Origin: Campylobacter sputorum subsp. sputorum
GTDB lineage: Bacteria > Campylobacterota > Campylobacteria > Campylobacterales > Campylobacteraceae
Direction: 5' to 3'
Assembly (NCBI RefSeq): GCF_008245005.1
Contig: NZ_CP043427.1
Span: 806,001 to 870,000, forward strand
Length of the DNA: 64,000 nt
Shown: positions 1-64,000 of the stretch, in pieces
How the letters are laid out: every line of letters starts with the position of its first letter
How positions within the stretch are numbered: position 1 is the stretch's first letter
Program-made: the position numbers and the translations under genes
The notes under the pieces: generated by a model
Seen by the model: only the letters and a program-made list of their open reading frames with translations
What the model was told of the DNA's origin: nothing
Database searches by the model: none

Positions 1-22
1 AAGTTTTTGTAATATCACTCAT
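1..22 (-). CDS. Start of an unidentified leftward gene (partial)
   Basis: Read on the minus strand, an AAGGAAG-type ribosome binding site is followed after a few bases by an ATG at 22-20, then codons for M-S-D-I-T-K-T running off the left edge. Only seven codons are visible, so no product can be named. It lies in the same direction as the cas6-like gene, 172 bases downstream of it. It could be another cas gene or an unrelated one. Confidence 0.45.
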
Positions 23-194
23 TATTTCTTCCTTTTTGCATTTTGTAAATTGTAGCAAAAAACAGCTTTCTTGTCAAATTTTATCTTAATATATAATTAG
101 ACATTTTGACATAAAATATTTCTTTTGCTATAATTTTTTATGCAAGGCAACCTTTTAGGTTTTGAAATTCTTATTATATCATTAAAAAGCCTTG

Positions 195-866
195 CTAAAC
201 TTTTTCCACAAAGCCACATCCATAGCTCATAACGCCACTTCCAAGCCCAGTAGAAAGGGCTAGATTTATTAAGTTGTTATTGGCTTTTATATTCCAAACT
301 CCAAGCCAAGCTTTCATATAGTTTTTATTATTTCCATAGTAAAATTTGCGAAATCTCTCAAAATCTTGCCATAAAAGCTCTATTTTAAGCTTGCTATCAT
401 AAGCTTTACCGTAAAAAGTTTCATATTTTTGAAGTAAGTTGTTTGTCATAATGTCTAAATGTCTTGAGTCAGCTGGCTCGAGATAGATTTTTCTATCTAA
501 AAGTCCTTTTACGTTGCAAACAACATATCCTTTTAAATTTAAATCCGTTTCATCCGTTATGTGCTCACTTAAATTTATCGCAGTATCAACCAAGTGAATT
601 TCGCCAAGTTTTAAGCCATTTTTAAGTAAGGATACAGCTACCATTTCTTCTAGTTCTTTTTCCAAAGCACTAAATTTGATGTGCAAAAGTCCATTTTTAA
701 GAGTAAAGCAAAAATTTGTTTTTTTGAAAACTTTTCCGCTACTATGTTTATATCCAATGTGTTCAATTTCAGGTAAATTTGAGTAAAAAAATCCCTGAAT
801 CAGTTTTGATAAACCTTTATAAATTTGTAAATTTTTTGATGGAATTTTGCTTTGTATTGTAAGCAT
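195..866 (-). CDS. cas6: CRISPR-associated endoribonuclease Cas6-like protein
   Basis: Cas6 cuts CRISPR precursor RNA inside the repeat to make crRNAs. The call rests on the C-terminal glycine-rich loop (T-G-L-G-S-G-V-M-S-Y-G-C-G-F-V, ending four residues before the stop), which is the Cas6 hallmark. A histidine-containing stretch near residues 35-50 (E-H-I-G-Y-K-H-S-S-G-K-V-F) fits the usual position of the catalytic histidine and the 'K-F' motif. The length of about 223 aa is typical. An in-frame ATG at 881 would add five residues. I prefer the ATG at 866 because AAAGG lies about seven bases upstream of it. No array or other cas gene is visible here, so the gene looks isolated unless the cut-off gene at the left edge belongs to the system. 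The family call is fairly sure; the subtype is unknown. Confidence 0.72.
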   Translation of the reverse strand: MLTIQSKIPSKNLQIYKGLSKLIQGFFYSNLPEIEHIGYKHSSGKVFKKTNFCFTLKNGLLHIKFSALEKELEEMVAVSLLKNGLKLGEIHLVDTAINLSEHITDETDLNLKGYVVCNVKGLLDRKIYLEPADSRHLDIMTNNLLQKYETFYGKAYDSKLKIELLWQDFERFRKFYYGNNKNYMKAWLGVWNIKANNNLINLALSTGLGSGVMSYGCGFVEKV

Positions 867-1246
867 TGAAAAACCTTTCATTTCATAGAATTAATATTGT
901 ATTTTCAAAATTCTATATTAAGGTAGTCAAATTTTTGTTTAAATTTATATTTTTTCAAAAAATCTTTATATTTTATCTATTTTTAAGTTTATTTCTGTAA
1001 AATACCATTTCGCTTTTGTTGAAGCATGTTATTTAATTTACCATTGTTAAAAGTCACAAACAAGTTTTAATAAAATAAAACAATTTTACAGGACCTTGTT
1101 AAAGCTTTAATTATATTGATTACAAAAAAGCAAGCTTTTAGATTTATCTGTTATCTAAATTTAAAAGTTTAAAGATTATGTCACGGTATATAAAGAGTTA
1201 AAACTTATCTTTATATATTATTAATCTCTTTCCGTCTTAAATCATA

Positions 1247-1252
1247 TATAAT
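1247..1252 (+). promoter_or_regulatory. Candidate -10 box for the 23S-5S transcript
   Basis: A TATAAT hexamer lies in a T-rich context upstream of the processing stem at 1383. Campylobacter vegetative promoters depend mainly on an extended -10 with little -35 conservation, which fits. It would start a transcript at about 1259. There is no experimental support. Confidence 0.4.
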
Positions 1253-1382
1253 TAAACATTGTAAAATAATTAAATTTAAGCTTTGCTATTTAATTAATAG
1301 ATAAAGTTTTAAATTAAGATATTAACTATAAAATCAAATTTAAATCTTTTTACAAAAAAGTAGAAAAGTATTAATATAACTA

Positions 1383-1408
1383 TTTTATCTTTAACAAGGA
1401 AGTGATGC
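1383..1408 (+). repeat. 5' arm of the long-range pre-23S processing stem
   Basis: These 26 bases pair along their whole length with 4671-4696, with one G-U wobble. The two arms enclose the complete 23S gene. This is the arrangement cut by RNase III in precursor 23S rRNA. Confidence 0.8.
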
Positions 1409-1553
1409 AAATTAGAATATAAAAACAAAATTCTAAAAATACTTTGCAAGAGCAATAAAACATAAATTATTAATAAAATTATTTGCGAATACACCTTAAT
1501 TTATGATTTATTTAAAGCGTAGCTTTTAATAAATCTTTATAACTTTAGGTGGG

Positions 1554-1563
1554 TCAAGGGAGT
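1554..1563 (+). repeat. Inner arm of a second pre-23S stem
   Basis: TCAAGGGAGT pairs perfectly with ACTCCCTTGA at 4582-4591. It is nested inside the 26-bp outer stem and closer to the mature 23S ends, so it may bring the termini together for processing. Confidence 0.6.
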
Positions 1564-1621
1564 GTTTACACTTCCTTTCGTAAAGAGCAGCTTTGTTGCT
1601 CTTCGAAGTCAAAGTAATAAA

Positions 1622-4512
<2,891 letters not shown>

Positions 4513-4581
4513 TAATATTTTTGTTTGTCTTTTTTCTACTAAACGGCGTCAGATCGTTCTGCGGTCATTACCTTTATGGTA

Positions 4582-4591
4582 ACTCCCTTGA
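4582..4591 (+). repeat. 3' arm of the inner pre-23S stem
   Basis: ACTCCCTTGA is the exact reverse complement of 1554-1563. It lies 70 bases after the mature 23S end. Confidence 0.6.
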
Positions 4592-4670
4592 ACTTATTTG
4601 TCTTCCTTGTTTAGCGAAAAAATACCTCCAAAAATACATAATAACTATACAAATAAATAGTTAAAATTAA

Positions 4671-4696
4671 GCATCACTTCCTTGTTAAGGATAAAA
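4671..4696 (+). repeat. 3' arm of the long-range pre-23S processing stem
   Basis: This is the reverse complement of 1383-1408 over 26 positions with a single G-U wobble. It lies about 160 bases after the mature 23S end. Confidence 0.8.
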
Positions 4697-5099
4697 TTTA
4701 ATAATGATTTAGCTTAGTGTAAGAACAATTGTATAAAAGCTTGATTAGATTTTTGCATTCATTACCATTAAGGTAACTCACTTAAAACTAATCAACATTT
4801 TATAAGCCTTACATCTAATCACAAATCAAGTTATACTAGAAAGATATAGAAGTGAAATATCTTTTAATCCTTAATAAGTAAAAAGTTTTACATATTAAAA
4901 CTTAGACTTTTAACAATTTATTTAACAGTGTTTAATAAGAATACTTTAATAGTCTATATTATATACGACTATTTTTAATTTAGATAAGGAAAGCGAATAA
5001 TAAAAATAAATGAGCATACTTTATAGCGTATGTGAATGAGTTTTTTATGAGCTTGATGTAAGTATAAATTAAAAAGAGAAAGTATTTTTATTTAACACT

Positions 5100-5219
5100 G
5101 CTTTGTGGCTATACAGATATGGAAACGCCTTGCCCCATCTCGAACCAAGAAGCTAAGCATATCATGGCTGATGATACTCTCCCTTACTGGGATGTGGAAA
5201 AGTAAGTCGCTGCAAAGCG
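5100..5219 (+). rRNA. rrf: 5S ribosomal RNA
   Basis: The central CCCCATCTCGAACC-AGAAG-TAAGC block is the conserved 5S loop B/C region. The ends (GCTTTG at about 5100 and CAAAGC near 5213-5218) form helix I. The length is about 120 bases. It is co-oriented with 23S. End positions are approximate. Confidence 0.93.
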
Positions 5220-5441
5220 TGTTAATAATTATTCTACAAATATTTCTTAATTTTATCCACATTTATTTATATTAAAATGATTAAATGAATTTAATATTTC
5301 TTTATATGATAATTCGTATTTAAATTAAATATAATTTACTTTTATTACTGTTTGTTTCAAGATTGTTTTATTGATTATAAATAATTATAAATTATATAAT
5401 ATTTATAAATTTATAATTATCTTTTATAGTATTTATAACTT

Positions 5442-5504
5442 TAAATTTATTTATAGTATTTAATACTAATATATTAAATTTAAATATATGATATAAAATA
5501 GTTG
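5442..5504. repeat. 63-bp direct repeat, copy 1
   Basis: It begins TAAATTTATTTATAG and ends GATATAAAATAGTTG. It matches 5542-5605 except for one inserted base in the second copy. The period is 100 bp. Confidence 0.85.
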
Positions 5505-5541
5505 GTTGGATATTTTTTATAAATGCATTATTCTTGTATAA

Positions 5542-5605
5542 TAAATTTATTTATAGTATTTAATTACTAATATATTAAATTTAAATATATGATATAAAAT
5601 AGTTG
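5542..5605. repeat. 63-bp direct repeat, copy 2
   Basis: This is the second copy of the unit at 5442-5504, differing by one inserted T (TAATTACTAAT against TAATACTAAT). The 37 bases between the copies are not repeated. With only two copies and this base composition it is not a CRISPR array. Confidence 0.85.
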
Positions 5606-6360
5606 TTATTTTTAGTAAAATCAATTAGTATAAATTTAATCTTTTAAGAACCACTATAAAAATATCTTGCTAGTGATATATCTTTTTTATTCATAATATA
5701 TAGCGACATTTAAAATGAGGAATATATTCCATTTAATGCGTTTTTAAATCTACATATAAATTAGTCTAAATATATAATAAAATTATAGGTATTTTTATAA
5801 AAGTTTGTTTATATAAGAGTAATTACAAGTAAAAACCACATAAATACCCATCAAAACAAAACAATAGTTTTTAATAAAAATATAAATTAAAATAAATTTA
5901 ATCTTTTAAGTTTATATATTTTTATTAGTGCTTTATTGTAAAGTTTAAAGTTTTATATCTTTGTCATTATAAAACTATATGTATTATTTTATCTTGTATG
6001 ATTACTCCTACAAAAACATTTATAAAATATCTTTTTAAATTTAGATTATTTTATCTTTTTATTAAAATCTTTTTCATACATATATTTTATCTTGGTGTTT
6101 GTATAAAAATAAATTTTAAAATTAGTGTTGTTGTTTATAGTGTAAATTTATAGTTGGTAGTGTGTTGGGATGTGGTATTATATTTCTTTATATGTTTTTA
6201 GTGTGGAAATTATGAAGTGTCATTTTTATATTTATTATTAAGTTTTATTTTTTTACTCTATAACTTATTTTAATACTTAAAATATAAATGTAATGTTTTT
6301 ATATTATTAATTAATAATTATATATAAGATAAAAAATATACTAAATTTAAAGGAAAATAT

Positions 6361-6588
6361 ATGAAAAAGTTACTTTTATTATTGGTACTTGTTTGTACAT
6401 ATGTATTTGGAGCTATAGATTTAAATACAGCTTCTAAAGATGAACTTATGACATTAAAAGGTGTTGGAGAGTCTAAAGCAGAGGCTATCATAGAGTATAG
6501 AAAAGCTAATAAATTTAATAGCATTGAAGACATAAAAAAAGTAAAAGGTATAGGCGATAAGATTTATAAAGATAATAAAATAGTATGA
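6361..6588 (+). CDS. ComEA-like helix-hairpin-helix DNA-binding protein, probably frameshifted near its C-terminus
   Basis: This 75-aa protein has an N-terminal signal segment (K-K-L-L-L-L-L-V-L-V-C) followed by tandem helix-hairpin-helix motifs: D-L-N-T-A-S-K-D-E-L, L-K-G-V-G-E-S-K-A and V-K-G-I-G-D-K-I. ComEA binds incoming double-stranded DNA outside the inner membrane during natural transformation, and small secreted HhH proteins of this kind occur in campylobacters. The start follows AAAGGAAA. The frame stops at TGA (6586-6588), while the overlapping frame from 6585 continues as a Lys/Asp/Glu-rich tail to 6644. A single-base shift would restore a longer protein. Confidence 0.8.
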   Translation: MKKLLLLLVLVCTYVFGAIDLNTASKDELMTLKGVGESKAEAIIEYRKANKFNSIEDIKKVKGIGDKIYKDNKIV

Positions 6589-6644
6589 GTGTAGATAAAG
6601 CTAATAAAGATAAAGATAAAAAAGAAGAGAAGAAGGATAAGTAA
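6585..6644 (+). other. Out-of-frame continuation of the comEA-like gene
   Basis: ATG at 6585 opens a 19-codon frame (M-S-V-D-K-A-N-K-D-K-D-K-K-E-E-K-K-D-K) overlapping the comEA-like stop. The codons just before it in this frame would read K-N-S, which is what a longer ComEA C-terminus would look like. This points to a one-base deletion in an A-rich run near 6572-6580, a sequencing error, or less likely a separate micro-ORF. Confidence 0.45.
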
Positions 6645-6649
6645 TGGTT

Positions 6650-6692
6650 AATAATCTCTTTATAATGCTTTTATGATTATAAAGAGATTATT
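6650..6692 (+). terminator. Hairpin terminator after the comEA-like gene
   Basis: A perfect 17-bp inverted repeat (6650-6666 and 6676-6692) around a 9-base loop begins six bases after the extended reading frame ends. There is no strong T-run after it, as is common in this genome. Confidence 0.7.
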
Positions 6693-6872
6693 GTAAATTT
6701 ATAATTTTAAATTTTGCTAATATTATATTATATTAGAATGGGATTGTTTTAAAGCAAAACTCATCTTTATGATGTTTATGGTTGTGGGGATGGGTTTAAA
6801 CTAAAGCTGATTGAATATATTAAATTTGCCAAATGAGTTTTTTGGAAAAGCCAAGTGTGTTGTCTTATGTTT

Positions 6873-7175
6873 TTATGATTTCAAATCATTCACAAGTTGA
6901 ATTTTAACAATATATTTAACAGCTCCTGAAAAGTACTTTTCATTACAACTTGGCTTAAACTCATAAGCTTTACTAGTCTGAGTAATATTTTCTGCAAAAT
7001 TACTTAAATAACTTACTTTAATCATAACATTTTTATCATCTATCTGTTTTATATCTAGAATTTTAACATCTATATTAGATATTTCTTTTTCCCAGCTAAA
7101 TATTGTATTGGCACATCCATTTAATAAAAATGCGGCAACTAAACCAAATAAACAAAATTTCAATTTTGCTAACAT
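6873..7175 (-). CDS. Small lipoprotein of unknown function
   Basis: The 100-aa product has a short basic N-terminus, a hydrophobic stretch and a lipobox L-N-G-C at about residues 18-21, so it is probably exported and lipidated. The mature part, about 80 aa, contains one further cysteine (near residue 78) and alternating polar and hydrophobic residues consistent with beta structure. I do not recognise a family. It stands alone and faces the comEA-like gene. Its composition resembles its neighbours. Confidence 0.6.
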   Translation of the reverse strand: MLAKLKFCLFGLVAAFLLNGCANTIFSWEKEISNIDVKILDIKQIDDKNVMIKVSYLSNFAENITQTSKAYEFKPSCNEKYFSGAVKYIVKIQLVNDLKS

Positions 7176-7878
7176 AATTTATTAATAAAATTTGCGTTTT
7201 ATTTTACAAAAAAATAAAGTCAAGCTTATATTTATTAATATTTTTAAATTTTATGGACTAAATTTAGAAAAAAATTTTAATAAATATAAGTATGTTATGG
7301 TCTAAATTTGAATTGTATTTAAATTTTTAAAAGTAGAATATAGTGGGGAAATGGCATTTGTTGGTAAAAATTGGTATTTTTGTTGCCTGTTTTTTAAATT
7401 AAATGTAATATACAGGCACGAAAAAGGTTTTAACAAAAACATAAAAATAACCTAAATTTAAAGGATATTTTGTAAAATGTTTTTGTAAGAATAATCATAT
7501 AAGATAATATTATTACCACATATAAATTTAGTAATATGATTTTTTCACAAAATAGGTAATACATTATGAAATATAGTGGTTTTGGGTAAAGCAATAAGCG
7601 TAAAAGTATTTTTTCTTACAAAATAAATAAATTACTCGCTATTTATTTGGTTGTTACGCTGTAATAATAAGTAATATCGCATTGGAAAATTATGTTTAGT
7701 TATTGATGTAAGAGGACTTTTAGTATCAAAAATGATATTATGATAAATTTAAACTATGCTAATTAATAGTCCTAGAATGGATGAAGGTAATGTTGTATAA
7801 GATTTTATGATACAATATCTATCAAAAAGTTGAAATTATGCAGATTTTTTTTAGTTATGTAAAAGGTATAAATAATAT
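7176..7878. other. Gene-poor intergenic region before dgkA
   Basis: About 700 bases without an intact gene. A 7-bp inverted repeat (7384-7390 with 7412-7418) is visible. From about 7566 the plus strand has a reading frame broken by several stops, with protein-like stretches such as S-N-K-R-K-S-I-F-S-Y-K, which could be a decayed gene but matches nothing I recognise. A TACAAT hexamer at 7811-7816 is a possible -10 for dgkA. Confidence 0.5.
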
Positions 7879-8235
7879 ATGAAACCAAAGTATAATTTTT
7901 TTAAAAATACAAAATATGCATTAAGTGGTGTTTATTGTATGTTAAAGAGCGAAACTTCTTTTAGAATAGAACTATTTTTAGGCTCTATTTTTATCATTAT
8001 AGCCCTGTTTTTAAAAACAGATATATTACATAAAATTTTACTTATTTTGCCTATATTTCTTATTTTTATAACAGAATGTATAAATTCAGCTATAGAAAGA
8101 TGTATAGATCTTGTTACAAAAGATTATCATATATTAGCCAAAGAAACAAAGGATATAGGCAGTTGTGCTGTATTCTTATCAATATGCCTTTGTGTGTGTA
8201 TTTGGGTTGCTATACTCGTAAAAATTTTATTTTAA
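7879..8235 (+). CDS. dgkA: Diacylglycerol kinase (DgkA)
   Basis: This small integral membrane enzyme phosphorylates diacylglycerol to phosphatidic acid and recycles lipid released when phosphoethanolamine or glycerol-phosphate groups are transferred at the envelope. The 118-aa length is normal. The family core is visible: a soluble N-terminal helix, E-T-S-F-R-I-E near residues 25-31, and the catalytic E-C-I-N-S-A-I-E-R at about residues 65-73, followed by D-x-x-x-K-D. Three membrane helices are apparent. The start follows AAAAGG. In C. jejuni dgkA sits beside the eptC phosphoethanolamine transferase gene, which is not present here. Confidence 0.93.
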   Translation: MKPKYNFFKNTKYALSGVYCMLKSETSFRIELFLGSIFIIIALFLKTDILHKILLILPIFLIFITECINSAIERCIDLVTKDYHILAKETKDIGSCAVFLSICLCVCIWVAILVKILF

Positions 8236-8276
8236 TCTGGCTTTTATTTTGATTTAAAATATGATAAAATTAAGCT

Positions 8277-8441
8277 ATGAAAAATGTAATTATATTAATA
8301 TTTGTTTTATTTTTTTTAAGCGGTTGTTTGTGGTTTAATGAAAGAGGTGTTTCTACTAGATACTACAATGATTGCAAAGAGTATTATGACGCAACTGGGA
8401 CTTATCAAAAACAATGTCCACAAAATATTATTGATTGGTAG
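8277..8441 (+). CDS. Small lipoprotein (54 aa)
   Basis: This short frame has an ATG, a hydrophobic leader and a lipobox (F-L-S-G-C, cysteine at about residue 16). A small mature domain with two more cysteines follows (D-C-K-E-Y-Y-D and K-Q-C-P-Q-N). It ends four bases before cmoB, so the two are probably co-transcribed. A tiny lipoprotein gene is, from memory, also near cmoB and the Cj0977-like gene in C. jejuni. Function is unknown. Confidence 0.6.
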   Translation: MKNVIILIFVLFFLSGCLWFNERGVSTRYYNDCKEYYDATGTYQKQCPQNIIDW

Positions 8442-8445
8442 ATAA

Positions 8446-9339
8446 ATGAATCTTGAAGAGATAAGAAAAGAAAAATTAAATGAACTCAATCTTGAAATTT
8501 ATAAAAAAAATATTAGTAATATATCAAATTTGCCCATCATAGAAGCTGAGTGTAAATTTGATGATGTTATAGAAATTTCAGCAGATATCGATGATAACAC
8601 TAAAAATTTAGTTTATGAAACGGCTTTAAGTTTAAAGCCTTGGAGAAAAGGACCTTTTGATATTTTTCAAACTTTTATAGATTCTGAATGGCAAAGTTTC
8701 ATTAAATTTAATATTCTAAAGCCATTTTTAAATTTACAAGGTAAAGTTGTTGAGGATATAGGTTGCAATAATGGCTATTATCTTTTTAGAATGTTAAATT
8801 ACAATCCGGCAAAATTAGTAGGTTTTGATCCTGGCATTAGGGCGTATTTGCAATTTAAATTTATAAATCATTTTATTAACAGCAACATACACTTTGAGCT
8901 TTTAGGGGTAGAGCATTTGCCTTACTACGAGCATAAATTTGACACTCTTTTTTGTTTAGGTGTTTTGTATCATAGAAGCGATCCGATAAAATGCTTGAAA
9001 GATCTTAAATTATCATTAAATCCAAATGGTGAATTATTTTTAGACACTATGATTATCAATAGTGATAAAGAAATAGCTCTTTGCCCTAACAAAACTTACT
9101 CTAAGATACCAAATATATATTTTATACCAAGTATAAAGGCTTTGCAAAATTGGTGTCAAAGGGCTAAATTTAAAGATTTTACAATACTTGCAACAAAAAA
9201 AACAGATGAAAATGAACAGAGAAAAACAAGCTGGATTGATGGTGAAAGTTTGGGTAATTTTTTAAACAATAAAGATAAAAATTTTACAGTAGAAGGCTAC
9301 CCGGCACCGCTTAGAGCTTATATAAAGCTTAGTATATAA
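8446..9339 (+). CDS. cmoB: tRNA U34 carboxymethyltransferase CmoB
   Basis: CmoB transfers a carboxymethyl group from carboxy-S-adenosylmethionine to 5-hydroxyuridine at tRNA position 34 to make cmo5U, which widens wobble decoding. The 297-aa protein has the expected N-terminal region (L-K-P-W-R-K-G-P-F near residue 66) and a Rossmann methyltransferase core. The cofactor motif is V-V-E-D-I-G-C-N-N-G-Y-Y, followed by G-F-D-P-G and L-F-C-L-G-V-L-Y-H-R-S-D-P. It starts immediately after the small lipoprotein gene and is 9 bases upstream of the hot-dog-fold gene, the same pair as Cj0976-Cj0977 in C. jejuni. Confidence 0.93.
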   Translation: MNLEEIRKEKLNELNLEIYKKNISNISNLPIIEAECKFDDVIEISADIDDNTKNLVYETALSLKPWRKGPFDIFQTFIDSEWQSFIKFNILKPFLNLQGKVVEDIGCNNGYYLFRMLNYNPAKLVGFDPGIRAYLQFKFINHFINSNIHFELLGVEHLPYYEHKFDTLFCLGVLYHRSDPIKCLKDLKLSLNPNGELFLDTMIINSDKEIALCPNKTYSKIPNIYFIPSIKALQNWCQRAKFKDFTILATKKTDENEQRKTSWIDGESLGNFLNNKDKNFTVEGYPAPLRAYIKLSI

Positions 9340-9348
9340 AGGAAAGAT

Positions 9349-9858
9349 ATGTCAAGTGATATAGAAAATTTAGAAAACGATGATCAAACTTCTGAATTAA
9401 TGGAAAAATGGGAAGTTATAAGAGGTGATTTAAAATTTGAATGTATTATAAAATCAAGTCTGTGCGGATATATCGTTGAAATAGATAAAAATAGTGCAAA
9501 AAGTATTTTAAATACGAATATGGATATGAAAATAGATAATGAAAATTTGATAGATGTATCATTTTTATTTATGGCTGCAAATTATTGTGCTTATGCTGCA
9601 ATAAATGAAAAATATTTAGTTACTATTGGTGTTAAAATAAGTTTTTTAGCACATCCTAAGCTTGGCGATGTGATTGATTTTGTAGCAACTTCAAATTTTG
9701 AAGAGAGTAAAAAAAGAGAGGTTAGGGTTGTTGGAACTATAAAAGATATAAAGATTTTTGATGCAGTTTATCAGATTTTAATATTAGAAGATCATGTTTT
9801 AAGGATAAAAGAAAAATTAACCAAAAAAGCAACTAAAAATAATGACAAAGAAGATTAA
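9349..9858 (+). CDS. Hot-dog-fold protein of the Cj0977 family
   Basis: A 169-aa acidic protein preceded by an AAAGGAAAG ribosome binding site. The central region (G-Y-I-V-E-I-D-K-N through I-D-V-S-F-L-F-M-A-A-N-Y-C-A-Y-A-A-I and V-K-I-S-F-L-A-H-P-K-L-G-D-V) has the helix-then-sheet pattern of hot-dog thioesterase-like folds. The order after cmoB supports homology to C. jejuni Cj0977, a protein linked to host-cell invasion and flagellar regulation in that species. No clear catalytic acid is evident, so it may be a binding rather than an enzymatic protein. The 3' end overlaps the convergent MBL gene by four bases. Confidence 0.75.
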   Translation: MSSDIENLENDDQTSELMEKWEVIRGDLKFECIIKSSLCGYIVEIDKNSAKSILNTNMDMKIDNENLIDVSFLFMAANYCAYAAINEKYLVTIGVKISFLAHPKLGDVIDFVATSNFEESKKREVRVVGTIKDIKIFDAVYQILILEDHVLRIKEKLTKKATKNNDKED

Positions 9859-10448
9859 AGCCTATTTATCCATGTTGTGATATTATTTTGCTCTTCTTTT
9901 AGTGTTGATGGTATTCCATGACCTGGCAAAAGTATAAAATCTTTTTGTATTTTTAAACATTTTTTTAGACTGTTTTTCATATCTTCTTTACTTGAGTATG
10001 GAAAATCATATCTTCCAATAGAACGATAAAATAAAAAATCTCCGCTAAATAAATAATCACCTATCTCTATCATCGAGCATCCTGGTGTATGACCTGGAAA
10101 GTGGTGAAATTTTATTTTAAAATCGCCTACAATGAATAGATCTTCATTGCTTATTTTTATGTCAACTTTACTAGGATTATAACCAATTCCTAAAAAATCA
10201 TTTTCTATCATAAAAACATCATCTTTTGGTGCATAAATAGGTATATTAAATTTATTTTTTAATTCAAAATTATTATAAATATGGTCAAAATGCCCGTGAG
10301 TATTTAGGATTGCAAGTGGATTTTTTACATTATTAATTACCCATGAAAAAGCATTTTCGCCTGGATCTATAATTATTTCTTTGTTATTTAAAGATAATAT
10401 GTAGCAGTTGGTTTGATATCTGCCGCATTCTTTTGCCAAAACTTCCAT
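9855..10448 (-). CDS. MBL-fold metallohydrolase (glyoxalase II-like)
   Basis: A 197-aa protein with the metal-binding signature T-H-G-H-F-D-H, a downstream G-H-T-P-G histidine, the F-S-G-D-F-L-F aspartate block and L-P-G-H-G near the end. Together these supply the usual binuclear zinc or iron ligands of the YcbL/GloB-type branch. The length suits a stand-alone metallo-beta-lactamase domain without the C-terminal helical domain of true glyoxalase II. Substrate is unknown; thioesters such as S-lactoylglutathione-like compounds are typical for the family. It faces away from nadE, as I recall for Cj0809c and nadE in C. jejuni. Confidence 0.88.
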   Translation of the reverse strand: MEVLAKECGRYQTNCYILSLNNKEIIIDPGENAFSWVINNVKNPLAILNTHGHFDHIYNNFELKNKFNIPIYAPKDDVFMIENDFLGIGYNPSKVDIKISNEDLFIVGDFKIKFHHFPGHTPGCSMIEIGDYLFSGDFLFYRSIGRYDFPYSSKEDMKNSLKKCLKIQKDFILLPGHGIPSTLKEEQNNITTWINRL

Positions 10449-10581
10449 TTTTAGTCCTTTTTTGTTACAATTATAATATTTTATCTTAAATTTTTATTTT
10501 AATATTCTTTTTTGCAATATTAAAAGAATTTTTAATATAAAAATCAGTAGAATTCATAAATTTATATTATTAAAGATTGAA

Positions 10582-11334
10582 ATGGGTAATTATTCGGATA
10601 TACATAGTAAGATATTAAATTTTTTAGAATCAAATTTAAATACTGCTAAGAATTTTATAATTGGTGTTAGCGGTGGTTTGGATTCTGCAATAGTCGCTAC
10701 TTTATGTGCGCAAGTATCTACAAAAAATACATACGCTTTGCTTTTGCCAACAAAAATTTCTAATGCAAAAAATTTAGAAGATGGCATTAATCTATGCAAA
10801 ATGCTTGGTATAAATTATAAAATTATATCGATAGAACCTATTTTGCAAGCTTATAAAGTAAGCATAGATGAAAATTTAAATAACATTAGATTAGGCAATC
10901 TCTGTGCTAGAATCCGGATGAGTTTGCTTTATGATTATTCTGCTAAGATTAGTGGATTTGTTGTAGGAACTTCAAATAAAAGTGAGTTAATGCTAGGATA
11001 TGGAACTATATTTGGCGATATGGCTTGTGCTATAAATCCAATTGGCGAAATATTTAAAAGCGATATTTTTGAGTTTGCAAAATTTCTAAAAATTGATAAA
11101 ACATTCATTGAAAAAAAGCCAAGTGCCGATTTATGGGAAAATCAATGCGATGAATCTGATCTTGGATATAATTATAGTGATTTAGACACTGTTTTAAAAG
11201 ATATAAGTAAAAATGGCATAAACAAAGCAGATTTGTATAATAAATTTGATAAAAATTTAGTAGATAGAGTTTTACATTTAGTAAATAAAAATAGTTTTAA
11301 GTTGCATCCTCCTAAGATTGCTAAAATACATTAA
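10582..11334 (+). CDS. nadE: NH3-dependent NAD+ synthetase
   Basis: NadE adenylates nicotinic acid adenine dinucleotide and amidates it to NAD+ using ammonia, the last step of NAD synthesis. The 250-aa length indicates the ammonia-dependent form without a glutaminase domain. The PP-loop ATP motif S-G-G-L-D-S-A lies at residues 30-36. Also seen are N-L-C-A-R-I-R-M and V-G-T-S-N-K-S-E-L-M-L-G-Y-G-T, and the C-terminal K-x-x-P-x-A-D-L-W motif. It leads a rightward run in which the following genes start within a few tens of bases. Confidence 0.95.
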   Translation: MGNYSDIHSKILNFLESNLNTAKNFIIGVSGGLDSAIVATLCAQVSTKNTYALLLPTKISNAKNLEDGINLCKMLGINYKIISIEPILQAYKVSIDENLNNIRLGNLCARIRMSLLYDYSAKISGFVVGTSNKSELMLGYGTIFGDMACAINPIGEIFKSDIFEFAKFLKIDKTFIEKKPSADLWENQCDESDLGYNYSDLDTVLKDISKNGINKADLYNKFDKNLVDRVLHLVNKNSFKLHPPKIAKIH

Positions 11335-11351
11335 AAATGCAAAGGGAAAAT

Positions 11352-12485
11352 ATGGAAAAAATAGATTTTTTTAGACCTCAAATAGATGACAAAGAAAAAG
11401 AGCTTATAAAACAAGCATTAGAAAATCCAAATAGTGTTGATATGGTTCTTGATTTTGAAAATAGTATAAAAAAATATTTTGGTGTAAAGCATGTTATTTC
11501 TACTAATAATGGTACATCTGCAAAACATCTTGCACTTTGTGCCATGGATATCAAAAGAGGCGATAAAATAATTTGTTCTGTAAATTCATTTCCAAATATC
11601 GCTGAAGTTATAAGACATTTTGATGCAGAACCTATTTTTGTTGATATAAAAGAAGATGATTTTAATATCAACCCTCAGAAATTTGAAGAAGTTATTAAGG
11701 CAAATAAAAGTAAAAAACTAAAATGTGCATTTATAACTCATATGGCTGGCCAATCTGCAGATATGGAAGAAATTTATGATATAGCTAATAAGCATGAAAT
11801 ATATATAATAGATGATGCAACTAATGCTCTTGGTGCGACATATAAAGGTAAAAAAATAGGAAGTATGAGTTCTAAGATATCTTGTTTTAGAATAAATTCA
11901 CAGTTTAATATTAGTGTTGCAAGTGCTGGTTTTATGGTAACAAATGATGATGATATAGCCAAAAGAGCTTTACTTTTAAGAAATCATGGAATAATAAACA
12001 ATGGTGGTAAAAATGATAATCTTGGCTATATTTACGATGTCATAGACATAGGCACAAAATATAACCTTAATACACTAGATGCTGCTTTTTGTTTGGCTCA
12101 GTTTCAAAAAGTTGATATGTTTATCAAAAAAAGAATAGAAATAGCGTCTATTTATAATCAAAATTTAAAAGATTGTCCGCATATAGAAATTCCTGTAAAT
12201 AATGGCGAACATACTTATTCTCAATACATAATAAAAGTCGATAAAAATAGAGATAGTTTTGCTAGAGATTTAGCAGATCTTGGTATAAGCACAGCTCTTC
12301 ATTATGTTCCTTTAAATCTTTTAAGTTATTATAAAAATAAATATAATTTAAAAGTAAATGCATTTCCATCTGCACTGAAGACATATCAAACTGTTCTGTC
12401 TTTGCCTATTTATTCTGATTTGAAAAACGAAGAGATTGAGTATATTTGCAGTAGCATTTTAAAAACAGCAAAATCTCGTGTGTAG
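11352..12485 (+). CDS. DegT/DnrJ/EryC1/StrS-family protein lacking the PLP lysine
   Basis: A 377-aa fold-type I PLP protein resembling nucleotide-sugar aminotransferases: F-F-R-P-Q-I-D at the N-terminus, S-T-N-N-G-T-S-A-K-H-L-A-L (cofactor phosphate region), D-D-A-T-N-A-L-G-A (pyridine-nitrogen aspartate) and L-L-R-N-H-G-I. In active relatives a segment of the form S-F-H-P-x-K-x-I-T-T-G-E-G-G carries the Schiff-base lysine. The colinear stretch here is R-I-N-S-Q-F-N-I-S-V-A-S-A-G, and the lysine position is Phe185 (codon 11904-11906). It is therefore probably not an ordinary transaminase. I chose ATG 11352, which follows AAAGGGAA, over an ATG at 11337. The next gene, lpxK, overlaps by eight bases, hinting at a link to envelope synthesis. 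Confidence 0.85.
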   Translation: MEKIDFFRPQIDDKEKELIKQALENPNSVDMVLDFENSIKKYFGVKHVISTNNGTSAKHLALCAMDIKRGDKIICSVNSFPNIAEVIRHFDAEPIFVDIKEDDFNINPQKFEEVIKANKSKKLKCAFITHMAGQSADMEEIYDIANKHEIYIIDDATNALGATYKGKKIGSMSSKISCFRINSQFNISVASAGFMVTNDDDIAKRALLLRNHGIINNGGKNDNLGYIYDVIDIGTKYNLNTLDAAFCLAQFQKVDMFIKKRIEIASIYNQNLKDCPHIEIPVNNGEHTYSQYIIKVDKNRDSFARDLADLGISTALHYVPLNLLSYYKNKYNLKVNAFPSALKTYQTVLSLPIYSDLKNEEIEYICSSILKTAKSRV

Positions 12486-13413
12486 ACAAAAAATACATTT
12501 ATGGATAAATAGATATTTTTATAGACCAAATTTATTTGATATATTTTTATCCATAATTTTGCTGCCATTTAGCTTTATTTATGGATTTTTGGTTTGTATA
12601 AAAAAGCTCTGTTTTAAACCAAAAAATTTTGATATAAAAATTATAAGTGTTGGAAATATAATCGTCGGCGGTAGTGGAAAAACGCCACTTGTTAAAGCTA
12701 TTTATGAGTTATTTGCCCCACAAATCAAAACTTTTATCATTCTGAGAGGTTATAAAAGAAAGTCAAGCGGCTGTTTGCTGGTTGCAAATGATGGAGAAAT
12801 TTTTTTAGATGTTATAAAAAGTGGCGATGAAGCTATGGAATATGCTAAGTTTAAAGCAAATGTTATAGTTAGCGAGGATAGGAAATTTGGTATTGATATG
12901 GCTAAAAAATACGGAGCGAAGTTAATTATTTTTGATGATGGATTTTCTAAATTTGATATAAATAAATTTGATATTTTGCTTAAGCCGCAGATAGAGCCAT
13001 TTTTTTCATTTACTTTTCCAAGCGGTGCTTATAGATATCCAACTTTTTTTTATAAATTTGCAAATTTTATACCACAAAATTCAGATATTATAAAAAATAG
13101 TAAAATTATAAATCCAAGCGATAAAATGCTTTTAGTTACAGCTATAGCAAATCCGCATAGATTAAAAGAGCATTTTGATAAATGCGTAGGTATGGAGTTT
13201 TATCCAGATCATTATGATTTTAATAAAAATGAACTTTTAAATTTATTGCAAAAGTATCAAGCCACAACGCTTCTTATTACTATGAAAGATTTTGTAAAAA
13301 TTGAGAGTTTTAATTTGCCTACTTCAATAATAGTTTTAGAAACTACTATTAGTCAAAAATTTGCAAAAACGCTTTATAATTATGTCTTTGATAGTAAATT
13401 TAGTTCGTTTTAG
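12478..13413 (+). CDS. lpxK: Tetraacyldisaccharide 4'-kinase
   Basis: LpxK phosphorylates the 4' position of the lipid A disaccharide at the inner membrane. The 311-aa protein begins with a GTG start overlapping the previous gene by eight bases, a sign of translational coupling. A membrane-associated segment at about residues 20-42 precedes the P-loop V-G-G-S-G-K-T (residues 63-69). The family blocks L-R-G-Y-K-R-K, S-G-D-E-A and I-F-D-D-G-F follow. kdsB, another lipopolysaccharide core gene, lies further along the same run. Confidence 0.92.
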   Translation: MCRQKIHLWINRYFYRPNLFDIFLSIILLPFSFIYGFLVCIKKLCFKPKNFDIKIISVGNIIVGGSGKTPLVKAIYELFAPQIKTFIILRGYKRKSSGCLLVANDGEIFLDVIKSGDEAMEYAKFKANVIVSEDRKFGIDMAKKYGAKLIIFDDGFSKFDINKFDILLKPQIEPFFSFTFPSGAYRYPTFFYKFANFIPQNSDIIKNSKIINPSDKMLLVTAIANPHRLKEHFDKCVGMEFYPDHYDFNKNELLNLLQKYQATTLLITMKDFVKIESFNLPTSIIVLETTISQKFAKTLYNYVFDSKFSSF

Positions 13414-13447
13414 ATAAAATTAAAATAAAAATATTAAGAGGTTCTCC

Positions 13448-14296
13448 TTGCACACAAGTATCAAAACAGCAGAAATCATACTTTCGGCACTTCCTTATAT
13501 CCAAAAATTTAGAGATAAAATTATAGTAGTAAAATTTGGTGGTTCTACTCAGATAAAACCAGAGTTTAAACAAGAGTTTGCGAGAGATATGGTGCTGCTT
13601 CAAATTGTTGGCATAAAAGTTGTTATAGTTCATGGAGGCGGCAAAAAAATAAACGAGTTTTTACAAAAAACAAATATCCAAAGTGAATTTGTAAATGGCA
13701 TTAGAAAAACATCGCTAGAAGTATTAGAAGTAGCAGAAATGGTGCTTTGCGGAAATATAAATAAAGAACTTACAAATTTACTAAATTTTCATGGTGCAAA
13801 ATCTATAGGAATAAGCGGCAAAGATCTTGGTTTATTTAAAGCAAAAGCCCTTGATATGGATAATTTAGGTTTTGTTGGAAAAATAACTGATGTAAATGCT
13901 AGTGCCATAAATGATCTTTTAAATTTAGGTATAATGCCTGTAATCTCGCCAATTGCAGCTGGAGATGAAAATAGTGTTAATGGATATAATGTAAATGCAG
14001 ATTTATGTGCATGTGAAATAGCTAAAGCCTTACATGCTAGTAAAGTTGTATTTTTAAGCGATATTTCTGGCATCTTGGATAAAAATCAAAAATTAATTAG
14101 TAAATTAAATAAAGATGACATAAAAAGACTTATTGATGATGGTACTATAAGTGGCGGTATGATACCTAAGGCACTTTCTTGCGTTGAATGCATCGAAAAT
14201 GGTGTTGAAAAAGCACATATTATAAATGGAAAAATTACGCACTCCATACTTCTTGAGTTATTTACAGATGTTGGTATAGGAAGTATGATAGGATAA
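13448..14296 (+). CDS. argB: Acetylglutamate kinase
   Basis: ArgB phosphorylates N-acetyl-L-glutamate, the second step of arginine synthesis. The 282-aa protein has the amino-acid kinase motifs V-K-F-G-G-S near residue 28, V-H-G-G-G-K-K-I-N near residue 59, V-N-G-I-R-K-T-S, and V-F-L-S-D-I-S-G-I with S-G-G-M-I-P-K toward the end. The start is a TTG preceded by AAGAGG at a good distance. Its place between lpxK and thrC differs from the C. jejuni order that I recall, where lpxK and thrC are adjacent, so argB seems to have been inserted or retained here. Confidence 0.93.
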   Translation: MHTSIKTAEIILSALPYIQKFRDKIIVVKFGGSTQIKPEFKQEFARDMVLLQIVGIKVVIVHGGGKKINEFLQKTNIQSEFVNGIRKTSLEVLEVAEMVLCGNINKELTNLLNFHGAKSIGISGKDLGLFKAKALDMDNLGFVGKITDVNASAINDLLNLGIMPVISPIAAGDENSVNGYNVNADLCACEIAKALHASKVVFLSDISGILDKNQKLISKLNKDDIKRLIDDGTISGGMIPKALSCVECIENGVEKAHIINGKITHSILLELFTDVGIGSMIG

Positions 14297-14307
14297 AAGG
14301 AGAAAAT

Positions 14308-15765
14308 ATGATATTAACTACAACTCGCTTAAAACAGGGCGATGAAGCTCAGTGTTGTAAATTTAGTGATGCACTTTTAAGCCCAAGCAGTGTTTATGGT
14401 GGGCTTTTTGCACCAAAGGATTTGCCAAAAATAAGTAGTAAATTTTTTAAAAAAGAGCGAAGTTATGAGGAATTTGCGTTAAAAGTTATAGAAAAATTTA
14501 GTTTTGACCTTGATATAAATAGTTTTAAAAAAGCTATAAAAAGATATAGGAATTTTGATGATGAAAACTCGCCTATAAAAATTAAAAAAATATCAAAAAA
14601 TCTTTATATAAATGAACTTTTTCATGGTCCAACAAGGGCTTTTAAAGATATGGCACTTCAACCTTTTGGCAAAATTTTAGATGAGCTTGCTAAAGATAGA
14701 TTTGAAAAATATCTTATAATGTGTGCAACTAGCGGAGATACCGGACCTGCTACGCTAAATACATTTGAGAAGTCAAAAAATGTAAAAGTAGTTTGCCTGT
14801 ATCCAATTGATGGAACAAGCGAAGTTCAAAGACTTCAAATGGTAACATCTAAGGGTAAAAATTTAAAAGTTATTGGCATAAAGGGTAATTTTGATGATGC
14901 TCAAAGAGCTTTAAAAACTCTTTTAAATGATGAAGATTTTAAAGAACAGCTTTTAAAAGAAAATTTAAATTTAAGTGCTGCTAATTCTGTAAATTTTGGG
15001 AGAATTTTATTTCAAATTTTATATCATTTATATGTTTATGCATATTTGCTTTTTAGTAAAAAAATCAAAGATGATGAAAGTATAGATATAATCGTGCCAA
15101 GTGGCAATTTTGGTAATGCTTTGGGTGCGTATTATGCCAAAAAAATGGGTGCTAAAATTGGCATGATAAAAATAGCCTCAAATTCAAACAATATACTAAC
15201 TGAGTTTTTCAACACAGGAGTTTATGATTTAAGGAACAAAAAGCTTATAAAAACTATGAGTCCAGCTATGGATATATTAATTAGTTCAAATGTAGAAAGA
15301 CTGCTTTTCGATAAATTTGGTTCAGTGCGAACAAAAGAGCTTATGGATAGTTTAAATAAAAATAAATTTTATGAGCTAAGTAAAGATGAATTAAAAGAGT
15401 TGCAAAATGATTTTATGGCAGATTTTTGCACAGATGAAGAGTGTGCAAAGTTCATAAAAGAGTGTGCAAAAGATTCTAATTTAATAGATCCTCACACTGC
15501 AACTTGTTTTAAAATGGTTCAAAAAGATAAGATTAATGTTATAACTTCTACGGCACAATGGGTTAAATTTACTCCATCAATGATAAAAGCTATCAAAAAT
15601 GAAAATATAATAGATGAGAAAAAACAGATGATAAAACTTGCAAAAGAGTTTGATGCAAAGATACCAAAAAGCATTTTAACGCTTTTTGATGACAAGATAA
15701 ATCATAGTGATGTTGTAGATCAAAGTGAGATAAAAAATACAATAATAAAATGGATAAAATCATGA
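14308..15765 (+). CDS. thrC: Threonine synthase
   Basis: ThrC converts O-phosphohomoserine to threonine using PLP. The 485-aa length matches the long bacterial type. The PLP lysine lies in F-H-G-P-T-R-A-F-K-D-M-A-L-Q-P-F (Lys113), followed by A-T-S-G-D-T-G-P-A and the P-S-G-N-F-G-N-A-L-G phosphate-binding loop. A GGAGAAA ribosome binding site precedes the ATG. The end overlaps the start of kdsB. Confidence 0.95.
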   Translation: MILTTTRLKQGDEAQCCKFSDALLSPSSVYGGLFAPKDLPKISSKFFKKERSYEEFALKVIEKFSFDLDINSFKKAIKRYRNFDDENSPIKIKKISKNLYINELFHGPTRAFKDMALQPFGKILDELAKDRFEKYLIMCATSGDTGPATLNTFEKSKNVKVVCLYPIDGTSEVQRLQMVTSKGKNLKVIGIKGNFDDAQRALKTLLNDEDFKEQLLKENLNLSAANSVNFGRILFQILYHLYVYAYLLFSKKIKDDESIDIIVPSGNFGNALGAYYAKKMGAKIGMIKIASNSNNILTEFFNTGVYDLRNKKLIKTMSPAMDILISSNVERLLFDKFGSVRTKELMDSLNKNKFYELSKDELKELQNDFMADFCTDEECAKFIKECAKDSNLIDPHTATCFKMVQKDKINVITSTAQWVKFTPSMIKAIKNENIIDEKKQMIKLAKEFDAKIPKSILTLFDDKINHSDVVDQSEIKNTIIKWIKS

Positions 15766-16493
15766 TAGTAATACCAGCAAGACTTAATTCAACTAGACTA
15801 AAAGATAAGATTTTACTTGATATTTTTGGAGTGCCTATGTTTATAGCCACTGCAAACAATGCGTCAAAAATAGATAGTGTCTTAATAGCTGTTGATGATG
15901 AGAAAGTTTATAATATAGCAAAAGAACACGGATTTGATGCCGTTATGACAGATATAAATCATCAAAGCGGAACAGATAGGATAAATGAAGCAGTAAATAA
16001 AATGGGGCTTAAAGATAGTGAGCTTATCATAAATGTCCAAGCTGATGAGCCTTTTTTTGAGATATCAAATTTACTAAAATTTAAAAAATTTGCAAGCCAA
16101 AAGATAGAGCGGGGTTCTTTTATGGCAAGTTGCTTTAAAATGGTCTCTAAAGATGAGGCAAAAGATCCAAATTTAGTAAAAGTTGTTATCGATGAGAATT
16201 TCGATGCTATGTATTTTTCTCGCTCACTTATACCTTATCCAAGGAATGAGTGCGAGCTTTATAAGGCTCATATCGGAATTTATGCATATAGCGTTGCAAC
16301 TCTTAGAGAATTTTGTTCTTTTTTGCCATCTTTTCTTGAAAATACAGAAAAACTTGAACAGCTTCGTGCCTTGCAAAATTGTAAAAAAATATCTATGCTA
16401 GAAATTTTTACAACAAGTATCGGTATAGACTGCAAAGAGGATTATCAAAGAGCCATAAAAGCTTACAGGGAAGCAAGTTTGTATGAGCAATGA
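15762..16493 (+). CDS. kdsB: 3-deoxy-manno-octulosonate cytidylyltransferase
   Basis: KdsB activates Kdo with CTP to give CMP-Kdo for the inner core of lipopolysaccharide or lipooligosaccharide. The motifs I-P-A-R-L-N-S-T-R-L-K-D-K at the N-terminus, H-Q-S-G-T-D-R-I, N-V-Q-A-D-E-P-F, and R-x-x-I-P-Y-P-R are all present. I chose ATG 15762, which overlaps the thrC stop as ATGA. An in-frame ATG at 15750 would add four residues. The length of about 243 aa is normal. Confidence 0.94.
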   Translation: MIVIPARLNSTRLKDKILLDIFGVPMFIATANNASKIDSVLIAVDDEKVYNIAKEHGFDAVMTDINHQSGTDRINEAVNKMGLKDSELIINVQADEPFFEISNLLKFKKFASQKIERGSFMASCFKMVSKDEAKDPNLVKVVIDENFDAMYFSRSLIPYPRNECELYKAHIGIYAYSVATLREFCSFLPSFLENTEKLEQLRALQNCKKISMLEIFTTSIGIDCKEDYQRAIKAYREASLYEQ

Positions 16494-16845
16494 TAAATTT
16501 ATAGAACAGATTTCCACTGCAGTTAAATTTATTCAAATTTATTGCGACGATAAGCATAAAAATGAAGTAAAAAATGCAAAAGAACTAAGTTTAATTTATA
16601 AAAATGAAAATTTACATACATCTATAAAATATAATCTTTGCAAAGAATGCGAAGAATTGGTTTTATATGTGTATCAAAGGTTGCAAAATTGTCCTCATGA
16701 AGAAAAACCAAAATGTAGAAAATGCCCCAAAACTTGCTATGAAAGAGATAAATACAAACAAATGGCAAAGATAATGGTAAGTTCTGGAACTAAACTTGGT
16801 CTTACTAAATTAGCTCAAAAACTCGGTATAAAAAGTAAAATCTAA
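16483..16845 (+). CDS. YgbA_NO (nitrous oxide-stimulated promoter) family protein
   Basis: A 120-aa protein with cysteines in the pattern of the YgbA family: C-K-E-C-E-E-L near residue 53, then C-P-H-E-E-K-P-K-C-R-K-C-P-K-T-C-Y, and a C-terminal helix M-A-K-I-M-V-S-S-G-T-K. YgbA in E. coli is induced by nitric oxide; the conserved cysteines suggest metal or iron-sulfur binding. It overlaps kdsB by eleven bases and ends overlapping the convergent aat gene by four. Confidence 0.8.
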   Translation: MSNDKFIEQISTAVKFIQIYCDDKHKNEVKNAKELSLIYKNENLHTSIKYNLCKECEELVLYVYQRLQNCPHEEKPKCRKCPKTCYERDKYKQMAKIMVSSGTKLGLTKLAQKLGIKSKI

Positions 16846-17495
16846 ATTAAATTTCCAAATTTATCAAATCCGCTTTTTTGTGTTTTTTTGATAGATAAAA
16901 TTTGTAAATATTCGCTTCTTGGTATTTCTTTTGCACCCATAAATATAAGATGAGGATTTGTAACTTGACAATCGATTAGAAAATCAAAATTATTTAGTGC
17001 TTTACAAAGATGGTAAAGTGCTACTTTGGATGCATTTTTGCTAGATGAAACCATACTTTCTCCACAAAACATTTTGCCTATTATGAGCCCATATAATCCA
17101 CCAACTAAAATATCATTTTCATACACTTCCACGCTATGAACAATACCATCATCCACTAAAGATGAATATGCTTTTACAAATTCCTTTGTTATCCAAGTTT
17201 GATCTTTTTTTAGTCTTTCTTGTCTGCAAAAATTTATAAATTCTTTAGTGTTTTTATCAAATTTTACATTATATTTTTTTATATAAGATTTCAAACTTTT
17301 GTGTAATCTAAAATCATTCGGATACAGCACACATCTTGGATCTGGAGAAAACCAAACTGGCATTTTTTCTATTAAAAACCAAGGAAATATGCCATTGCTA
17401 TAAGCACTCATTAAGCATTCTTTGCTTAAATCGCCTCCATATGCCATCGGGTCTGAAACAGGAGCGTTTAGGGCATTTGGAAAAATGTAGTCCAT
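16842..17495 (-). CDS. aat: Leucyl/phenylalanyl-tRNA-protein transferase
   Basis: Aat attaches Leu or Phe from aminoacyl-tRNA to proteins with an N-terminal Arg or Lys, creating degrons read by ClpS and destroyed by ClpAP. The 217-aa protein shows the family signature: F-P-N-A-L near the start, G-G-D-L-S, A-Y-S-N-G-I-F-P-W-F, W-F-S-P-D-P-R, W-I-T, H-S-V-E-V-Y, G-G-L-Y-G, F-C-G-E-S-M-V-S and a C-terminal I-D-C-Q. It shares its first base with the end of clpA, so aat is translated as part of the clpS-clpA-aat transcript. Confidence 0.95.
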   Translation of the reverse strand: MDYIFPNALNAPVSDPMAYGGDLSKECLMSAYSNGIFPWFLIEKMPVWFSPDPRCVLYPNDFRLHKSLKSYIKKYNVKFDKNTKEFINFCRQERLKKDQTWITKEFVKAYSSLVDDGIVHSVEVYENDILVGGLYGLIIGKMFCGESMVSSSKNASKVALYHLCKALNNFDFLIDCQVTNPHLIFMGAKEIPRSEYLQILSIKKTQKSGFDKFGNLI

Positions 17496-19639
17496 TAGTT
17501 AAATTTAAAGCTTAAATTTTCATTTTTTAAGGTAATTACAGCATTTCCGCCACTTTTTAGTTTCCCAAAAAGAATTTCTTCGCTTAATATGTCTAAAATT
17601 TCTTCGCTTATCACTCTTTTTATATTTCTTGCACCAAATTCTTGGCTATAGCCTTTTTTATATATAAATTCTCTTGCTTTTTTGTCTGCTTTTATAACTA
17701 CATTTTTGTCTTTTAGTGTTTGTGATATTAAATTTAATTCTTTTAACACTATGCTATCTAATATTTCATCATTTAAATGTGCAAAATTTATAATCTTATC
17801 AATCCTATTTCTAAACTCAGGAGCAAAAAAGTTTTTTATAGCACTTGTTGTTTTTATACTATCGTCTTTTTTAAATCCCATCTGATTTGGTTCTTTTGTT
17901 CCTAAATTTGATGTCATAATAATAATTGTATTTTTAAAATCAGTTTTATTGCCGCTATTATCAGTTAATATCCCATTATCAAAAATTTGTAAAAATATAT
18001 TTAGCATATCACTATCTGCTTTTTCTACCTCATCAAAAAGCACAACGCTATATGGATTTTTCTTTATCGCATTTGTAAGAATGCCTCCTTCTTCAAAGCC
18101 AACATATCCAGGAGGGGAGCCTATAAGCTTTGCAACTGCGTGTTTTTCCATATATTCACTCATATCAAATCTCTCAAAATGTATGTTTAATTCTTTTGCT
18201 AGAGTTATCGCAAGTTCGCTTTTACCAACTCCGCTTGGTCCTGTAAATAAAAATACACCAGTTGGAGAGTTTGGATTTTTAAGGCCAGCATAAGAGCGAG
18301 TTATGGCTTTAACTAAAGCATTAATTGCTTCATCTTGACCAAAAATTTGTTTTTTAAGATTTCGTTTTAAATTTTTAATCAAATCAGTTTGATTTTCGTT
18401 TGTATTTAAATTTGCTATACCAGTAGCCTTGCTTATAATTTCATTTAATGCTTTTTTGGTAACTATTTTTTTACCAGCTAAATTTAAAGTAGCTCCAACT
18501 TCATCTATAATATCAACTGCACTATCTGGTAAGAATTTATCACTCATATATTTTTTAGCTAAAATTACGCTTTGTTTTAAAATTTCTTTTGGATATGAAA
18601 CGCCATGAAAATCTTCATAATATTTTTTAATCCCATTTAAAATTTCAACACTATCTTCTATGCTTGGCTCATTTATATCTATTTTTGAAAATCTTCTACT
18701 AAGTGCTTTATCTTTTGTAAAATTTCTATACTCAGAGTATGTTGTAGCTCCAATGCAGCATATTTTACCGCTTGCTAAAGATGGTTTTAATAAATTTGAC
18801 ATATCCAAGCTTCCACCGCCACTCGCTCCAGCTCCTACTATAGTGTGAATTTCATCTATGAAAACTATCGCACCATCTATTTGTTCTATTTCGCTTATGG
18901 TGTCTTTTAGTCTTTTTTCAAAATCACCTCTATATTTTGTGCCTGAAATCATAGCTCCTATATCAAGAGCGTAGATGGTTGAGTTTTTTAATTTTTCTGC
19001 GACATTTCCATTTACTATATTTAATGCAAGCCCTTCTACTATAGCTGTTTTTCCAACTCCAGCTTCACCTACTAGTATTGGATTATTTTTCTTGCGACGA
19101 CTTAAAATTTGCACCATTCTTGCAAGTTCGTTATCTCTTCTTATAAGCGGATCTATCTTGCCGTCTTTTGCAAGTTCGTTTAGGTTTATAGCATAAAGAG
19201 AAATGTTTGAATTGTCCTTTTGTGTATTTTTTGTATTAATCATATCTTCAATAAGGTTTAAATTTGCGCCATGGTGCACTAAAAGTTCGCTCATACCTAA
19301 ATCTTTATCTTTTATAATATCTAAAATAAAATTTCTAGATCCATAAATATTATCTTTATTTTCTTCTAAATTTGCATTTTTTATTATCGTGCTTAGATGT
19401 TGTGTTACGCTTGGTTGGCGTTGAGATTTTAATACAGGTGTTGTTGCTATGTAGTTTTCTAAATTTTTTGTTAAACTATCTAAATTTGAAATACCTGCAT
19501 TTAAAAGAAGTGTTCTTATATCATCATCAGTTCTTATTAGAGTGTATAAAACATGCTGACAAGTTACATATTCGTGAGCGTTTTTATATGCAAGTTCTCC
19601 AGCTTTTTGAATCAAAAAACTAAATTTTGTATCTAACAC
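17495..19639 (-). CDS. clpA: ATP-dependent Clp protease ATPase subunit ClpA
   Basis: ClpA is the hexameric unfoldase that feeds substrates, including ClpS-delivered N-degron proteins, into ClpP. The 714-aa protein has an N-terminal ClpN repeat domain, a first AAA module with Walker A G-E-A-G-V-G-K-T and Walker B F-I-D-E-I-H, and a second AAA module with G-P-S-G-V-G-K-S and F-D-E-V-E-K-A. Compared with ClpB, the middle coiled coil is missing. It begins two bases after clpS ends, with aat next, giving a compact N-degron operon. Confidence 0.95.
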   Translation of the reverse strand: MLDTKFSFLIQKAGELAYKNAHEYVTCQHVLYTLIRTDDDIRTLLLNAGISNLDSLTKNLENYIATTPVLKSQRQPSVTQHLSTIIKNANLEENKDNIYGSRNFILDIIKDKDLGMSELLVHHGANLNLIEDMINTKNTQKDNSNISLYAINLNELAKDGKIDPLIRRDNELARMVQILSRRKKNNPILVGEAGVGKTAIVEGLALNIVNGNVAEKLKNSTIYALDIGAMISGTKYRGDFEKRLKDTISEIEQIDGAIVFIDEIHTIVGAGASGGGSLDMSNLLKPSLASGKICCIGATTYSEYRNFTKDKALSRRFSKIDINEPSIEDSVEILNGIKKYYEDFHGVSYPKEILKQSVILAKKYMSDKFLPDSAVDIIDEVGATLNLAGKKIVTKKALNEIISKATGIANLNTNENQTDLIKNLKRNLKKQIFGQDEAINALVKAITRSYAGLKNPNSPTGVFLFTGPSGVGKSELAITLAKELNIHFERFDMSEYMEKHAVAKLIGSPPGYVGFEEGGILTNAIKKNPYSVVLFDEVEKADSDMLNIFLQIFDNGILTDNSGNKTDFKNTIIIMTSNLGTKEPNQMGFKKDDSIKTTSAIKNFFAPEFRNRIDKIINFAHLNDEILDSIVLKELNLISQTLKDKNVVIKADKKAREFIYKKGYSQEFGARNIKRVISEEILDILSEEILFGKLKSGGNAVITLKNENLSFKFN

Positions 19640-19641
19640 AT

Positions 19642-19938
19642 CTACTCCTCTTCTAAAATAGTTTGCAATGGATATGATGCGTTTTTTGCCGCAATACTTA
19701 CTTCATTTTGTTTTGATAGTGCAATTTCTTTTGTATATATTCCGCAAACTGCACTTCCTTCATTATGCACTTTTAGCATCAAATCTACTGCAACTGAGGC
19801 TTCATGATGAAAAATATCCATCAAAACTTGCACAACAAAATCCATACTAGTCACATCATCGTTTAAAAGTAAGATTTTATATAAATTTGGTTCTTTAAAT
19901 TTAATATCTTGTTCTATTTTTTCATTAATTTGAGGCAT
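19642..19938 (-). CDS. clpS: ClpS adaptor protein
   Basis: ClpS binds N-terminal Leu, Phe, Trp or Tyr and hands the protein to ClpA. The 98-aa product has the family core: Y-K-I-L-L-L-N-D-D-V-T-S-M-D-F-V (ligand-binding region), L-M-x-x-F-H-H near residue 43, V-H-N-E-G-S-A-V-C-G-I-Y-T and E-I-A. It overlaps the upstream thioredoxin-like gene by 14 bases. Confidence 0.95.
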   Translation of the reverse strand: MPQINEKIEQDIKFKEPNLYKILLLNDDVTSMDFVVQVLMDIFHHEASVAVDLMLKVHNEGSAVCGIYTKEIALSKQNEVSIAAKNASYPLQTILEEE

Positions 19939-20536
19939 TTTTGATTCTCTCTAAATCATTTTGCAATAAAGGAACTGTTACATAGCCTAGGTAGAAATTT
20001 TTCATTTCTTTGCTGTTTTTATGCAAATTATCGCTTAACTTTTGATATTTTCCATCTTTTAAGACAACTTTAAATGGAATTTGCAGTGCATCTTTATAAT
20101 CAATATCTTTTAAAATTTGATCTATTATATCCGCATTTCTATCTGAGTTAGTTATGAAGTAGTATGCATTGTATTTTTTAGAAAAATTTTCAATTATCTC
20201 TTTGTCTGTGATATTTTCAAAATGAATTAGACCTATCATCATCATATCATTGCTATTTTTTAGTTGATAATCCATAAGATTTGAAGCTTCTGCACGACAC
20301 GGCTCACAAAATGTCCCAAATATATCAAACATTATTATTTTGTTGCTATCTTTTAGTTTAAACCCATTTTGCGTTCTAACTATAGTTATATTCGAATCAA
20401 AAACACTATTTAGCGTTATTTCTTCGCCAACTTTTATCTGTTTTGGTGCATTTGCTTGAGCATTATTTGTTGATTCTTGGTTTTGACAACCTATAAAAAA
20501 TATAACCAAAGTTATTGCTAAAATAAGTTTTTTCAT
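19925..20536 (-). CDS. Thioredoxin-like lipoprotein
   Basis: A 203-aa protein with a lipoprotein signal (F-F-I-G-C, Cys17) and a TlpA-type thioredoxin domain. The active-site motif is G-T-F-C-E-P-C-R at about residues 82-89, within F-D-I-F-G-T-F-C. A cis-proline candidate lies in L-Q-I-P-F-K. It is probably a membrane-anchored periplasmic disulfide reductase or a partner in cytochrome or protein maturation. A thioredoxin-like gene also sits beside clpS in C. jejuni. It is the first gene of the clpS-clpA-aat transcript. Confidence 0.85.
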   Translation of the reverse strand: MKKLILAITLVIFFIGCQNQESTNNAQANAPKQIKVGEEITLNSVFDSNITIVRTQNGFKLKDSNKIIMFDIFGTFCEPCRAEASNLMDYQLKNSNDMMMIGLIHFENITDKEIIENFSKKYNAYYFITNSDRNADIIDQILKDIDYKDALQIPFKVVLKDGKYQKLSDNLHKNSKEMKNFYLGYVTVPLLQNDLERIKNASN

Positions 20537-20638
20537 ATAACTCTCCTTAAAATATACACATATTATACATTTGCAATGTAAATTTTTGATAAAAATATTA
20601 AAATAAATGAGCTAATTCAAAAGCACTATTTTTTAAAT

Positions 20639-21094
20639 TTATATAAAATTTTTCATAGCTGCTCTTGCCTCCCTGTCTGCTTCTTTTTTCTTTAAAGTTT
20701 CTCTTTTGTCGTGTAAATTTTTACCTTTTGCAAGAGCAATGCTAGCTTTAACTATATTTTTTGAGTTTAGATAAAGCGATAAAACAACAATTGTGTAGCC
20801 ACTTGTGCTAACTTGACCCAAGAGTTTATCTATCTGTTTTTTGTGCATTAAAAGTTTTCTTGGTGCTCTTTCGTTTGGTTTGAAATGAGTATTTGTGGTT
20901 TGTAAATGACTTATGTGTGCATTTAATAAAAAAAGTTCGCCTTTTATAATGCGGACAAAACTATCTTTTAAATTTACTTTACCAGCCCTTAAAGCCTTAA
21001 CTTCACTACCTTTTAGAACAATCCCAGCTTCGTAAGTTTCAATGATGCTAAAATCATGAAATGCTTTTTTATTTTTTGCTAAATCTTTTTGCAT
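20639..21094 (-). CDS. smpB: SsrA-binding protein SmpB
   Basis: SmpB binds tmRNA and brings it to stalled ribosomes. The 151-aa protein shows [25 protein letters not shown] as its start, then the H[16 protein letters not shown] segment, A-L-A-K-G-K and a basic tail [10 protein letters not shown]. It follows ispE by one base in the leftward run uvrD-truB-csrA-ispE-smpB. Confidence 0.95.
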
Positions 21095-21095
21095 A

Positions 21096-21842
21096 TTAAC
21101 TCACTAAAAAGTAGCTACTGCCGCTACCACTTAAAAATTCATTTTCTTTTAAACTTAAAGAATAAAGTTTTTTACAAGGCTCTAAAAGATCATTTAATTG
21201 TGTATTTTTATAAATTTGTAAAATTTTTTTTGAGCTTAAATTTTCTAAATTTTTAGCTAAATTTATATCAAATTTACCGCTAAAATCGCTTCTAAATTTC
21301 TCATAAACATCTTTTGTTGAGCAAAATAAATTTGGTGTAAAAACTTCTAAATTTGGAATCTCATCTATAAATTCTTTTATGTTTTCTCCAATCCCGCTAA
21401 CATTAGCACTTTTAAATCCGCTTATGAAAAATGCAACATCAGCACCTATTTGTGAGCCTATTTGCATAAGCGATTCATCACAAATTCCTAGATTAATTTC
21501 CTTATTTGCAAGTCTTAAAAAAGTAGCGGCATTTGAGCTTCCTCCGCCAAGTCCGCTACCCATTGGTATATTTTTAATCAGTTTGACTTTATGAAATTTA
21601 AAAAACTCATCAAGTTTATTTTTATATCCACACAAGCATAGTTTTTCATAGGTTTTTTTAATGATATTATCTTGTATATTTATATTTGCGTCTATTTCAA
21701 ATTTATCATTCTCGCTAGTTTTTACAAACTCAATTTCATCAAAAAGATTTTCAAATAATATAAATCTAGAGGAAATTTCGTGGTAATTACCCCTAAAACC
21801 TGTAATTTTTAAAAATACATTAAGCTTTGCGTATGATCTCAT
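21096..21842 (-). CDS. ispE: 4-diphosphocytidyl-2-C-methyl-D-erythritol kinase
   Basis: IspE is the ATP-dependent GHMP kinase of the non-mevalonate isoprenoid pathway. The 248-aa protein has S-Y-A-K-L-N-V-F-L at the start, the phosphate-binding loop [15 protein letters not shown] near residue 93, and a C-terminal L-S-G-S-G-S-S-Y-F motif. It is slightly shorter than many homologues. It overlaps csrA by four bases. Confidence 0.94.
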
Positions 21843-22066
21843 TTTTTTAGTTTTTCGCTAAGTTTGCTTAAATTTTCGTGGCTTTGCTTGCTTGCTTGAA
21901 TGTTTTCTCGTGTTACATCGTTTGCTAATTCGCCTCTTAAAATCATCATATCTTTTGGTGCGTCTATGCCAACTTTAACACCGCCTTTAGCGATTGAAAC
22001 TATTTTGATAGTTACATCGTTTCCTAATTTTATAATCTCGTCTTCTTTTCTTGAAAGTATTAACAT
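21839..22066 (-). CDS. csrA: Carbon storage regulator CsrA
   Basis: CsrA is a small homodimeric RNA-binding repressor; in campylobacters it binds flagellin mRNA and is antagonised by FliW. The 75-aa protein begins M-L-I-L-S-R-K and has the conserved G-V-K-V-G-I-D-A-P and L-R-G-E-L segments (the usual R-E is preserved). It overlaps truB by seven bases and ispE by four. Confidence 0.96.
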   Translation of the reverse strand: MLILSRKEDEIIKLGNDVTIKIVSIAKGGVKVGIDAPKDMMILRGELANDVTRENIQASKQSHENLSKLSEKLKK

Positions 22067-22881
22067 TTTTCTACCTTATTTAAACAATATTTTACATCTT
22101 GATTTTTTATCTCTATAATACTAAAAAAATCATCAAAATCTATTAAATATTTGCCATTTTCTTTTTTAAAAAAATTTTCGATATTTAGTTTTTTGCCTAA
22201 ACTTATATCTAAAACATCTCCATTATACACATTTTTTTCTAAATTTAAAAAATGAATCGGGTTTAGCATTTTTTCATTTTGATATACGAATTTACCCTCA
22301 CTAACTCTTTTTAATGCACTAAGCGTTGCTTGAATGCCTAGTTTTTGTGCAAACAGCTGTGCATAAGATCTTATATAAGAGCCTTCATCAACTGCTATTT
22401 TAAATGTTAAAAATGGATGAGAATATGATAAAATTTCACACTCATAAATATGCATTGTGCTTTGTTTGATATCAAACTCAATCCCATTTCTAGCCAAATC
22501 ATAAGCTCTTTTCCCATTAATCTTTTTTGCACTATATTTTGGCGGCGTGTATACTATATCGCCAAGAAGTGAGTTTTTAATTATATTAAATACACTTTGA
22601 TGAAAAGGAAGTGTGTCCTTAACGCTTGTGATATTTTCATCATCTAAACTTTCACAATACGCACCAAGCCACATTGTAGCAATGTATGTTTTTGGCGTTT
22701 TGTCTAAATAGTTAAAAAGTTTAGTGTATTGCCCGAATGCAACAATAAGACATCCACTTGCAAAAGGATCAAGTGTGCCAGAAAATCCAGCTTTTTTAAC
22801 GCCATATTTTCTTTTGATTTTTCTTAAAAAGAAATTTGAACTAATACCTCTTGGCTTATTTGCAACAAAAAGTGCATTCAT
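22060..22881 (-). CDS. truB: tRNA pseudouridine-55 synthase
   Basis: TruB makes pseudouridine 55 in the T-loop of most tRNAs. The 273-aa protein has the N-terminal N-K-P-R-G-I-S-S, the catalytic block G-F-S-G-T-L-D-P-F-A-S-G containing the essential aspartate, Y-I-A-T-M-W-L-G, P-P-K-Y-S-A-K-K-I-N-G-K-R-A-Y and D-E-G-S-Y-I-R-S. Its start overlaps the uvrD-like gene by four bases. Confidence 0.95.
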   Translation of the reverse strand: MNALFVANKPRGISSNFFLRKIKRKYGVKKAGFSGTLDPFASGCLIVAFGQYTKLFNYLDKTPKTYIATMWLGAYCESLDDENITSVKDTLPFHQSVFNIIKNSLLGDIVYTPPKYSAKKINGKRAYDLARNGIEFDIKQSTMHIYECEILSYSHPFLTFKIAVDEGSYIRSYAQLFAQKLGIQATLSALKRVSEGKFVYQNEKMLNPIHFLNLEKNVYNGDVLDISLGKKLNIENFFKKENGKYLIDFDDFFSIIEIKNQDVKYCLNKVEKC

Positions 22882-24938
22882 ACTGCTTTTTCCACGAAAT
22901 TTGACATTATCTCGCGAGTTATGCCGCCAAAGTTTATTTTGAGCTTAAAATCTTGATTTACTTTGGTTATTTCTACAATTCTTCCTATGCCAAAAATTTT
23001 ATGTTTAATCAAATCACCTTTTTTAAATTCTTTTTGTTGTTCTATTTGTAAAGAGCCCTCGCAAAGACCAGCTTCACTTAAAAATCTACTTTTTTTAAGT
23101 CTTTCTCTTTTTCCTTTGTAAAATCTAGATTCTGCATGGCTTAAAGTAAGATGTTCTTTTGCTCTAGTTATCGCAACATAAGCAAGTCTTCGCTCTTCTT
23201 CTATATCGCTTCCATCGCCAATTAACGGGAAAAATCCCTCTTCAAGTCCTATTACAAAAAGATATTTAAATTCTAAACCTTTGCTAGCGTGAATACTCAT
23301 TATAGAAATACTTTCTTCATTTATGCTATCTTGATCGCTTTGAAGAGAAATTTCATTTAAAAACTCTTCTAATTCAAACTCATCATCATTCATTGCTTGA
23401 TCTCTAAGTAGTGCATAAAACTCATCGATATTTGCAACTCTTTCTGCTCCATCTGGCATATCTTCATAAAATTTTTTTATGCCAAATTTAGTTTCTAGCA
23501 TATTAATAAGATCATAAATTCCATCAAAATGCGATAATTCTTCTAAATTTGAAGATAATTCTAAAAGCGTGTTTAAGTTTTTTTTGCCAACATCATCACT
23601 TTTTATATTGTTTATAGCTTGATATATAGATGTTTTATTATCAAATGCAACTTTTTGTATCTTGCCTATAGTTACTTTTCCAAGACCTCTTTTTGGGCGA
23701 TTTATAATACGCTCTAAAGAAAAATCATCATTTTGATTTATTGCAAGTCTTAAATAGCTTATGATATCTTTTATCTCTGTTCTTTCATAAAATTTAACTC
23801 CACCAACCATTTTATAATGGATATTTTCTCTATTTAATCCTTCTTCTAATGAGCGAGAAAGAGCGTTTATCCTATATAATATCGCTATATCTTTTGCCTC
23901 TACACCAGAGTTTAGAAGCTCTTTTATCTTAGTTGCAATTTTGCTTGATTCTACACTTTCATCATCGCAATTAAATATAGTTATATCATTGCCCTCTTGT
24001 TTTGTGCTGATTAATTTTTTGCCAAGGCGGTTTCTATTATGCTCAATCAGTTCATTTGCAGCTTTTAGTATAGATGCAGTTGAGCGATAATTTTGTTCTA
24101 ATTTTACGATTTTTACATTATCAAATTGGTCTTTGAAATTTAAAATATTTTCTATTTTTGTTCCACGCCATCCATAAATACTCTGATCATCATCGCCAAC
24201 CACGCATATATTATTGTGGGTTTTGCAGAGCTTTTGTAATAATTTTAATTGTAAATCATTTGTATCTTGATATTCATCAACCATGATATATTGGTATCTT
24301 TGTGAGATTTCATTTGCTAGTTTGTCATCACTATCTAAAATTTTATAAGTAAGCATTAAAAGGTCATCAAAATCTACTAAATTGTTGTCTTTTAGATAAT
24401 TTTCATATCTTTCATAAATACTAGCAACTTTAGCATAAAAATCATTTTCTTTTCCGTTTAAAAGCGTAGATGTATTTTTTTTAACATCATTAACACTTAA
24501 AAGAGTATTTTTGTATTTTGAAATTTCGCTTCCTAAAATAGGCGTAGGAATGTCGCTTTCAAAACTTTTTAAGATTCTTTTTTTATCATTTGTATCTATT
24601 ATGACAAAGTTGTTTTTTCTATCAAGTCTTGATATGTGAAATTTTAAAAATAACAATCCAAATTTATGAAATGTGCAAAGTAGCGGCGGAGACGATATAG
24701 TGCTTTTTTCTAGCATATTTAAAGCTCTATTTTTCATCTCATTTGCCGCTTTATTTGTAAATGTTAATGTTAGTGTATTTGATGGGGCTATGCCAACTAC
24801 AGATATAAGATAAGCTAGTCTTGAAGTTATGGTTTTTGTTTTGCCGCTACCAGCTCCAGCTAAAATAAGCATAGGACCATCTATGTGTTTAACTGCTTTT
24901 TGTTGCTCTTCATTTAGGTTTTGAAAAATTTTATCCAT
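22878..24938 (-). CDS. UvrD/PcrA/Rep-family DNA helicase
   Basis: This superfamily 1A 3'-5' helicase has 686 aa. Visible motifs are L-N-E-E-Q-Q-K-A-V (Q motif), Walker A L-A-G-A-G-S-G-K-T, T-F-T-N-K-A-A-N-E-M, Walker B V-D-E-Y-Q-D-T-N, G-D-D-D-Q-S-I-Y-G-W-R-G, Y-R-S and V-A-I-T-R-A-K near residue 590. A C-terminal extension carries a small beta domain (G-D-L-I-K-H-K-I-F-G-I-G), as in PcrA/UvrD. Probable roles are nucleotide-excision repair, mismatch-like repair and clearing RecA filaments. It heads the truB-csrA-ispE-smpB run. Confidence 0.92.
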   Translation of the reverse strand: MDKIFQNLNEEQQKAVKHIDGPMLILAGAGSGKTKTITSRLAYLISVVGIAPSNTLTLTFTNKAANEMKNRALNMLEKSTISSPPLLCTFHKFGLLFLKFHISRLDRKNNFVIIDTNDKKRILKSFESDIPTPILGSEISKYKNTLLSVNDVKKNTSTLLNGKENDFYAKVASIYERYENYLKDNNLVDFDDLLMLTYKILDSDDKLANEISQRYQYIMVDEYQDTNDLQLKLLQKLCKTHNNICVVGDDDQSIYGWRGTKIENILNFKDQFDNVKIVKLEQNYRSTASILKAANELIEHNRNRLGKKLISTKQEGNDITIFNCDDESVESSKIATKIKELLNSGVEAKDIAILYRINALSRSLEEGLNRENIHYKMVGGVKFYERTEIKDIISYLRLAINQNDDFSLERIINRPKRGLGKVTIGKIQKVAFDNKTSIYQAINNIKSDDVGKKNLNTLLELSSNLEELSHFDGIYDLINMLETKFGIKKFYEDMPDGAERVANIDEFYALLRDQAMNDDEFELEEFLNEISLQSDQDSINEESISIMSIHASKGLEFKYLFVIGLEEGFFPLIGDGSDIEEERRLAYVAITRAKEHLTLSHAESRFYKGKRERLKKSRFLSEAGLCEGSLQIEQQKEFKKGDLIKHKIFGIGRIVEITKVNQDFKLKINFGGITREIMSNFVEKAV

Positions 24939-24958
24939 GATAATCTTTATTTATAAAT

Positions 24959-25405
24959 TTATTTTTTCTTAAATAGTTCTCTATTTTGTGGATTTGATAA
25001 AAACATAGCCATTGATTCTTTGGTTTTGCTCTCAGTAGAATTTTCTTTATGTATAGAAAAATTTACTAAAATAGGGCTGTTTTCTACCAAAATTTGAACT
25101 ATTGCACCAAGTGGAATTTTTACAAAAGATGCAAAATTATCAGCCCCAAAACCAGCTTCAAAAGTTATATAATTTTGTGTTAGTTTTGTGCTTTCGTAAG
25201 TATATCCATCTAGCGTAAAAAGAACAACTGGCATTGGCATATTTGCCATTATCTCGTTTGGAAGTGGTGGATCAAATTTAACATAAGGCATATTCGCAAG
25301 TATAGAAAATCTTATGTCATTTTGTAGTAACAACTCTATGCACTCATAAACATGCATTTTCATTAAAATTCTAAAACCATCATTATCTAGTAGTTCGTCT
25401 AACAT
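24959..25405 (-). CDS. SspB-like protein, possibly a protease adaptor
   Basis: A 148-aa protein whose middle resembles stringent starvation protein B: V-V-L-F-T-L-D-G-Y, then a beta-rich I-T-F-E-A-G-F-G-A, then F-V-K-I-P-L-G-A-I-V-Q-I-L. This follows the SspB pattern of F-x-A-R-F-G-G and V-P-x-x-A-V-x-A-I-Y. SspB delivers ssrA-tagged proteins to ClpXP; here smpB and clp genes are close by. The C-terminal region is charged and flexible, ending F-K-K-K, similar in type to the SspB tail that docks on ClpX. The similarity is by eye only. It overlaps pepF by seven bases. Confidence 0.5.
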   Translation of the reverse strand: MLDELLDNDGFRILMKMHVYECIELLLQNDIRFSILANMPYVKFDPPLPNEIMANMPMPVVLFTLDGYTYESTKLTQNYITFEAGFGADNFASFVKIPLGAIVQILVENSPILVNFSIHKENSTESKTKESMAMFLSNPQNRELFKKK

Positions 25406-27114
25406 TTTATACCTTTGAATTCATTTACAAGTTTTTTTATCTCATTTATACCTATTTGCCAAAAATTTTCATTGTTAATATCAAGATTAAATTTACCTAT
25501 AAGCTCTCTTGGTTCCATACTTCCACCGCTGCTTAAAAATTCAGTATATAACTCTATGAAATTTTTACATTTACCACTTTTATACAAACCAAACAGTGCA
25601 AGAACTAAAAGCTGTGCATAAGCATAAGAATAGCAGTAAAATGGCGTATGGATAAAATGTGGTATATAACTCCACCAAAGGCTATAATATTCATTTAGTT
25701 TTAAACTATTTCCAAACATTTTTTTTGATTCTTTTAGCCAAATTTGGTTAATCTCGTCTGTGCTTAATTCATCTTTTTTTGCATGAATTTCTCTTTCAAA
25801 TGTAGTAAAATTTATCTGCCTATAAAGTGTTGCAAATATATCTTCTAGTTTTGAAGCATATAAAGATAACTTTTCTTCGCCTTTTAAATCTTTTTTTATG
25901 TAATCAAATACAATCATTTCGCAAAAAACAGAAGCAGTTTCGGCCGTGGTAAGTGGTGTTTGTGAGTTTAAAAATCCTACACTATAAGCAAGTTTTTGAT
26001 GAATCAAATGCCCAAGTTCGTGAGCCATTGTAAAAAGATCTCTTAATTTGTTTGTGTGATTTAAAAGAACATATGGATGAGCATCAGTTGTAACAGAGTG
26101 TGAAAATGCTCCACTTATCTTGGTTTTACTTGGCATTACATCTACAAAGCCATTTTCTAGTGCGTGTTTTGCGATGCTAGCAAATTTTGGATTAAAGTTT
26201 TCAAAAGCTTTTAAGACTATACTTTTTGATTTTTCATAATCATATTTGCCATTATCTTGCAGCGGTGCGTATCTATCATAATCATAAAGTGTTTTGTATC
26301 CTAAAATTTCTCGTTTTTTCTTATAAAAATCATGCACTAAATTAAAGCTGTTTTGTGCTGAATTTATGAGATTATCAACACTTATTTTACTTATTTGATT
26401 ATACTCATGCATCATCTCTTCTGGATATTTATAGTTTCTTAGTTCGCATTCTAATGCGCTATTTTTTCTTATCATATTATATATGTAAGTAAGAAGTTTC
26501 GAGTTTTCTTTTAGTTTTTTGCTAAGTGTAAGAGAGGCTTTTTTTCTAATATTTCTATCATTATCACTAAGTTTGCTTAAAATTTCTTCTTCTTTTAAAT
26601 TTTCACCATTAAATTTGAAATTTAAGCTTGTAAAAGTTTCATCAAAAAGCCTTGAAAATGCGTTTACACCGATATTTTTTGTTCTAAGCATTATCCTTTC
26701 TTCTTTTTTGCTTAACTGATGAGCTTTTTGTTTTAATAAATTTGATAAATAGTAGCTATATTTTGTGCAAAATTTAATAAATTCAGATTGTTTTTTTTCA
26801 TCCAGTTCATTAAATTCTATCTCAAAAAAGAGTAAATTTTCTTGTAATTTTGAGCATATATCTTCATATTTTGCATAAAATGAACTTTCATTGTTGTCTT
26901 TTGCAAAACATAAAAATGTATAGCTTTCTATCTTTGTGATTTTTTCAAGTATATTTTCGTATGTAATTATAGCTTTTAAAAACTCATTTTCTTTTAAATT
27001 TGATAGGTTATTTTCAAAATTTGATTTAAAATCTTTGCACTCTTTTTCTAAATTTTTACTAAAACTTTCCAAGTCTTTTTTGTTTTTAAATATATATTCT
27101 AATTTCCAAACCAT
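25399..27114 (-). CDS. pepF: Oligoendopeptidase F (M3 family)
   Basis: A cytoplasmic zinc peptidase of 571 aa that cleaves short peptides. The active-site motif F-T-M-A-H-E-L-G-H-L-I-H (HExxH) is in the second half, followed by T-A-E-T-A-S-V-F-C-E-M with the third zinc ligand, and H-T-P-F-Y-C-Y-S-Y-A-Y-A near the C-terminus. It lies upstream of the SspB-like gene, overlapping it by seven bases, which matches the Cj1099-Cj1100 arrangement as I remember it. Confidence 0.93.
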   Translation of the reverse strand: MVWKLEYIFKNKKDLESFSKNLEKECKDFKSNFENNLSNLKENEFLKAIITYENILEKITKIESYTFLCFAKDNNESSFYAKYEDICSKLQENLLFFEIEFNELDEKKQSEFIKFCTKYSYYLSNLLKQKAHQLSKKEERIMLRTKNIGVNAFSRLFDETFTSLNFKFNGENLKEEEILSKLSDNDRNIRKKASLTLSKKLKENSKLLTYIYNMIRKNSALECELRNYKYPEEMMHEYNQISKISVDNLINSAQNSFNLVHDFYKKKREILGYKTLYDYDRYAPLQDNGKYDYEKSKSIVLKAFENFNPKFASIAKHALENGFVDVMPSKTKISGAFSHSVTTDAHPYVLLNHTNKLRDLFTMAHELGHLIHQKLAYSVGFLNSQTPLTTAETASVFCEMIVFDYIKKDLKGEEKLSLYASKLEDIFATLYRQINFTTFEREIHAKKDELSTDEINQIWLKESKKMFGNSLKLNEYYSLWWSYIPHFIHTPFYCYSYAYAQLLVLALFGLYKSGKCKNFIELYTEFLSSGGSMEPRELIGKFNLDINNENFWQIGINEIKKLVNEFKGIKC

Positions 27115-27230
27115 AAATCCCTAACTTTGAGTAATTTTAAAATAGTATATATTTTACCAAAAAAATGCAAAAAATCATAATTTAAATTAAATTTATAAAA
27201 TGTTAATTTGTTATAAAATAGGAGTTTGAA

Positions 27231-27784
27231 ATAAAAATAACAAATTTAAACAACTTTCAAAACAACATCAGTTTTTATAAATTTTTTAACAAAGATAAAG
27301 CACTTATAAAACAAGGCATAAAAGATACTATAGAATTTTCTTCTAGAGCAAAAGAGATGTTAGAAGTTTCAAACTCAAAAACATAAAAACTGGGTTAAAT
27401 TCTACTATACATTTTGAAGATTTTGCAGCGGTTTTAAGAGCAGTAGAAAAGGGCTATATAAAAGTAGATGACAAAGATATCAAGCTAAGCGATGAAGATA
27501 AGAAAAATTTATTGAAAATGGATAAAATTGCAGAAGAAAAAAGACTAGCTGAATTTTATAAAAGAGGGGTAGCTGTTTGTAGGCAACAAAGTGCTGCATG
27601 GGATCTGTATTTTAAGGAATTGTTAGGCATAGACATAAATGATAAAAGTTTAAATGAGATTAGAAAAGTTGCATCCAAGGGAGTTGATGGTAATGATTTT
27701 GAGTGGAAAGGTTATGAAGTTAGTTTAGATATCTCTGATGGAGTGGTAGGCGATATCTATGTAAGTGAAAAAAGGAAAAGTTAA
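27231..27784 (+). pseudogene. Disrupted gene of unknown function
   Basis: Two adjoining frames look like one broken gene. After an AGGAG site at 27219-27223, a frame beginning with ATA in place of a start codon runs K-I-T-N-L-N-N-F-Q-N-N to a stop at 27384-27386. The next frame picks up directly (K-T-G-L-N-S-T-I-H-F-E-D-F) and continues to TAA at 27784. Within this second part an ATG at 27512 could give a 90-aa fragment (K-M-D-K-I-A-E-E-K-R). A one-base shift near 27380 and a lost ATG would explain the pattern. The rebuilt protein would be about 184 aa, hydrophilic and helical. I do not recognise the family. Confidence 0.6.
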
Positions 27785-27812
27785 ATTTTAGCCATTTATG
27801 TGGCTAAAATTT
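27783..27812. terminator. Bidirectional hairpin between the broken gene and sstT
   Basis: A perfect 12-bp inverted repeat (27783-27794 and 27801-27812) with a 6-base loop and A/T-rich flanks lies between two convergent genes, so it can end both transcripts. Confidence 0.8.
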
Positions 27813-27832
27813 TAGATTTTTAAACTAAATCA

Positions 27833-29077
27833 TTAATATTTAGTTGCTGTAGCATAAGATGCAACGGCTGTAAATAAAATATCTGTTGAGCTATTTATAG
27901 CAGTTTCTAAACTATCTTGTATAACGCCTATGATAAAGCCAATTGCTATAACTTGCATAGCAATATCATCACTTATTCCAAACAATGAACATGCAAGCGG
28001 GATAAGCATAAGCGATCCTCCTGCAACACCGCTAGCACCACAAGCCCCTATAGTAGCAACAAGACATAATAAAACAGCACTTGCAAAATCAGGCTTTAGT
28101 CCAAGACTAAAAGCAGCACAAAGCGACATAATAGCAATTACAACAGAAGCTCCTCCCATATTTATATTTGCACCAAGTGGTATTGATATAGGATATAGCT
28201 CTTCATCTAAATTTAGTTTTTTTGATAAAGCTAAATTTACTGGTATATTTGCGGCTGAACTTCTCGTAAAAAACGCTGTTATCCCACTTTCTTTAAGGCA
28301 GAAAAAAACTAATGGATAAGGATTTTTTCGTGTATATAGCCAAACTATAAGAGGATTTATGATAAGAGCTAAAAATAGCATTGCAAAAACTAAAAGAAGT
28401 ATGAGTTTTCCATAGCTTAGCAAAACATCTAATCCTGTGGTATATACGCTTATACAAACAAGACCAAATATACCAAATGGTGCAAATTGTATAACAAATT
28501 TAACTATCTTTGTGATAGCATCCGCAAGATCGCCAAATAGGTGTTTTGTGCTTTGGTTTGATTTTCTAAGCATAATTCCTAAAATTATTGCCCAAGATAA
28601 AATTCCTATATAATTTGCATTGATTAATGCATTTATTGGATTATCAATCATTTTAAAAAGCAAATTTTGAAAAACAGCAATCAAACTACTAGGATTTTGT
28701 ATGTTAATATTAGCTGGTATGTTTAAATTTAGTGTTATTGGAAAAAGATAAGAAAATACAACTCCAGTTAAACCTCCAAAAAAAGTGCCTAAAAGATAAA
28801 GTTGTATCACTTTTTTTAAACCTTTTGTATTTGAAAAATTTTTAGAAAGTATTGAATTTGCCACTAATATAAAAACTAAAATAGGTGCTACGCTTTTTAA
28901 TGAAGTTATAAAAAGATCCCCTAAAAGTTTTGAAAAATTTACAAAGTTTTTTAAAAAAGTTATATCGCTATATTTTGCACTTAGAGCTAAAATTATGCCT
29001 AGAAACATTCCTATGAGAATTCTTATAACTATGTTTTTTTCTGTATAAGATTTAAAAAGTTCGTGCAATGTTGGCAT
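27833..29077 (-). CDS. sstT: Sodium:serine/threonine symporter SstT
   Basis: This inner-membrane dicarboxylate/amino acid:cation symporter family protein has 414 aa and about eight membrane helices. Recognisable segments are the N-terminal F-K-S-Y-T-E-K-N-I-V, S-V-A-P-I-L-V-F, the serine-rich F-F-T-R-S-S-A-A-N-I-P-V-N re-entrant loop, P-L-G-A-N-I-N-M-G-G and G-A-C-G-A-S-G-V-A-G-G-S. It imports serine and threonine with Na+, important carbon sources for many campylobacters. It is divergent from metK, as for Cj1097 and Cj1096 in C. jejuni. Confidence 0.92.
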   Translation of the reverse strand: MPTLHELFKSYTEKNIVIRILIGMFLGIILALSAKYSDITFLKNFVNFSKLLGDLFITSLKSVAPILVFILVANSILSKNFSNTKGLKKVIQLYLLGTFFGGLTGVVFSYLFPITLNLNIPANINIQNPSSLIAVFQNLLFKMIDNPINALINANYIGILSWAIILGIMLRKSNQSTKHLFGDLADAITKIVKFVIQFAPFGIFGLVCISVYTTGLDVLLSYGKLILLLVFAMLFLALIINPLIVWLYTRKNPYPLVFFCLKESGITAFFTRSSAANIPVNLALSKKLNLDEELYPISIPLGANINMGGASVVIAIMSLCAAFSLGLKPDFASAVLLCLVATIGACGASGVAGGSLMLIPLACSLFGISDDIAMQVIAIGFIIGVIQDSLETAINSSTDILFTAVASYATATKY

Positions 29078-29169
29078 AATATTTCCTAAAATAAAAATTA
29101 AATCATAACTTTATCAAAAATACATTTAAAAATTTATAATTTATAGATAACATTAAGCTTGTATTAAAA

Positions 29170-29175
29170 TATAAT
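29170..29175 (+). promoter_or_regulatory. Candidate -10 box for metK
   Basis: TATAAT lies 44 bases upstream of the metK start in the divergent sstT-metK spacer. AAGGA precedes the ATG. No riboswitch-like structure is evident in the short leader. Confidence 0.4.
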
Positions 29176-29219
29176 TGTTAAAATTAAGGATTTTTAAATA
29201 AATTAATAAGGACAAAATT

Positions 29220-30425
29220 ATGTATCTTTTTACTAGTGAAGTAGTAAGTCCGGGTCATCCAGATAAATGTGCAGATATCATAGCAGATAGCATAGTAGAT
29301 GCTATTTTGATGAAAGATAAAGATAGTAGAGTTGCAAGTGAAGTTTTTGTAGCTGGAAAACATATCGTAATAGGCGGAGAGATAAGCTCTAAGGCTAAAT
29401 TTAGCTTTAAAGAATACGAAAATATCGTTAAAAATACACTTCACAAAATAGGCTATACTGGTAATCAAAACTTTACTAAAGAGCAATGTTTACATCCAGA
29501 TGATATAGAAGTTCATGTGCTTTTAAATCAACAAAGTCCTGATATAAATCAAGGTGTAGATCAAAAAGAAGGTGAAATAGGAGCAGGTGATCAAGGAATA
29601 ATGTTTGGTTTTGCTACAAATGAAACAAAAGAATTTATGCCAGCAGCGATAACTTATGCAAGAGATTTATGTGATAAAGTTTATAAATTTGCAAAAACAA
29701 ATCCTGATAAATTTGGTGTTGATATAAAAACACAAGTTACACTTGATTATGGTAATAAAAGTAATTTTGAAAATTGCAAACCGCAAAAAATTCACACTAT
29801 TGTTGTTTCTGTGCCAAGTGTAGAAACTATGGGTATAGAAGAGGTTAGAAAGATAGTTAGTGAGTTGATAGACACAGCCGGACTTCCAAAACACTTATAT
29901 GATAAAGATAAAACTACTATTTATATAAATCCAACAGGAAGGTATGTTAATCATAGCTCTTTACATGATAGTGGTTTAACTGGTAGAAAACTAATAGTAG
30001 ATAGTTTTGGCGGATATGCACCAATTGGCGGAGGAGCACAAAGTTCTAAGGATTATACAAAGGTAGATAGAAGCGGACTTTATGCGGCAAGATATATAGC
30101 TAAAAATATTGTCGCTGCTGGGCTTGCTAAAAAATGCATAGTTCAACTAAGCTACGCTATAGGTATAGCAAAACCAACTTCTATCAGTGTTGATACAATG
30201 GGAACTTACGCAGATGGTATAGATGATGATATGTTATCAGATTTTGTAATGCAAAATTTTCCTTTAACTCCAAAATGGATTACAAATAAATTTGGACTTG
30301 ATAAGCCTAGTAAGGATACATTTTTATACGCAAAAGTTGCAGCTAATGGTCAAGTTGGACATAAAGACTATCCATGGGAACAGCTTGATAGTGTAGATGC
30401 ATTTAAAAATATCAAATCAAAATAA
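29220..30425 (+). CDS. metK: S-adenosylmethionine synthetase
   Basis: MetK makes SAM from methionine and ATP. The 401-aa protein has T-S-E-V-V-S-P-G-H-P-D-K-C-A-D near the N-terminus, G-A-G-D-Q-G-I-M-F-G, the P-loop-like G-G-G-A-Q-S-S-K-D and D-R-S-G-L-Y-A-A-R-Y. In many species the fourth position of the loop segment reads F-S-G-K-D, so G-A-Q-S-S-K-D is a mild variant. A hairpin terminator follows. Confidence 0.96.
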   Translation: MYLFTSEVVSPGHPDKCADIIADSIVDAILMKDKDSRVASEVFVAGKHIVIGGEISSKAKFSFKEYENIVKNTLHKIGYTGNQNFTKEQCLHPDDIEVHVLLNQQSPDINQGVDQKEGEIGAGDQGIMFGFATNETKEFMPAAITYARDLCDKVYKFAKTNPDKFGVDIKTQVTLDYGNKSNFENCKPQKIHTIVVSVPSVETMGIEEVRKIVSELIDTAGLPKHLYDKDKTTIYINPTGRYVNHSSLHDSGLTGRKLIVDSFGGYAPIGGGAQSSKDYTKVDRSGLYAARYIAKNIVAAGLAKKCIVQLSYAIGIAKPTSISVDTMGTYADGIDDDMLSDFVMQNFPLTPKWITNKFGLDKPSKDTFLYAKVAANGQVGHKDYPWEQLDSVDAFKNIKSK

Positions 30426-30459
30426 ACCATATTTGCATTTTAATTTTCATACAAAATAT

Positions 30460-30495
30460 ATAGCCAAATTTTAATAAATATTGAAATTTGGCTAT
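30460..30495 (+). terminator. Hairpin terminator after metK
   Basis: A perfect 12-bp inverted repeat (30460-30471 with 30484-30495) and a 12-base loop, 34 bases after the metK stop. Confidence 0.7.
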
Positions 30496-30640
30496 AACTA
30501 TCATTAAAATTTAAATTTAAATAAATAAATAAAATAGTAAAATTTCAAGATTATAAAATTAAAACAATATGAAATTAAATTTATAGTTTTTGTATTATAA
30601 AATTTAAAAAGCAAACTTGATTTATAAAAATGGAGAAAAT

Positions 30641-31324
30641 ATGAAAAGAGTTGGTATCATTGGTGGCATGGGTCCTTTAGCGACAATTGATTTATATGAA
30701 AAGATAATAAAATTAGCAGATGCTAAATGCGACCAAGACAATATCCCGCTTGTCATAGACAATAACACAATAATTCCAGATAGACCATCTTATATATTAG
30801 ATCATACTAAACCAAACCCACTTCCAGGTTTAATTCAAAGTGCTAATAGGTTAAAAAATGCAGGTTGTGAGGCTATATGTTTGGCTTGTAATACCGCTCA
30901 TTATTTTGTAGATGATATTATTAAACAAACTGGCGTAAAAGTTTTAGATATGCCAAAAATCACGGTAAATTCAATACTCAAAGATGCCAAAAATGTAAAA
31001 AATATATGCGTTTTAGCAACTAATGTCACAATTAGCACTGGAATTTATGAAAAAGAATTAAATCAAAATGGGCTAAATAGCGTGAAATTATCCAATCAAA
31101 TACAAGAAAAACTTATGTCGTGTATTTATGATGGTGTTAAAGCTGGAAAAGTTGCCAAATACACTAATCTTTTTGAAGAGATTGTAAATAGCTTAGAAGC
31201 AGATCTCTTTTTAGCTGCTTGTACGGAACTGCCAATATTTTTACCACTTATAAAAACAGACAAAAAATTTATGGATCCAACGCTAGAACTTGCTAAAGAG
31301 ATTATTAAATTTTCTAGAGGATAG
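30641..31324 (+). CDS. Aspartate/glutamate racemase family protein
   Basis: A 227-aa cofactor-independent racemase. The glycine-rich start G-I-I-G-G-M-G-P-L-A-T belongs to the aspartate racemase (RacD/YgeA) branch. The two catalytic cysteines lie in L-A-C-N-T-A-H (first half) and A-A-C-T-E-L-P (second half). The likely product is D-aspartate or D-glutamate; a separate MurI would normally supply D-Glu for peptidoglycan. I use ATG 30641, which follows GGAGAAA; an upstream TTG at 30617 lacks a binding site. It stands alone between metK and the lactate operon. Confidence 0.85.
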   Translation: MKRVGIIGGMGPLATIDLYEKIIKLADAKCDQDNIPLVIDNNTIIPDRPSYILDHTKPNPLPGLIQSANRLKNAGCEAICLACNTAHYFVDDIIKQTGVKVLDMPKITVNSILKDAKNVKNICVLATNVTISTGIYEKELNQNGLNSVKLSNQIQEKLMSCIYDGVKAGKVAKYTNLFEEIVNSLEADLFLAACTELPIFLPLIKTDKKFMDPTLELAKEIIKFSRG

Positions 31325-31541
31325 AATAATTTTAACTTTTTAAATTTTTTAAAATTACACTTATGCTATTTTTATAAAAGTCCATATTAAATTTATATCA
31401 AAATACAAAGCCCATTATTCCATAATTTTTAATGTATTATAAATATATATTATTATTTTAAAACTAATATTAAACAAGAAAGTTATTTTTAGGTTATTTT
31501 GGTAAAATCAGTTAATAACAATTTTAATTTTAGGAGCGAAT

Positions 31542-32282
31542 ATGGGTAAAAAGGTTTATCTTTTTGCTACTTGTCTTGGCACTGCCATGATGGGAAAAAC
31601 AGTTATGAGTGCTGTTTCTTTGCTAAGAAGAGAGGGCGTAGAGGTGATTTATAAAAAAGATCAGACATGTTGTGGGCAACCATCTTATAATACGGGCTAT
31701 TTTGAAGAGACAAAAAAAATTGCTCTTTATAATGTTGAACTTTTTAAAGGCGATTATCCGATATTAGTTCCAAGCGGATCTTGTACTGGTATGATGAAGC
31801 ATGATTATTTAGATCTTTTTAAGGATGATTCAAATTTTGATAAAGTAAAAGATTTTTGTTCTAGAATTTGTGAATTTGGTAATTATCTTGATCAGGTTTT
31901 AGATGTAAAATACGAAGATAAAGGTGAGCCTATTAAAGTAACATGGCACACAAACTGCCATGCTTTAAGAGTTGGAAAAAGCATAGAAAGTTCAAAAAAT
32001 CTTATAAGAAGATTAAAAAATGTAGAACTTGTTGAACTTGAATATGAAGAAGAATGTTGTGGTTTTGGTGGCACTTTTGCTGTAAAAGAGCCAGAAATTT
32101 CAAATGCTATGGTACTAGAAAAAATAAAAGATATAAAAAATAGCGGCTGTAAATATGTGATTTCTGCAGATGGGGGTTGTTTAATGAATATAGCCGGAGC
32201 AATGAGTAGGCATAATGTCGATGTTAAACCTATTCATTTATATGATTTTATAGATAAAAGATTAAAAGGAGAGGCTCTATGA
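31542..32282 (+). CDS. lldE: L-lactate utilisation protein LldE (LutA)
   Basis: This is one of three subunits of the non-flavin L-lactate dehydrogenase complex that oxidises lactate to pyruvate at the cytoplasmic membrane. The 246-aa protein has two CCG-type cysteine-rich domains: Q-T-C-C-G-Q-P with an upstream T-C-L-G, and E-C-C-G-F-G-G-T-F with an upstream N-C-H. They bind an iron-sulfur cluster as in heterodisulfide reductase-like proteins. GGAGCG precedes the start. The three-gene order lldE-lldF-lldG, with stops and starts overlapping, matches C. jejuni Cj0075c-Cj0073c. Confidence 0.92.
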   Translation: MGKKVYLFATCLGTAMMGKTVMSAVSLLRREGVEVIYKKDQTCCGQPSYNTGYFEETKKIALYNVELFKGDYPILVPSGSCTGMMKHDYLDLFKDDSNFDKVKDFCSRICEFGNYLDQVLDVKYEDKGEPIKVTWHTNCHALRVGKSIESSKNLIRRLKNVELVELEYEEECCGFGGTFAVKEPEISNAMVLEKIKDIKNSGCKYVISADGGCLMNIAGAMSRHNVDVKPIHLYDFIDKRLKGEAL

Positions 32283-33703
32283 ATCACAAAAAAATAGTAG
32301 ATCACGAGTTAAATAATCCTCAATTAAGAGAAAATTTATCAAATGCAATGCATGCACTTCAAAAAAACAAACAAAAAATCACTCAAAATAGATTTAATCA
32401 TTGGGAAAAACAAAGAGAAATAGGCAAAAAATCAAAAAATAAAACATTAAATTCACTTTACGATAGAGTTTTGGAATTTGAAGAAAATGCCAAGAAAAAT
32501 GGTTATATAGTTCATTGGGCAAAAAATGGGGATGAGGCCTGTGAAATGGTTCATGATATTATGAAAGAAAAAGGTCTAGATACTATTTTAAAACAAAAAA
32601 CAATGGCTAGTGAAGAAATTGGATTAAACCATTATTTACAAGAAAAAGGAATGACAGCTCTAGAAACAGACCTTGGCGAAGTTATCATACAATTAATAGA
32701 TGATAAGCCAGTTCATATAGTTGTTCCTGCAATTCATAAAAATCGTTATGAGATAGGCGAGATTTTTCATGACAAACTTGGGGCTCCAAAAGAAAGCGAT
32801 CCTGTGAAATTAAATGCTATAGCAAGAGACTATATGCGTGAGAAATTTAAAAAACTCAAAATAGGATTAACTGGTGGAAATTTTTTAATAGCAAAAGAGG
32901 GTGCTATTTGGCTAGTTGAAAACGAAGGAAATGGTAGAATGTGTAACACTATGCCAGATGTTTTAATTAGCGTTTGCGGTATAGAAAAAGTTGTTGATAC
33001 TATAGAAGATGCCGCTACTTTAGTTGGATTATTAACACCATCTGCTACAGGGCAATTTATAGCAAATTATAATAATATTATTTGTGGTCCAAGAAGAGAA
33101 GGGGAGCTTGATGGTCCAAAAGAGTGTCATATAATATTATTTGACAATCATAGAACAGATATGCTTGCTCATGAAGAGTATTATGAAGCATTAAGATGTA
33201 TAAGATGTGGAACTTGTATGAACTTTTGTCCAGTTTATGACAAGATAGGTGGTCATAGTTATCAAAGTGTATATCCAGGACCAATAGGCGAGGTTATAAG
33301 CCCGCAAATTTTTGGTTTAGATAAACACGATGATGTTTTGACATTATGTTCGCTTTGTGGAAGATGTTCTGAGGTTTGTCCCGTTAAAATACCTCTTGCA
33401 GATATAATAAGAAAACTTCGTAGAGATAAAATAGGTCAAGGTAAAAATCCTCCATATGGTTCAGAAAAAGTTGTTCATAATGGGTATGAAAAAATGATTT
33501 TCAAAGGATTTACATTTGCAGCAACTCATGGTTTTGTATTTAGAAAAGCAGCTGGAATGGCTATAAATTTTAATAATTTTATACATAAAAATGGTGGAAA
33601 ATTACCTGTTTTGAAAAACTGGTTTGCATATAGAGATCTTTTTGAATTTGACTATAATTTAAATGAAAATATATCAAAAGTACAAGGAGTGCAATATGAG
33701 TAG
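32279..33703 (+). CDS. lldF: L-lactate utilisation iron-sulfur protein LldF (LutB)
   Basis: A 474-aa subunit with an N-terminal LUD domain and a C-terminal ferredoxin-like part. Two 4Fe-4S motifs are visible: C-I-R-C-G-T-C-M-N-F-C-P (about residues 309-320) and C-S-L-C-G-R-C-S-E-V-C-P (about residues 358-369). It passes electrons from lactate toward the quinone pool. The ATG overlaps the lldE stop by four bases, and an eight-base overlap with lldG follows. Confidence 0.93.
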   Translation: MNHKKIVDHELNNPQLRENLSNAMHALQKNKQKITQNRFNHWEKQREIGKKSKNKTLNSLYDRVLEFEENAKKNGYIVHWAKNGDEACEMVHDIMKEKGLDTILKQKTMASEEIGLNHYLQEKGMTALETDLGEVIIQLIDDKPVHIVVPAIHKNRYEIGEIFHDKLGAPKESDPVKLNAIARDYMREKFKKLKIGLTGGNFLIAKEGAIWLVENEGNGRMCNTMPDVLISVCGIEKVVDTIEDAATLVGLLTPSATGQFIANYNNIICGPRREGELDGPKECHIILFDNHRTDMLAHEEYYEALRCIRCGTCMNFCPVYDKIGGHSYQSVYPGPIGEVISPQIFGLDKHDDVLTLCSLCGRCSEVCPVKIPLADIIRKLRRDKIGQGKNPPYGSEKVVHNGYEKMIFKGFTFAATHGFVFRKAAGMAINFNNFIHKNGGKLPVLKNWFAYRDLFEFDYNLNENISKVQGVQYE

Positions 33704-34325
33704 TAGAGAAGAGATTCTAGAAAAATTAAAAAATAGTTGTGGTATAAAAGATTTTGTTCCAGAGATTACAAAAGATCCAGTAAGCTTTATAAAAGATGAT
33801 GTTGATATGTTTAGTGAATTTAAAAATAGAATTGTAGAAAATAAATCTATTTTGCACGAGAATACTTCTGATATAGCTTCTGAGATAAACACGATTATAG
33901 AAAATGAAGGTGTTAAAAATCTAATTTATCCATCAAATTTGCCTATTGATATAAATAGTTTAAATATAGAGAATAAATTTGAATTTAACAAAAATATAGA
34001 AGAATTTAAAGAGAAAATTTTTGAATACGATGTTTCTATAATACAAGCTAGATTTGGCGTTAGTTCGCATGGAGTACTTTGTATAAGTGCGTCTAAAGAG
34101 CAGCCAAGAACTCTAAGTTTAACTCCAAGAGTATGCATAGCTTTACTAAAAAAAGAAAATATTGTAAAAAGTCTAAGTGAAGCATTAAATAAAATCAAAG
34201 AGCAAGATGGAAGACTTCCAACAAATACTATTTTCATTTCAGGTCCATCAAGAACTAGTGATATAGAATTACAACTTGTAATAGGTGTCCATGGTTCACA
34301 AATAATGCATGTAATTTTGTATTGA
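33696..34325 (+). CDS. lldG: L-lactate utilisation protein LldG (LutC)
   Basis: This 209-aa LUD-domain protein completes the lactate dehydrogenase complex. The family pattern appears as D-V-S-I-I-Q-A-R-F-G-V-S-S-H-G, R-T-L-S-L-T-P-R-V, F-I-S-G-P-S-R-T-S-D-I-E and a final V-I-G-V-H-G. I chose ATG 33696 because AAGGAG lies just upstream; an ATG at 33663 would add eleven residues deep inside lldF. Confidence 0.9.
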   Translation: MSSREEILEKLKNSCGIKDFVPEITKDPVSFIKDDVDMFSEFKNRIVENKSILHENTSDIASEINTIIENEGVKNLIYPSNLPIDINSLNIENKFEFNKNIEEFKEKIFEYDVSIIQARFGVSSHGVLCISASKEQPRTLSLTPRVCIALLKKENIVKSLSEALNKIKEQDGRLPTNTIFISGPSRTSDIELQLVIGVHGSQIMHVILY

Positions 34326-34331
34326 TAAAAC

Positions 34332-34362
34332 AAATTCTAGATACTTAAAGTATCTAGAATTT
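34332..34362. terminator. Bidirectional hairpin between lldG and lctP
   Basis: A perfect 13-bp inverted repeat (34332-34344 with 34350-34362) with a 5-base loop, exactly between the convergent lactate oxidation operon and lactate permease gene. Confidence 0.85.
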
Positions 34363-34368
34363 AATAAG

Positions 34369-35988
34369 TTAAGCAGGTATAATAAAAGGCAAGAAGTGTG
34401 TTATTATATAACAAATCACGCCTATTGCTATTATAAAGAATATTGAGTATTTAACAGTAAATCTAAACAACTCACTTTCTCTTCCAACTAATCCAACAGC
34501 CGCACAAGCAACTGCTATACTTTGAGGACTTATCATTTTACCAACAACTCCACCAACTGAGTTTGCTGCCAAAAACATTATATCAGGTACGTTAAGTTGA
34601 TTAGCTGTAACTTGTTGTAATGGCCCAAATAGTAAATTTGAACTTGTATCAGAGCCTGTTAAGAATACGCCAAGCCAACCTATGATTGGGGAAAAGAATG
34701 CAAAAGCGTCTCCTGTATGTGATAAAGCAAGTCCCATAGTAGCAGCTTGAGCGCTATTTTTTGCAATATATGCATAAGCAACAACTAGACCTATATTTAT
34801 AACAGGAACAAACATCTCTCTTACTGTTTCGCTAGCTGCTTTTACTGCCATTTTTGGTTTAATTTTCAGCGCAAAAATAGTTAAAATCGCAGCAAAAAAT
34901 ATAGCCGTTCCAACTGAGCCTAGTAAGTCAAATTTAAATACAGATTTTATAGATGTATCTTCTAAAACGATAGGAGCTGTTTGAATCATAGTTCCATTTA
35001 TATAAGGCATACTTATGTTAAATGTAGAAAATGCTAATGAATTTTTTACAATAGGTAGTGTCCATAGTACAACAGTTATGATTAAGAAAATAAATGGTAT
35101 CCAAGCAAGAAGTATCTGTTTTGTTGATAGGTTTGTTTCAGTATATTCATCAGCACCTTTAACTCTAAATACATTTTTTACATGCCATACTCTTAAAAAT
35201 AGTGTTGTACAAACAAGAGATACAATCGCAGATGTTATATCTGGAAGCTCTGGTCCTACGCTATTTGATGTTATGTATTGAGTTATGGCAAATGATACTG
35301 ATGCAACTGCTATAGCCGGAAAAGTTTCCTTTACGCCTTTCATGCCATCCATTAAAAATACTATAAAAAATGGAACAAATAGTGTTACAGGAGGCAAAAT
35401 TCTACCAACCATAGCTCCAACTGACACCGGATCAACTCCAACTGCGTGAGACATTGCGATAATTGGAATTCCAACAGCACCAAAAGCAACAGGAGCGGTA
35501 TTTGCTATCATACAAAGTCCAGCAGCATAAAGAGGTCTAAGACCAAGACCCATAAGCAGTGCAGCTGTTATAGCAACAGGACCGCCAAAACCTATAGCAC
35601 CTTCTAAAAATGCACCAAAACAGTAAGCAATAAGGATAACTTGTATTCTGTGATCGGGAGTTATAGCTATAACACTTGATTTAAGATATTCAAAGTATCC
35701 TGATTTTACGGATAGCTTATATAAGAATATAGCCGCTAGAATAATCCAAGCTATTGGCCAAAGACCATTCATAAAGCCTTGAGAGAAGCTTAAAAATACC
35801 ATAACTACTGGCATTTTATAAACAAACACCGCGATAAAAGAACTTAAAAGCACTGTAAATAAAGCTGCTTTCCAGCCTTTTAATTTTAGTACCACAAGTG
35901 ATACAAAAAACAAAATGATAGGTAGCGATGCTACACCGGCACTGATCCAAATATTCCCAATGGGGTCATATACTTGTTTCCATTCCAT
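34369..35988 (-). CDS. lctP: L-lactate permease
   Basis: An inner-membrane LctP-family transporter of 539 aa with about 12-14 helices. It starts E-W-K-Q-V-Y-D-P-I-G-N-I-W. Family signatures are G-F-G-G-P-V-A-I-T-A-A-L-L and G-S-D-T-S-S-N-L-L-F-G, and S-P-Q-S-I-A-V-A near the end. It imports L-lactate for the adjacent convergent lldEFG operon. In C. jejuni lctP is also next to lldEFG but, as I recall, co-oriented. Confidence 0.95.
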   Translation of the reverse strand: MEWKQVYDPIGNIWISAGVASLPIILFFVSLVVLKLKGWKAALFTVLLSSFIAVFVYKMPVVMVFLSFSQGFMNGLWPIAWIILAAIFLYKLSVKSGYFEYLKSSVIAITPDHRIQVILIAYCFGAFLEGAIGFGGPVAITAALLMGLGLRPLYAAGLCMIANTAPVAFGAVGIPIIAMSHAVGVDPVSVGAMVGRILPPVTLFVPFFIVFLMDGMKGVKETFPAIAVASVSFAITQYITSNSVGPELPDITSAIVSLVCTTLFLRVWHVKNVFRVKGADEYTETNLSTKQILLAWIPFIFLIITVVLWTLPIVKNSLAFSTFNISMPYINGTMIQTAPIVLEDTSIKSVFKFDLLGSVGTAIFFAAILTIFALKIKPKMAVKAASETVREMFVPVINIGLVVAYAYIAKNSAQAATMGLALSHTGDAFAFFSPIIGWLGVFLTGSDTSSNLLFGPLQQVTANQLNVPDIMFLAANSVGGVVGKMISPQSIAVACAAVGLVGRESELFRFTVKYSIFFIIAIGVICYIITHFLPFIIPA

Positions 35989-36175
35989 TGATAATCCACC
36001 TTTTTAGTTTAAAATATAAACATAAATGCTTATTTGTTAATTTTAATCTAAAATATGTTAAGTATATATTTGAAAATAAAATTAATTTATTTATTAATGT
36101 AATATTAATAAATTTTAAAAAATTTAAATATAAAATTAATATATAAAATTATGGATTGTTTTATTTTTTGATACA

Positions 36176-36203
36176 AAATTTGAGCCAAAGCTGGCTCAAA
36201 TTT
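36176..36203 (-). terminator. Hairpin terminator of the ABC-F gene
   Basis: A perfect 12-bp inverted repeat (36176-36187 with 36192-36203) with a 4-base loop overlaps the stop codon of the leftward gene. Confidence 0.8.
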
Positions 36204-37785
36204 AGAGTATTTGGGATTCCATATACTCTTCATAAGTTCCTTTAAAGTCAGTTATCTCGCCATTATCTTTTATCTCTATTATCCTATTTGCAAATGCGTC
36301 TATTAACTCTCTATCATGGCTAACACAAATCACATTTCCGGTGTAGTTATAAAGTGCTTCTCCAAGAGCAATAATGGCTTCTAAATCAAGGTGATTATTT
36401 GGCTCATCGAGTATGAGTAAATTTGGTTTTATCAGCATAAGTTTGCTTAGCATTACTCTATGTTTTTCGCCACCGCTTAAATCCCCAACACTTTTTTCTT
36501 GCTCATCACCACTAAAAAGCATTCTTCCAAGACATTTTCTAATCTCATCTAAATCCTTGTTTTTAGAGTCTTGCAAATACTCATAAAGTTTTAATTCTCC
36601 TTTAATTTTATTATTTGTATCTTGTGCAAAATATCCTGTCTCTATGGTTGCACCTATATGGACATTTCCGCTATCTGGGAGTATTTCTTTCATAATGATT
36701 TTACAAAGTGTAGTTTTTCCAACACCATTGTGCCCGATAACTGCTATTTTATCCCCCTTTTTTAGCTTTAAGTTAAAATTATTAAAAATTACTTTATCGC
36801 CAAATTTTTTATTTATATTTGTTAATTCCAAGATTTCATTACCTATTTCTCTGTTTAATTTAAACAAAATGCTAGGCTCTCTTCTGCTTGAAACTGCAAT
36901 ATCTTCGATATTTAGCTTTTCAAGCTGTTTTTGGCGACTTGTAGCTTGTTTTGCTTTACTTGCATTTGCACTAAATCTTGCTATAAATTTATCCAAATCT
37001 TCTTTTTCTTTAAGCTTTTTCTCTCTTTGCATTTGAGCTTGTTTTTTGATAAGATTTGCTGCTATATACCAATCATCATAGTTTCCACTAAATTCACGAA
37101 TTTTTTTGAAATCAACATCAAGTATATGTGTGCAAACTCTATTTAAAAAGTGCCTATCGTGGCTTATAACCACCATAGTTCCCTCGTGTCTATTTAGTTC
37201 ATTTTCTAGCCATGAAATCGCACTTAAATCAAGATTATTTGTAGGCTCATCTAAAAACAAAATATCTGGTTTTGGAAAAAGCACTTGAGCTAATAAAACC
37301 TTAAATTTATCAGAGTTTTCAAGCTCACTCATAAGTTTATCATAGTTATTTAATCCAAGAGAGCTTAAAATTTTCTCTATTCTTGTTTCACATTCATATG
37401 TAGGGTCTTCTTCTGCTGTAATTATTTCAAGTTTGCTTAGTTTTTCATTTATCTCATCGGTAAATTCTTCACTCATATAAAGCCTTTCTTTTTCTTTCAT
37501 AGCATTATAAAGCCTTTTGTTTCCATACAAAACCGCATCTTTTATAGTGAAATTTTCAAAAGCAAATTGATCTTGCCCCAAGGTACCGGTTTTAAGACCA
37601 TTTTCTATGATGATATCGCCGCTACTATAATCAACATCACCAGAGAGAATTTTTAAAAATGTTGATTTTCCGGCTCCATTTGCACCAATAAGACCATATC
37701 TGTTGCCTCTATTTAGTTTTAAATTTACATCTTCAAACAAAATTTGAGTTCCAAATTTCATACTAAGAGAATTAACTTCTAACAT
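36202..37785 (-). CDS. ABC-F ATPase, YbiT type
   Basis: ABC-F proteins bind the ribosomal E site and act on stalled translation. The 527-aa soluble protein has two ATPase domains: Walker A G-A-N-G-A-G-K-S and G-H-N-G-V-G-K-T, Walker B L-F-L-D-E-P-T-N-N and L-I-L-D-E-P-N-N-H. A charged linker between them contains S-K-A-K-Q-A-T-S-R-Q-K. The second domain has an intact signature L-S-G-G-E-K, but the first reads M-S-E-L-E-N-S-D-K. This degenerate first signature, the S-H-D-R-H-F-L-N-R-V-C-T-H segment and the length all point to the YbiT branch. Substrate or antibiotic link is unknown. Confidence 0.88.
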   Translation of the reverse strand: MLEVNSLSMKFGTQILFEDVNLKLNRGNRYGLIGANGAGKSTFLKILSGDVDYSSGDIIIENGLKTGTLGQDQFAFENFTIKDAVLYGNKRLYNAMKEKERLYMSEEFTDEINEKLSKLEIITAEEDPTYECETRIEKILSSLGLNNYDKLMSELENSDKFKVLLAQVLFPKPDILFLDEPTNNLDLSAISWLENELNRHEGTMVVISHDRHFLNRVCTHILDVDFKKIREFSGNYDDWYIAANLIKKQAQMQREKKLKEKEDLDKFIARFSANASKAKQATSRQKQLEKLNIEDIAVSSRREPSILFKLNREIGNEILELTNINKKFGDKVIFNNFNLKLKKGDKIAVIGHNGVGKTTLCKIIMKEILPDSGNVHIGATIETGYFAQDTNNKIKGELKLYEYLQDSKNKDLDEIRKCLGRMLFSGDEQEKSVGDLSGGEKHRVMLSKLMLIKPNLLILDEPNNHLDLEAIIALGEALYNYTGNVICVSHDRELIDAFANRIIEIKDNGEITDFKGTYEEYMESQIL

Positions 37786-37894
37786 ATCTTTCCTTGTATT
37801 GTTTTTTGCAAATTGTAATCAAAAAAGTTTTTTTTGTCAAAAAAAATACTATATTTTATATTTTTTGATAAAATCTATTTTTTAAAGGAAAAAA

Positions 37895-39895
37895 ATGAAA
37901 AAATTTAAAAATATATTAATATCCATATCTTGTGCATTTTTTTTAGTATCTTGTGCTAAAAATCAAGAAGTTAAAAACACTCAGCCATTGTCTCAAATTT
38001 GCGAAACTTGCAACATAGATGAGCTTAGTTTGCTAAAATTAAATATAAATCAGAATGTAAATTCTTTAAATTCATATGATTTTAGCAGTTATTTTATAAA
38101 CCATAATTTTATACAAAAAAGAGATAATGTTTTAGATAAAACTTTTATAAATTTACCGGTAGATGAAGCTCTTTGGGGATTATCTTATAAAAATAGTATA
38201 AATAAAAAATACTATTCTCCAAATAGACATAAAATTTCCGATAAGTGGTTTGAGAAAATTCACGATAACGCAAACAAAGAGGCTTATAAAAGCGTATCAA
38301 GGTTAGCAATTACTACAAAAAATACTCTTGTTAGAAATTTACCTACAAGTGAGCCGATATTTCTTAGCTTTAATAAAGCAGGGGAGGGTTATCCGTTTGA
38401 TTATCTTCAATCATCAGTTCTACACATAGATTCGCCTGTTTTTGTTTCTCATTATTCAAAAGATAGAGCGTGGGTTTTGGTAGAAAGTGACGCTTTATGG
38501 GGCTGGATAGATGCAAGAGATATTAGGTATATAAATGAGAGTGAAAAAAATGAGATAAAAAACTCAAATTTTATATCTGTTTTGGTAGATGATACTCCTG
38601 TTTATGATAAATTTGGCAATTTTTTGTTTGAAGCTAGAATGGGTGCGGTTTTAAGAGCTAATGATGAAAATGCAACGCATTATATGGGTAAAGTTTTTAC
38701 GCAAAATAGACAAAATGAGTTTTACATTTCAAAAGATAAAGTTGTTAAATTTCCTGCTAAATTTAATAGTAAAAATTTAAAATATGCTATAAGCAGTGTT
38801 TTGGGAGAGCCTTATGGATGGGGCGGTTTTGGGTATTATAGAGATTGTTCTTTGTTTATAAAAGATCTTTTTGCTACTTTTGGGCTTTGGCTTCCAAGAA
38901 ATTCGAAGCAACAAGGCAAAATAGGGTATGTTATAAATTTAAAAAATATGAGTAATGAAGAAAAACTTAATGTTATAAAAAAATACGCCGTTCCATTTTT
39001 AACTATATTTTATATGCCAGGGCATGTTATGCTTTATGCCGGAAATGTAGATGATAAGCCCGTTGCCATTCATGACGCTTGGGGCATAAAAACAAAAGAT
39101 AACTCAAGAGCGTTAATATCTCAGATTGCCATAACAGAGCTTGATATAGGAAAAGATAGAGATGATATAGATGAAAAAAGTCTTCTTCTTTCAAAAATCA
39201 CTTCTATGAATGTAGTAGCCAAGTCAAAAAACGATATTATCTCGCAAAATTATGGTGTAACTATAAAAGGAAACGAGATTATGTTTAAAGATGGTTCTAA
39301 AATGTCTTTTAAAGATGATAAAACAAATAAAAACTTTGATGAGCTTTTAGATAATCCTAGTGTTTTTGATATGTTAGCTTTGCCTTATTTTGGTTTTTCT
39401 GCTGTAGGTAAAAATTTAAACGATGCTGGAAGATTTAGAAATGAAGAATTTTTTGGAAAAATTTATGGTAAAAATAAACAAGAAGTAGAAAAAAATTTAG
39501 TAGATATAATCTGGCTTAAAAATAGTGTAAATAAAAAATTCAAATTTAATAAGCAAAATGGTGCAGCAAAGGCTATTCAAAATGTTTCAGATGATTTGGA
39601 TTTGCTTGTAAAAAATAGACCAGAGCTATTAAAATATCTAAACAATCCATCAGGAACTTATAATTATAGAAAAATATTAAACTCAAATAATCTAAGTTCT
39701 CATAGTTGGGGCATAGCAATAGATATAAACACAAATTATTCGCATTATTGGCAGTGGAGTAAAACTGGCTTATATGAAAATTCTATACCAAAAGAGATAG
39801 TTGATATTTTTGAAAAATATGGATTTATTTGGGGTGGCAGATGGGAGCATTTTGATACAATGCATTTTGAATACAGACCAGAATTCTTTCAATAA
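37895..39895 (+). CDS. Bifunctional peptidoglycan hydrolase lipoprotein: SH3b plus NlpC/P60 (C40) plus M15 carboxypeptidase
   Basis: A 666-aa exported lipoprotein (lipobox L-V-S-C, Cys20). Residues about 130-290 look like paired bacterial SH3 domains (R-N-L-P-T-S-E-P and A-L-W-G-W-I-D-A-R-D). An NlpC/P60 domain follows, with catalytic Cys318 in Y-R-D-C-S-L-F, His377 in M-P-G-H-V-M-L-Y and third residue His393 in H-D-A-W-G. The C-terminus has M15/VanY-type zinc ligands: S-H-S-W-G-I-A-I-D (His603, Asp610) and T-M-H-F-E (His657). It may therefore cut both a peptide cross-bridge and a terminal D-amino acid, which would matter for cell shape and wall turnover. GGA precedes the start; the gene is alone. 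Confidence 0.85.
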   Translation: MKKFKNILISISCAFFLVSCAKNQEVKNTQPLSQICETCNIDELSLLKLNINQNVNSLNSYDFSSYFINHNFIQKRDNVLDKTFINLPVDEALWGLSYKNSINKKYYSPNRHKISDKWFEKIHDNANKEAYKSVSRLAITTKNTLVRNLPTSEPIFLSFNKAGEGYPFDYLQSSVLHIDSPVFVSHYSKDRAWVLVESDALWGWIDARDIRYINESEKNEIKNSNFISVLVDDTPVYDKFGNFLFEARMGAVLRANDENATHYMGKVFTQNRQNEFYISKDKVVKFPAKFNSKNLKYAISSVLGEPYGWGGFGYYRDCSLFIKDLFATFGLWLPRNSKQQGKIGYVINLKNMSNEEKLNVIKKYAVPFLTIFYMPGHVMLYAGNVDDKPVAIHDAWGIKTKDNSRALISQIAITELDIGKDRDDIDEKSLLLSKITSMNVVAKSKNDIISQNYGVTIKGNEIMFKDGSKMSFKDDKTNKNFDELLDNPSVFDMLALPYFGFSAVGKNLNDAGRFRNEEFFGKIYGKNKQEVEKNLVDIIWLKNSVNKKFKFNKQNGAAKAIQNVSDDLDLLVKNRPELLKYLNNPSGTYNYRKILNSNNLSSHSWGIAIDINTNYSHYWQWSKTGLYENSIPKEIVDIFEKYGFIWGGRWEHFDTMHFEYRPEFFQ

Positions 39896-40206
39896 TACAT
39901 ATTTAAATACATAAATTATAGCTATAAATTTTGTAAAATTTATAGCTATAATTATTAAATTTTTACTCTTAACCAAAAATAGTTTTTTATAAAACTTATA
40001 GTTCGATAATCAAAACAACAGACTGTTTTCAAATTTTTAAAAATATTAAAATTTGTATTTTATAAATTTTCATTACTAAAAGGGATGCTAAATACCACAA
40101 TGCATTTTCTTAAATTTATAAAAATAATTGCTTTTATTGGAGGGTGGGGTATATTTACATAAATTTTTATGTCAAATTTTAGTTAATACAAATTAATTAT
40201 TATATT
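39896..40206. other. Intergenic region before the TonB-dependent receptor
   Basis: The region holds a 19-bp stem terminator (39914-39953) just after the peptidoglycan hydrolase gene and then AT-rich DNA without an ORF, leading into the Fur-box-like operator at 40207. Confidence 0.6.
39914..39953 (+). terminator. Hairpin terminator after the bifunctional hydrolase gene
   Basis: A perfect 19-bp inverted repeat (39914-39932 with 39935-39953); the innermost pairs would open to form the loop. Confidence 0.75.
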
Positions 40207-40225
40207 GATAATGATTATTATTAAT
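40207..40225. promoter_or_regulatory. Fur-box-like operator upstream of the TonB receptor
   Basis: GATAATGATTATTATTAAT closely matches the classical 19-bp Fur consensus (GATAATGATAATCATTATC). It lies 65 bases upstream of the receptor start and abuts the -35 region of the -10 box at 40248. Iron-loaded Fur bound here would block transcription. Confidence 0.75.
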
Positions 40226-40247
40226 ATATTTTTAATATACATTGCTT

Positions 40248-40253
40248 TATAAT
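40248..40253 (+). promoter_or_regulatory. Candidate -10 box for the TonB-dependent receptor
   Basis: TATAAT lies 37 bases before the ATG and about 22 bases downstream of the Fur-box-like site. AAAGGAAA is the ribosome binding site. Confidence 0.5.
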
Positions 40254-40290
40254 TCGTTTTTGATAACTTAAATTTAACAAAAGGAAAATA

Positions 40291-42867
40291 ATGCACAAAC
40301 AGGTAAATACTTTATATAAAGTAGCACTACTAACTATTTTTGGATGTGCTTATGGCGAAGAGATTGTATTTGATACACTTGATGTATCGGCAAATCAAAT
40401 GCCATATCATGGTAAATCAAATTTAAAATCCTACTTAAAAACTGGCTCATTTTCATATCTAGATAATCAAGATATAACTAGATTTAGAGGTAGTTCGGTT
40501 GGAGATTTTTTAAGTGGAATTCCTGGAGTCATGGTTACAAATAAACGAAATAGTGGTGCAATAACAGTAAATATTAGAGGAATTCAAAATGAAAATAGAG
40601 TTCCTATTTACATCGATGGAGCACTTCAGTCAATTCCATCTTGGCAAGGATACGCAGGATCTAGCACTAGAACTTACCTTGATCCTGACTTGATAAGCCA
40701 AGTAGAGATAGAAAAAGGGGTTTCATTTGCAGGAGATGGAGTTGGTGCAACAGGAGGAGTGGTAAGACTATCAACAATTAACTATAAAGACGTAATTAAA
40801 GATGATAAAGACTGGGGTTTAAGAATAAGAGGCGGAACTATGTCAAACACTAGAAAAAAGCCTCCTTTATATCAAAGAGGTGGATATAGAACAAAATGGG
40901 TGGATAAGTGTTTAACAAATGATAGTGGTAAATGTAAAGAACAGACATATGATACCCCTGCAAACTATCAAAATGGAAATTTATTTCAAAATTTAGGAGA
41001 TAGCTGGAATGGAAGTGTGGCTTTTGCCAAAAAATGGGAAAATGCTGATATTGTCTTAGCTTATGCTAGAAAATATCAAGGCAACTATTTTGCTGGCAAG
41101 CATGGAAATAATACTAAAATTTCAGGTATTGAAAAACATAAAGAAGAGGACTTTACAGTCGGCATAAACAAAGATGAAGTATATCACTATGGACCTTATA
41201 TAAGATATGGCACTTATGATGAAGATGTGATTTTAGGAAAACTTAAATTTCATGAAAATCCCGGATATACATATTTTAGAAGCGGCGAAGAGGTTTTAAA
41301 TACATTTCAGGAAAATAAATCATATTTAGCTAAATTAAATCTCTATAACGACTATCACGCATTTAATATATCTTATTTAGGATATAGAAGTAAATTTGGC
41401 GAACTTATGCCAAGTCAAACAAGTATAAGAAGTGATGGGGCTTTGCAAGGAGAGGGAAATGAAGTTGAAGTTGATACTTTTAGTTCGGCATATAAATATA
41501 ACCCAAATGAATATATAAATTTAAAATTAAATACTTACTATACTAAAAATGATACTTCATTTTTTATGCCCTTTGTAGAAGATCAAATAGAGCTAAATGA
41601 GAGTAGTTTTCATACATCGCATGATAGTAGATATGCCTATTTTATCATCTCGCACCAAAAAGGAATTGGTTTAGAAAACACAACAAATTTAATACTTTTT
41701 GATAGACCGCTTAGCTTAAACTATGGAGTATCTTATAGTTATGAAAAATTTACTCAGCCAAAAGATAAAGATGATAGAATAAAAGCAAAAAACTACCCAG
41801 CAAATTCAAGCGGACCACTTTTTGAAAGACATGCAAAAAGAGATGAAAAAAGTGTATTTTTATGGGCAAATTATGAGATTACAGATAAACTTATAGCTGA
41901 TGCCGGACTTAGGTATATAAATACTACAATTAAGGATTATATGCCATTAGTAAAACAAGAACAAAAATTAGTCATTCATCCAACTCCTCATATAGAAACA
42001 AGATATATCAATATCTACACCCCTGAGTTAAAAAATAATGCTATAAGCCCCGCTTTTATGCTTACATATAAGCCAATAGATGAAATTTCATTTTATATAA
42101 AATACGCTCAAGCTGTGAGAAATCCTAGTCTTTTTCAAGCTTCAAAAGGTTGGAGCCAGCAAAACTACTCAGATGGTGGCTTTGTAAAATTAAAACCAGA
42201 AAGGCAGCATAATTTTGAGATTGGAACGAATTTATTGTTTGAAAATTTATATGGATTTAATAATGTTTTTGGGGTTAAATTTGCGTTTTTTAACAATTAC
42301 ACAAAAGATTATTTAACAAGGACTAATATTTTAAAAAGCGATTTTCAACAAACTACAAATATCAAAAGTGCTCTGTTTAGAGGATTGGAAAGTTCTTTAT
42401 ACTTCGATACTGGTGGATTTTATACAAATTTAGGCTTAACTAGATACTTAGATACTAAATTTTGCAAAAGTGGCACAAGCTTAAAAGATGGTGATAAAGA
42501 GTGCTTTAGGGGTGGAATAAGCGGTAGTAATTTAGCAAATGCAGTTCCGCCAAAAACAACGCTTTTTACAACCATTGGAACAAGACTTTTTAATAATGCC
42601 CTTGATATGGGTGCTAGACTTAGCTACTACTCAAAAAGGTTTGTATCTATTTTTGATTCGTCTTCAGAAGTAAGCGAAACTTATAGTGCCCAGTGGGATA
42701 GTCATAGTATAGTTGATTTATATGCAAGTTATAAGCCAAATGATAGCTTAACTATATCAGCTGCTATTGATAATTTAACAAATAGATACTACATAGATGC
42801 AAATAATATGAGTCTATCTCCTGCACCTGGTAGGACTTTTCGCTTAGATTTTGAGTATAAATTCTAG
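40291..42867 (+). CDS. TonB-dependent outer-membrane receptor, probably iron or haem related
   Basis: An 858-aa protein with a signal peptide (about residues 1-22, ending C-A-Y-G-E), then F-D-T-L-D-V-S-A as a TonB-box-like start. The plug domain includes D-F-L-S-G-I-P-G-V-M-V, V-N-I-R-G-I-Q-N-E-N-R-V and V-E-I-E-K-G-V-S. The large beta barrel ends in the aromatic F-R-L-D-F-E-Y-K-F expected for outer-membrane insertion. S-P-A-P-G-R-T-F close to the end is the usual last barrel motif. A Fur-box-like operator predicts induction by iron starvation. Ligand cannot be told from sequence: haem, transferrin-type and siderophore receptors are all possible. No periplasmic binding protein or ABC importer is adjacent. 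Confidence 0.88.
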   Translation: MHKQVNTLYKVALLTIFGCAYGEEIVFDTLDVSANQMPYHGKSNLKSYLKTGSFSYLDNQDITRFRGSSVGDFLSGIPGVMVTNKRNSGAITVNIRGIQNENRVPIYIDGALQSIPSWQGYAGSSTRTYLDPDLISQVEIEKGVSFAGDGVGATGGVVRLSTINYKDVIKDDKDWGLRIRGGTMSNTRKKPPLYQRGGYRTKWVDKCLTNDSGKCKEQTYDTPANYQNGNLFQNLGDSWNGSVAFAKKWENADIVLAYARKYQGNYFAGKHGNNTKISGIEKHKEEDFTVGINKDEVYHYGPYIRYGTYDEDVILGKLKFHENPGYTYFRSGEEVLNTFQENKSYLAKLNLYNDYHAFNISYLGYRSKFGELMPSQTSIRSDGALQGEGNEVEVDTFSSAYKYNPNEYINLKLNTYYTKNDTSFFMPFVEDQIELNESSFHTSHDSRYAYFIISHQKGIGLENTTNLILFDRPLSLNYGVSYSYEKFTQPKDKDDRIKAKNYPANSSGPLFERHAKRDEKSVFLWANYEITDKLIADAGLRYINTTIKDYMPLVKQEQKLVIHPTPHIETRYINIYTPELKNNAISPAFMLTYKPIDEISFYIKYAQAVRNPSLFQASKGWSQQNYSDGGFVKLKPERQHNFEIGTNLLFENLYGFNNVFGVKFAFFNNYTKDYLTRTNILKSDFQQTTNIKSALFRGLESSLYFDTGGFYTNLGLTRYLDTKFCKSGTSLKDGDKECFRGGISGSNLANAVPPKTTLFTTIGTRLFNNALDMGARLSYYSKRFVSIFDSSSEVSETYSAQWDSHSIVDLYASYKPNDSLTISAAIDNLTNRYYIDANNMSLSPAPGRTFRLDFEYKF

Positions 42868-42870
42868 TAT

Positions 42871-42895
42871 TTGATGGCTACTTAATGGCCATCAA
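42871..42895. terminator. Hairpin terminator between the receptor and the next convergent gene
   Basis: An 8-bp stem (42871-42878 with 42888-42895), TTGATGGC paired with GCCATCAA, starts three bases after the receptor stop. Confidence 0.65.
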
Positions 42896-42988
42896 TTAAA
42901 ATTAGCAACCATAGTTCTACTGTTAACTTGTGGGATATTTATACTAATAAGTATGCTGACTTGTAATACAATATAATGGCATATAAAG

Positions 42989-43594
42989 CTAATTTTTAAT
43001 AGATTTTAAAGAGTTTTTTATAGAATTTATCAATGTATCAAATTCGCCTGAATTTTGGAGTTTTAATAATTTATCGTTTATATTAAGCATATCTTTTGTG
43101 TATTGATGAGATATTATATCATTTATAAAAAACTCACTATCACTTTCATCGCTTATTTTAAAAAGTTCTCTCCAAATATCTGTTATCCACCAGCCACACA
43201 TTGAGATACTATCAAATTCACTTAAATATTTTGTTTTTAAAATTAATGCCATATCATCACTTAAAGAATCATCACTGAAAAAATCTCTATGCCTTTCATC
43301 AGCCTTTATAAAAAGCCTATATCCAAAACCATTTATTTTGTTTTCACAACAAATTCTAAACCCAAATGCATTGTTTTTATATTTTTTACAAGAAATACAA
43401 AGTGGATGTTTTTGCATAAAATTTGGGTATGAATTTAAACTTTCATCATCAACACTAAGCTCCCAAATTTTGCTATTTGTTAATTTTAAAAATTCATTAA
43501 AAGATAGTATAAAAAAATTCTTATAAAGCAACTCTTGCCCATGAAATATATCACTATTTGGATCAATACTAGCTTTATAATCCTTAAATTTCAC
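42989..43594 (-). CDS. Hypothetical protein with a cysteine cluster
   Basis: A 201-aa protein of unknown family, GTG start preceded by GAGGG. It has no signal peptide or membrane segment. The middle holds C-I-S-C-K-K and R-I-C-C-E-N about 16 residues apart, a possible zinc or iron-sulfur site, and a later M-C-G-W-W motif. The rest is helical and acidic. It lies downstream of the molybdoenzyme operon but a strong hairpin (43607-43640) separates them, so it may be independently expressed or a read-through member. Confidence 0.5.
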   Translation of the reverse strand: MKFKDYKASIDPNSDIFHGQELLYKNFFILSFNEFLKLTNSKIWELSVDDESLNSYPNFMQKHPLCISCKKYKNNAFGFRICCENKINGFGYRLFIKADERHRDFFSDDSLSDDMALILKTKYLSEFDSISMCGWWITDIWRELFKISDESDSEFFINDIISHQYTKDMLNINDKLLKLQNSGEFDTLINSIKNSLKSIKN

Positions 43595-43606
43595 AAATTT
43601 CCCTCA

Positions 43607-43640
43607 AAACAAAGTTAGGCAATTATACCTAACTTTGTTT
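43607..43640 (-). terminator. Hairpin terminator of the molybdoenzyme operon
   Basis: A perfect 13-bp inverted repeat (43607-43619 with 43628-43640) and an 8-base loop lie directly after the nrfD-like stop codon on the minus strand. Confidence 0.75.
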
Positions 43641-43643
43641 AAA

Positions 43644-44507
43644 CTAAAATATATAAAATGCTCCAAAAATAACAAACACTCTAAGACAAAAACCGCCGAT
43701 TAAAATAGCATATTCACTATAAACACAGCTTTTTACTTCAACAACCGCTTGTGAATTTTTAGCTTTCATTATATATTTACTTCCACCAATAAGTGGAAGC
43801 AACAAACCAACTAGGATAAATCCTATCCAAAACACAAATGCCAACGAACCTGACATAATTTTAGTTATACTTTTCAAACCTGATAACTCGCTAGAAACAG
43901 ATGCAAATAAAAATATAATAGCAACAATTTCTAAAATAATTAAAACATTATGCAAAGTATGCACTTCGTGAGTTAATTCACTATCTTTGTTTAGACTATA
44001 TGCCGAATTTGCACTAAGTCCTGTTGATATGGCTGAGATAGTAAAAATTATCGGAACCCAAACGCTAGCCCAAAGTGGAATTGCTTTTACAGCGTATAGT
44101 AAAAGTCCAGTATAGCCCATAACTCCTAATGCCAACAATGAACCTAAAAACAAAACTCTATCATTTAAAGCTTTTTTATTTTTAAGCCAAAATAGCACCA
44201 ACGCACTGACAATTATAAAAAATGTCAGCAAATATGTTCCCAAACTCATCATAGATGTAGGATGAGAATAAAGCTTGATGATAGCAAGTGGATTTATAGC
44301 CGCACTTGGTGCTAAATCAAGCAAAAGTAAAATCGTTCCTGCAATCACAGCAACAGGAGCTAAGAAAAACCCAAATTTATAAAATTTCTCATCTAAACTA
44401 CCCAAATAGCCTTTATATGCTAAAACTGAGCATAAAAAAGCACCACTTCCAAGACCTCCTAAAAATAGATATATGACTATCAGCCATCCCCAAGTTGTTT
44501 GCTCCAT
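43644..44507 (-). CDS. NrfD/PsrC-type membrane anchor subunit
   Basis: A 287-aa polytopic protein with about eight hydrophobic helices. G-W-L-I-V-I-Y-L-F-L-G-G-L-G-S-G-A-F near the N-terminus is typical of the NrfD/PsrC family. It anchors the ferredoxin and molybdopterin subunits and exchanges electrons with menaquinone. This is the last gene of the seven-gene operon, ten bases after the TorD-like gene. Confidence 0.85.
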   Translation of the reverse strand: MEQTTWGWLIVIYLFLGGLGSGAFLCSVLAYKGYLGSLDEKFYKFGFFLAPVAVIAGTILLLLDLAPSAAINPLAIIKLYSHPTSMMSLGTYLLTFFIIVSALVLFWLKNKKALNDRVLFLGSLLALGVMGYTGLLLYAVKAIPLWASVWVPIIFTISAISTGLSANSAYSLNKDSELTHEVHTLHNVLIILEIVAIIFLFASVSSELSGLKSITKIMSGSLAFVFWIGFILVGLLLPLIGGSKYIMKAKNSQAVVEVKSCVYSEYAILIGGFCLRVFVIFGAFYIF

Positions 44508-44517
44508 TTTTAATCCT

Positions 44518-45135
44518 TTAACTTCGTTTTAAAATTTTGTTTAAAATTTTAATTTCATTTTCTAGATACAATCTCACAAATTTTGCAAATTCTCGCCAAA
44601 TTTCCAGCCTTGATTCATCAATGCAAAGTTTTGTGAATTGATCAAACCAATTTAAAGGGTGAGAGTGTAAAAAATCGCTTTTTTCCTTGATAATTTCATC
44701 ATTGCTAGAATTAATCGCTTTATAACTCATAAAATAGAGATATTCAAACTCAAATCCTATAAAATCATCAGGAAATTTATCATCTTTGATTTTTATTCCA
44801 GCCTTTGTGTAAAATTCTCTAACCTGCATAGTTTTTTCGCCAAACATTGTGTGATAATCAAAATAAACTGATTCATACGGCACAGCTTTTGGACGCGTAG
44901 GACCTACAAAAAGTCTATTAAATTCCCACCTTGCTTCGTTTAAATACTTGCTATCTTTTTTAGCCTTTTTTAGTTCGCTAATAAATGGATGATTTATTTG
45001 AGGTTCGCTTAAATTTGTAGAAATATCTAAAATTTCTTCTAAATTTTCTTGATTAAATTCAAACAAAAATAGCCTTCTACACATATCTTCCATAATCAAA
45101 CTATTGGATAAATTTTTGGCTAAAAATTCGTTCAT
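44518..45135 (-). CDS. TorD/DmsD-type molybdoenzyme chaperone
   Basis: A 205-aa all-helical cytoplasmic protein. F-V-G-P-T-R-P-K-A-V-P-Y-E-S-V-Y is the conserved TorD-family motif (L-F-x-G-P-x-x-x-P-x-x-P-Y-E-S), with H-P-L-N-W-F-D-Q-F near the end. Such chaperones hold the Tat signal of the catalytic subunit until cofactor is inserted. It lies between the ferredoxin and the membrane anchor genes with spacings of nine and ten bases. Confidence 0.88.
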   Translation of the reverse strand: MNEFLAKNLSNSLIMEDMCRRLFLFEFNQENLEEILDISTNLSEPQINHPFISELKKAKKDSKYLNEARWEFNRLFVGPTRPKAVPYESVYFDYHTMFGEKTMQVREFYTKAGIKIKDDKFPDDFIGFEFEYLYFMSYKAINSSNDEIIKEKSDFLHSHPLNWFDQFTKLCIDESRLEIWREFAKFVRLYLENEIKILNKILKRS

Positions 45136-45144
45136 CTTTTATCC

Positions 45145-45693
45145 TTATTTTGTGAAATTTGCACTTTTGATTCTTGGATAAAATCTAATATTTGGCTTAG
45201 TAAAACTATGCACAAACCCTACCATCTCTTTTTGCATACCGGCACTATCACAAACATCACTTGGGACTAATCTTAAAACCCCAACAGGACAGCCCTCAAC
45301 GCAAGCTGGTTCTTCGCCTCTTTCTAGTTTTTCAGAGCAAAGATTGCATTTTTGTGCTTTTTTATCTTTGCCTTTTGTTATAGCACTATATGGACATGCC
45401 AAGATACAATATCCACACCCTATGCATCTATCGTGTAGTGGCTCAACAACGCCATTATCAAGCTTTTTATAAGCTCTAACAGGACAAACATGCAAACAAG
45501 CAGGATTGTCGCAGTGATGACAAGAATGAGAAAAATATACATCCTTACTAATTCCATGCTCATGAATGCTTATTCTATCAACTTTACGCCAATTTATGTC
45601 TGGATCTTGATTGTGATAGACTTGACAAGATACTTCACAAGCTTTACAACCTATACAAAAATTTTGATCAAATAAAAATCCTAATTTTTTCAT
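45145..45693 (-). CDS. Four-cluster ferredoxin subunit (DmsB/PsrB type)
   Basis: A 182-aa electron-transfer subunit with four 4Fe-4S motifs: C-I-G-C-K-A-C-E-V-S-C, C-H-H-C-D-N-P-A-C-L-H-V-C-P, C-I-G-C-G-Y-C-I-L-A-C-P and C-N-L-C-S-E plus A-C-V-E-G-C-P-V-G. It lacks its own signal and would ride through the Tat system with the catalytic subunit. It starts nine bases after the molybdopterin subunit gene ends. Confidence 0.93.
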   Translation of the reverse strand: MKKLGFLFDQNFCIGCKACEVSCQVYHNQDPDINWRKVDRISIHEHGISKDVYFSHSCHHCDNPACLHVCPVRAYKKLDNGVVEPLHDRCIGCGYCILACPYSAITKGKDKKAQKCNLCSEKLERGEEPACVEGCPVGVLRLVPSDVCDSAGMQKEMVGFVHSFTKPNIRFYPRIKSANFTK

Positions 45694-45702
45694 CTTACAC
45701 CT

Positions 45703-47970
45703 CTAATTATGCTTTTTAACTTCAACGAAATTAGCCGCATACGTTGAGCCATCGCCTAAATCGCTGATTCCATCAGAACACAAAATATTTGCAACTGTTT
45801 TTGAATTTGTGGCTTTTGCCCAAACATGTCGCCATGCATAAGTTAAACCAGGCTTCATCTCGTTTGACTCTACGACGCAAAATATCGCCGTTCCTTTTTC
45901 GTTTGCAACCTCTACAATATCGCCATCTTTTATGCCACGATCATCCATATCTTCTTTTGTCATGAAAATCATCGCTTCGCCGTTTCTAACCATTCTTTTT
46001 ACGATATAAGGCATACTTCCCCAGTTTGTATTATCTTGAAGCTGGCTTCCAGGAGTCATGAAAAATAGTGGATATTTTTTTACATATTCTTTACCATAAT
46101 GCTTTTCATAATAATCCTTATCAGTTCCAAGATCAATAACAGGATGGTATCCTGCATCTTTAAATTTCTTGGAATAAAGCTCGCATTTTCCACTCTGGGT
46201 GCCAAAAGTTAAATTATCTTTTGGTGCGTATGGATAGTGTGGATGTAACTCTTTCATCGTTTCAGGGGTTCTAAATGGTTTAATTTGACCTGTGGCTTTT
46301 AGTTTTTCATAAGTTATATTTTGACTTTTTGCAAACTTAGTATCTAAAAATTTCCTACAAACAGTCTCACTATCCCAGTCAAAACACTCTTCTGTATAGC
46401 CCATAGCTTTTGCAAGAGCGTTGAAAAATTCCAAATTTGTCTTAGCTTCGCCAAGTGGTTTTACAGCCTGAGCGTTATAACAAACATATCCTGAAATTTG
46501 ATCATTTTGTATATCTTCGCTCTCCATAAATGTAACTCCTGGTAAAACATAATCAGCCCAGTCGCAAGTATCTGTATTATATGGATCAATTACAACTAAA
46601 AAGAAATCATCTTCTATAATTCTTTTTTTAATTAAATTTGTATTTGGTGCTGTTGTCATCAAATTTGAGTTGTAATTTATGCAAGCTTTAATAGGCACAT
46701 TTACAGGCTTACCAAGGCAAGTTGCACCTTCTTTTTGGATACCTTTTCCAAATTCCACATAACTTACTCTTTGCCTTTCTATTTTGTTACCAAACTCATC
46801 TTTTGGCGATAAATCAGGCATACAATTTTCAAAATTAAAGCACCCGCTTACATGCACATACGCCCAAAATAAACCTCCGCCTTGCTTAGTTAAAGCACCA
46901 ACCAGCACAGGCAAAAATGTAACCGCTCTAACAAGTCTTGCACCATTATAATGTCTTTGTCCGCCATCGCCATGCATAATGGCTGGATTTTTTGCTTTTG
47001 CATAAAGTCTTGCAAAAACTTTAATCTCATCAACACTAACCCCGCACATATTTGCAAGTTCTAAATATGTATATAATGAGCACTCTTTAACTAACTCATC
47101 AAAGCCCATTGTATATTTCTCAACAAATTCATGATCATAAAGATCTTCTTCGATGATAAATTTACACACAGCCAAACAAAAAGCAGGATCACTTGATGGT
47201 TTGATTTGTATAAACATATCAGCTTGATTTGCAAGAGGGATTCTAATTGGATTTATTACAATGATTTTTCCACCTCTTTTTTTAACACGATGAGCAAATC
47301 TTATCCAATGCACGGCTGTATTTGACTCATTTGAACCCCAGCTAATATACATATCTGATTCATCGATTTCTAATGCATCTTTTGAATAATCAGTTCCAAG
47401 AACGCTAGGAGTTCCTGCGTATCTAGGCCAATCGCAAGGATTTCTAACAAGCCTTGTAGCGCCATATTTTTCAAAGAAATTTCCAGGTGCTATTGTTTTT
47501 GAAATATGCCCTTCATTTCCTGAATATACAAACTCGGTTAAAGCTTCACCGCCAAATTCCTCTTTTATTTTAGTTAGTTTTGCGGCAATCTCTTTTAAAG
47601 CTTGATCCCAGCTAATTTTTTCCCACTTTCCTTCGCCTTTTTTTCCAACTCTTTTCATTGGATGCATAATTCTATCTGCATTATAAAGGTGCATTGGATA
47701 GGTGTGTCCTTTAACACAAACGCTTCCTTGTGTTAAAGGGTGTTTTGGATTTCCTTTCATAGCAACCATTTTTCCATCTACAACCTCTGCTACGATTGAA
47801 CAAGCATCACGACAATTCCTAGGACAGGTTAAGTAGTGATAAGTTGTATCTTTTTTGCTGTGAATTTTAGGTTTAAAATCGACTTCAAACTGCTCCATAG
47901 CAAACAAATTTGGAGTTCCGCTAGCAATAGCTAAAACTCCGGTTTGCTTTAAAAATTCTCTTCTTTGCAT
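45703..47970 (-). CDS. Tat-exported molybdopterin oxidoreductase, DMSO reductase family
   Basis: A 755-aa catalytic subunit with a twin-arginine signal (R-R-E-F-L-K at residues 3-8). The N-terminal 4Fe-4S site is C-P-R-N-C-R-D-A-C with a fourth cysteine later (Cys49, Cys53, Cys57, Cys85). The family blocks G-S-V-C-V-K-G, W-G-S-N-E-S-N-T and A-W-R-H-V-W-A-K are present. The metal ligand may be Cys179 (N-P-C-D-W-P-R-Y), but this is only inferred from position. The substrate cannot be told: S- or N-oxides, polysulfide, tetrathionate and others are possible. With the downstream genes it forms a periplasmic reductase (or dehydrogenase) linked to the quinone pool. Confidence 0.9.
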   Translation of the reverse strand: MQRREFLKQTGVLAIASGTPNLFAMEQFEVDFKPKIHSKKDTTYHYLTCPRNCRDACSIVAEVVDGKMVAMKGNPKHPLTQGSVCVKGHTYPMHLYNADRIMHPMKRVGKKGEGKWEKISWDQALKEIAAKLTKIKEEFGGEALTEFVYSGNEGHISKTIAPGNFFEKYGATRLVRNPCDWPRYAGTPSVLGTDYSKDALEIDESDMYISWGSNESNTAVHWIRFAHRVKKRGGKIIVINPIRIPLANQADMFIQIKPSSDPAFCLAVCKFIIEEDLYDHEFVEKYTMGFDELVKECSLYTYLELANMCGVSVDEIKVFARLYAKAKNPAIMHGDGGQRHYNGARLVRAVTFLPVLVGALTKQGGGLFWAYVHVSGCFNFENCMPDLSPKDEFGNKIERQRVSYVEFGKGIQKEGATCLGKPVNVPIKACINYNSNLMTTAPNTNLIKKRIIEDDFFLVVIDPYNTDTCDWADYVLPGVTFMESEDIQNDQISGYVCYNAQAVKPLGEAKTNLEFFNALAKAMGYTEECFDWDSETVCRKFLDTKFAKSQNITYEKLKATGQIKPFRTPETMKELHPHYPYAPKDNLTFGTQSGKCELYSKKFKDAGYHPVIDLGTDKDYYEKHYGKEYVKKYPLFFMTPGSQLQDNTNWGSMPYIVKRMVRNGEAMIFMTKEDMDDRGIKDGDIVEVANEKGTAIFCVVESNEMKPGLTYAWRHVWAKATNSKTVANILCSDGISDLGDGSTYAANFVEVKKHN

Positions 47971-47981
47971 AATTTTTATCC

Positions 47982-48869
47982 TTATTTCATATCAAAGATA
48001 TAAACTTTATTTTCTTTATTATTTCTTGAAAATATATAAAATTTATTGTCTTTAATGCTTAAAGCAACAGGATTTGGAACATTTGCAAAACTATAAGCAT
48101 CAATTAAACTCTTGCTATTAATATCAAGTTTTAAAATAGTAGAGTAGTTTTTGCTTAGCAAATATGCACAATCATCCAAAATATCCACGCCAACTATATA
48201 AAATTCGCCCAAATTTCTATTTTCATCAATGCTTAAATTTCCTCCTATTTTTGGTATATACTCTTCAAGTATCATTTTATCATCGCCGTCAAAAACAGCA
48301 ACACTCCAATAATCTCTCACATCATTTGGCACACTCGCACTTAAAAATATATTTTTGCTCTCATCATAATCAAAGTCCAAAATATATTGCTGCTTCGCTC
48401 TAAGAGTAAAAAATCTATTTTTTTCTTTAAGTTTCCACTTATCATAGCCTTTTAAAAGATGTTTCCACTGCTCATTTTGCTCCTTTTTATCATTTATATC
48501 AATCGGTTCGTAAATAACAAAACTTTTATTATAGCTTATCATCCCAACAGCACCTTTACACCAAGTTGCCCCTACGGTTTTTTCCATTTCTAGCATAAAA
48601 TGTCTATCATGTTTGGCATACCTTAAAGGCTTGAAATTTTCATCAGTGATATAAAATTCATTTTCTTTGCTAACTACGGCAAATTGCTTTGTAGCACTAT
48701 CATAATCAGCTCCTAAAATAGCATTATCGTTTTCTAAATTTATGCTTATTTCTAAAACAGCAGGATTTAAAGCCGTAACTCCTTTTAAGGGTGAGTTTTG
48801 ACTACTTAAATCAAACTCAAATCCAAAACTAAAACTTACAATGCAAATTAAATAAAATAATTTTTTCAT
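47982..48869 (-). CDS. Exported beta-propeller-like protein
   Basis: A 295-aa protein with a signal peptide (K-K-L-F-Y-L-I-C-I-V-S-F-S-F-G) and repeated short beta-strand units with aromatic and aspartate turns (for example A-D-Y-D-S-A-T-K-Q-F-A-V-V, F-D-Y-D-E-S-K-N-I-F-L-S-A, V-D-I-L-D-D-C-A-Y-L-L-S and S-I-K-D-N-K-F-Y-I-F-S-R). The pattern suggests a propeller. In C. jejuni the DsbI protein carries a C-terminal periplasmic propeller; here a DsbB/DsbI-type protein is encoded directly upstream without such a domain, so this gene may encode the same module as a separate chain. Two cysteines lie at W-C-K and D-D-C. Confidence 0.6.
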   Translation of the reverse strand: MKKLFYLICIVSFSFGFEFDLSSQNSPLKGVTALNPAVLEISINLENDNAILGADYDSATKQFAVVSKENEFYITDENFKPLRYAKHDRHFMLEMEKTVGATWCKGAVGMISYNKSFVIYEPIDINDKKEQNEQWKHLLKGYDKWKLKEKNRFFTLRAKQQYILDFDYDESKNIFLSASVPNDVRDYWSVAVFDGDDKMILEEYIPKIGGNLSIDENRNLGEFYIVGVDILDDCAYLLSKNYSTILKLDINSKSLIDAYSFANVPNPVALSIKDNKFYIFSRNNKENKVYIFDMK

Positions 48870-48889
48870 AATCTCTCCTTAAATCACCA

Positions 48890-49582
48890 TTATTCAGGCA
48901 AATCTGGAAGTTCTGGGTTCCAGTCAAATCTAAAGTCAAATGTACTTTCCCAGTGATCTTTTTCCCAAAACCATTTATCACTGTCCAAACTCATCCTTGC
49001 AGGTGTGCTTGAAGCAAGATAAGGCGGAACTCCTGATGTCACAAAAGCTTGAATAGAGTTAAAAGCAATAATTACAATAAATACAATGTTGGCAACTTTT
49101 CCTAAAAAAAGATTTTTTAACTCTTTTTCATACTCGTTATCTGCGCTTTTTTTCATAATTTCAGCGATATGCTTGCTATTTAAAATAAAAATCAAACCTA
49201 AAAATAGCAAAACACAAAAATTTACAACAATTACCCAAAATTGAGTATGGGCCCCTAAAATTTCAAGACCAAAACCTTGCTTTATATCCAAATATCCACC
49301 AAAAGTTCCATCTACAGTGTAATGTATAAATCCGTTAAACAGTCCCCAACAAGCCATAAATATTAAAGCTGCAAAATATGAGACTTTAAATCCATATCTA
49401 ACGATAAGTAAGCCAATAAATGCGATAACTATCATCGTAATTCTCTCAGCCCAGCACATTATACAAGGACTATCACCCATACCAAAGCCAAGAATAATAC
49501 AAGCAATTCCAACAGGTAGTGCCATAAGTAAAATTACAGCTACGCTCATTTGATTAAAAAATTTTTTCTCATAATCAAACAT
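48890..49582 (-). CDS. dsbI: DsbB/DsbI-family disulfide-bond formation membrane protein
   Basis: DsbB-type proteins reoxidise periplasmic thiol oxidases and pass electrons to quinones. This 230-aa protein has about five hydrophobic segments and the periplasmic C-I-M-C-W-A-E-R-I motif near residue 40, the DsbB-like C-x-x-C-x-x-x-E-R signature. The C-terminus is a short soluble tail rich in W and D-W-N-P-E-L-P. C. jejuni DsbI is about twice as long because of an added propeller domain, missing here. The start follows GGAG, ten bases after the dba-like gene. It is probably translated with that gene. Confidence 0.85.
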   Translation of the reverse strand: MFDYEKKFFNQMSVAVILLMALPVGIACIILGFGMGDSPCIMCWAERITMIVIAFIGLLIVRYGFKVSYFAALIFMACWGLFNGFIHYTVDGTFGGYLDIKQGFGLEILGAHTQFWVIVVNFCVLLFLGLIFILNSKHIAEIMKKSADNEYEKELKNLFLGKVANIVFIVIIAFNSIQAFVTSGVPPYLASSTPARMSLDSDKWFWEKDHWESTFDFRFDWNPELPDLPE

Positions 49583-49592
49583 TTTTTAACTC

Positions 49593-49760
49593 CTAAAAAT
49601 TTCCAATAGGCACAACAACCCAAGCATTAACATAAAACTCAAGCACCACAAGTATTAAGCATGCAACAAAACCACAAGCAACTGCTAGACGCTCCTTTTC
49701 TGGTTTAAAATAAATAATCAAAGATGCTATTAAAAGCAAGACTAATTGTAAGAATTCCAT
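49593..49760 (-). CDS. dba: Dba-like small membrane protein
   Basis: A 55-aa frame preceded by AAGGAG. It has two hydrophobic segments (L-Q-L-V-L-L-L-I-A-S-L-I-I-Y and V-A-C-L-I-L-V-V-L-E-F-Y) joined by K-P-E-K-E-R and ends A-W-V-V-V-P-I-G-N-F. In C. jejuni, dba is a similarly short gene immediately upstream of dsbI and its product is needed for DsbI accumulation. Position, size and membrane character fit. Ten bases separate its stop from dsbI, and the dsbI ribosome binding site overlaps the stop. It opens the seven-gene operon. Confidence 0.75.
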   Translation of the reverse strand: MEFLQLVLLLIASLIIYFKPEKERLAVACGFVACLILVVLEFYVNAWVVVPIGNF

Positions 49761-49844
49761 TTCTACTCCTTAAATGAGATTTAATTTATATTATTAATTA
49801 TTCATTTAAAGTATAATATTATTTTTTATTTAAAATAAACTTAA

Positions 49845-49878
49845 AAAATAGTATTTATTTATAAAAAAATACTATTTT
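49845..49878. promoter_or_regulatory. Palindrome upstream of the dba-dsbI-molybdoenzyme operon
   Basis: A perfect 12-bp inverted repeat (AAAATAGTATTT at 49845-49856, AAATACTATTTT at 49867-49878) with a 10-base spacer, 85 bases upstream of the dba-like start. It could be an operator for the operon or the terminator of the 50040-51182 gene, whose stop is 160 bases away. Confidence 0.45.
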
Positions 49879-50039
49879 ATTTAAATATACCGTTTAAAAA
49901 ATATTATTTTATATAATTTTTTATATTTTTAAGTAAATTTTAATATTAAAATAAAAAAAGCAAATAAAAAATATAAATAGAAATTTATAGATTTTTGAAA
50001 AAAATTAATTTTTGGAGTTTTTATATAAGGTTTAAAAGA

Positions 50040-51182
50040 TTAAATTTTACAATTTTCTTCTAGTGGATACGATGTAAGTCCATAATCTTTAGACTCTACA
50101 TCCCAAAGGTCTAAATTTGCTTTTTTAGATAAGATGTATTCAAATCCTTTTTGTGTTAAATTTATACATATTTTAAAATCTTGTTTATTTATAAAAACTA
50201 TGCTTTCAAAAAAGTGAGAAAAGCAAATCACTTCACTATCGTTTGTATCAAAATTTACCGATTTATTTAGTAAAAGTTCCATATTATTTAGCATTCTAAA
50301 TAAAATATCACATGATTGAAATTTTCCAAAACGCTCAAAATAAGGTTTTAAATTTTCATTATTTAAAGTTATTTTTTTGCTTAAATTTTTGTTTAATTCT
50401 TGATTTATTATGCTAAACAGACAGATAAAGGCATTTTGATTTTGATAAATTTTGCCTTGTATATTTTCTAAAATCACAAACCCATCCTTTACCACATATT
50501 TTTCATTTTTGTAGTAGAAATTTAAGTTTGAAATTTCATCTTTGAATTTTTTCTTTCTGCTTAGTGGGATATAGTCCATTATTCTCATTTTATCAATTAT
50601 TGCTTCTATTTTTGTGCCACCATTTAATTGATGTTGCATAAAATATCTTATAAAACTACCTTGTTCTTCACTAAAACTATTTAAATACTCAATTTTATCA
50701 AGGTAAGCACACTGGTATAAATTTAAAAATGTTGAGTTTAGTCTTATTTCTACTTCATCTGGTATATCTGCGTATTTTTGAGGCTTTGAAATACTTATAT
50801 AATCTATAATACTCATCTCATCTTGGATTTTATCTTTAACAAAAATTGTTATTTTTACATCTTTTAGTTCATGAAATCTTTTTATTGTATCAACTGCTGT
50901 TTTTGTGATATTTGTTTTAAATTTTTTTACAAGATCTGATTTTTTAATCTTAAAAGTAAAATCGCCATTTTTAAGCTTATTTTGTGAAAATAAAATATAA
51001 AGGCAAGTCTCATAAATCACTAAATGAGAATATGTTAAAAATATATTTTCAACCATAATTGAATAATAACAGCGGGTTACATGATATTTTTTATTGTTAT
51101 TTAGAAATTCATTGAAAATTTTGCCACTATTATTTGGATATAACTTAAAAATATCATAAGATTCTAAAAAAATATTTTCCAT
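50040..51182 (-). CDS. Unknown protein, possibly a winged-helix replication-initiator relative
   Basis: A 380-aa soluble basic protein of uncertain family. It has no signal or membrane segment. Two stretches could be winged-helix domains: about residues 55-150 (F-T-F-K-I-K-K-S-D-L-V-K-K-F then E-V-E-I-R-L-N-S-T-F-L-N-L-Y) and about residues 170-245 (F-I-R-Y-F-M-Q-H-Q-L-N-G-G then R-K-K-K-F-K-D-E-I). That layout resembles plasmid Rep_3-type initiators, but the match is weak and there are no iterons nearby. It could instead be a regulator of the neighbouring membrane protein gene (51387-52967), which is co-oriented 204 bases upstream. Confidence 0.4.
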   Translation of the reverse strand: MENIFLESYDIFKLYPNNSGKIFNEFLNNNKKYHVTRCYYSIMVENIFLTYSHLVIYETCLYILFSQNKLKNGDFTFKIKKSDLVKKFKTNITKTAVDTIKRFHELKDVKITIFVKDKIQDEMSIIDYISISKPQKYADIPDEVEIRLNSTFLNLYQCAYLDKIEYLNSFSEEQGSFIRYFMQHQLNGGTKIEAIIDKMRIMDYIPLSRKKKFKDEISNLNFYYKNEKYVVKDGFVILENIQGKIYQNQNAFICLFSIINQELNKNLSKKITLNNENLKPYFERFGKFQSCDILFRMLNNMELLLNKSVNFDTNDSEVICFSHFFESIVFINKQDFKICINLTQKGFEYILSKKANLDLWDVESKDYGLTSYPLEENCKI

Positions 51183-51386
51183 ATATTTACTTTCAAAAAT
51201 TTAATCATACTAAATTTTATCTTACTTAGTCTTAAATAGTGTTTTATGTAGTTATTTTTATAATAATTATGTTTTATTTGTGTATTTTAAAATCTTATAA
51301 TTTTTTGCTATAAGATTTAGTAGTTTGATTGTAATATTAACAAAAAAGTTTATTCATTAAAAAGTCATCAAATTTAAAAAAATTAA

Positions 51387-52967
51387 TTATCTAAATTTAA
51401 AATATAACTCATCTATGTTTTGATAAAGCAGGGCTTTAAAATTTTCTTTTTGATTCATTAATTCTGCTTTTAATTCAGTTTCAAATTCTTCTCTATTTAA
51501 GCTCTCATCGGCTTTTGATATAACATAATCAAAACCAAACCAAGTGGTTATAGCTAGCAAAGGAACGCAAACTACGCTAGCTGGACCACAAATAGCTCCA
51601 CTTGTTCCGGCACTAAGACTAGCTCCACTTTTTAACGCTAACTTTGCTCCACTTTTTGCGGCGAGTTTTGCCCCAGTTTTGAGAGCAGTTATTCCGCCTA
51701 ATGTTAAAACGGAATTTATTCCAAATTTTAATTCATAACTTTGCATATCTATAATAGATATAATTTTTGTCGTATCGTATTTTATGGCGTTTTCATTTGC
51801 AATATTGCTTATATCTTTTTTTAAATTATCTAAATTTAATAAAATTATATTTGTTATATTTTCATTTAAATTTACAGGAAAGCTACTTTTAATAATATCA
51901 TAAAATTTATTTTTATAAAAAATTGATGCGTTTTTATCAATAGCACCATAATAAAGCTTTACATAATCACTATACCAAGCATATTCAAAATCAGCTATAT
52001 TTGTAACAGCTTTATCTACGCTAAGCTCATAAATTTCATCTATATAAATGTCTATTGCATTTTTAGTATTTGTCAAATTTTGACTTATTGCACTATTTAT
52101 TTTATTTTTTAAATTTAGTATGATTTGTTCGCTTTTAAGTTTATTTTCATAATTTTGATTTAAAAATGATGCTAGAAAAAATATCAAAACACCAAATGCC
52201 AAAACAAAAATAGTTTGTAAAAAGTATCCAAATTTAAAGCTATTTTTCTTATCTTTTTTTGTAAATAAAAACGAATAAATATGCATAATTGCCATAAAAA
52301 ATACAAAATAATTAAAACTCAAAATGATTAAAACTATTATTTTCGCAAATTGTTTTTGTATTGTTGTGTATAAAAAATTTTGTATATTTTCTATGAAACT
52401 ATTTACTGCTAATATTTCATTTATCAAAATGCATTGAGTATTCATTGTTTTTAGTATAAAAATTTCGGATAAATTTACATTTTTATACATCACAAAATTT
52501 ATAAAAAATATCATAAAAACAATAGTTGAAATAGTGCTTGAAATATATATGATAACTTTTTTAAGGCTATAATTTGCCATCCTAAACTCACGCATTAGTT
52601 TTTTCATAACTATAAATTTGGTGATTATAAAAATCAAGGGCAGGGCAATAAAAATATACAAAAAAATATAATTATTTATATTTGAAAAGTTTATAATCAG
52701 TATAGTTGTAAAAAACAGAGCTTTTATAAAAGATGATACGCTATGGCTTAAATTTCCGCTTAAAAAAGGTTTTATTTTGCTGTTTTTTCTAAATATTGCG
52801 TAGTTTAAAAATCTTTTTTTGATAATATTATAAGAAAAAATTTCATAACCAAATACTAGTAAAAATAGGGTAAAATACAGCAAAAAGGCAATGCAATTTA
52901 ATTCATCAAAAGTAAATACAAAAGATATTAGTGTAAAAAAGATTAAAATTTTAAGTGATGAGTTCAT
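51387..52967 (-). CDS. Large membrane protein of unknown function with a Gly/Ala-rich C-terminal hairpin
   Basis: A protein of about 526 aa (531 from the alternative ATG at 52982). The first half has about six hydrophobic helices. A largely non-membrane middle (residues about 280-410) contains helical segments. Near residue 430 comes a repeat-like run, G-A-K-L-A-A-K-S, G-A-K-L-A-L-K-S, G-A-S-L-S-A-G, then a hydrophobic hairpin (A-I-C-G-P-A-S-V-V-C-V-P) and a charged tail K-A-D-E-S-L-N-R-E-E-F-E-T-E-L-K-A-E-L. I recall similar tails in uncharacterised proteobacterial membrane proteins. The ATG at 52982 falls inside the groEL terminator hairpin, so 52967 is the likelier start, though neither has a good ribosome binding site. 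Confidence 0.6.
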   Translation of the reverse strand: MNSSLKILIFFTLISFVFTFDELNCIAFLLYFTLFLLVFGYEIFSYNIIKKRFLNYAIFRKNSKIKPFLSGNLSHSVSSFIKALFFTTILIINFSNINNYIFLYIFIALPLIFIITKFIVMKKLMREFRMANYSLKKVIIYISSTISTIVFMIFFINFVMYKNVNLSEIFILKTMNTQCILINEILAVNSFIENIQNFLYTTIQKQFAKIIVLIILSFNYFVFFMAIMHIYSFLFTKKDKKNSFKFGYFLQTIFVLAFGVLIFFLASFLNQNYENKLKSEQIILNLKNKINSAISQNLTNTKNAIDIYIDEIYELSVDKAVTNIADFEYAWYSDYVKLYYGAIDKNASIFYKNKFYDIIKSSFPVNLNENITNIILLNLDNLKKDISNIANENAIKYDTTKIISIIDMQSYELKFGINSVLTLGGITALKTGAKLAAKSGAKLALKSGASLSAGTSGAICGPASVVCVPLLAITTWFGFDYVISKADESLNREEFETELKAELMNQKENFKALLYQNIDELYFKFR

Positions 52968-52973
52968 AGTAAA

Positions 52974-53006
52974 TTTAAGCATCTCTATATTTAAGAGATG
53001 CTTAAA
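52974..53006 (-). terminator. Hairpin terminator of groESL
   Basis: A perfect 13-bp inverted repeat (52974-52986 with 52994-53006) with a 7-base loop begins 15 bases after the groEL stop on the minus strand. Confidence 0.85.
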
Positions 53007-53020
53007 AAGGCGTGGTGGAA

Positions 53021-54929
<1,909 letters not shown>

Positions 54930-54956
54930 TTCGTTTCCTTTGTTAAAATAAATTTA

Positions 54957-54983
54957 TTAGCACTCTTTTACTTTGAGTGATGA
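54957..54983. promoter_or_regulatory. CIRCE operator of groESL (HrcA site)
   Basis: TTAGCACTC (54957-54965), a 9-base spacer, then GAGTGATGA (54975-54983): the CIRCE consensus with two mismatches in the second arm. It lies 28 bases upstream of groES. HrcA would repress here until heat shock. Confidence 0.88.
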
Positions 54984-55095
54984 AATTATATGATAATTTT
55001 TGTGAAATGTCAATAGCTAAATAAAAAATTATCATATAATTTTAGTCATATACACTAAAGTTATATGATATAAATCATTAAATTAAAGGGTAAAT

Positions 55096-57192
55096 ATGAA
55101 AAAAATATTTTTGATTTTAGGTAGCGTTATCGCTTTGTTAATACTTCTAATTATGTTTTTATTTTCTAGCACAGGAAATAATATAATCAAACCATATGTT
55201 GAGAAAATGATAAAAGAAAAGAGCGGATATGATGTAAAATTTGAAACATTTAGGATCGGTTTTTCTGATTTAAATTTAAAAGGCGATATAAATAAAGAGA
55301 TATTTTTAAATTTAAATGGACCTTATTCTATATTTTCAAGAAGTTTTGATGTTGAATATAAAGTAGATATAAAAAATTTAAAAAGCTTTGGACTTGAGCT
55401 TAATGAAAATATGAATTTATATGGTAAAGTAAGTGGAAATATAAATAATTTCAACGCAAATGCAAGTGGAAAATTTTTAGATAGTGATGTAAAAATAATG
55501 GCAAATATCATAGATATGAAGCCATATACTTTAAAAATAGATGCAAATGGATTAAATTTAGCCAAAGCCTTACCTCTTGCCAAACAGCCATTATATGCCT
55601 TTGGTAGTGTTGATATAAATGCAGATATTCAAAACGCACAAGGTAAAGCTACCATAAATGCAAAAGATATAAGATTGAACGAAAAAGTTTTTAAAAATGA
55701 TTTAAATATATCTTTGCCTCAAAATACTATGCTAAGCGGCATTAGCGAGTTAAAAATGCAAGGCGAAACTATAAATGCTAAAACATATTTAAACTCAAAT
55801 TTAAATTTAGAAGCAAGTGCTAAAAACACAACTATAAATTTAAAAACAAAACATATAGATAGTGATTTTGATATAAAATTAAATGATCTTTCCAAGCTTG
55901 AACCATTTACTAAACAAAAATTGATTGGAAATTTAGACATACTTGGTGCTATTAGTATAGAAGATAAAAAATTATCACTTTTTGATGCAAAAGTTTTAGG
56001 TTTAGATGGAGATATAAAAGCAAATGTAAAAGATGAAAATTTGCAAATCAAGCTTAAAGATGTTAGTTTGTCAAAAGTTTTAAAAATGCTAAATCAACCA
56101 AATTTATCTAGCGGAAAAATAAATGCAGACATAAGCTCAAATATAAGCTTTAACGATGTAAGCGGAGCTGCAAATATAAAAGAAGCTCTTTTAAATAAAA
56201 CACAACTAGATAGCATAACTGGTAAAAATTTTCCAAACAATCTAACATATAATTTTGATATGAATTTTGATAAAAAAGATGACGCTATAAAAGCAAAAGC
56301 AAATTTAGATAGTAAAATTGCAAAATTTGATATAAAAAATACAACTATAAAAAATGGTGAAGTTAGCTCAGATTATACTTTAAATATTTCTGATTTAAAT
56401 GAATTATCATTTTTAACAAATACAAAATTAAAAGGAAATTTTGTTGCAAATGGAAGTACAACTATACAAAATGGAAAATTTTTAACATCATTAACTTCAA
56501 ATTTTCTTAATGGAAATTTAAAAATAGATATAAAAAATGACAATTTTAACAAAACTGGTTTTGACGCCTTGATACTAACTTCAAATTTTAAAAATTTTGA
56601 TATGAAAAAACTAACAGATATGCTAGGATATAAACATATATATGATGGCATTGGAAATGCTAGTTTTAACTATGATTTAAACAAAGCTTATGGAAGCTTT
56701 TCTTTAGATATAAATGATGGTGCGATAGCTAGTAATGAGTTTATAAATATATTAAAAGCTTTAAGTCAAGGTAGTTTTGAAGCAGCTGTTTTTGATAAGA
56801 CTGATGTAAACGGAACTATAAAAAGCAATATTGTAAATTTTGATGCATGGATTGGAAATAGCGGAAAAAGCGGTAAAAAAAGTAAAGGTTCATTTAATAT
56901 AGATGATGGAAATATAAATTTAATTACATCTAAAATTTATATACCAGTAAGGGGAAATATAGAAAAAACAGATATATCTATAGATATAACAGGAACTACA
57001 AAAGAGCCTAAATATAATGTAAGTTCGCAGTATTTAAAGTCAAAATTCTCAAGAAAACTTAACAAGGGGTTAGATAAACTTTTTGGTACAAATAGTGTAG
57101 ATACTAATAATACTACAAATTTAGATCAAAATGCCTCATCAAAAGATGTGGCAAAAGATGCGATTAAAGGTATTTTAAAAGGGCTATTTTAG
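55096..57192 (+). CDS. AsmA-like envelope protein
   Basis: A 698-aa protein with an N-terminal membrane anchor (about residues 4-27) followed by a long periplasmic part. That part is made of repeated beta strands, with many N, D, K and S residues and few aromatics, e.g. L-N-A and I-N-A-D-I elements. It matches the AsmA/TamB-like superfamily of bridge proteins thought to move phospholipids to the outer membrane. A similar gene lies next to groES in C. jejuni (Cj1219). The ATG follows AAAGGG. It overlaps the convergent protease gene by nine bases. Confidence 0.78.
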   Translation: MKKIFLILGSVIALLILLIMFLFSSTGNNIIKPYVEKMIKEKSGYDVKFETFRIGFSDLNLKGDINKEIFLNLNGPYSIFSRSFDVEYKVDIKNLKSFGLELNENMNLYGKVSGNINNFNANASGKFLDSDVKIMANIIDMKPYTLKIDANGLNLAKALPLAKQPLYAFGSVDINADIQNAQGKATINAKDIRLNEKVFKNDLNISLPQNTMLSGISELKMQGETINAKTYLNSNLNLEASAKNTTINLKTKHIDSDFDIKLNDLSKLEPFTKQKLIGNLDILGAISIEDKKLSLFDAKVLGLDGDIKANVKDENLQIKLKDVSLSKVLKMLNQPNLSSGKINADISSNISFNDVSGAANIKEALLNKTQLDSITGKNFPNNLTYNFDMNFDKKDDAIKAKANLDSKIAKFDIKNTTIKNGEVSSDYTLNISDLNELSFLTNTKLKGNFVANGSTTIQNGKFLTSLTSNFLNGNLKIDIKNDNFNKTGFDALILTSNFKNFDMKKLTDMLGYKHIYDGIGNASFNYDLNKAYGSFSLDINDGAIASNEFINILKALSQGSFEAAVFDKTDVNGTIKSNIVNFDAWIGNSGKSGKKSKGSFNIDDGNINLITSKIYIPVRGNIEKTDISIDITGTTKEPKYNVSSQYLKSKFSRKLNKGLDKLFGTNSVDTNNTTNLDQNASSKDVAKDAIKGILKGLF

Positions 57193-57627
57193 TTCTTTAT
57201 CTAATAATTTAATTTTATCTAGAGCCAAATTTGCCGAGTGCAAGGCATTTTTACTAAGTCCTTCTTTAAAGTCTAAAACATTTTCAAGAAGGACTGAAAT
57301 ACCTAAAAATATAGTTTTTAAGCATATTGTTCTAAGATAGCTCAGTAAAACTGGAGCAGGCAGATTATGCGTTGAATATATATATGTTTTTTCATCGCTA
57401 ATATCTAAAAATTCGCTTACACCTTCTTTAAAACCACTCATAGCATCAGCTACTACTAAAATATCTGGAGCGAAATTTCTAATAGCTTCAAACTCATTTT
57501 CTGGCACATCTTCGCCATAAAATACTTTCCAATCTTTTAGTTCTTTTTCTACTAATTTTCCTAAATATAAAGCTATTCCATCATCACCTCTTAGGCTATT
57601 TCCTATGCATAAAAGTGCTTTTTTCAT
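57184..57627 (-). CDS. HycI-like hydrogenase maturation endopeptidase (M52)
   Basis: These proteases remove a C-terminal peptide from the large [NiFe]-hydrogenase subunit after nickel insertion. The 147-aa protein has the N-terminal C-I-G-N-S-L-R-G-D-D-G motif with the metal-binding aspartate, V-V-A-D-A-M with the second acidic residue, and S-T-H-N-L-P with the histidine. The S-T-H-x-L-P form is typical of HycI, which serves group 4 (Ech/Hyc/Hyf-like) hydrogenases. No hydrogenase gene is in the window. Confidence 0.85.
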   Translation of the reverse strand: MKKALLCIGNSLRGDDGIALYLGKLVEKELKDWKVFYGEDVPENEFEAIRNFAPDILVVADAMSGFKEGVSEFLDISDEKTYIYSTHNLPAPVLLSYLRTICLKTIFLGISVLLENVLDFKEGLSKNALHSANLALDKIKLLDKELK

Positions 57628-57763
57628 ATAAAACCTTATTTTAAATTTAGAAGTAAGTTTATCTAAAAAACTAAAAAATAGTTTTAAATTATAAATTATT
57701 TTAATAAAATATTAAATTTTTAATAGTATATTTTCACGAAATTTTTAAATAAGGATATAAATA

Positions 57764-58168
57764 ATGAAAAATATGGGAGAACCAAAAATAAAAATAGTTG
57801 CAATGCCAAGCGATACGAATCCAGCTGGAAATATATTTGGCGGATGGATTATGTCTCAGATAGATTTAGCTGGAGCTATAGCAGCAAGAGAGTTGGCACC
57901 TGAGAGAGTTGTTACTATTTCTATGAAAGAAGCTGTTTTTAATGAGCCTGTTTATATAGGCGATATCGTTAGTTGCTATGCAAAAGTAGTTAGTGTCGGT
58001 AGAACTTCTATAACAACAGTTGTAAAAGTAGTTGTTCAAAGATTAACTAAAGAAAATACAACAATTTGCGTTCCAGTAACTACGGCAGAAGTTGTATATG
58101 TAAGTGTAAATAAGGCTGGCGAGAAAAAACCTATAGACGATGATTTAAAAAGACTTCACGGATTTTAA
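57764..58168 (+). CDS. YciA-type acyl-CoA thioesterase
   Basis: A 134-aa hot-dog-fold enzyme that hydrolyses acyl-CoA thioesters. The motifs P-S-D-T-N-P-A-G-N-I-F-G-G-W-I-M-S-Q-I-D-L-A-G (catalytic Asn and Asp region) and M-K-E-A-V-F-N-E-P-V-Y-I-G-D match YciA. C. jejuni Cj0915 is, I believe, the corresponding gene. It is stand-alone and followed by a hairpin. Confidence 0.9.
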   Translation: MKNMGEPKIKIVAMPSDTNPAGNIFGGWIMSQIDLAGAIAARELAPERVVTISMKEAVFNEPVYIGDIVSCYAKVVSVGRTSITTVVKVVVQRLTKENTTICVPVTTAEVVYVSVNKAGEKKPIDDDLKRLHGF

Positions 58169-58194
58169 AAGCTATCCCAAAAAGAGATAGCTTT
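58168..58194. terminator. Bidirectional hairpin between the thioesterase and hsp20 genes
   Basis: A 9-bp stem (AAAGCTATC at 58168-58176 with GATAGCTTT at 58186-58194) and a 9-base loop between convergent genes. Confidence 0.75.
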
Positions 58195-58198
58195 GAGT

Positions 58199-58606
58199 TT
58201 ATTTAATTTCTATTTTTTTACTTTGAGATGTAATTTCAGCTTTTGGCAAGAAAATCTCTAGCACACCATCTTCTTGTTTTGCTTGAATGTTGGCAGTATC
58301 TATATCTTTTGATATACTAAAACTTCTTTCAAATTTACCAAAAAAACTCTCTGTTTTGTGATATTTTTCATCTTTTTGTTCGCTTTTAAATTTTCTTTCG
58401 CCAGATATTTTCAAAATACCATCATTTAATTCTATATTTACATCTTCTTTTTTAATTCCAGGAAGATCAACTTCTATGTTATAACCTTTTTCATCTTCTC
58501 TTAAATTTACCATAGGTTTGAAGTTTTCACTTCTATTTACCATAGAAAAAAATCCATCTTCAAACGGATTTAAACTAAACAACGGGCTGTAATTTGTAAC
58601 TTTCAT
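58199..58606 (-). CDS. Small heat-shock protein, Hsp20 family
   Basis: A 135-aa alpha-crystallin-domain holdase chaperone. The domain spans about residues 35-130: Y-N-I-E-V-D-L-P-G-I-K-K-E-D-V-N-I, L-K-I-S-G-E-R-K, F-G-K-F-E-R-S-F and the conserved A-x-x-x-x-G-V-L-x-I-x-L-P-K form (Q-E-D-G-V-L-E-I-F-L-P-K). GGAG precedes the start. A CIRCE-like palindrome 78 bases upstream predicts HrcA repression shared with groESL. Confidence 0.95.
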   Translation of the reverse strand: MKVTNYSPLFSLNPFEDGFFSMVNRSENFKPMVNLREDEKGYNIEVDLPGIKKEDVNIELNDGILKISGERKFKSEQKDEKYHKTESFFGKFERSFSISKDIDTANIQAKQEDGVLEIFLPKAEITSQSKKIEIK

Positions 58607-58683
58607 TTTATTCTCCTTTATTTTATTTATTTAATTAAGTTGAGCGTATTATACTAAATATTTTTATATTTGTCAAGTATTTT

Positions 58684-58710
58684 TTAGCACTTTATATATA
58701 TAAGTGCTAA
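58684..58710. promoter_or_regulatory. CIRCE-like operator between hsp20 and manB
   Basis: TTAGCACTT (58684-58692), a 9-base spacer of alternating T and A, then AAGTGCTAA (58702-58710). The arms are perfect complements and match the CIRCE consensus at eight of nine positions each, with the canonical 9-base spacing. The site is 78 bases upstream of hsp20 and 82 bases from the divergent phosphomannomutase gene. Confidence 0.82.
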
Positions 58711-58791
58711 AAAATAGTATAAATTATCCTTTTTATCAATTATTTATCAAAATTTAAATATGATTACAAATTATTTTATAAAAGGAAAATT

Positions 58792-60168
58792 ATGATAGAT
58801 CAAATTTTTAGAGAATACGATATAAGAGGCGTATTTAATGATGATTTAAATGAGAGCTGTGTTAAGTTAATAGGGTTAAAACTCGGTAAAATCATGCAAG
58901 AAAAAGGTGTAAAAACGCTAAGTATAGGATATGATGCAAGACTTAGCAGAAATGATCTTTTTTCTTGGCTTGTTAGCGGGCTTAAAAAAAATGATATAAA
59001 AATTTTTGATATAGGAATGGCTCCAACACCTGTTGGTTATTTTAGCGTTTTTAGTGAAAAATTTGATGCAAATATTATGATAACAGGATCTCATAATCCA
59101 AAAGAATACAATGGATTTAAGATTACAATTTTTAAAGATAGTTATTTTGGCAAAGATTTGCAATATCTTAAAAACTTGGTAATCGATGCTTTAAATCAAA
59201 ATTTAGATAAAGATATAAAAATAGATGCAAATATAGAAAAATACGATATTTTAAGTGAATATATAAATTTCTTTGTAAAAGAATTTTCTCATTTAAAAGA
59301 CTTTAAAATTCCTTTTGTGGCCGATTGTGCAAATGGAGCTGCCGGTATAACTCTTGGTGAAATTTGTAAAAGATTAAATTTAAACTCAACTATTCTTTAT
59401 GAAAAACCAGATGGAAATTTCCCAAATCACCATCCAGATCCAACTATACAAGAAAATTTAAAAGATGTAAAAAAATATATGTCAGAAAATAACTTAAATT
59501 TAGGTATAGCTTTCGATGGAGATGCTGATAGAGTTGCAGTTTTAACGCCAATTAGAGATATCAAAGGAGATGAGCTTGCTTGTCTTTTTACTCTAAATAT
59601 GAAAAATCCAAGAGTTTTAGGAGAGGTAAAATGCTCTAAGATTATGTTTGATTATATAGACAAAATAGGCAAAAGCTTCATAGGAAAAACTGGGCATAGT
59701 AACATAAAAAAAGCTATGAAAGAGCTAAACATAGATTTAGCAGCCGAAGTTAGCGGGCATATATTTTTCAAAGAGAGATATTTTGGTTTTGATGATGCAA
59801 TGTATGCTATGATGAGGGTTTTAGAACTTGTTTATCTTGGGTATAATTTAGATGATGAACTTGATAAACTACCAAAACTTTATAGTACAGATGAAATAAA
59901 AGTAAAAACAAGCGAAGAGAATAAATTTAAAATCATAGAAATTTTAAAAGATAAAATAAAAAGTGGCTTAAAAGATCTTCCGCCGATAAAAGAACTTATA
60001 GAAATAGATGGCATAAGAGTTCATTTTGATGAAGGCTGGGCGTTAGTAAGAGCGTCAAATACCACTCCTGTTTTAGTTACTAGATTTGAAGCAAACTCAA
60101 AAGAGTTTTTAGAAAAAATGCAAAAAATATTTAGTTTAGTTTTAGATGATATAAAATCTAGTTTATAA
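58792..60168 (+). CDS. manB: Phosphomannomutase/phosphoglucomutase
   Basis: An alpha-D-phosphohexomutase that interconverts mannose-6-P or glucose-6-P with the 1-phosphate for surface polysaccharide synthesis. The 458-aa protein has F-R-E-Y-D-I-R-G at the start, the phosphoserine loop T-G-S-H-N-P-K-E-Y-N-G, the metal loop D-G-D-A-D-R, the sugar loop E-V-S-G-H and the C-terminal R-A-S-N-T-T phosphate-binding motif. The dual-specificity (AlgC/ManB) type is inferred from length. AAAGGAAAA precedes the ATG. Confidence 0.9.
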   Translation: MIDQIFREYDIRGVFNDDLNESCVKLIGLKLGKIMQEKGVKTLSIGYDARLSRNDLFSWLVSGLKKNDIKIFDIGMAPTPVGYFSVFSEKFDANIMITGSHNPKEYNGFKITIFKDSYFGKDLQYLKNLVIDALNQNLDKDIKIDANIEKYDILSEYINFFVKEFSHLKDFKIPFVADCANGAAGITLGEICKRLNLNSTILYEKPDGNFPNHHPDPTIQENLKDVKKYMSENNLNLGIAFDGDADRVAVLTPIRDIKGDELACLFTLNMKNPRVLGEVKCSKIMFDYIDKIGKSFIGKTGHSNIKKAMKELNIDLAAEVSGHIFFKERYFGFDDAMYAMMRVLELVYLGYNLDDELDKLPKLYSTDEIKVKTSEENKFKIIEILKDKIKSGLKDLPPIKELIEIDGIRVHFDEGWALVRASNTTPVLVTRFEANSKEFLEKMQKIFSLVLDDIKSSL

Positions 60169-60195
60169 ATTTAGTTTAGTAAATTTGGATAAGTT

Positions 60196-61497
60196 TTGTT
60201 AGATAAAGTTTTAGAAATTTTAAAAACATCAAATCTGTTTTTAACGGGTGGTGGTGGTGTTGGAAAGAGTTATTTGGTTTTAGAAATTATAAAACATTAT
60301 CAAAAAAACTCAAAAAAAGTTATAGTACTTGGAAGCACCGGTATAAGTGCAGTTGGCATAGGTGGAGTTACTCTTCATAGTTTTTTTAAGATAGGAATTT
60401 GTTCAAATTATGAAGAGTTAAAAATTTATGATAAGAAAAATAAACAGAAATTAAAAGAATTAAATGAAATTTTAAAGAGTTGTGATCTTATAGTTATAGA
60501 TGAAATTTCTATGGTTTCAGCCGATATTATGGAACTTATTTATTATCGCATTGCAAATAGCGAATTTAATGGTAAGTTTATATTAGTTGGAGATTTTTAT
60601 CAACTTCCGCCAGTGAAAAAGCAATCATTAAATACCCTTTTTGATTTAACTTACGCTTTTTCATCCAATGCTTGGAATAATTTAAATTTAGTAAATATCG
60701 AACTTTGTGGCTCAAAAAGAACAGATGATAAAATATTTTATGATTTTCTTTCAAAGCTAAGAGTTGGAAATGTCGGGGTTAATGAGATAATTTATCTCAA
60801 ATCTTTTTTAAAAAATAATATAAATTACGATGATTCAAGTGTGCTTTTTGGGACTAATGCCGAAGTTGATAAACTAAATATGATAAAACTTCAAAGCATT
60901 GATTCTCAGCTTGAAATCTCTAGCGGTTATTTTGAAATTTACGATGAAAATTTAAATGAAAATATATTGCAAAAGTGGATAAATAACCTAAATATAACAG
61001 ATGAGTTAAAAATAAAAATAGGTGCAAAAATCATATTTACTACAAATAAATGGGGTGAGTTTTTTAATGGTCAAAGAGGCGAGATAGTTGATATCATTAA
61101 AAATTACGATACTATAGATTTTGTTAAAGTTTTGATGGAAAATGGAAATACCATAGATATCATTAGGCAAAAATATGATTTAAGTGAATATGCCTTTGAT
61201 GGTAATGAAATGAAAGAAAATGTAAGAGCCAGTTATTTTCAGTTTCCTTTCAAATTAGCTTATGCTATAACTATACACAAATCACAAGGAATGAGTATAA
61301 ATAATCTTACTTGTAATCTTGATAAAATTTTTGTCTCAGGACAGCTTTATGTGGCACTTTCTCGCTCTAGTAATCCAAAAAATTTAAAAATAATTTTTAA
61401 TAGAAGTGAAAACTTTGAAAATTATATTAAAAAAAATGCTACAATAAATTCCGAAGTTGCTAATTTTTATGCAAAAAATAGCTTTATAAATTTATAG
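60196..61497 (+). CDS. Pif1-like DNA helicase
   Basis: A 433-aa superfamily 1B 5'-3' helicase. Motifs: Walker A L-T-G-G-G-G-V-G-K-S near the N-terminus, G-S-T-G-I-S-A-V, Walker B V-I-D-E-I-S-M-V, L-V-G-D-F-Y-Q-L-P-P, and near the C-terminus A-I-T-I-H-K-S-Q-G-M-S and Y-V-A-L-S-R-S. Pif1-type helicases unwind G-quadruplexes and R-loops. The start is a TTG with GGATAAG upstream. C. jejuni Cj0945c is, as I recall, the same gene in the same neighbourhood. Confidence 0.88.
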   Translation: MLDKVLEILKTSNLFLTGGGGVGKSYLVLEIIKHYQKNSKKVIVLGSTGISAVGIGGVTLHSFFKIGICSNYEELKIYDKKNKQKLKELNEILKSCDLIVIDEISMVSADIMELIYYRIANSEFNGKFILVGDFYQLPPVKKQSLNTLFDLTYAFSSNAWNNLNLVNIELCGSKRTDDKIFYDFLSKLRVGNVGVNEIIYLKSFLKNNINYDDSSVLFGTNAEVDKLNMIKLQSIDSQLEISSGYFEIYDENLNENILQKWINNLNITDELKIKIGAKIIFTTNKWGEFFNGQRGEIVDIIKNYDTIDFVKVLMENGNTIDIIRQKYDLSEYAFDGNEMKENVRASYFQFPFKLAYAITIHKSQGMSINNLTCNLDKIFVSGQLYVALSRSSNPKNLKIIFNRSENFENYIKKNATINSEVANFYAKNSFINL

Positions 61498-61505
61498 GAG
61501 TTATT

Positions 61506-62063
61506 ATGAAAGTTTTATTTTGCCTTTTAGTTTTTTTGTCTTTTAGTTTTAGCGAGGGGATAAATATAGAAAATTTTGAAACAAATTTATACTCAAAAGC
61601 TGGAAAAAACAACATTAGAAAAGTTTCTTTGAGTGTTGAACTTATAGGAAGAGATCTGATGGAAAATAAAGGTAAAATTTTAGATAGTATAAATGTTATC
61701 ATAAGTAGCTATTTTGTAGAAGATATAATGACTTCCAAAGGTAAAGAAAACTTTAAAAATATGGTTTTAGAATACGCTAGAAAGCGATATAATGTTGATT
61801 TAGAAGCCATGTATATCATAGAATTAAAAACCATAAGCGAGCCAAGTATGGATGAGATAATAGCTGCTATTAGATCAACTGACATTTGTAAAACTATGGA
61901 AAATAAACAACCGCATAATCCACCTCAAACTATACAAAATTTAGAACAAAAACCAAATCAAAGCGAATTTTACAATGGCGGTAATAGCACACAAAGTCCA
62001 AATTTAAAAGAATATGATATCACCAAAGATCCAAATTTCGGTAAGGATTTTGGAGAAAATTAA
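61506..62063 (+). CDS. Exported FliL-like protein
   Basis: A 185-aa protein with a signal peptide (L-F-C-L-L-V-F-L-S-F-S-F-S). Residues about 33-110 follow the FliL pattern: V-S-L-S-V-E-L, then a long helix K-I-L-D-S-I-N-V-I-I-S-S-Y-F-V-E-D-I-M-T-S-K-G-K-E-N-F-K and a strand Y-I-I-E-L-K. FliL sits by the flagellar stator, so a motility or stator-like scaffold role is possible. The C-terminal 50 residues are Pro/Asn/Gln-rich and probably disordered. A GGAG site precedes it, eight bases after the helicase gene. Confidence 0.5.
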   Translation: MKVLFCLLVFLSFSFSEGINIENFETNLYSKAGKNNIRKVSLSVELIGRDLMENKGKILDSINVIISSYFVEDIMTSKGKENFKNMVLEYARKRYNVDLEAMYIIELKTISEPSMDEIIAAIRSTDICKTMENKQPHNPPQTIQNLEQKPNQSEFYNGGNSTQSPNLKEYDITKDPNFGKDFGEN

Positions 62064-62572
62064 TTTTTAACTATATCGTAGTTATCTGGAATATTTGGAA
62101 TAAAATCATTCCTATCTATAGAAATATCTTTTTGTGTATTGCTTAGCTTTATTTCTACAAAATTATCTAATTTATCTTTATATGTGATAACGCTTGGAAG
62201 TGAGTTTTGAAATTTAACTTTATAAGTTATTCCATCGTGGATTGCTTGATATTCATCTGCTGATATTTTTTTTGCACTTTTTAAAATTTTAGTTAAATTT
62301 GGACTATCTTTTAAGCTTGAAACTATAACTTGCTCTAAATCAGGTTCAACAATCATAACTTTATCATAACCAAAATATATCGTTTTATTTGTTGGTTCTA
62401 TGTAGTTCCAAACAGCTTTATTATCATCTGTTGCACTAAAGCTTCCTTTATAAATAATCTTTGCTTTACCACTTGTTACTGTTTGTATAAAGTCGCTTTT
62501 TAAGCTCATAAAATCAAGATCATTTGCAAAAACCATAGCACAAAATACAAATAAGATAGATATTTTTTTCAT
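62060..62572 (-). CDS. lolA: Outer-membrane lipoprotein carrier protein LolA
   Basis: LolA ferries lipoproteins across the periplasm. The 170-aa protein has a signal peptide (I-S-I-L-F-V-F-C-A-M-V-F-A), then the fold pattern L-K-S-D-F-I-Q-T-V, K-G-S-F-S-A-T and W-N-Y-I-E-P-T-N-K and Y-D-K-V-M-I-V-E-P. It is divergent from secA and overlaps the FliL-like gene by four bases at its 3' end, matching the Cj0943 neighbourhood as I recall. Confidence 0.88.
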   Translation of the reverse strand: MKKISILFVFCAMVFANDLDFMSLKSDFIQTVTSGKAKIIYKGSFSATDDNKAVWNYIEPTNKTIYFGYDKVMIVEPDLEQVIVSSLKDSPNLTKILKSAKKISADEYQAIHDGITYKVKFQNSLPSVITYKDKLDNFVEIKLSNTQKDISIDRNDFIPNIPDNYDIVKN

Positions 62573-62681
62573 TGTAGATGCCTTTTAAATTTGAAGCAAA
62601 TACTATCATTAAAAATTAAACAATAAATAAAATAAACTATGATAGAATATTAGCTTAAATTTAAAAAAAGGTGTTTATATA

Positions 62682-64000
62682 ATGATTTCAGCAATTAGAA
62701 AAGTTTTTGGAACAAAAAATGATAGAGAAGTAAAAAAATATTTTTCAAAGATAAAAGCCATTAATGCTTTAGAATCAAAATATCAAAATTATAGCGATGA
62801 TGAGCTAAAATCAACTTTTAATGCTTTAAGAGAAGATATAAAAAATGGTAAAAAAACTCAAAATGAAGTTTTAAATGATGTTTTTGCCATAGTTAGAGAA
62901 TCATCAAAAAGAGTTTTAAATATGAGGCATTTTGATGTTCAACTCATCGGAGGCATGGTTTTAAATGACGGAAAGATTGCTGAGATGAAAACAGGCGAGG
63001 GTAAGACTTTGGTGGCTACACTTCCTGTTGTTTTAAATGCAATGAGTGGCAAGGGCGTTCATGTTGTTACTGTAAATGATTATCTTGCCAAAAGAGACGC
63101 ACAGCAAATGGGTGTTTTATATAACTTTTTGGGGCTTAGTGTTGGTGTTGTATTAAATAGTATTCACGATGACAAAAGTAGGCAAGAAGCTTATGGTGCT
63201 GATATAACTTATGGAACAAATAACGAGTTTGGTTTTGATTATCTCCGTGATAATATGAAATTTTCAGCAGATCAAAAAGTCCAAAGAGAACACAATTTTG
63301 TAATAGTTGATGAAGTTGATAGTATTTTAATAGATGAAGCAAGAACACCGCTAATAATATCTGGTCCAACAAATAGAACTTTAGATGGATATATAAGGGC
63401 AAATGAAGTTGCAAAACAAATGATAAGGGGCGAAGCTCCCAAAACTCCAGAGGAAAAAGCAACTGGGGATTTTACTATAGATGAAAAAAACAAAACCGTA
63501 ATGATAACAGAAGAAGGCATTACAAAAGCAGAAAAACTTTTTGGGGTAGAAAATCTTTATAGTTTAGATAATGCAATCTTAAGCCATCATTTAGATCAAG
63601 CATTAAAAGCTCATAATATATTTCACAAAGATGTTGATTATGTAGTAAGAAACGGGGAAATAGTAATAGTTGATGAATTTACAGGAAGACTTAGTGAGGG
63701 GAGGCGTTATAGCGAGGGTCTTCATCAAGCACTAGAAGCAAAAGAGAGTGTTAAAATTCAAGAAGAAAGCCAAACTTTAGCTGATATTACTTTTCAAAAT
63801 TATTTTAGACTTTATGAAAAACTTTCTGGCATGACAGGAACAGCACAAACCGAAGCTACTGAGTTTTCTCAAATTTATGGATTAGATGTTATATCCATTC
63901 CGACAAATGTGCCTGTTATAAGAAAAGATCAAAATGACCTTATTTATAAAACAGAAAGAGAGAAATTTGAAGCAGTTATAAAAGAGATAAGAAGGGCAAA
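62682..64000 (+). CDS. secA: Preprotein translocase ATPase SecA (partial, 3' end missing)
   Basis: SecA drives Sec-dependent export. The visible 439 codons start [11 protein letters not shown]. They contain [11 protein letters not shown], Walker [17 protein letters not shown] and [16 protein letters not shown]. The DEVD box follows ([17 protein letters not shown]), and then S-G-M-T-G-T-A in the preprotein-crosslinking and helicase region. The gene runs off the right edge with about half remaining. It is divergent from lolA. Confidence 0.97.

Follow-up and report, generated by a model that had tools for sequence, protein, structure and literature searches.

What does the membrane thiol oxidase DsbI oxidise when its gene sits in a putative operon with an exported molybdenum enzyme? 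PMC4460558 describes the function of true DsbI as incompletely understood. The question is raised by a locus of Campylobacter sputorum subsp. sputorum, here analysed in a stretch of 64,000 nucleotides (the window; contig NZ_CP043427.1). Here an unusual membrane thiol oxidase, split into two genes, is paired with an exported molybdenum enzyme, and our survey of the open-licence literature found no description of a DsbI/Dba and molybdoenzyme combination.

Layout of the putative operon

The seven genes of the original prediction are borne out by the ORF list, which places all of them on the minus strand; the gaps between them, put at about 9-20 bases, measure 10, 20, 11, 9, 9 and 10 bp. The genes, the closing hairpin and two linked genes are as follows.

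50040..51182, minus strand: orf380, linked gene with no family found (blastp against other NrfD-type stretches)
49593..49760, minus strand: dba-like gene, 55 aa, two hydrophobic stretches (ORF, NCBIfam Dba, hydropathy)
48890..49582, minus strand: N-terminal part of dsbI, 230 aa, DsbB-like membrane oxidase domain (Pfam DsbB, NCBIfam DsbI, CxxCW..R motif)
47982..48869, minus strand: C-terminal propeller domain of dsbI as its own gene, 295 aa (NCBIfam DsbI, hhalign)
45703..47970, minus strand: moA, molybdopterin catalytic subunit, 755 aa (Pfam, NCBIfam, alignment to solved relatives, cysteine columns)
45145..45693, minus strand: four-cluster ferredoxin subunit, 182 aa, 16 ligand cysteines (Pfam Fer4_11)
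44518..45135, minus strand: torD, TorD/DmsD-type chaperone, 205 aa (Pfam Nitrate_red_del, NCBIfam DmsD/TorD)
43644..44507, minus strand: nrfD, NrfD/PsrC-type membrane anchor, 287 aa, 8 hydrophobic stretches (Pfam NrfD, hydropathy)
43607..43640, minus strand: terminator-like hairpin after nrfD, core of a 55-nt fold
42989..43594, minus strand: orf201, linked gene with no family found (blastp against other NrfD-type stretches)

Fold statistics just 3' of nrfD agree with the strong hairpin proposed to close the run: the 55-nt fold has an energy of -20.2 kcal/mol (z = -5.6), and 0 of 200 shuffles were as good. The hairpin at 43607-43640 is absent from the list of a terminator scanner, we think because its T run lies inside the stem. 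Relatives of orf380 and orf201 occur in 15 and 16, respectively, of the 17 other NrfD-type stretches, in variable orientation (blastp identity 56-91% and 41-92%; one of the 16 orf201 relatives is a 92-aa piece). The window protein of orf380 has no Pfam match, and alignment-based searches of Pfam and of solved structures returned none; orf201 has a Pfam match below cut-off only.

Dba and the two genes of DsbI

The dba-like gene lies directly upstream of dsbI, as does the dba gene of C. jejuni (NF050061, NF050065), and its 55-aa product matches NCBIfam Dba NF050061 with 39.6 bits (E 3.4e-10; below the cut-off of 90). It is 45% identical to the Dba-like protein of a solitary dba-dsbI pair in the same genome. 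The membrane part of DsbI exceeds the Pfam DsbB cut-off (30.5 bits) and corresponds to positions 5-207 of NF050065 (184 bits), while the product of the next gene corresponds to positions 231-497 (86 bits), both below the cut-off of 800. As in C. jejuni, the DsbB-like domain has one CxxC followed by W..R (active site CIMCWAER) and the propeller is homologous over almost its whole length; here, however, there are two genes instead of one protein, and the scores fall far below the NCBIfam cut-offs. Homology to DsbB suggests that the CxxC faces the periplasm, in a loop.

In PMC4152235, DsbI is defined by a CxxC in a periplasmic loop and five transmembrane helices, with the propeller and the membrane domain in one protein. 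In the window the propeller instead has a gene of its own. Simple hydropathy places four stretches of the membrane part over threshold. The N-terminus of the propeller protein resembles a Sec signal by eye, and a 19-residue hydropathy scan flagged no stretch in this protein. It has no match in Pfam, and a solved-structure search with a propeller alignment was unproductive; comparison with the C-terminal domains of fused DsbI proteins gives an hhalign value of 100% (E 1e-45). In one relative (L058) dsbI is a single fused gene of 531 aa with no signal-like stretch at the junction. This fused form lies near the base of the DsbI tree, where it is poorly placed, and inside the group in the MoA tree, a position that would make its dsbI a re-fusion. 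The original prediction had counted the propeller protein among the possible clients; the NF050065 match, the profile comparison and the L058 fusion rule it out as an independent client and identify it instead as the detached C-terminal domain of DsbI. Sequence comparison thus has DsbI in this lineage encoded by two genes, one for the membrane domain and one for the propeller.

The idea of a dedicated DsbI substrate had been backed by analogy with arylsulfate sulfotransferase (AstA). That analogy rests on a name and was dropped as support, since PMC4152235 argues that the ‘DsbI’ linked to AstA in E. coli and Salmonella should be called DsbB2, a true DsbI having one CxxC plus a propeller. According to the same paper, AstA activity in a C. 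jejuni dsbI mutant is still at 73% and motility is preserved, and PMC4460558 reports that in C. jejuni DsbI plays no part in the activity of either DsbA. Under that naming, and with C. jejuni DsbI uninvolved in DsbA activity, AstA supplies no dedicated client that could be transferred to true DsbI. The AstA-DsbL-DsbI(DsbB2) system of uropathogenic E. coli and Salmonella does resemble the window in having a dedicated oxidase pair beside a periplasmic enzyme, but the neighbour in the window is a Tat-type molybdoenzyme. Neither DsbL nor AstA was found among the seven genes with Pfam and NCBIfam, and reading of the ORF revealed no second periplasmic cysteine pair (a DsbB2 trait) in the window DsbI, the segment from the second-last hydrophobic block to the loop of the CxxC-side helices being free of cysteine.

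The molybdoenzyme and its partner subunits

MoA scores above cut-off against Pfam Molybdopterin (134.4 bits), carries a twin-arginine N-terminus by eye and has Cys179 in the metal-ligand position when aligned to solved relatives. The solved structures nearest to it by sequence are acetylene hydratase, thiosulfate reductase and formate dehydrogenase H. Its identification as PhsA, DmsA, TtrA or a formate dehydrogenase was rejected, as it falls below every NCBIfam cut-off among the best 25 of 28 models, including PhsA thiosulfate reductase (264 bits, cut-off 694) and DmsA/YnfE TIGR02166 (277 bits, cut-off 777.7). Ferredoxin (Fer4_11, 68.7 bits), chaperone (Nitrate_red_del, TorD/DmsD type, 92.8 bits) and anchor (NrfD, 106.8 bits) also exceed their Pfam cut-offs, and the chaperone stays below cut-off on NCBIfam DmsD (49.2 bits) and TorD (48.3 bits). 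Of the 16 ferredoxin ligand columns, 15 hold Cys in every one of the 22 rows and the remaining column in 21 of 22, with no extra cysteine common to all rows. A catalytic subunit, a 16-Cys ferredoxin and a membrane anchor are thus encoded together, which is the hallmark of a complex iron-sulfur molybdoenzyme.

PsrABC and PhsABC likewise combine a MopB subunit with a Cys ligand, a four-cluster ferredoxin and an NrfD-type anchor. The window locus differs in having its own chaperone and its own DsbI, in the replacement of the anchor in relatives, and in the PhsA score of MoA, which is similar to its scores on the DmsA and formate dehydrogenase models. A ‘dmsAB-torC-dmsC’ operon described from about a quarter of C. 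concisus genomes (PMC10653797), from the same species group, likewise brings together genes for a catalytic subunit, a ferredoxin and an anchor; the main text of that paper makes no mention of a Dsb gene. In the window genome, however, a true DmsA lies elsewhere (1041 bits, cut-off 778). None of the seven MoA-bearing g3 genomes searched has a DmsA above cut-off, so that in some C. concisus strains ‘dmsAB-torC-dmsC’ could conceivably be the window locus under another name; if so, the report that dmsA loss leaves growth of strain 13826 on N- and S-oxides unimpaired (PMC10653797) would apply to it.

MoA has 20 cysteines, the most among the nine MopB proteins of the genome, and 15 of these are additional to the five presumed cofactor ligands. 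Beyond the ligands, eight columns hold a Cys in 17 or more of the 20 rows, and five further cysteine columns are conserved in 16 of 16 NrfD-type rows. Columns 265 and 497 are not gained or lost together, and no pairing of the cysteines could be derived from their pattern of loss.

Co-occurrence and the candidate client

MoA is present in 19 of 153 genomes of the window's family and in 3 of 44 genomes of a second family (f20). In all 22, dsbI lies upstream of moA in the same run, as a mere remnant in one of them. Within f20 a DsbI match occurs only in the three MoA genomes, which belong to three genera (p 7.6e-5, kinship uncorrected). A search for the same gene order elsewhere, suggested with the original prediction, found it, so the seven-gene arrangement is not a product of chance. 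The stable core consists of dba-dsbI-moA-ferredoxin-torD, around which the module for electron input differs: NrfD accounts for 18 cases, and a module of cytochrome b561 type and a [NiFe] hydrogenase for 2 each. Conserved order and co-occurrence support a tie between the Dba/DsbI module and a Tat-exported molybdoenzyme, and the link between MoA and DsbI exceeds mere neighbourhood.

The tie does not extend to DsbI genes in general. No MopB gene was detected, with a profile built from MoA relatives, in 63 of 65 stretches surrounding DsbI genes or remnants without this MoA, some of which end at contig ends or carry only DsbI pieces, whereas dsbI in the window is followed by the molybdoenzyme operon; a rule that DsbI genes adjoin molybdoenzymes is accordingly rejected. 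The 65 comprise L014, L015, L060, L061, L063, L064 and 59 of 60 hand-picked stretches, the sixtieth (L099) holding MoA. MopB pieces occur in L102, in the same run as DsbI, and in L064, about 5.7 kb away. Among plasmids, where moA relatives outside the phylum were sought, 17 records gave only MopB relatives under 34% identity.

In the DsbI tree, 21 MoA-linked DsbIs and 9 B-type duplicates fall on one side of a branch with SH-aLRT 93. Because the split DsbI group is attached through a long branch (1.87), its joining with the f20 group may be a long-branch artefact. For L099, a member of the window's family, the MoA tree and the DsbI tree agree on a place among f20 genomes, which suggests that the set is transferred as one block; outside this locus, dba-dsbI pairs have neighbours mostly without a common theme. 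Both observations would fit a transferable cassette in which DsbI and MoA share regulation and have no direct biochemical link, a reading to which we assign a low probability: the dsbI-moA order is kept in both divergent groups despite changed electron-input modules, regulators and flanks, and all 22 MoA genomes have DsbI or its remnant. One genome (G021) retains an open moA beside the dsbI remnant, so DsbI may be dispensable there; in this single event, its MoA sits on the longest terminal branch (0.1) among the NrfD-type sequences and has lost Cys377.

MoA is present and cysteine-rich in all versions of the locus and co-occurs with DsbI across genomes, which makes it the likeliest client; of the candidates originally listed (molybdoenzyme, propeller or another partner) the first is favoured and the propeller, as part of DsbI, drops out. 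A DsbA-like carrier is the normal substrate of DsbB-type enzymes, and a DsbB is encoded elsewhere in the genome with a DsbA-like ORF (by eye) upstream. DsbI might then serve an unlinked periplasmic protein that is required only while this respiratory system operates, for instance a cytochrome or such a carrier, with MoA not a substrate; H. pylori DsbI does partly affect the redox state of HP0231 (PMC4597128). We consider this unlikely, given that no third partner is conserved in all versions of the locus, that in f20, where DsbI is found only with the moA cassette, the partner would need to pre-exist in the hosts, and that the C. jejuni DsbA results noted above speak against it.

The client could also be a metabolite, with MoA reducing a sulfur compound, such as a disulfide or a polysulfide, and DsbI re-oxidising the thiol product or keeping a carrier thiol oxidised. 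The Cys ligand and nearest solved relatives of MoA are compatible with such a path, as is a two-component system at all four f20-type loci, with an SBP_bac_3 sensor at three whose solved relatives include amino-acid binding proteins. Yet a reductase and an oxidase working on the same pair would form a loop unless they acted on different species, and DsbI is homologous to protein thiol oxidases; we regard a shared small-molecule path as improbable.

Our preferred reading, MoA as the client, has about an even chance of being right: the locus would form one unit, a quinol-fed periplasmic molybdoenzyme reductase with its own Dba/DsbI to oxidise cysteines of exported MoA. The reductase would be of the complex iron-sulfur molybdoenzyme type, with MoA (Cys ligand), four-cluster ferredoxin, NrfD anchor and TorD-type chaperone, and DsbI would be divided between a DsbB-like protein in the membrane and a propeller in the periplasm, the latter seemingly with its own signal sequence. 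MoA and ferredoxin would fold and load their cofactors in the cytoplasm with TorD before Tat export. Because Tat substrates are folded before export, DsbI would need to work on a protein that has already folded. Once MoA is exported, the propeller would dock on it, and the membrane part, through its only CxxC, would oxidise exposed MoA cysteine pairs and pass the electrons to the quinone pool, thereby stabilising or activating the folded enzyme; we infer the direction of electron flow, the client and the docking role alike. Dba may aid DsbI production or stability, as reported for C. jejuni. Tat-exported molybdoenzymes are affected by Dsb loss in C. jejuni, where PMC8708908 describes NapA and TorA as Dsb targets. 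The Dsb proteins in that case are DsbA1, DsbA2 and C8J_1298, however, and we noticed no DsbI effect on NapA or TorA in the available text; the paper gives cofactor insertion as independent of Dsb and the redox state of other NapA cysteines as unknown.

A broader proposal, tentative and rather unlikely, is that DsbI represents a class of thiol oxidase for folded, cofactor-loaded Tat substrates, in which the propeller recognises one exported molybdoenzyme and, when split off, can act as a periplasmic subunit of its own that may be bound to the reductase. The DsbA/DsbB route acts on chains exported unfolded by Sec, from which DsbI would, if the proposal is true, differ.

A constant genomic partner, seen in two bacterial families, provides a direct test of what DsbI oxidises, with MoA as a concrete candidate, and the split dsbI is a natural system in which the propeller can be examined independently of the membrane domain. 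Testing DsbI with MoA would show whether thiol oxidation ties to Tat export and molybdenum respiration.

A split DsbI in a molybdoenzyme operon

The window spans bases 806001-870000 of a single-contig 1.75 Mb genome. Its operon and neighboring genes are as follows.

49760 to 43644, minus strand: seven-gene operon (dba, dsbI membrane part, propeller gene, moA, ferredoxin, torD, nrfD), gaps 10, 20, 11, 9, 9 and 10 bp
50040-51182: orf380, no known family
42989-43594: orf201, no known family
40291-42867: TonB-dependent receptor; best model a heme/hemoglobin receptor family, below that model's cut-off

The measured gaps agree with the tight packing (about 9-20 bases) of the original prediction, a strong hairpin lies directly 3' of nrfD, where an operon-end hairpin had been placed, and the gene labels were correct at the family level.

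The dsbB-like gene matches the NCBIfam DsbI model (NF050065, 498 positions) at 5-207 (184 bits) and the propeller gene matches the same model at 231-497 (86 bits), each far below the cut-off of 800. A profile of 18 propeller genes aligns with a profile of 11 fused-DsbI C-terminal domains over 278 columns (probability 100%, E 1e-45), and in the relative L058 membrane part and propeller are fused into one gene of 531 aa whose junction has no hydrophobic stretch. The propeller gene is therefore half of DsbI. Where separate, it has a Sec-like N-terminal signal by eye, which a 19-residue hydropathy scan did not flag. The active-site motif CxxCW..R is intact in the window membrane part. A sequence search for solved relatives of the propeller gene gave none that were convincing (best E 0.041); relatives with 60-62% identity sit in Campylobacter concisus and C. 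gastrosuis contigs. Judged by sequence, the operon joins a split DsbI and its Dba-like partner to a molybdoenzyme subunit (MoA), together with a four-cluster ferredoxin, an anchor and a chaperone.

A conserved core with variable electron input

MoA is present in 19 of 153 genomes of the window's family (separate search, E ≤ 1e-120) and in 3 of 44 genomes of a second family, f20. These 22 genomes were represented by one locus each: 18 are NrfD-type, with nrfD ending the set (window, L016, L045-L059, L062), and four are f20-type (L075-L077, L099). One genome (G050) has the locus on two contigs, one of which was examined. As the original prediction had proposed checking, stretches around relatives show the gene order of the window. 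The window-type propeller gene occurs mainly in a neighboring genus; the window genome's own genus is represented by two species in the set compared. In 21 of 22 loci, moA is preceded within its run by an uninterrupted dsbI, as two genes in 16 (the parts overlap in L059) and as one in 5. In L062 (8326-9332), where moA remains open, dba and most of the dsbI upstream of it have been lost naturally: dba was looked for at the locus and not found, the membrane part is reduced to a 27-residue match and the propeller has stops. The moA of L045 has an in-frame stop, while that of L059 is in two frames and followed by distant torD and nrfD (32% and 38%). The operon is real, conserved and linked across genomes.

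Among the 17 other NrfD-type stretches, orf380 accompanies the operon in 15 and orf201 in 16, in variable orientation, whereas searches of the four f20-type stretches yielded neither gene. DNA of moA and the propeller gene end (window 45760-48260) is 96-99.6% identical to L016 of the sister species. Elsewhere in the operon most 250-base steps reach 82-96%, and two in torD 72-76%, a patchy pattern suggestive of recombination.

The f20-type loci differ in electron input. A cytochrome b561-type protein lies between ferredoxin and torD in L075 (by Pfam) and L099 (by 68% identity), whereas in L076 and L077 torD is followed by [NiFe] hydrogenase large and small subunits (Pfam for L077, 85-87% identity for L076). 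All four stretches encode a two-component system, three of them also an SBP_bac_3 sensor; BvgS, EvgS and amino-acid binding proteins are among the solved relatives of the one in L075. This variation defines dba-dsbI-moA-ferredoxin-torD as the fixed core. Because the core stays while the electron-input module varies, the comparison argues that MoA is a reductase, for which quinol or hydrogen would be the electron source, and that DsbI goes with the MoA/ferredoxin part rather than the anchor.

A DsbI match (NF050065, E ≤ 1e-5) occurs in 3 of 44 f20 genomes, the same three that carry MoA and belonging to three genera (p = 7.6e-5 for random placement, uncorrected for kinship). Some DsbB-family protein is present in 34 of 44, so the scarcity of DsbI there does not reflect a general absence of such enzymes. 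The three f20 sequences group with L099, from the window's own family, in both the MoA tree (support 100) and the DsbI tree (support 98), consistent with movement of the complete set from one family to another.

MoA as the likely client

MoA begins with MQRREFLKQ, a twin-arginine signal by eye, and falls below the NCBIfam cut-off of each of the best 25 of 28 models. Among solved structures it matches acetylene hydratase, thiosulfate reductase and formate dehydrogenase H best. Opposite its Cys179 stands a cysteine in the hydratase and the thiosulfate reductase, and an unknown residue (X) in the dehydrogenase; these aligned residues are taken as the metal ligands. MoA is not the DmsA of the genome, which is another protein (1041 bits, cut-off 778) encoded outside the operon (L139, G000:C1:1722218-1724587). 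Two further MopB genes of this genome (L142, L144) have one in-frame TGA each and look like selenocysteine formate dehydrogenases.

With 20 cysteines, five of them presumed cofactor ligands, MoA has the most among the nine MopB proteins of the genome (others 6 to 18). Across 20 rows (the window and 19 relatives, omitting the broken L045 and L059 copies), cysteine occupies columns 269, 309, 529 and 731 in all 20, columns 265 and 377 in 19, 497 in 18 and 596 in 17; columns 297, 383, 430, 469 and 538 have it in 16/16 NrfD-type and 0/4 f20-type rows. The 16 ligand columns of the ferredoxin are cysteine in 22/22 rows, except one (21/22), and beyond them no cysteine is common to all 22. TorD is presumably cytoplasmic, going by its family. 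MoA thus appears the likeliest client of DsbI. NapA and TorA, two Tat-exported molybdoenzymes of C. jejuni, are reported to be affected by loss of Dsb proteins (PMC8708908). Cys377 is lost from the MoA of L062, whose end branch is the longest in its group (0.1; other NrfD-type branches ≤0.048), but DsbI loss alongside MoA change is here a single event and only suggestive.

We infer a mechanism, including reaction direction, client and docking role, in which MoA would first be loaded with cofactor and then exported by Tat. DsbI would afterwards oxidize surface cysteine pairs on folded MoA, docking through the propeller, and hand electrons to the quinone pool. Dba may act as in C. jejuni, for which PMC3167755 describes translational coupling of dsbI to dba and degradation, without Dba, of DsbI expressed in E. 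coli.

Other DsbI sets and standing of the operon

Outside these loci, most DsbI genes examined form dba-dsbI pairs with no common neighbor; by eye, adjacent genes include UvrA-, TrpB- and ArgS-like ones. Three dba-dsbI sets occur in the window genome, one of them fused and two split, including that of the window. The solitary fused set (L015, 6941-9585) is back to back with a ModE-like gene (HTH_1 + TOBE). The second split set (L014, 3362-5163; G000:C1:493361-495162) is 62% identical to the window's in the membrane part and 38% in the propeller, and no MopB gene was found in 16 kb around it. This second split type (B) nests inside the window type in the DsbI tree with modest support (83-88). 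Six stretches (L045, L046, L047, L050, L053, L057) carry a B-type set that runs convergently towards the window-type operon. In L050, a secreted protein, isoaspartyl peptidase/asparaginase-like by eye, follows the B-type dsbI on the same strand (11642-12679); in L052, where the stretch has no B-type set, an ORF of the same length adjoins nrfD. The solitary DsbI of the sister species G001 is in two frames (L090, 7001-8511) and no B-type propeller was found in that genome, leaving the dsbI of the window-type operon as perhaps the only intact copy.

A 'dmsAB-torC-dmsC' operon is reported from a quarter of C. concisus genomes (PMC10653797) and could be the MoA locus in some strains. Among 18 hand-picked genomes, DmsA above cut-off was found in 3 (G000, G001, G068) and in none of the seven MoA-bearing g3 genomes searched (G022, G025, G027, G036, G039, G045, G046). 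A dmsA mutant of C. concisus 13826 is reported to have no defect on N- or S-oxides (PMC10653797), a result that applies to the MoA locus if the two are the same.

Searches of an open-licence literature collection turned up no description of the operon or of a split DsbI. DsbI and complex iron-sulfur molybdoenzymes are known kinds; the operon varies on them with a split oxidase and a fixed partner. The fixed MoA partner makes the role of DsbI testable.
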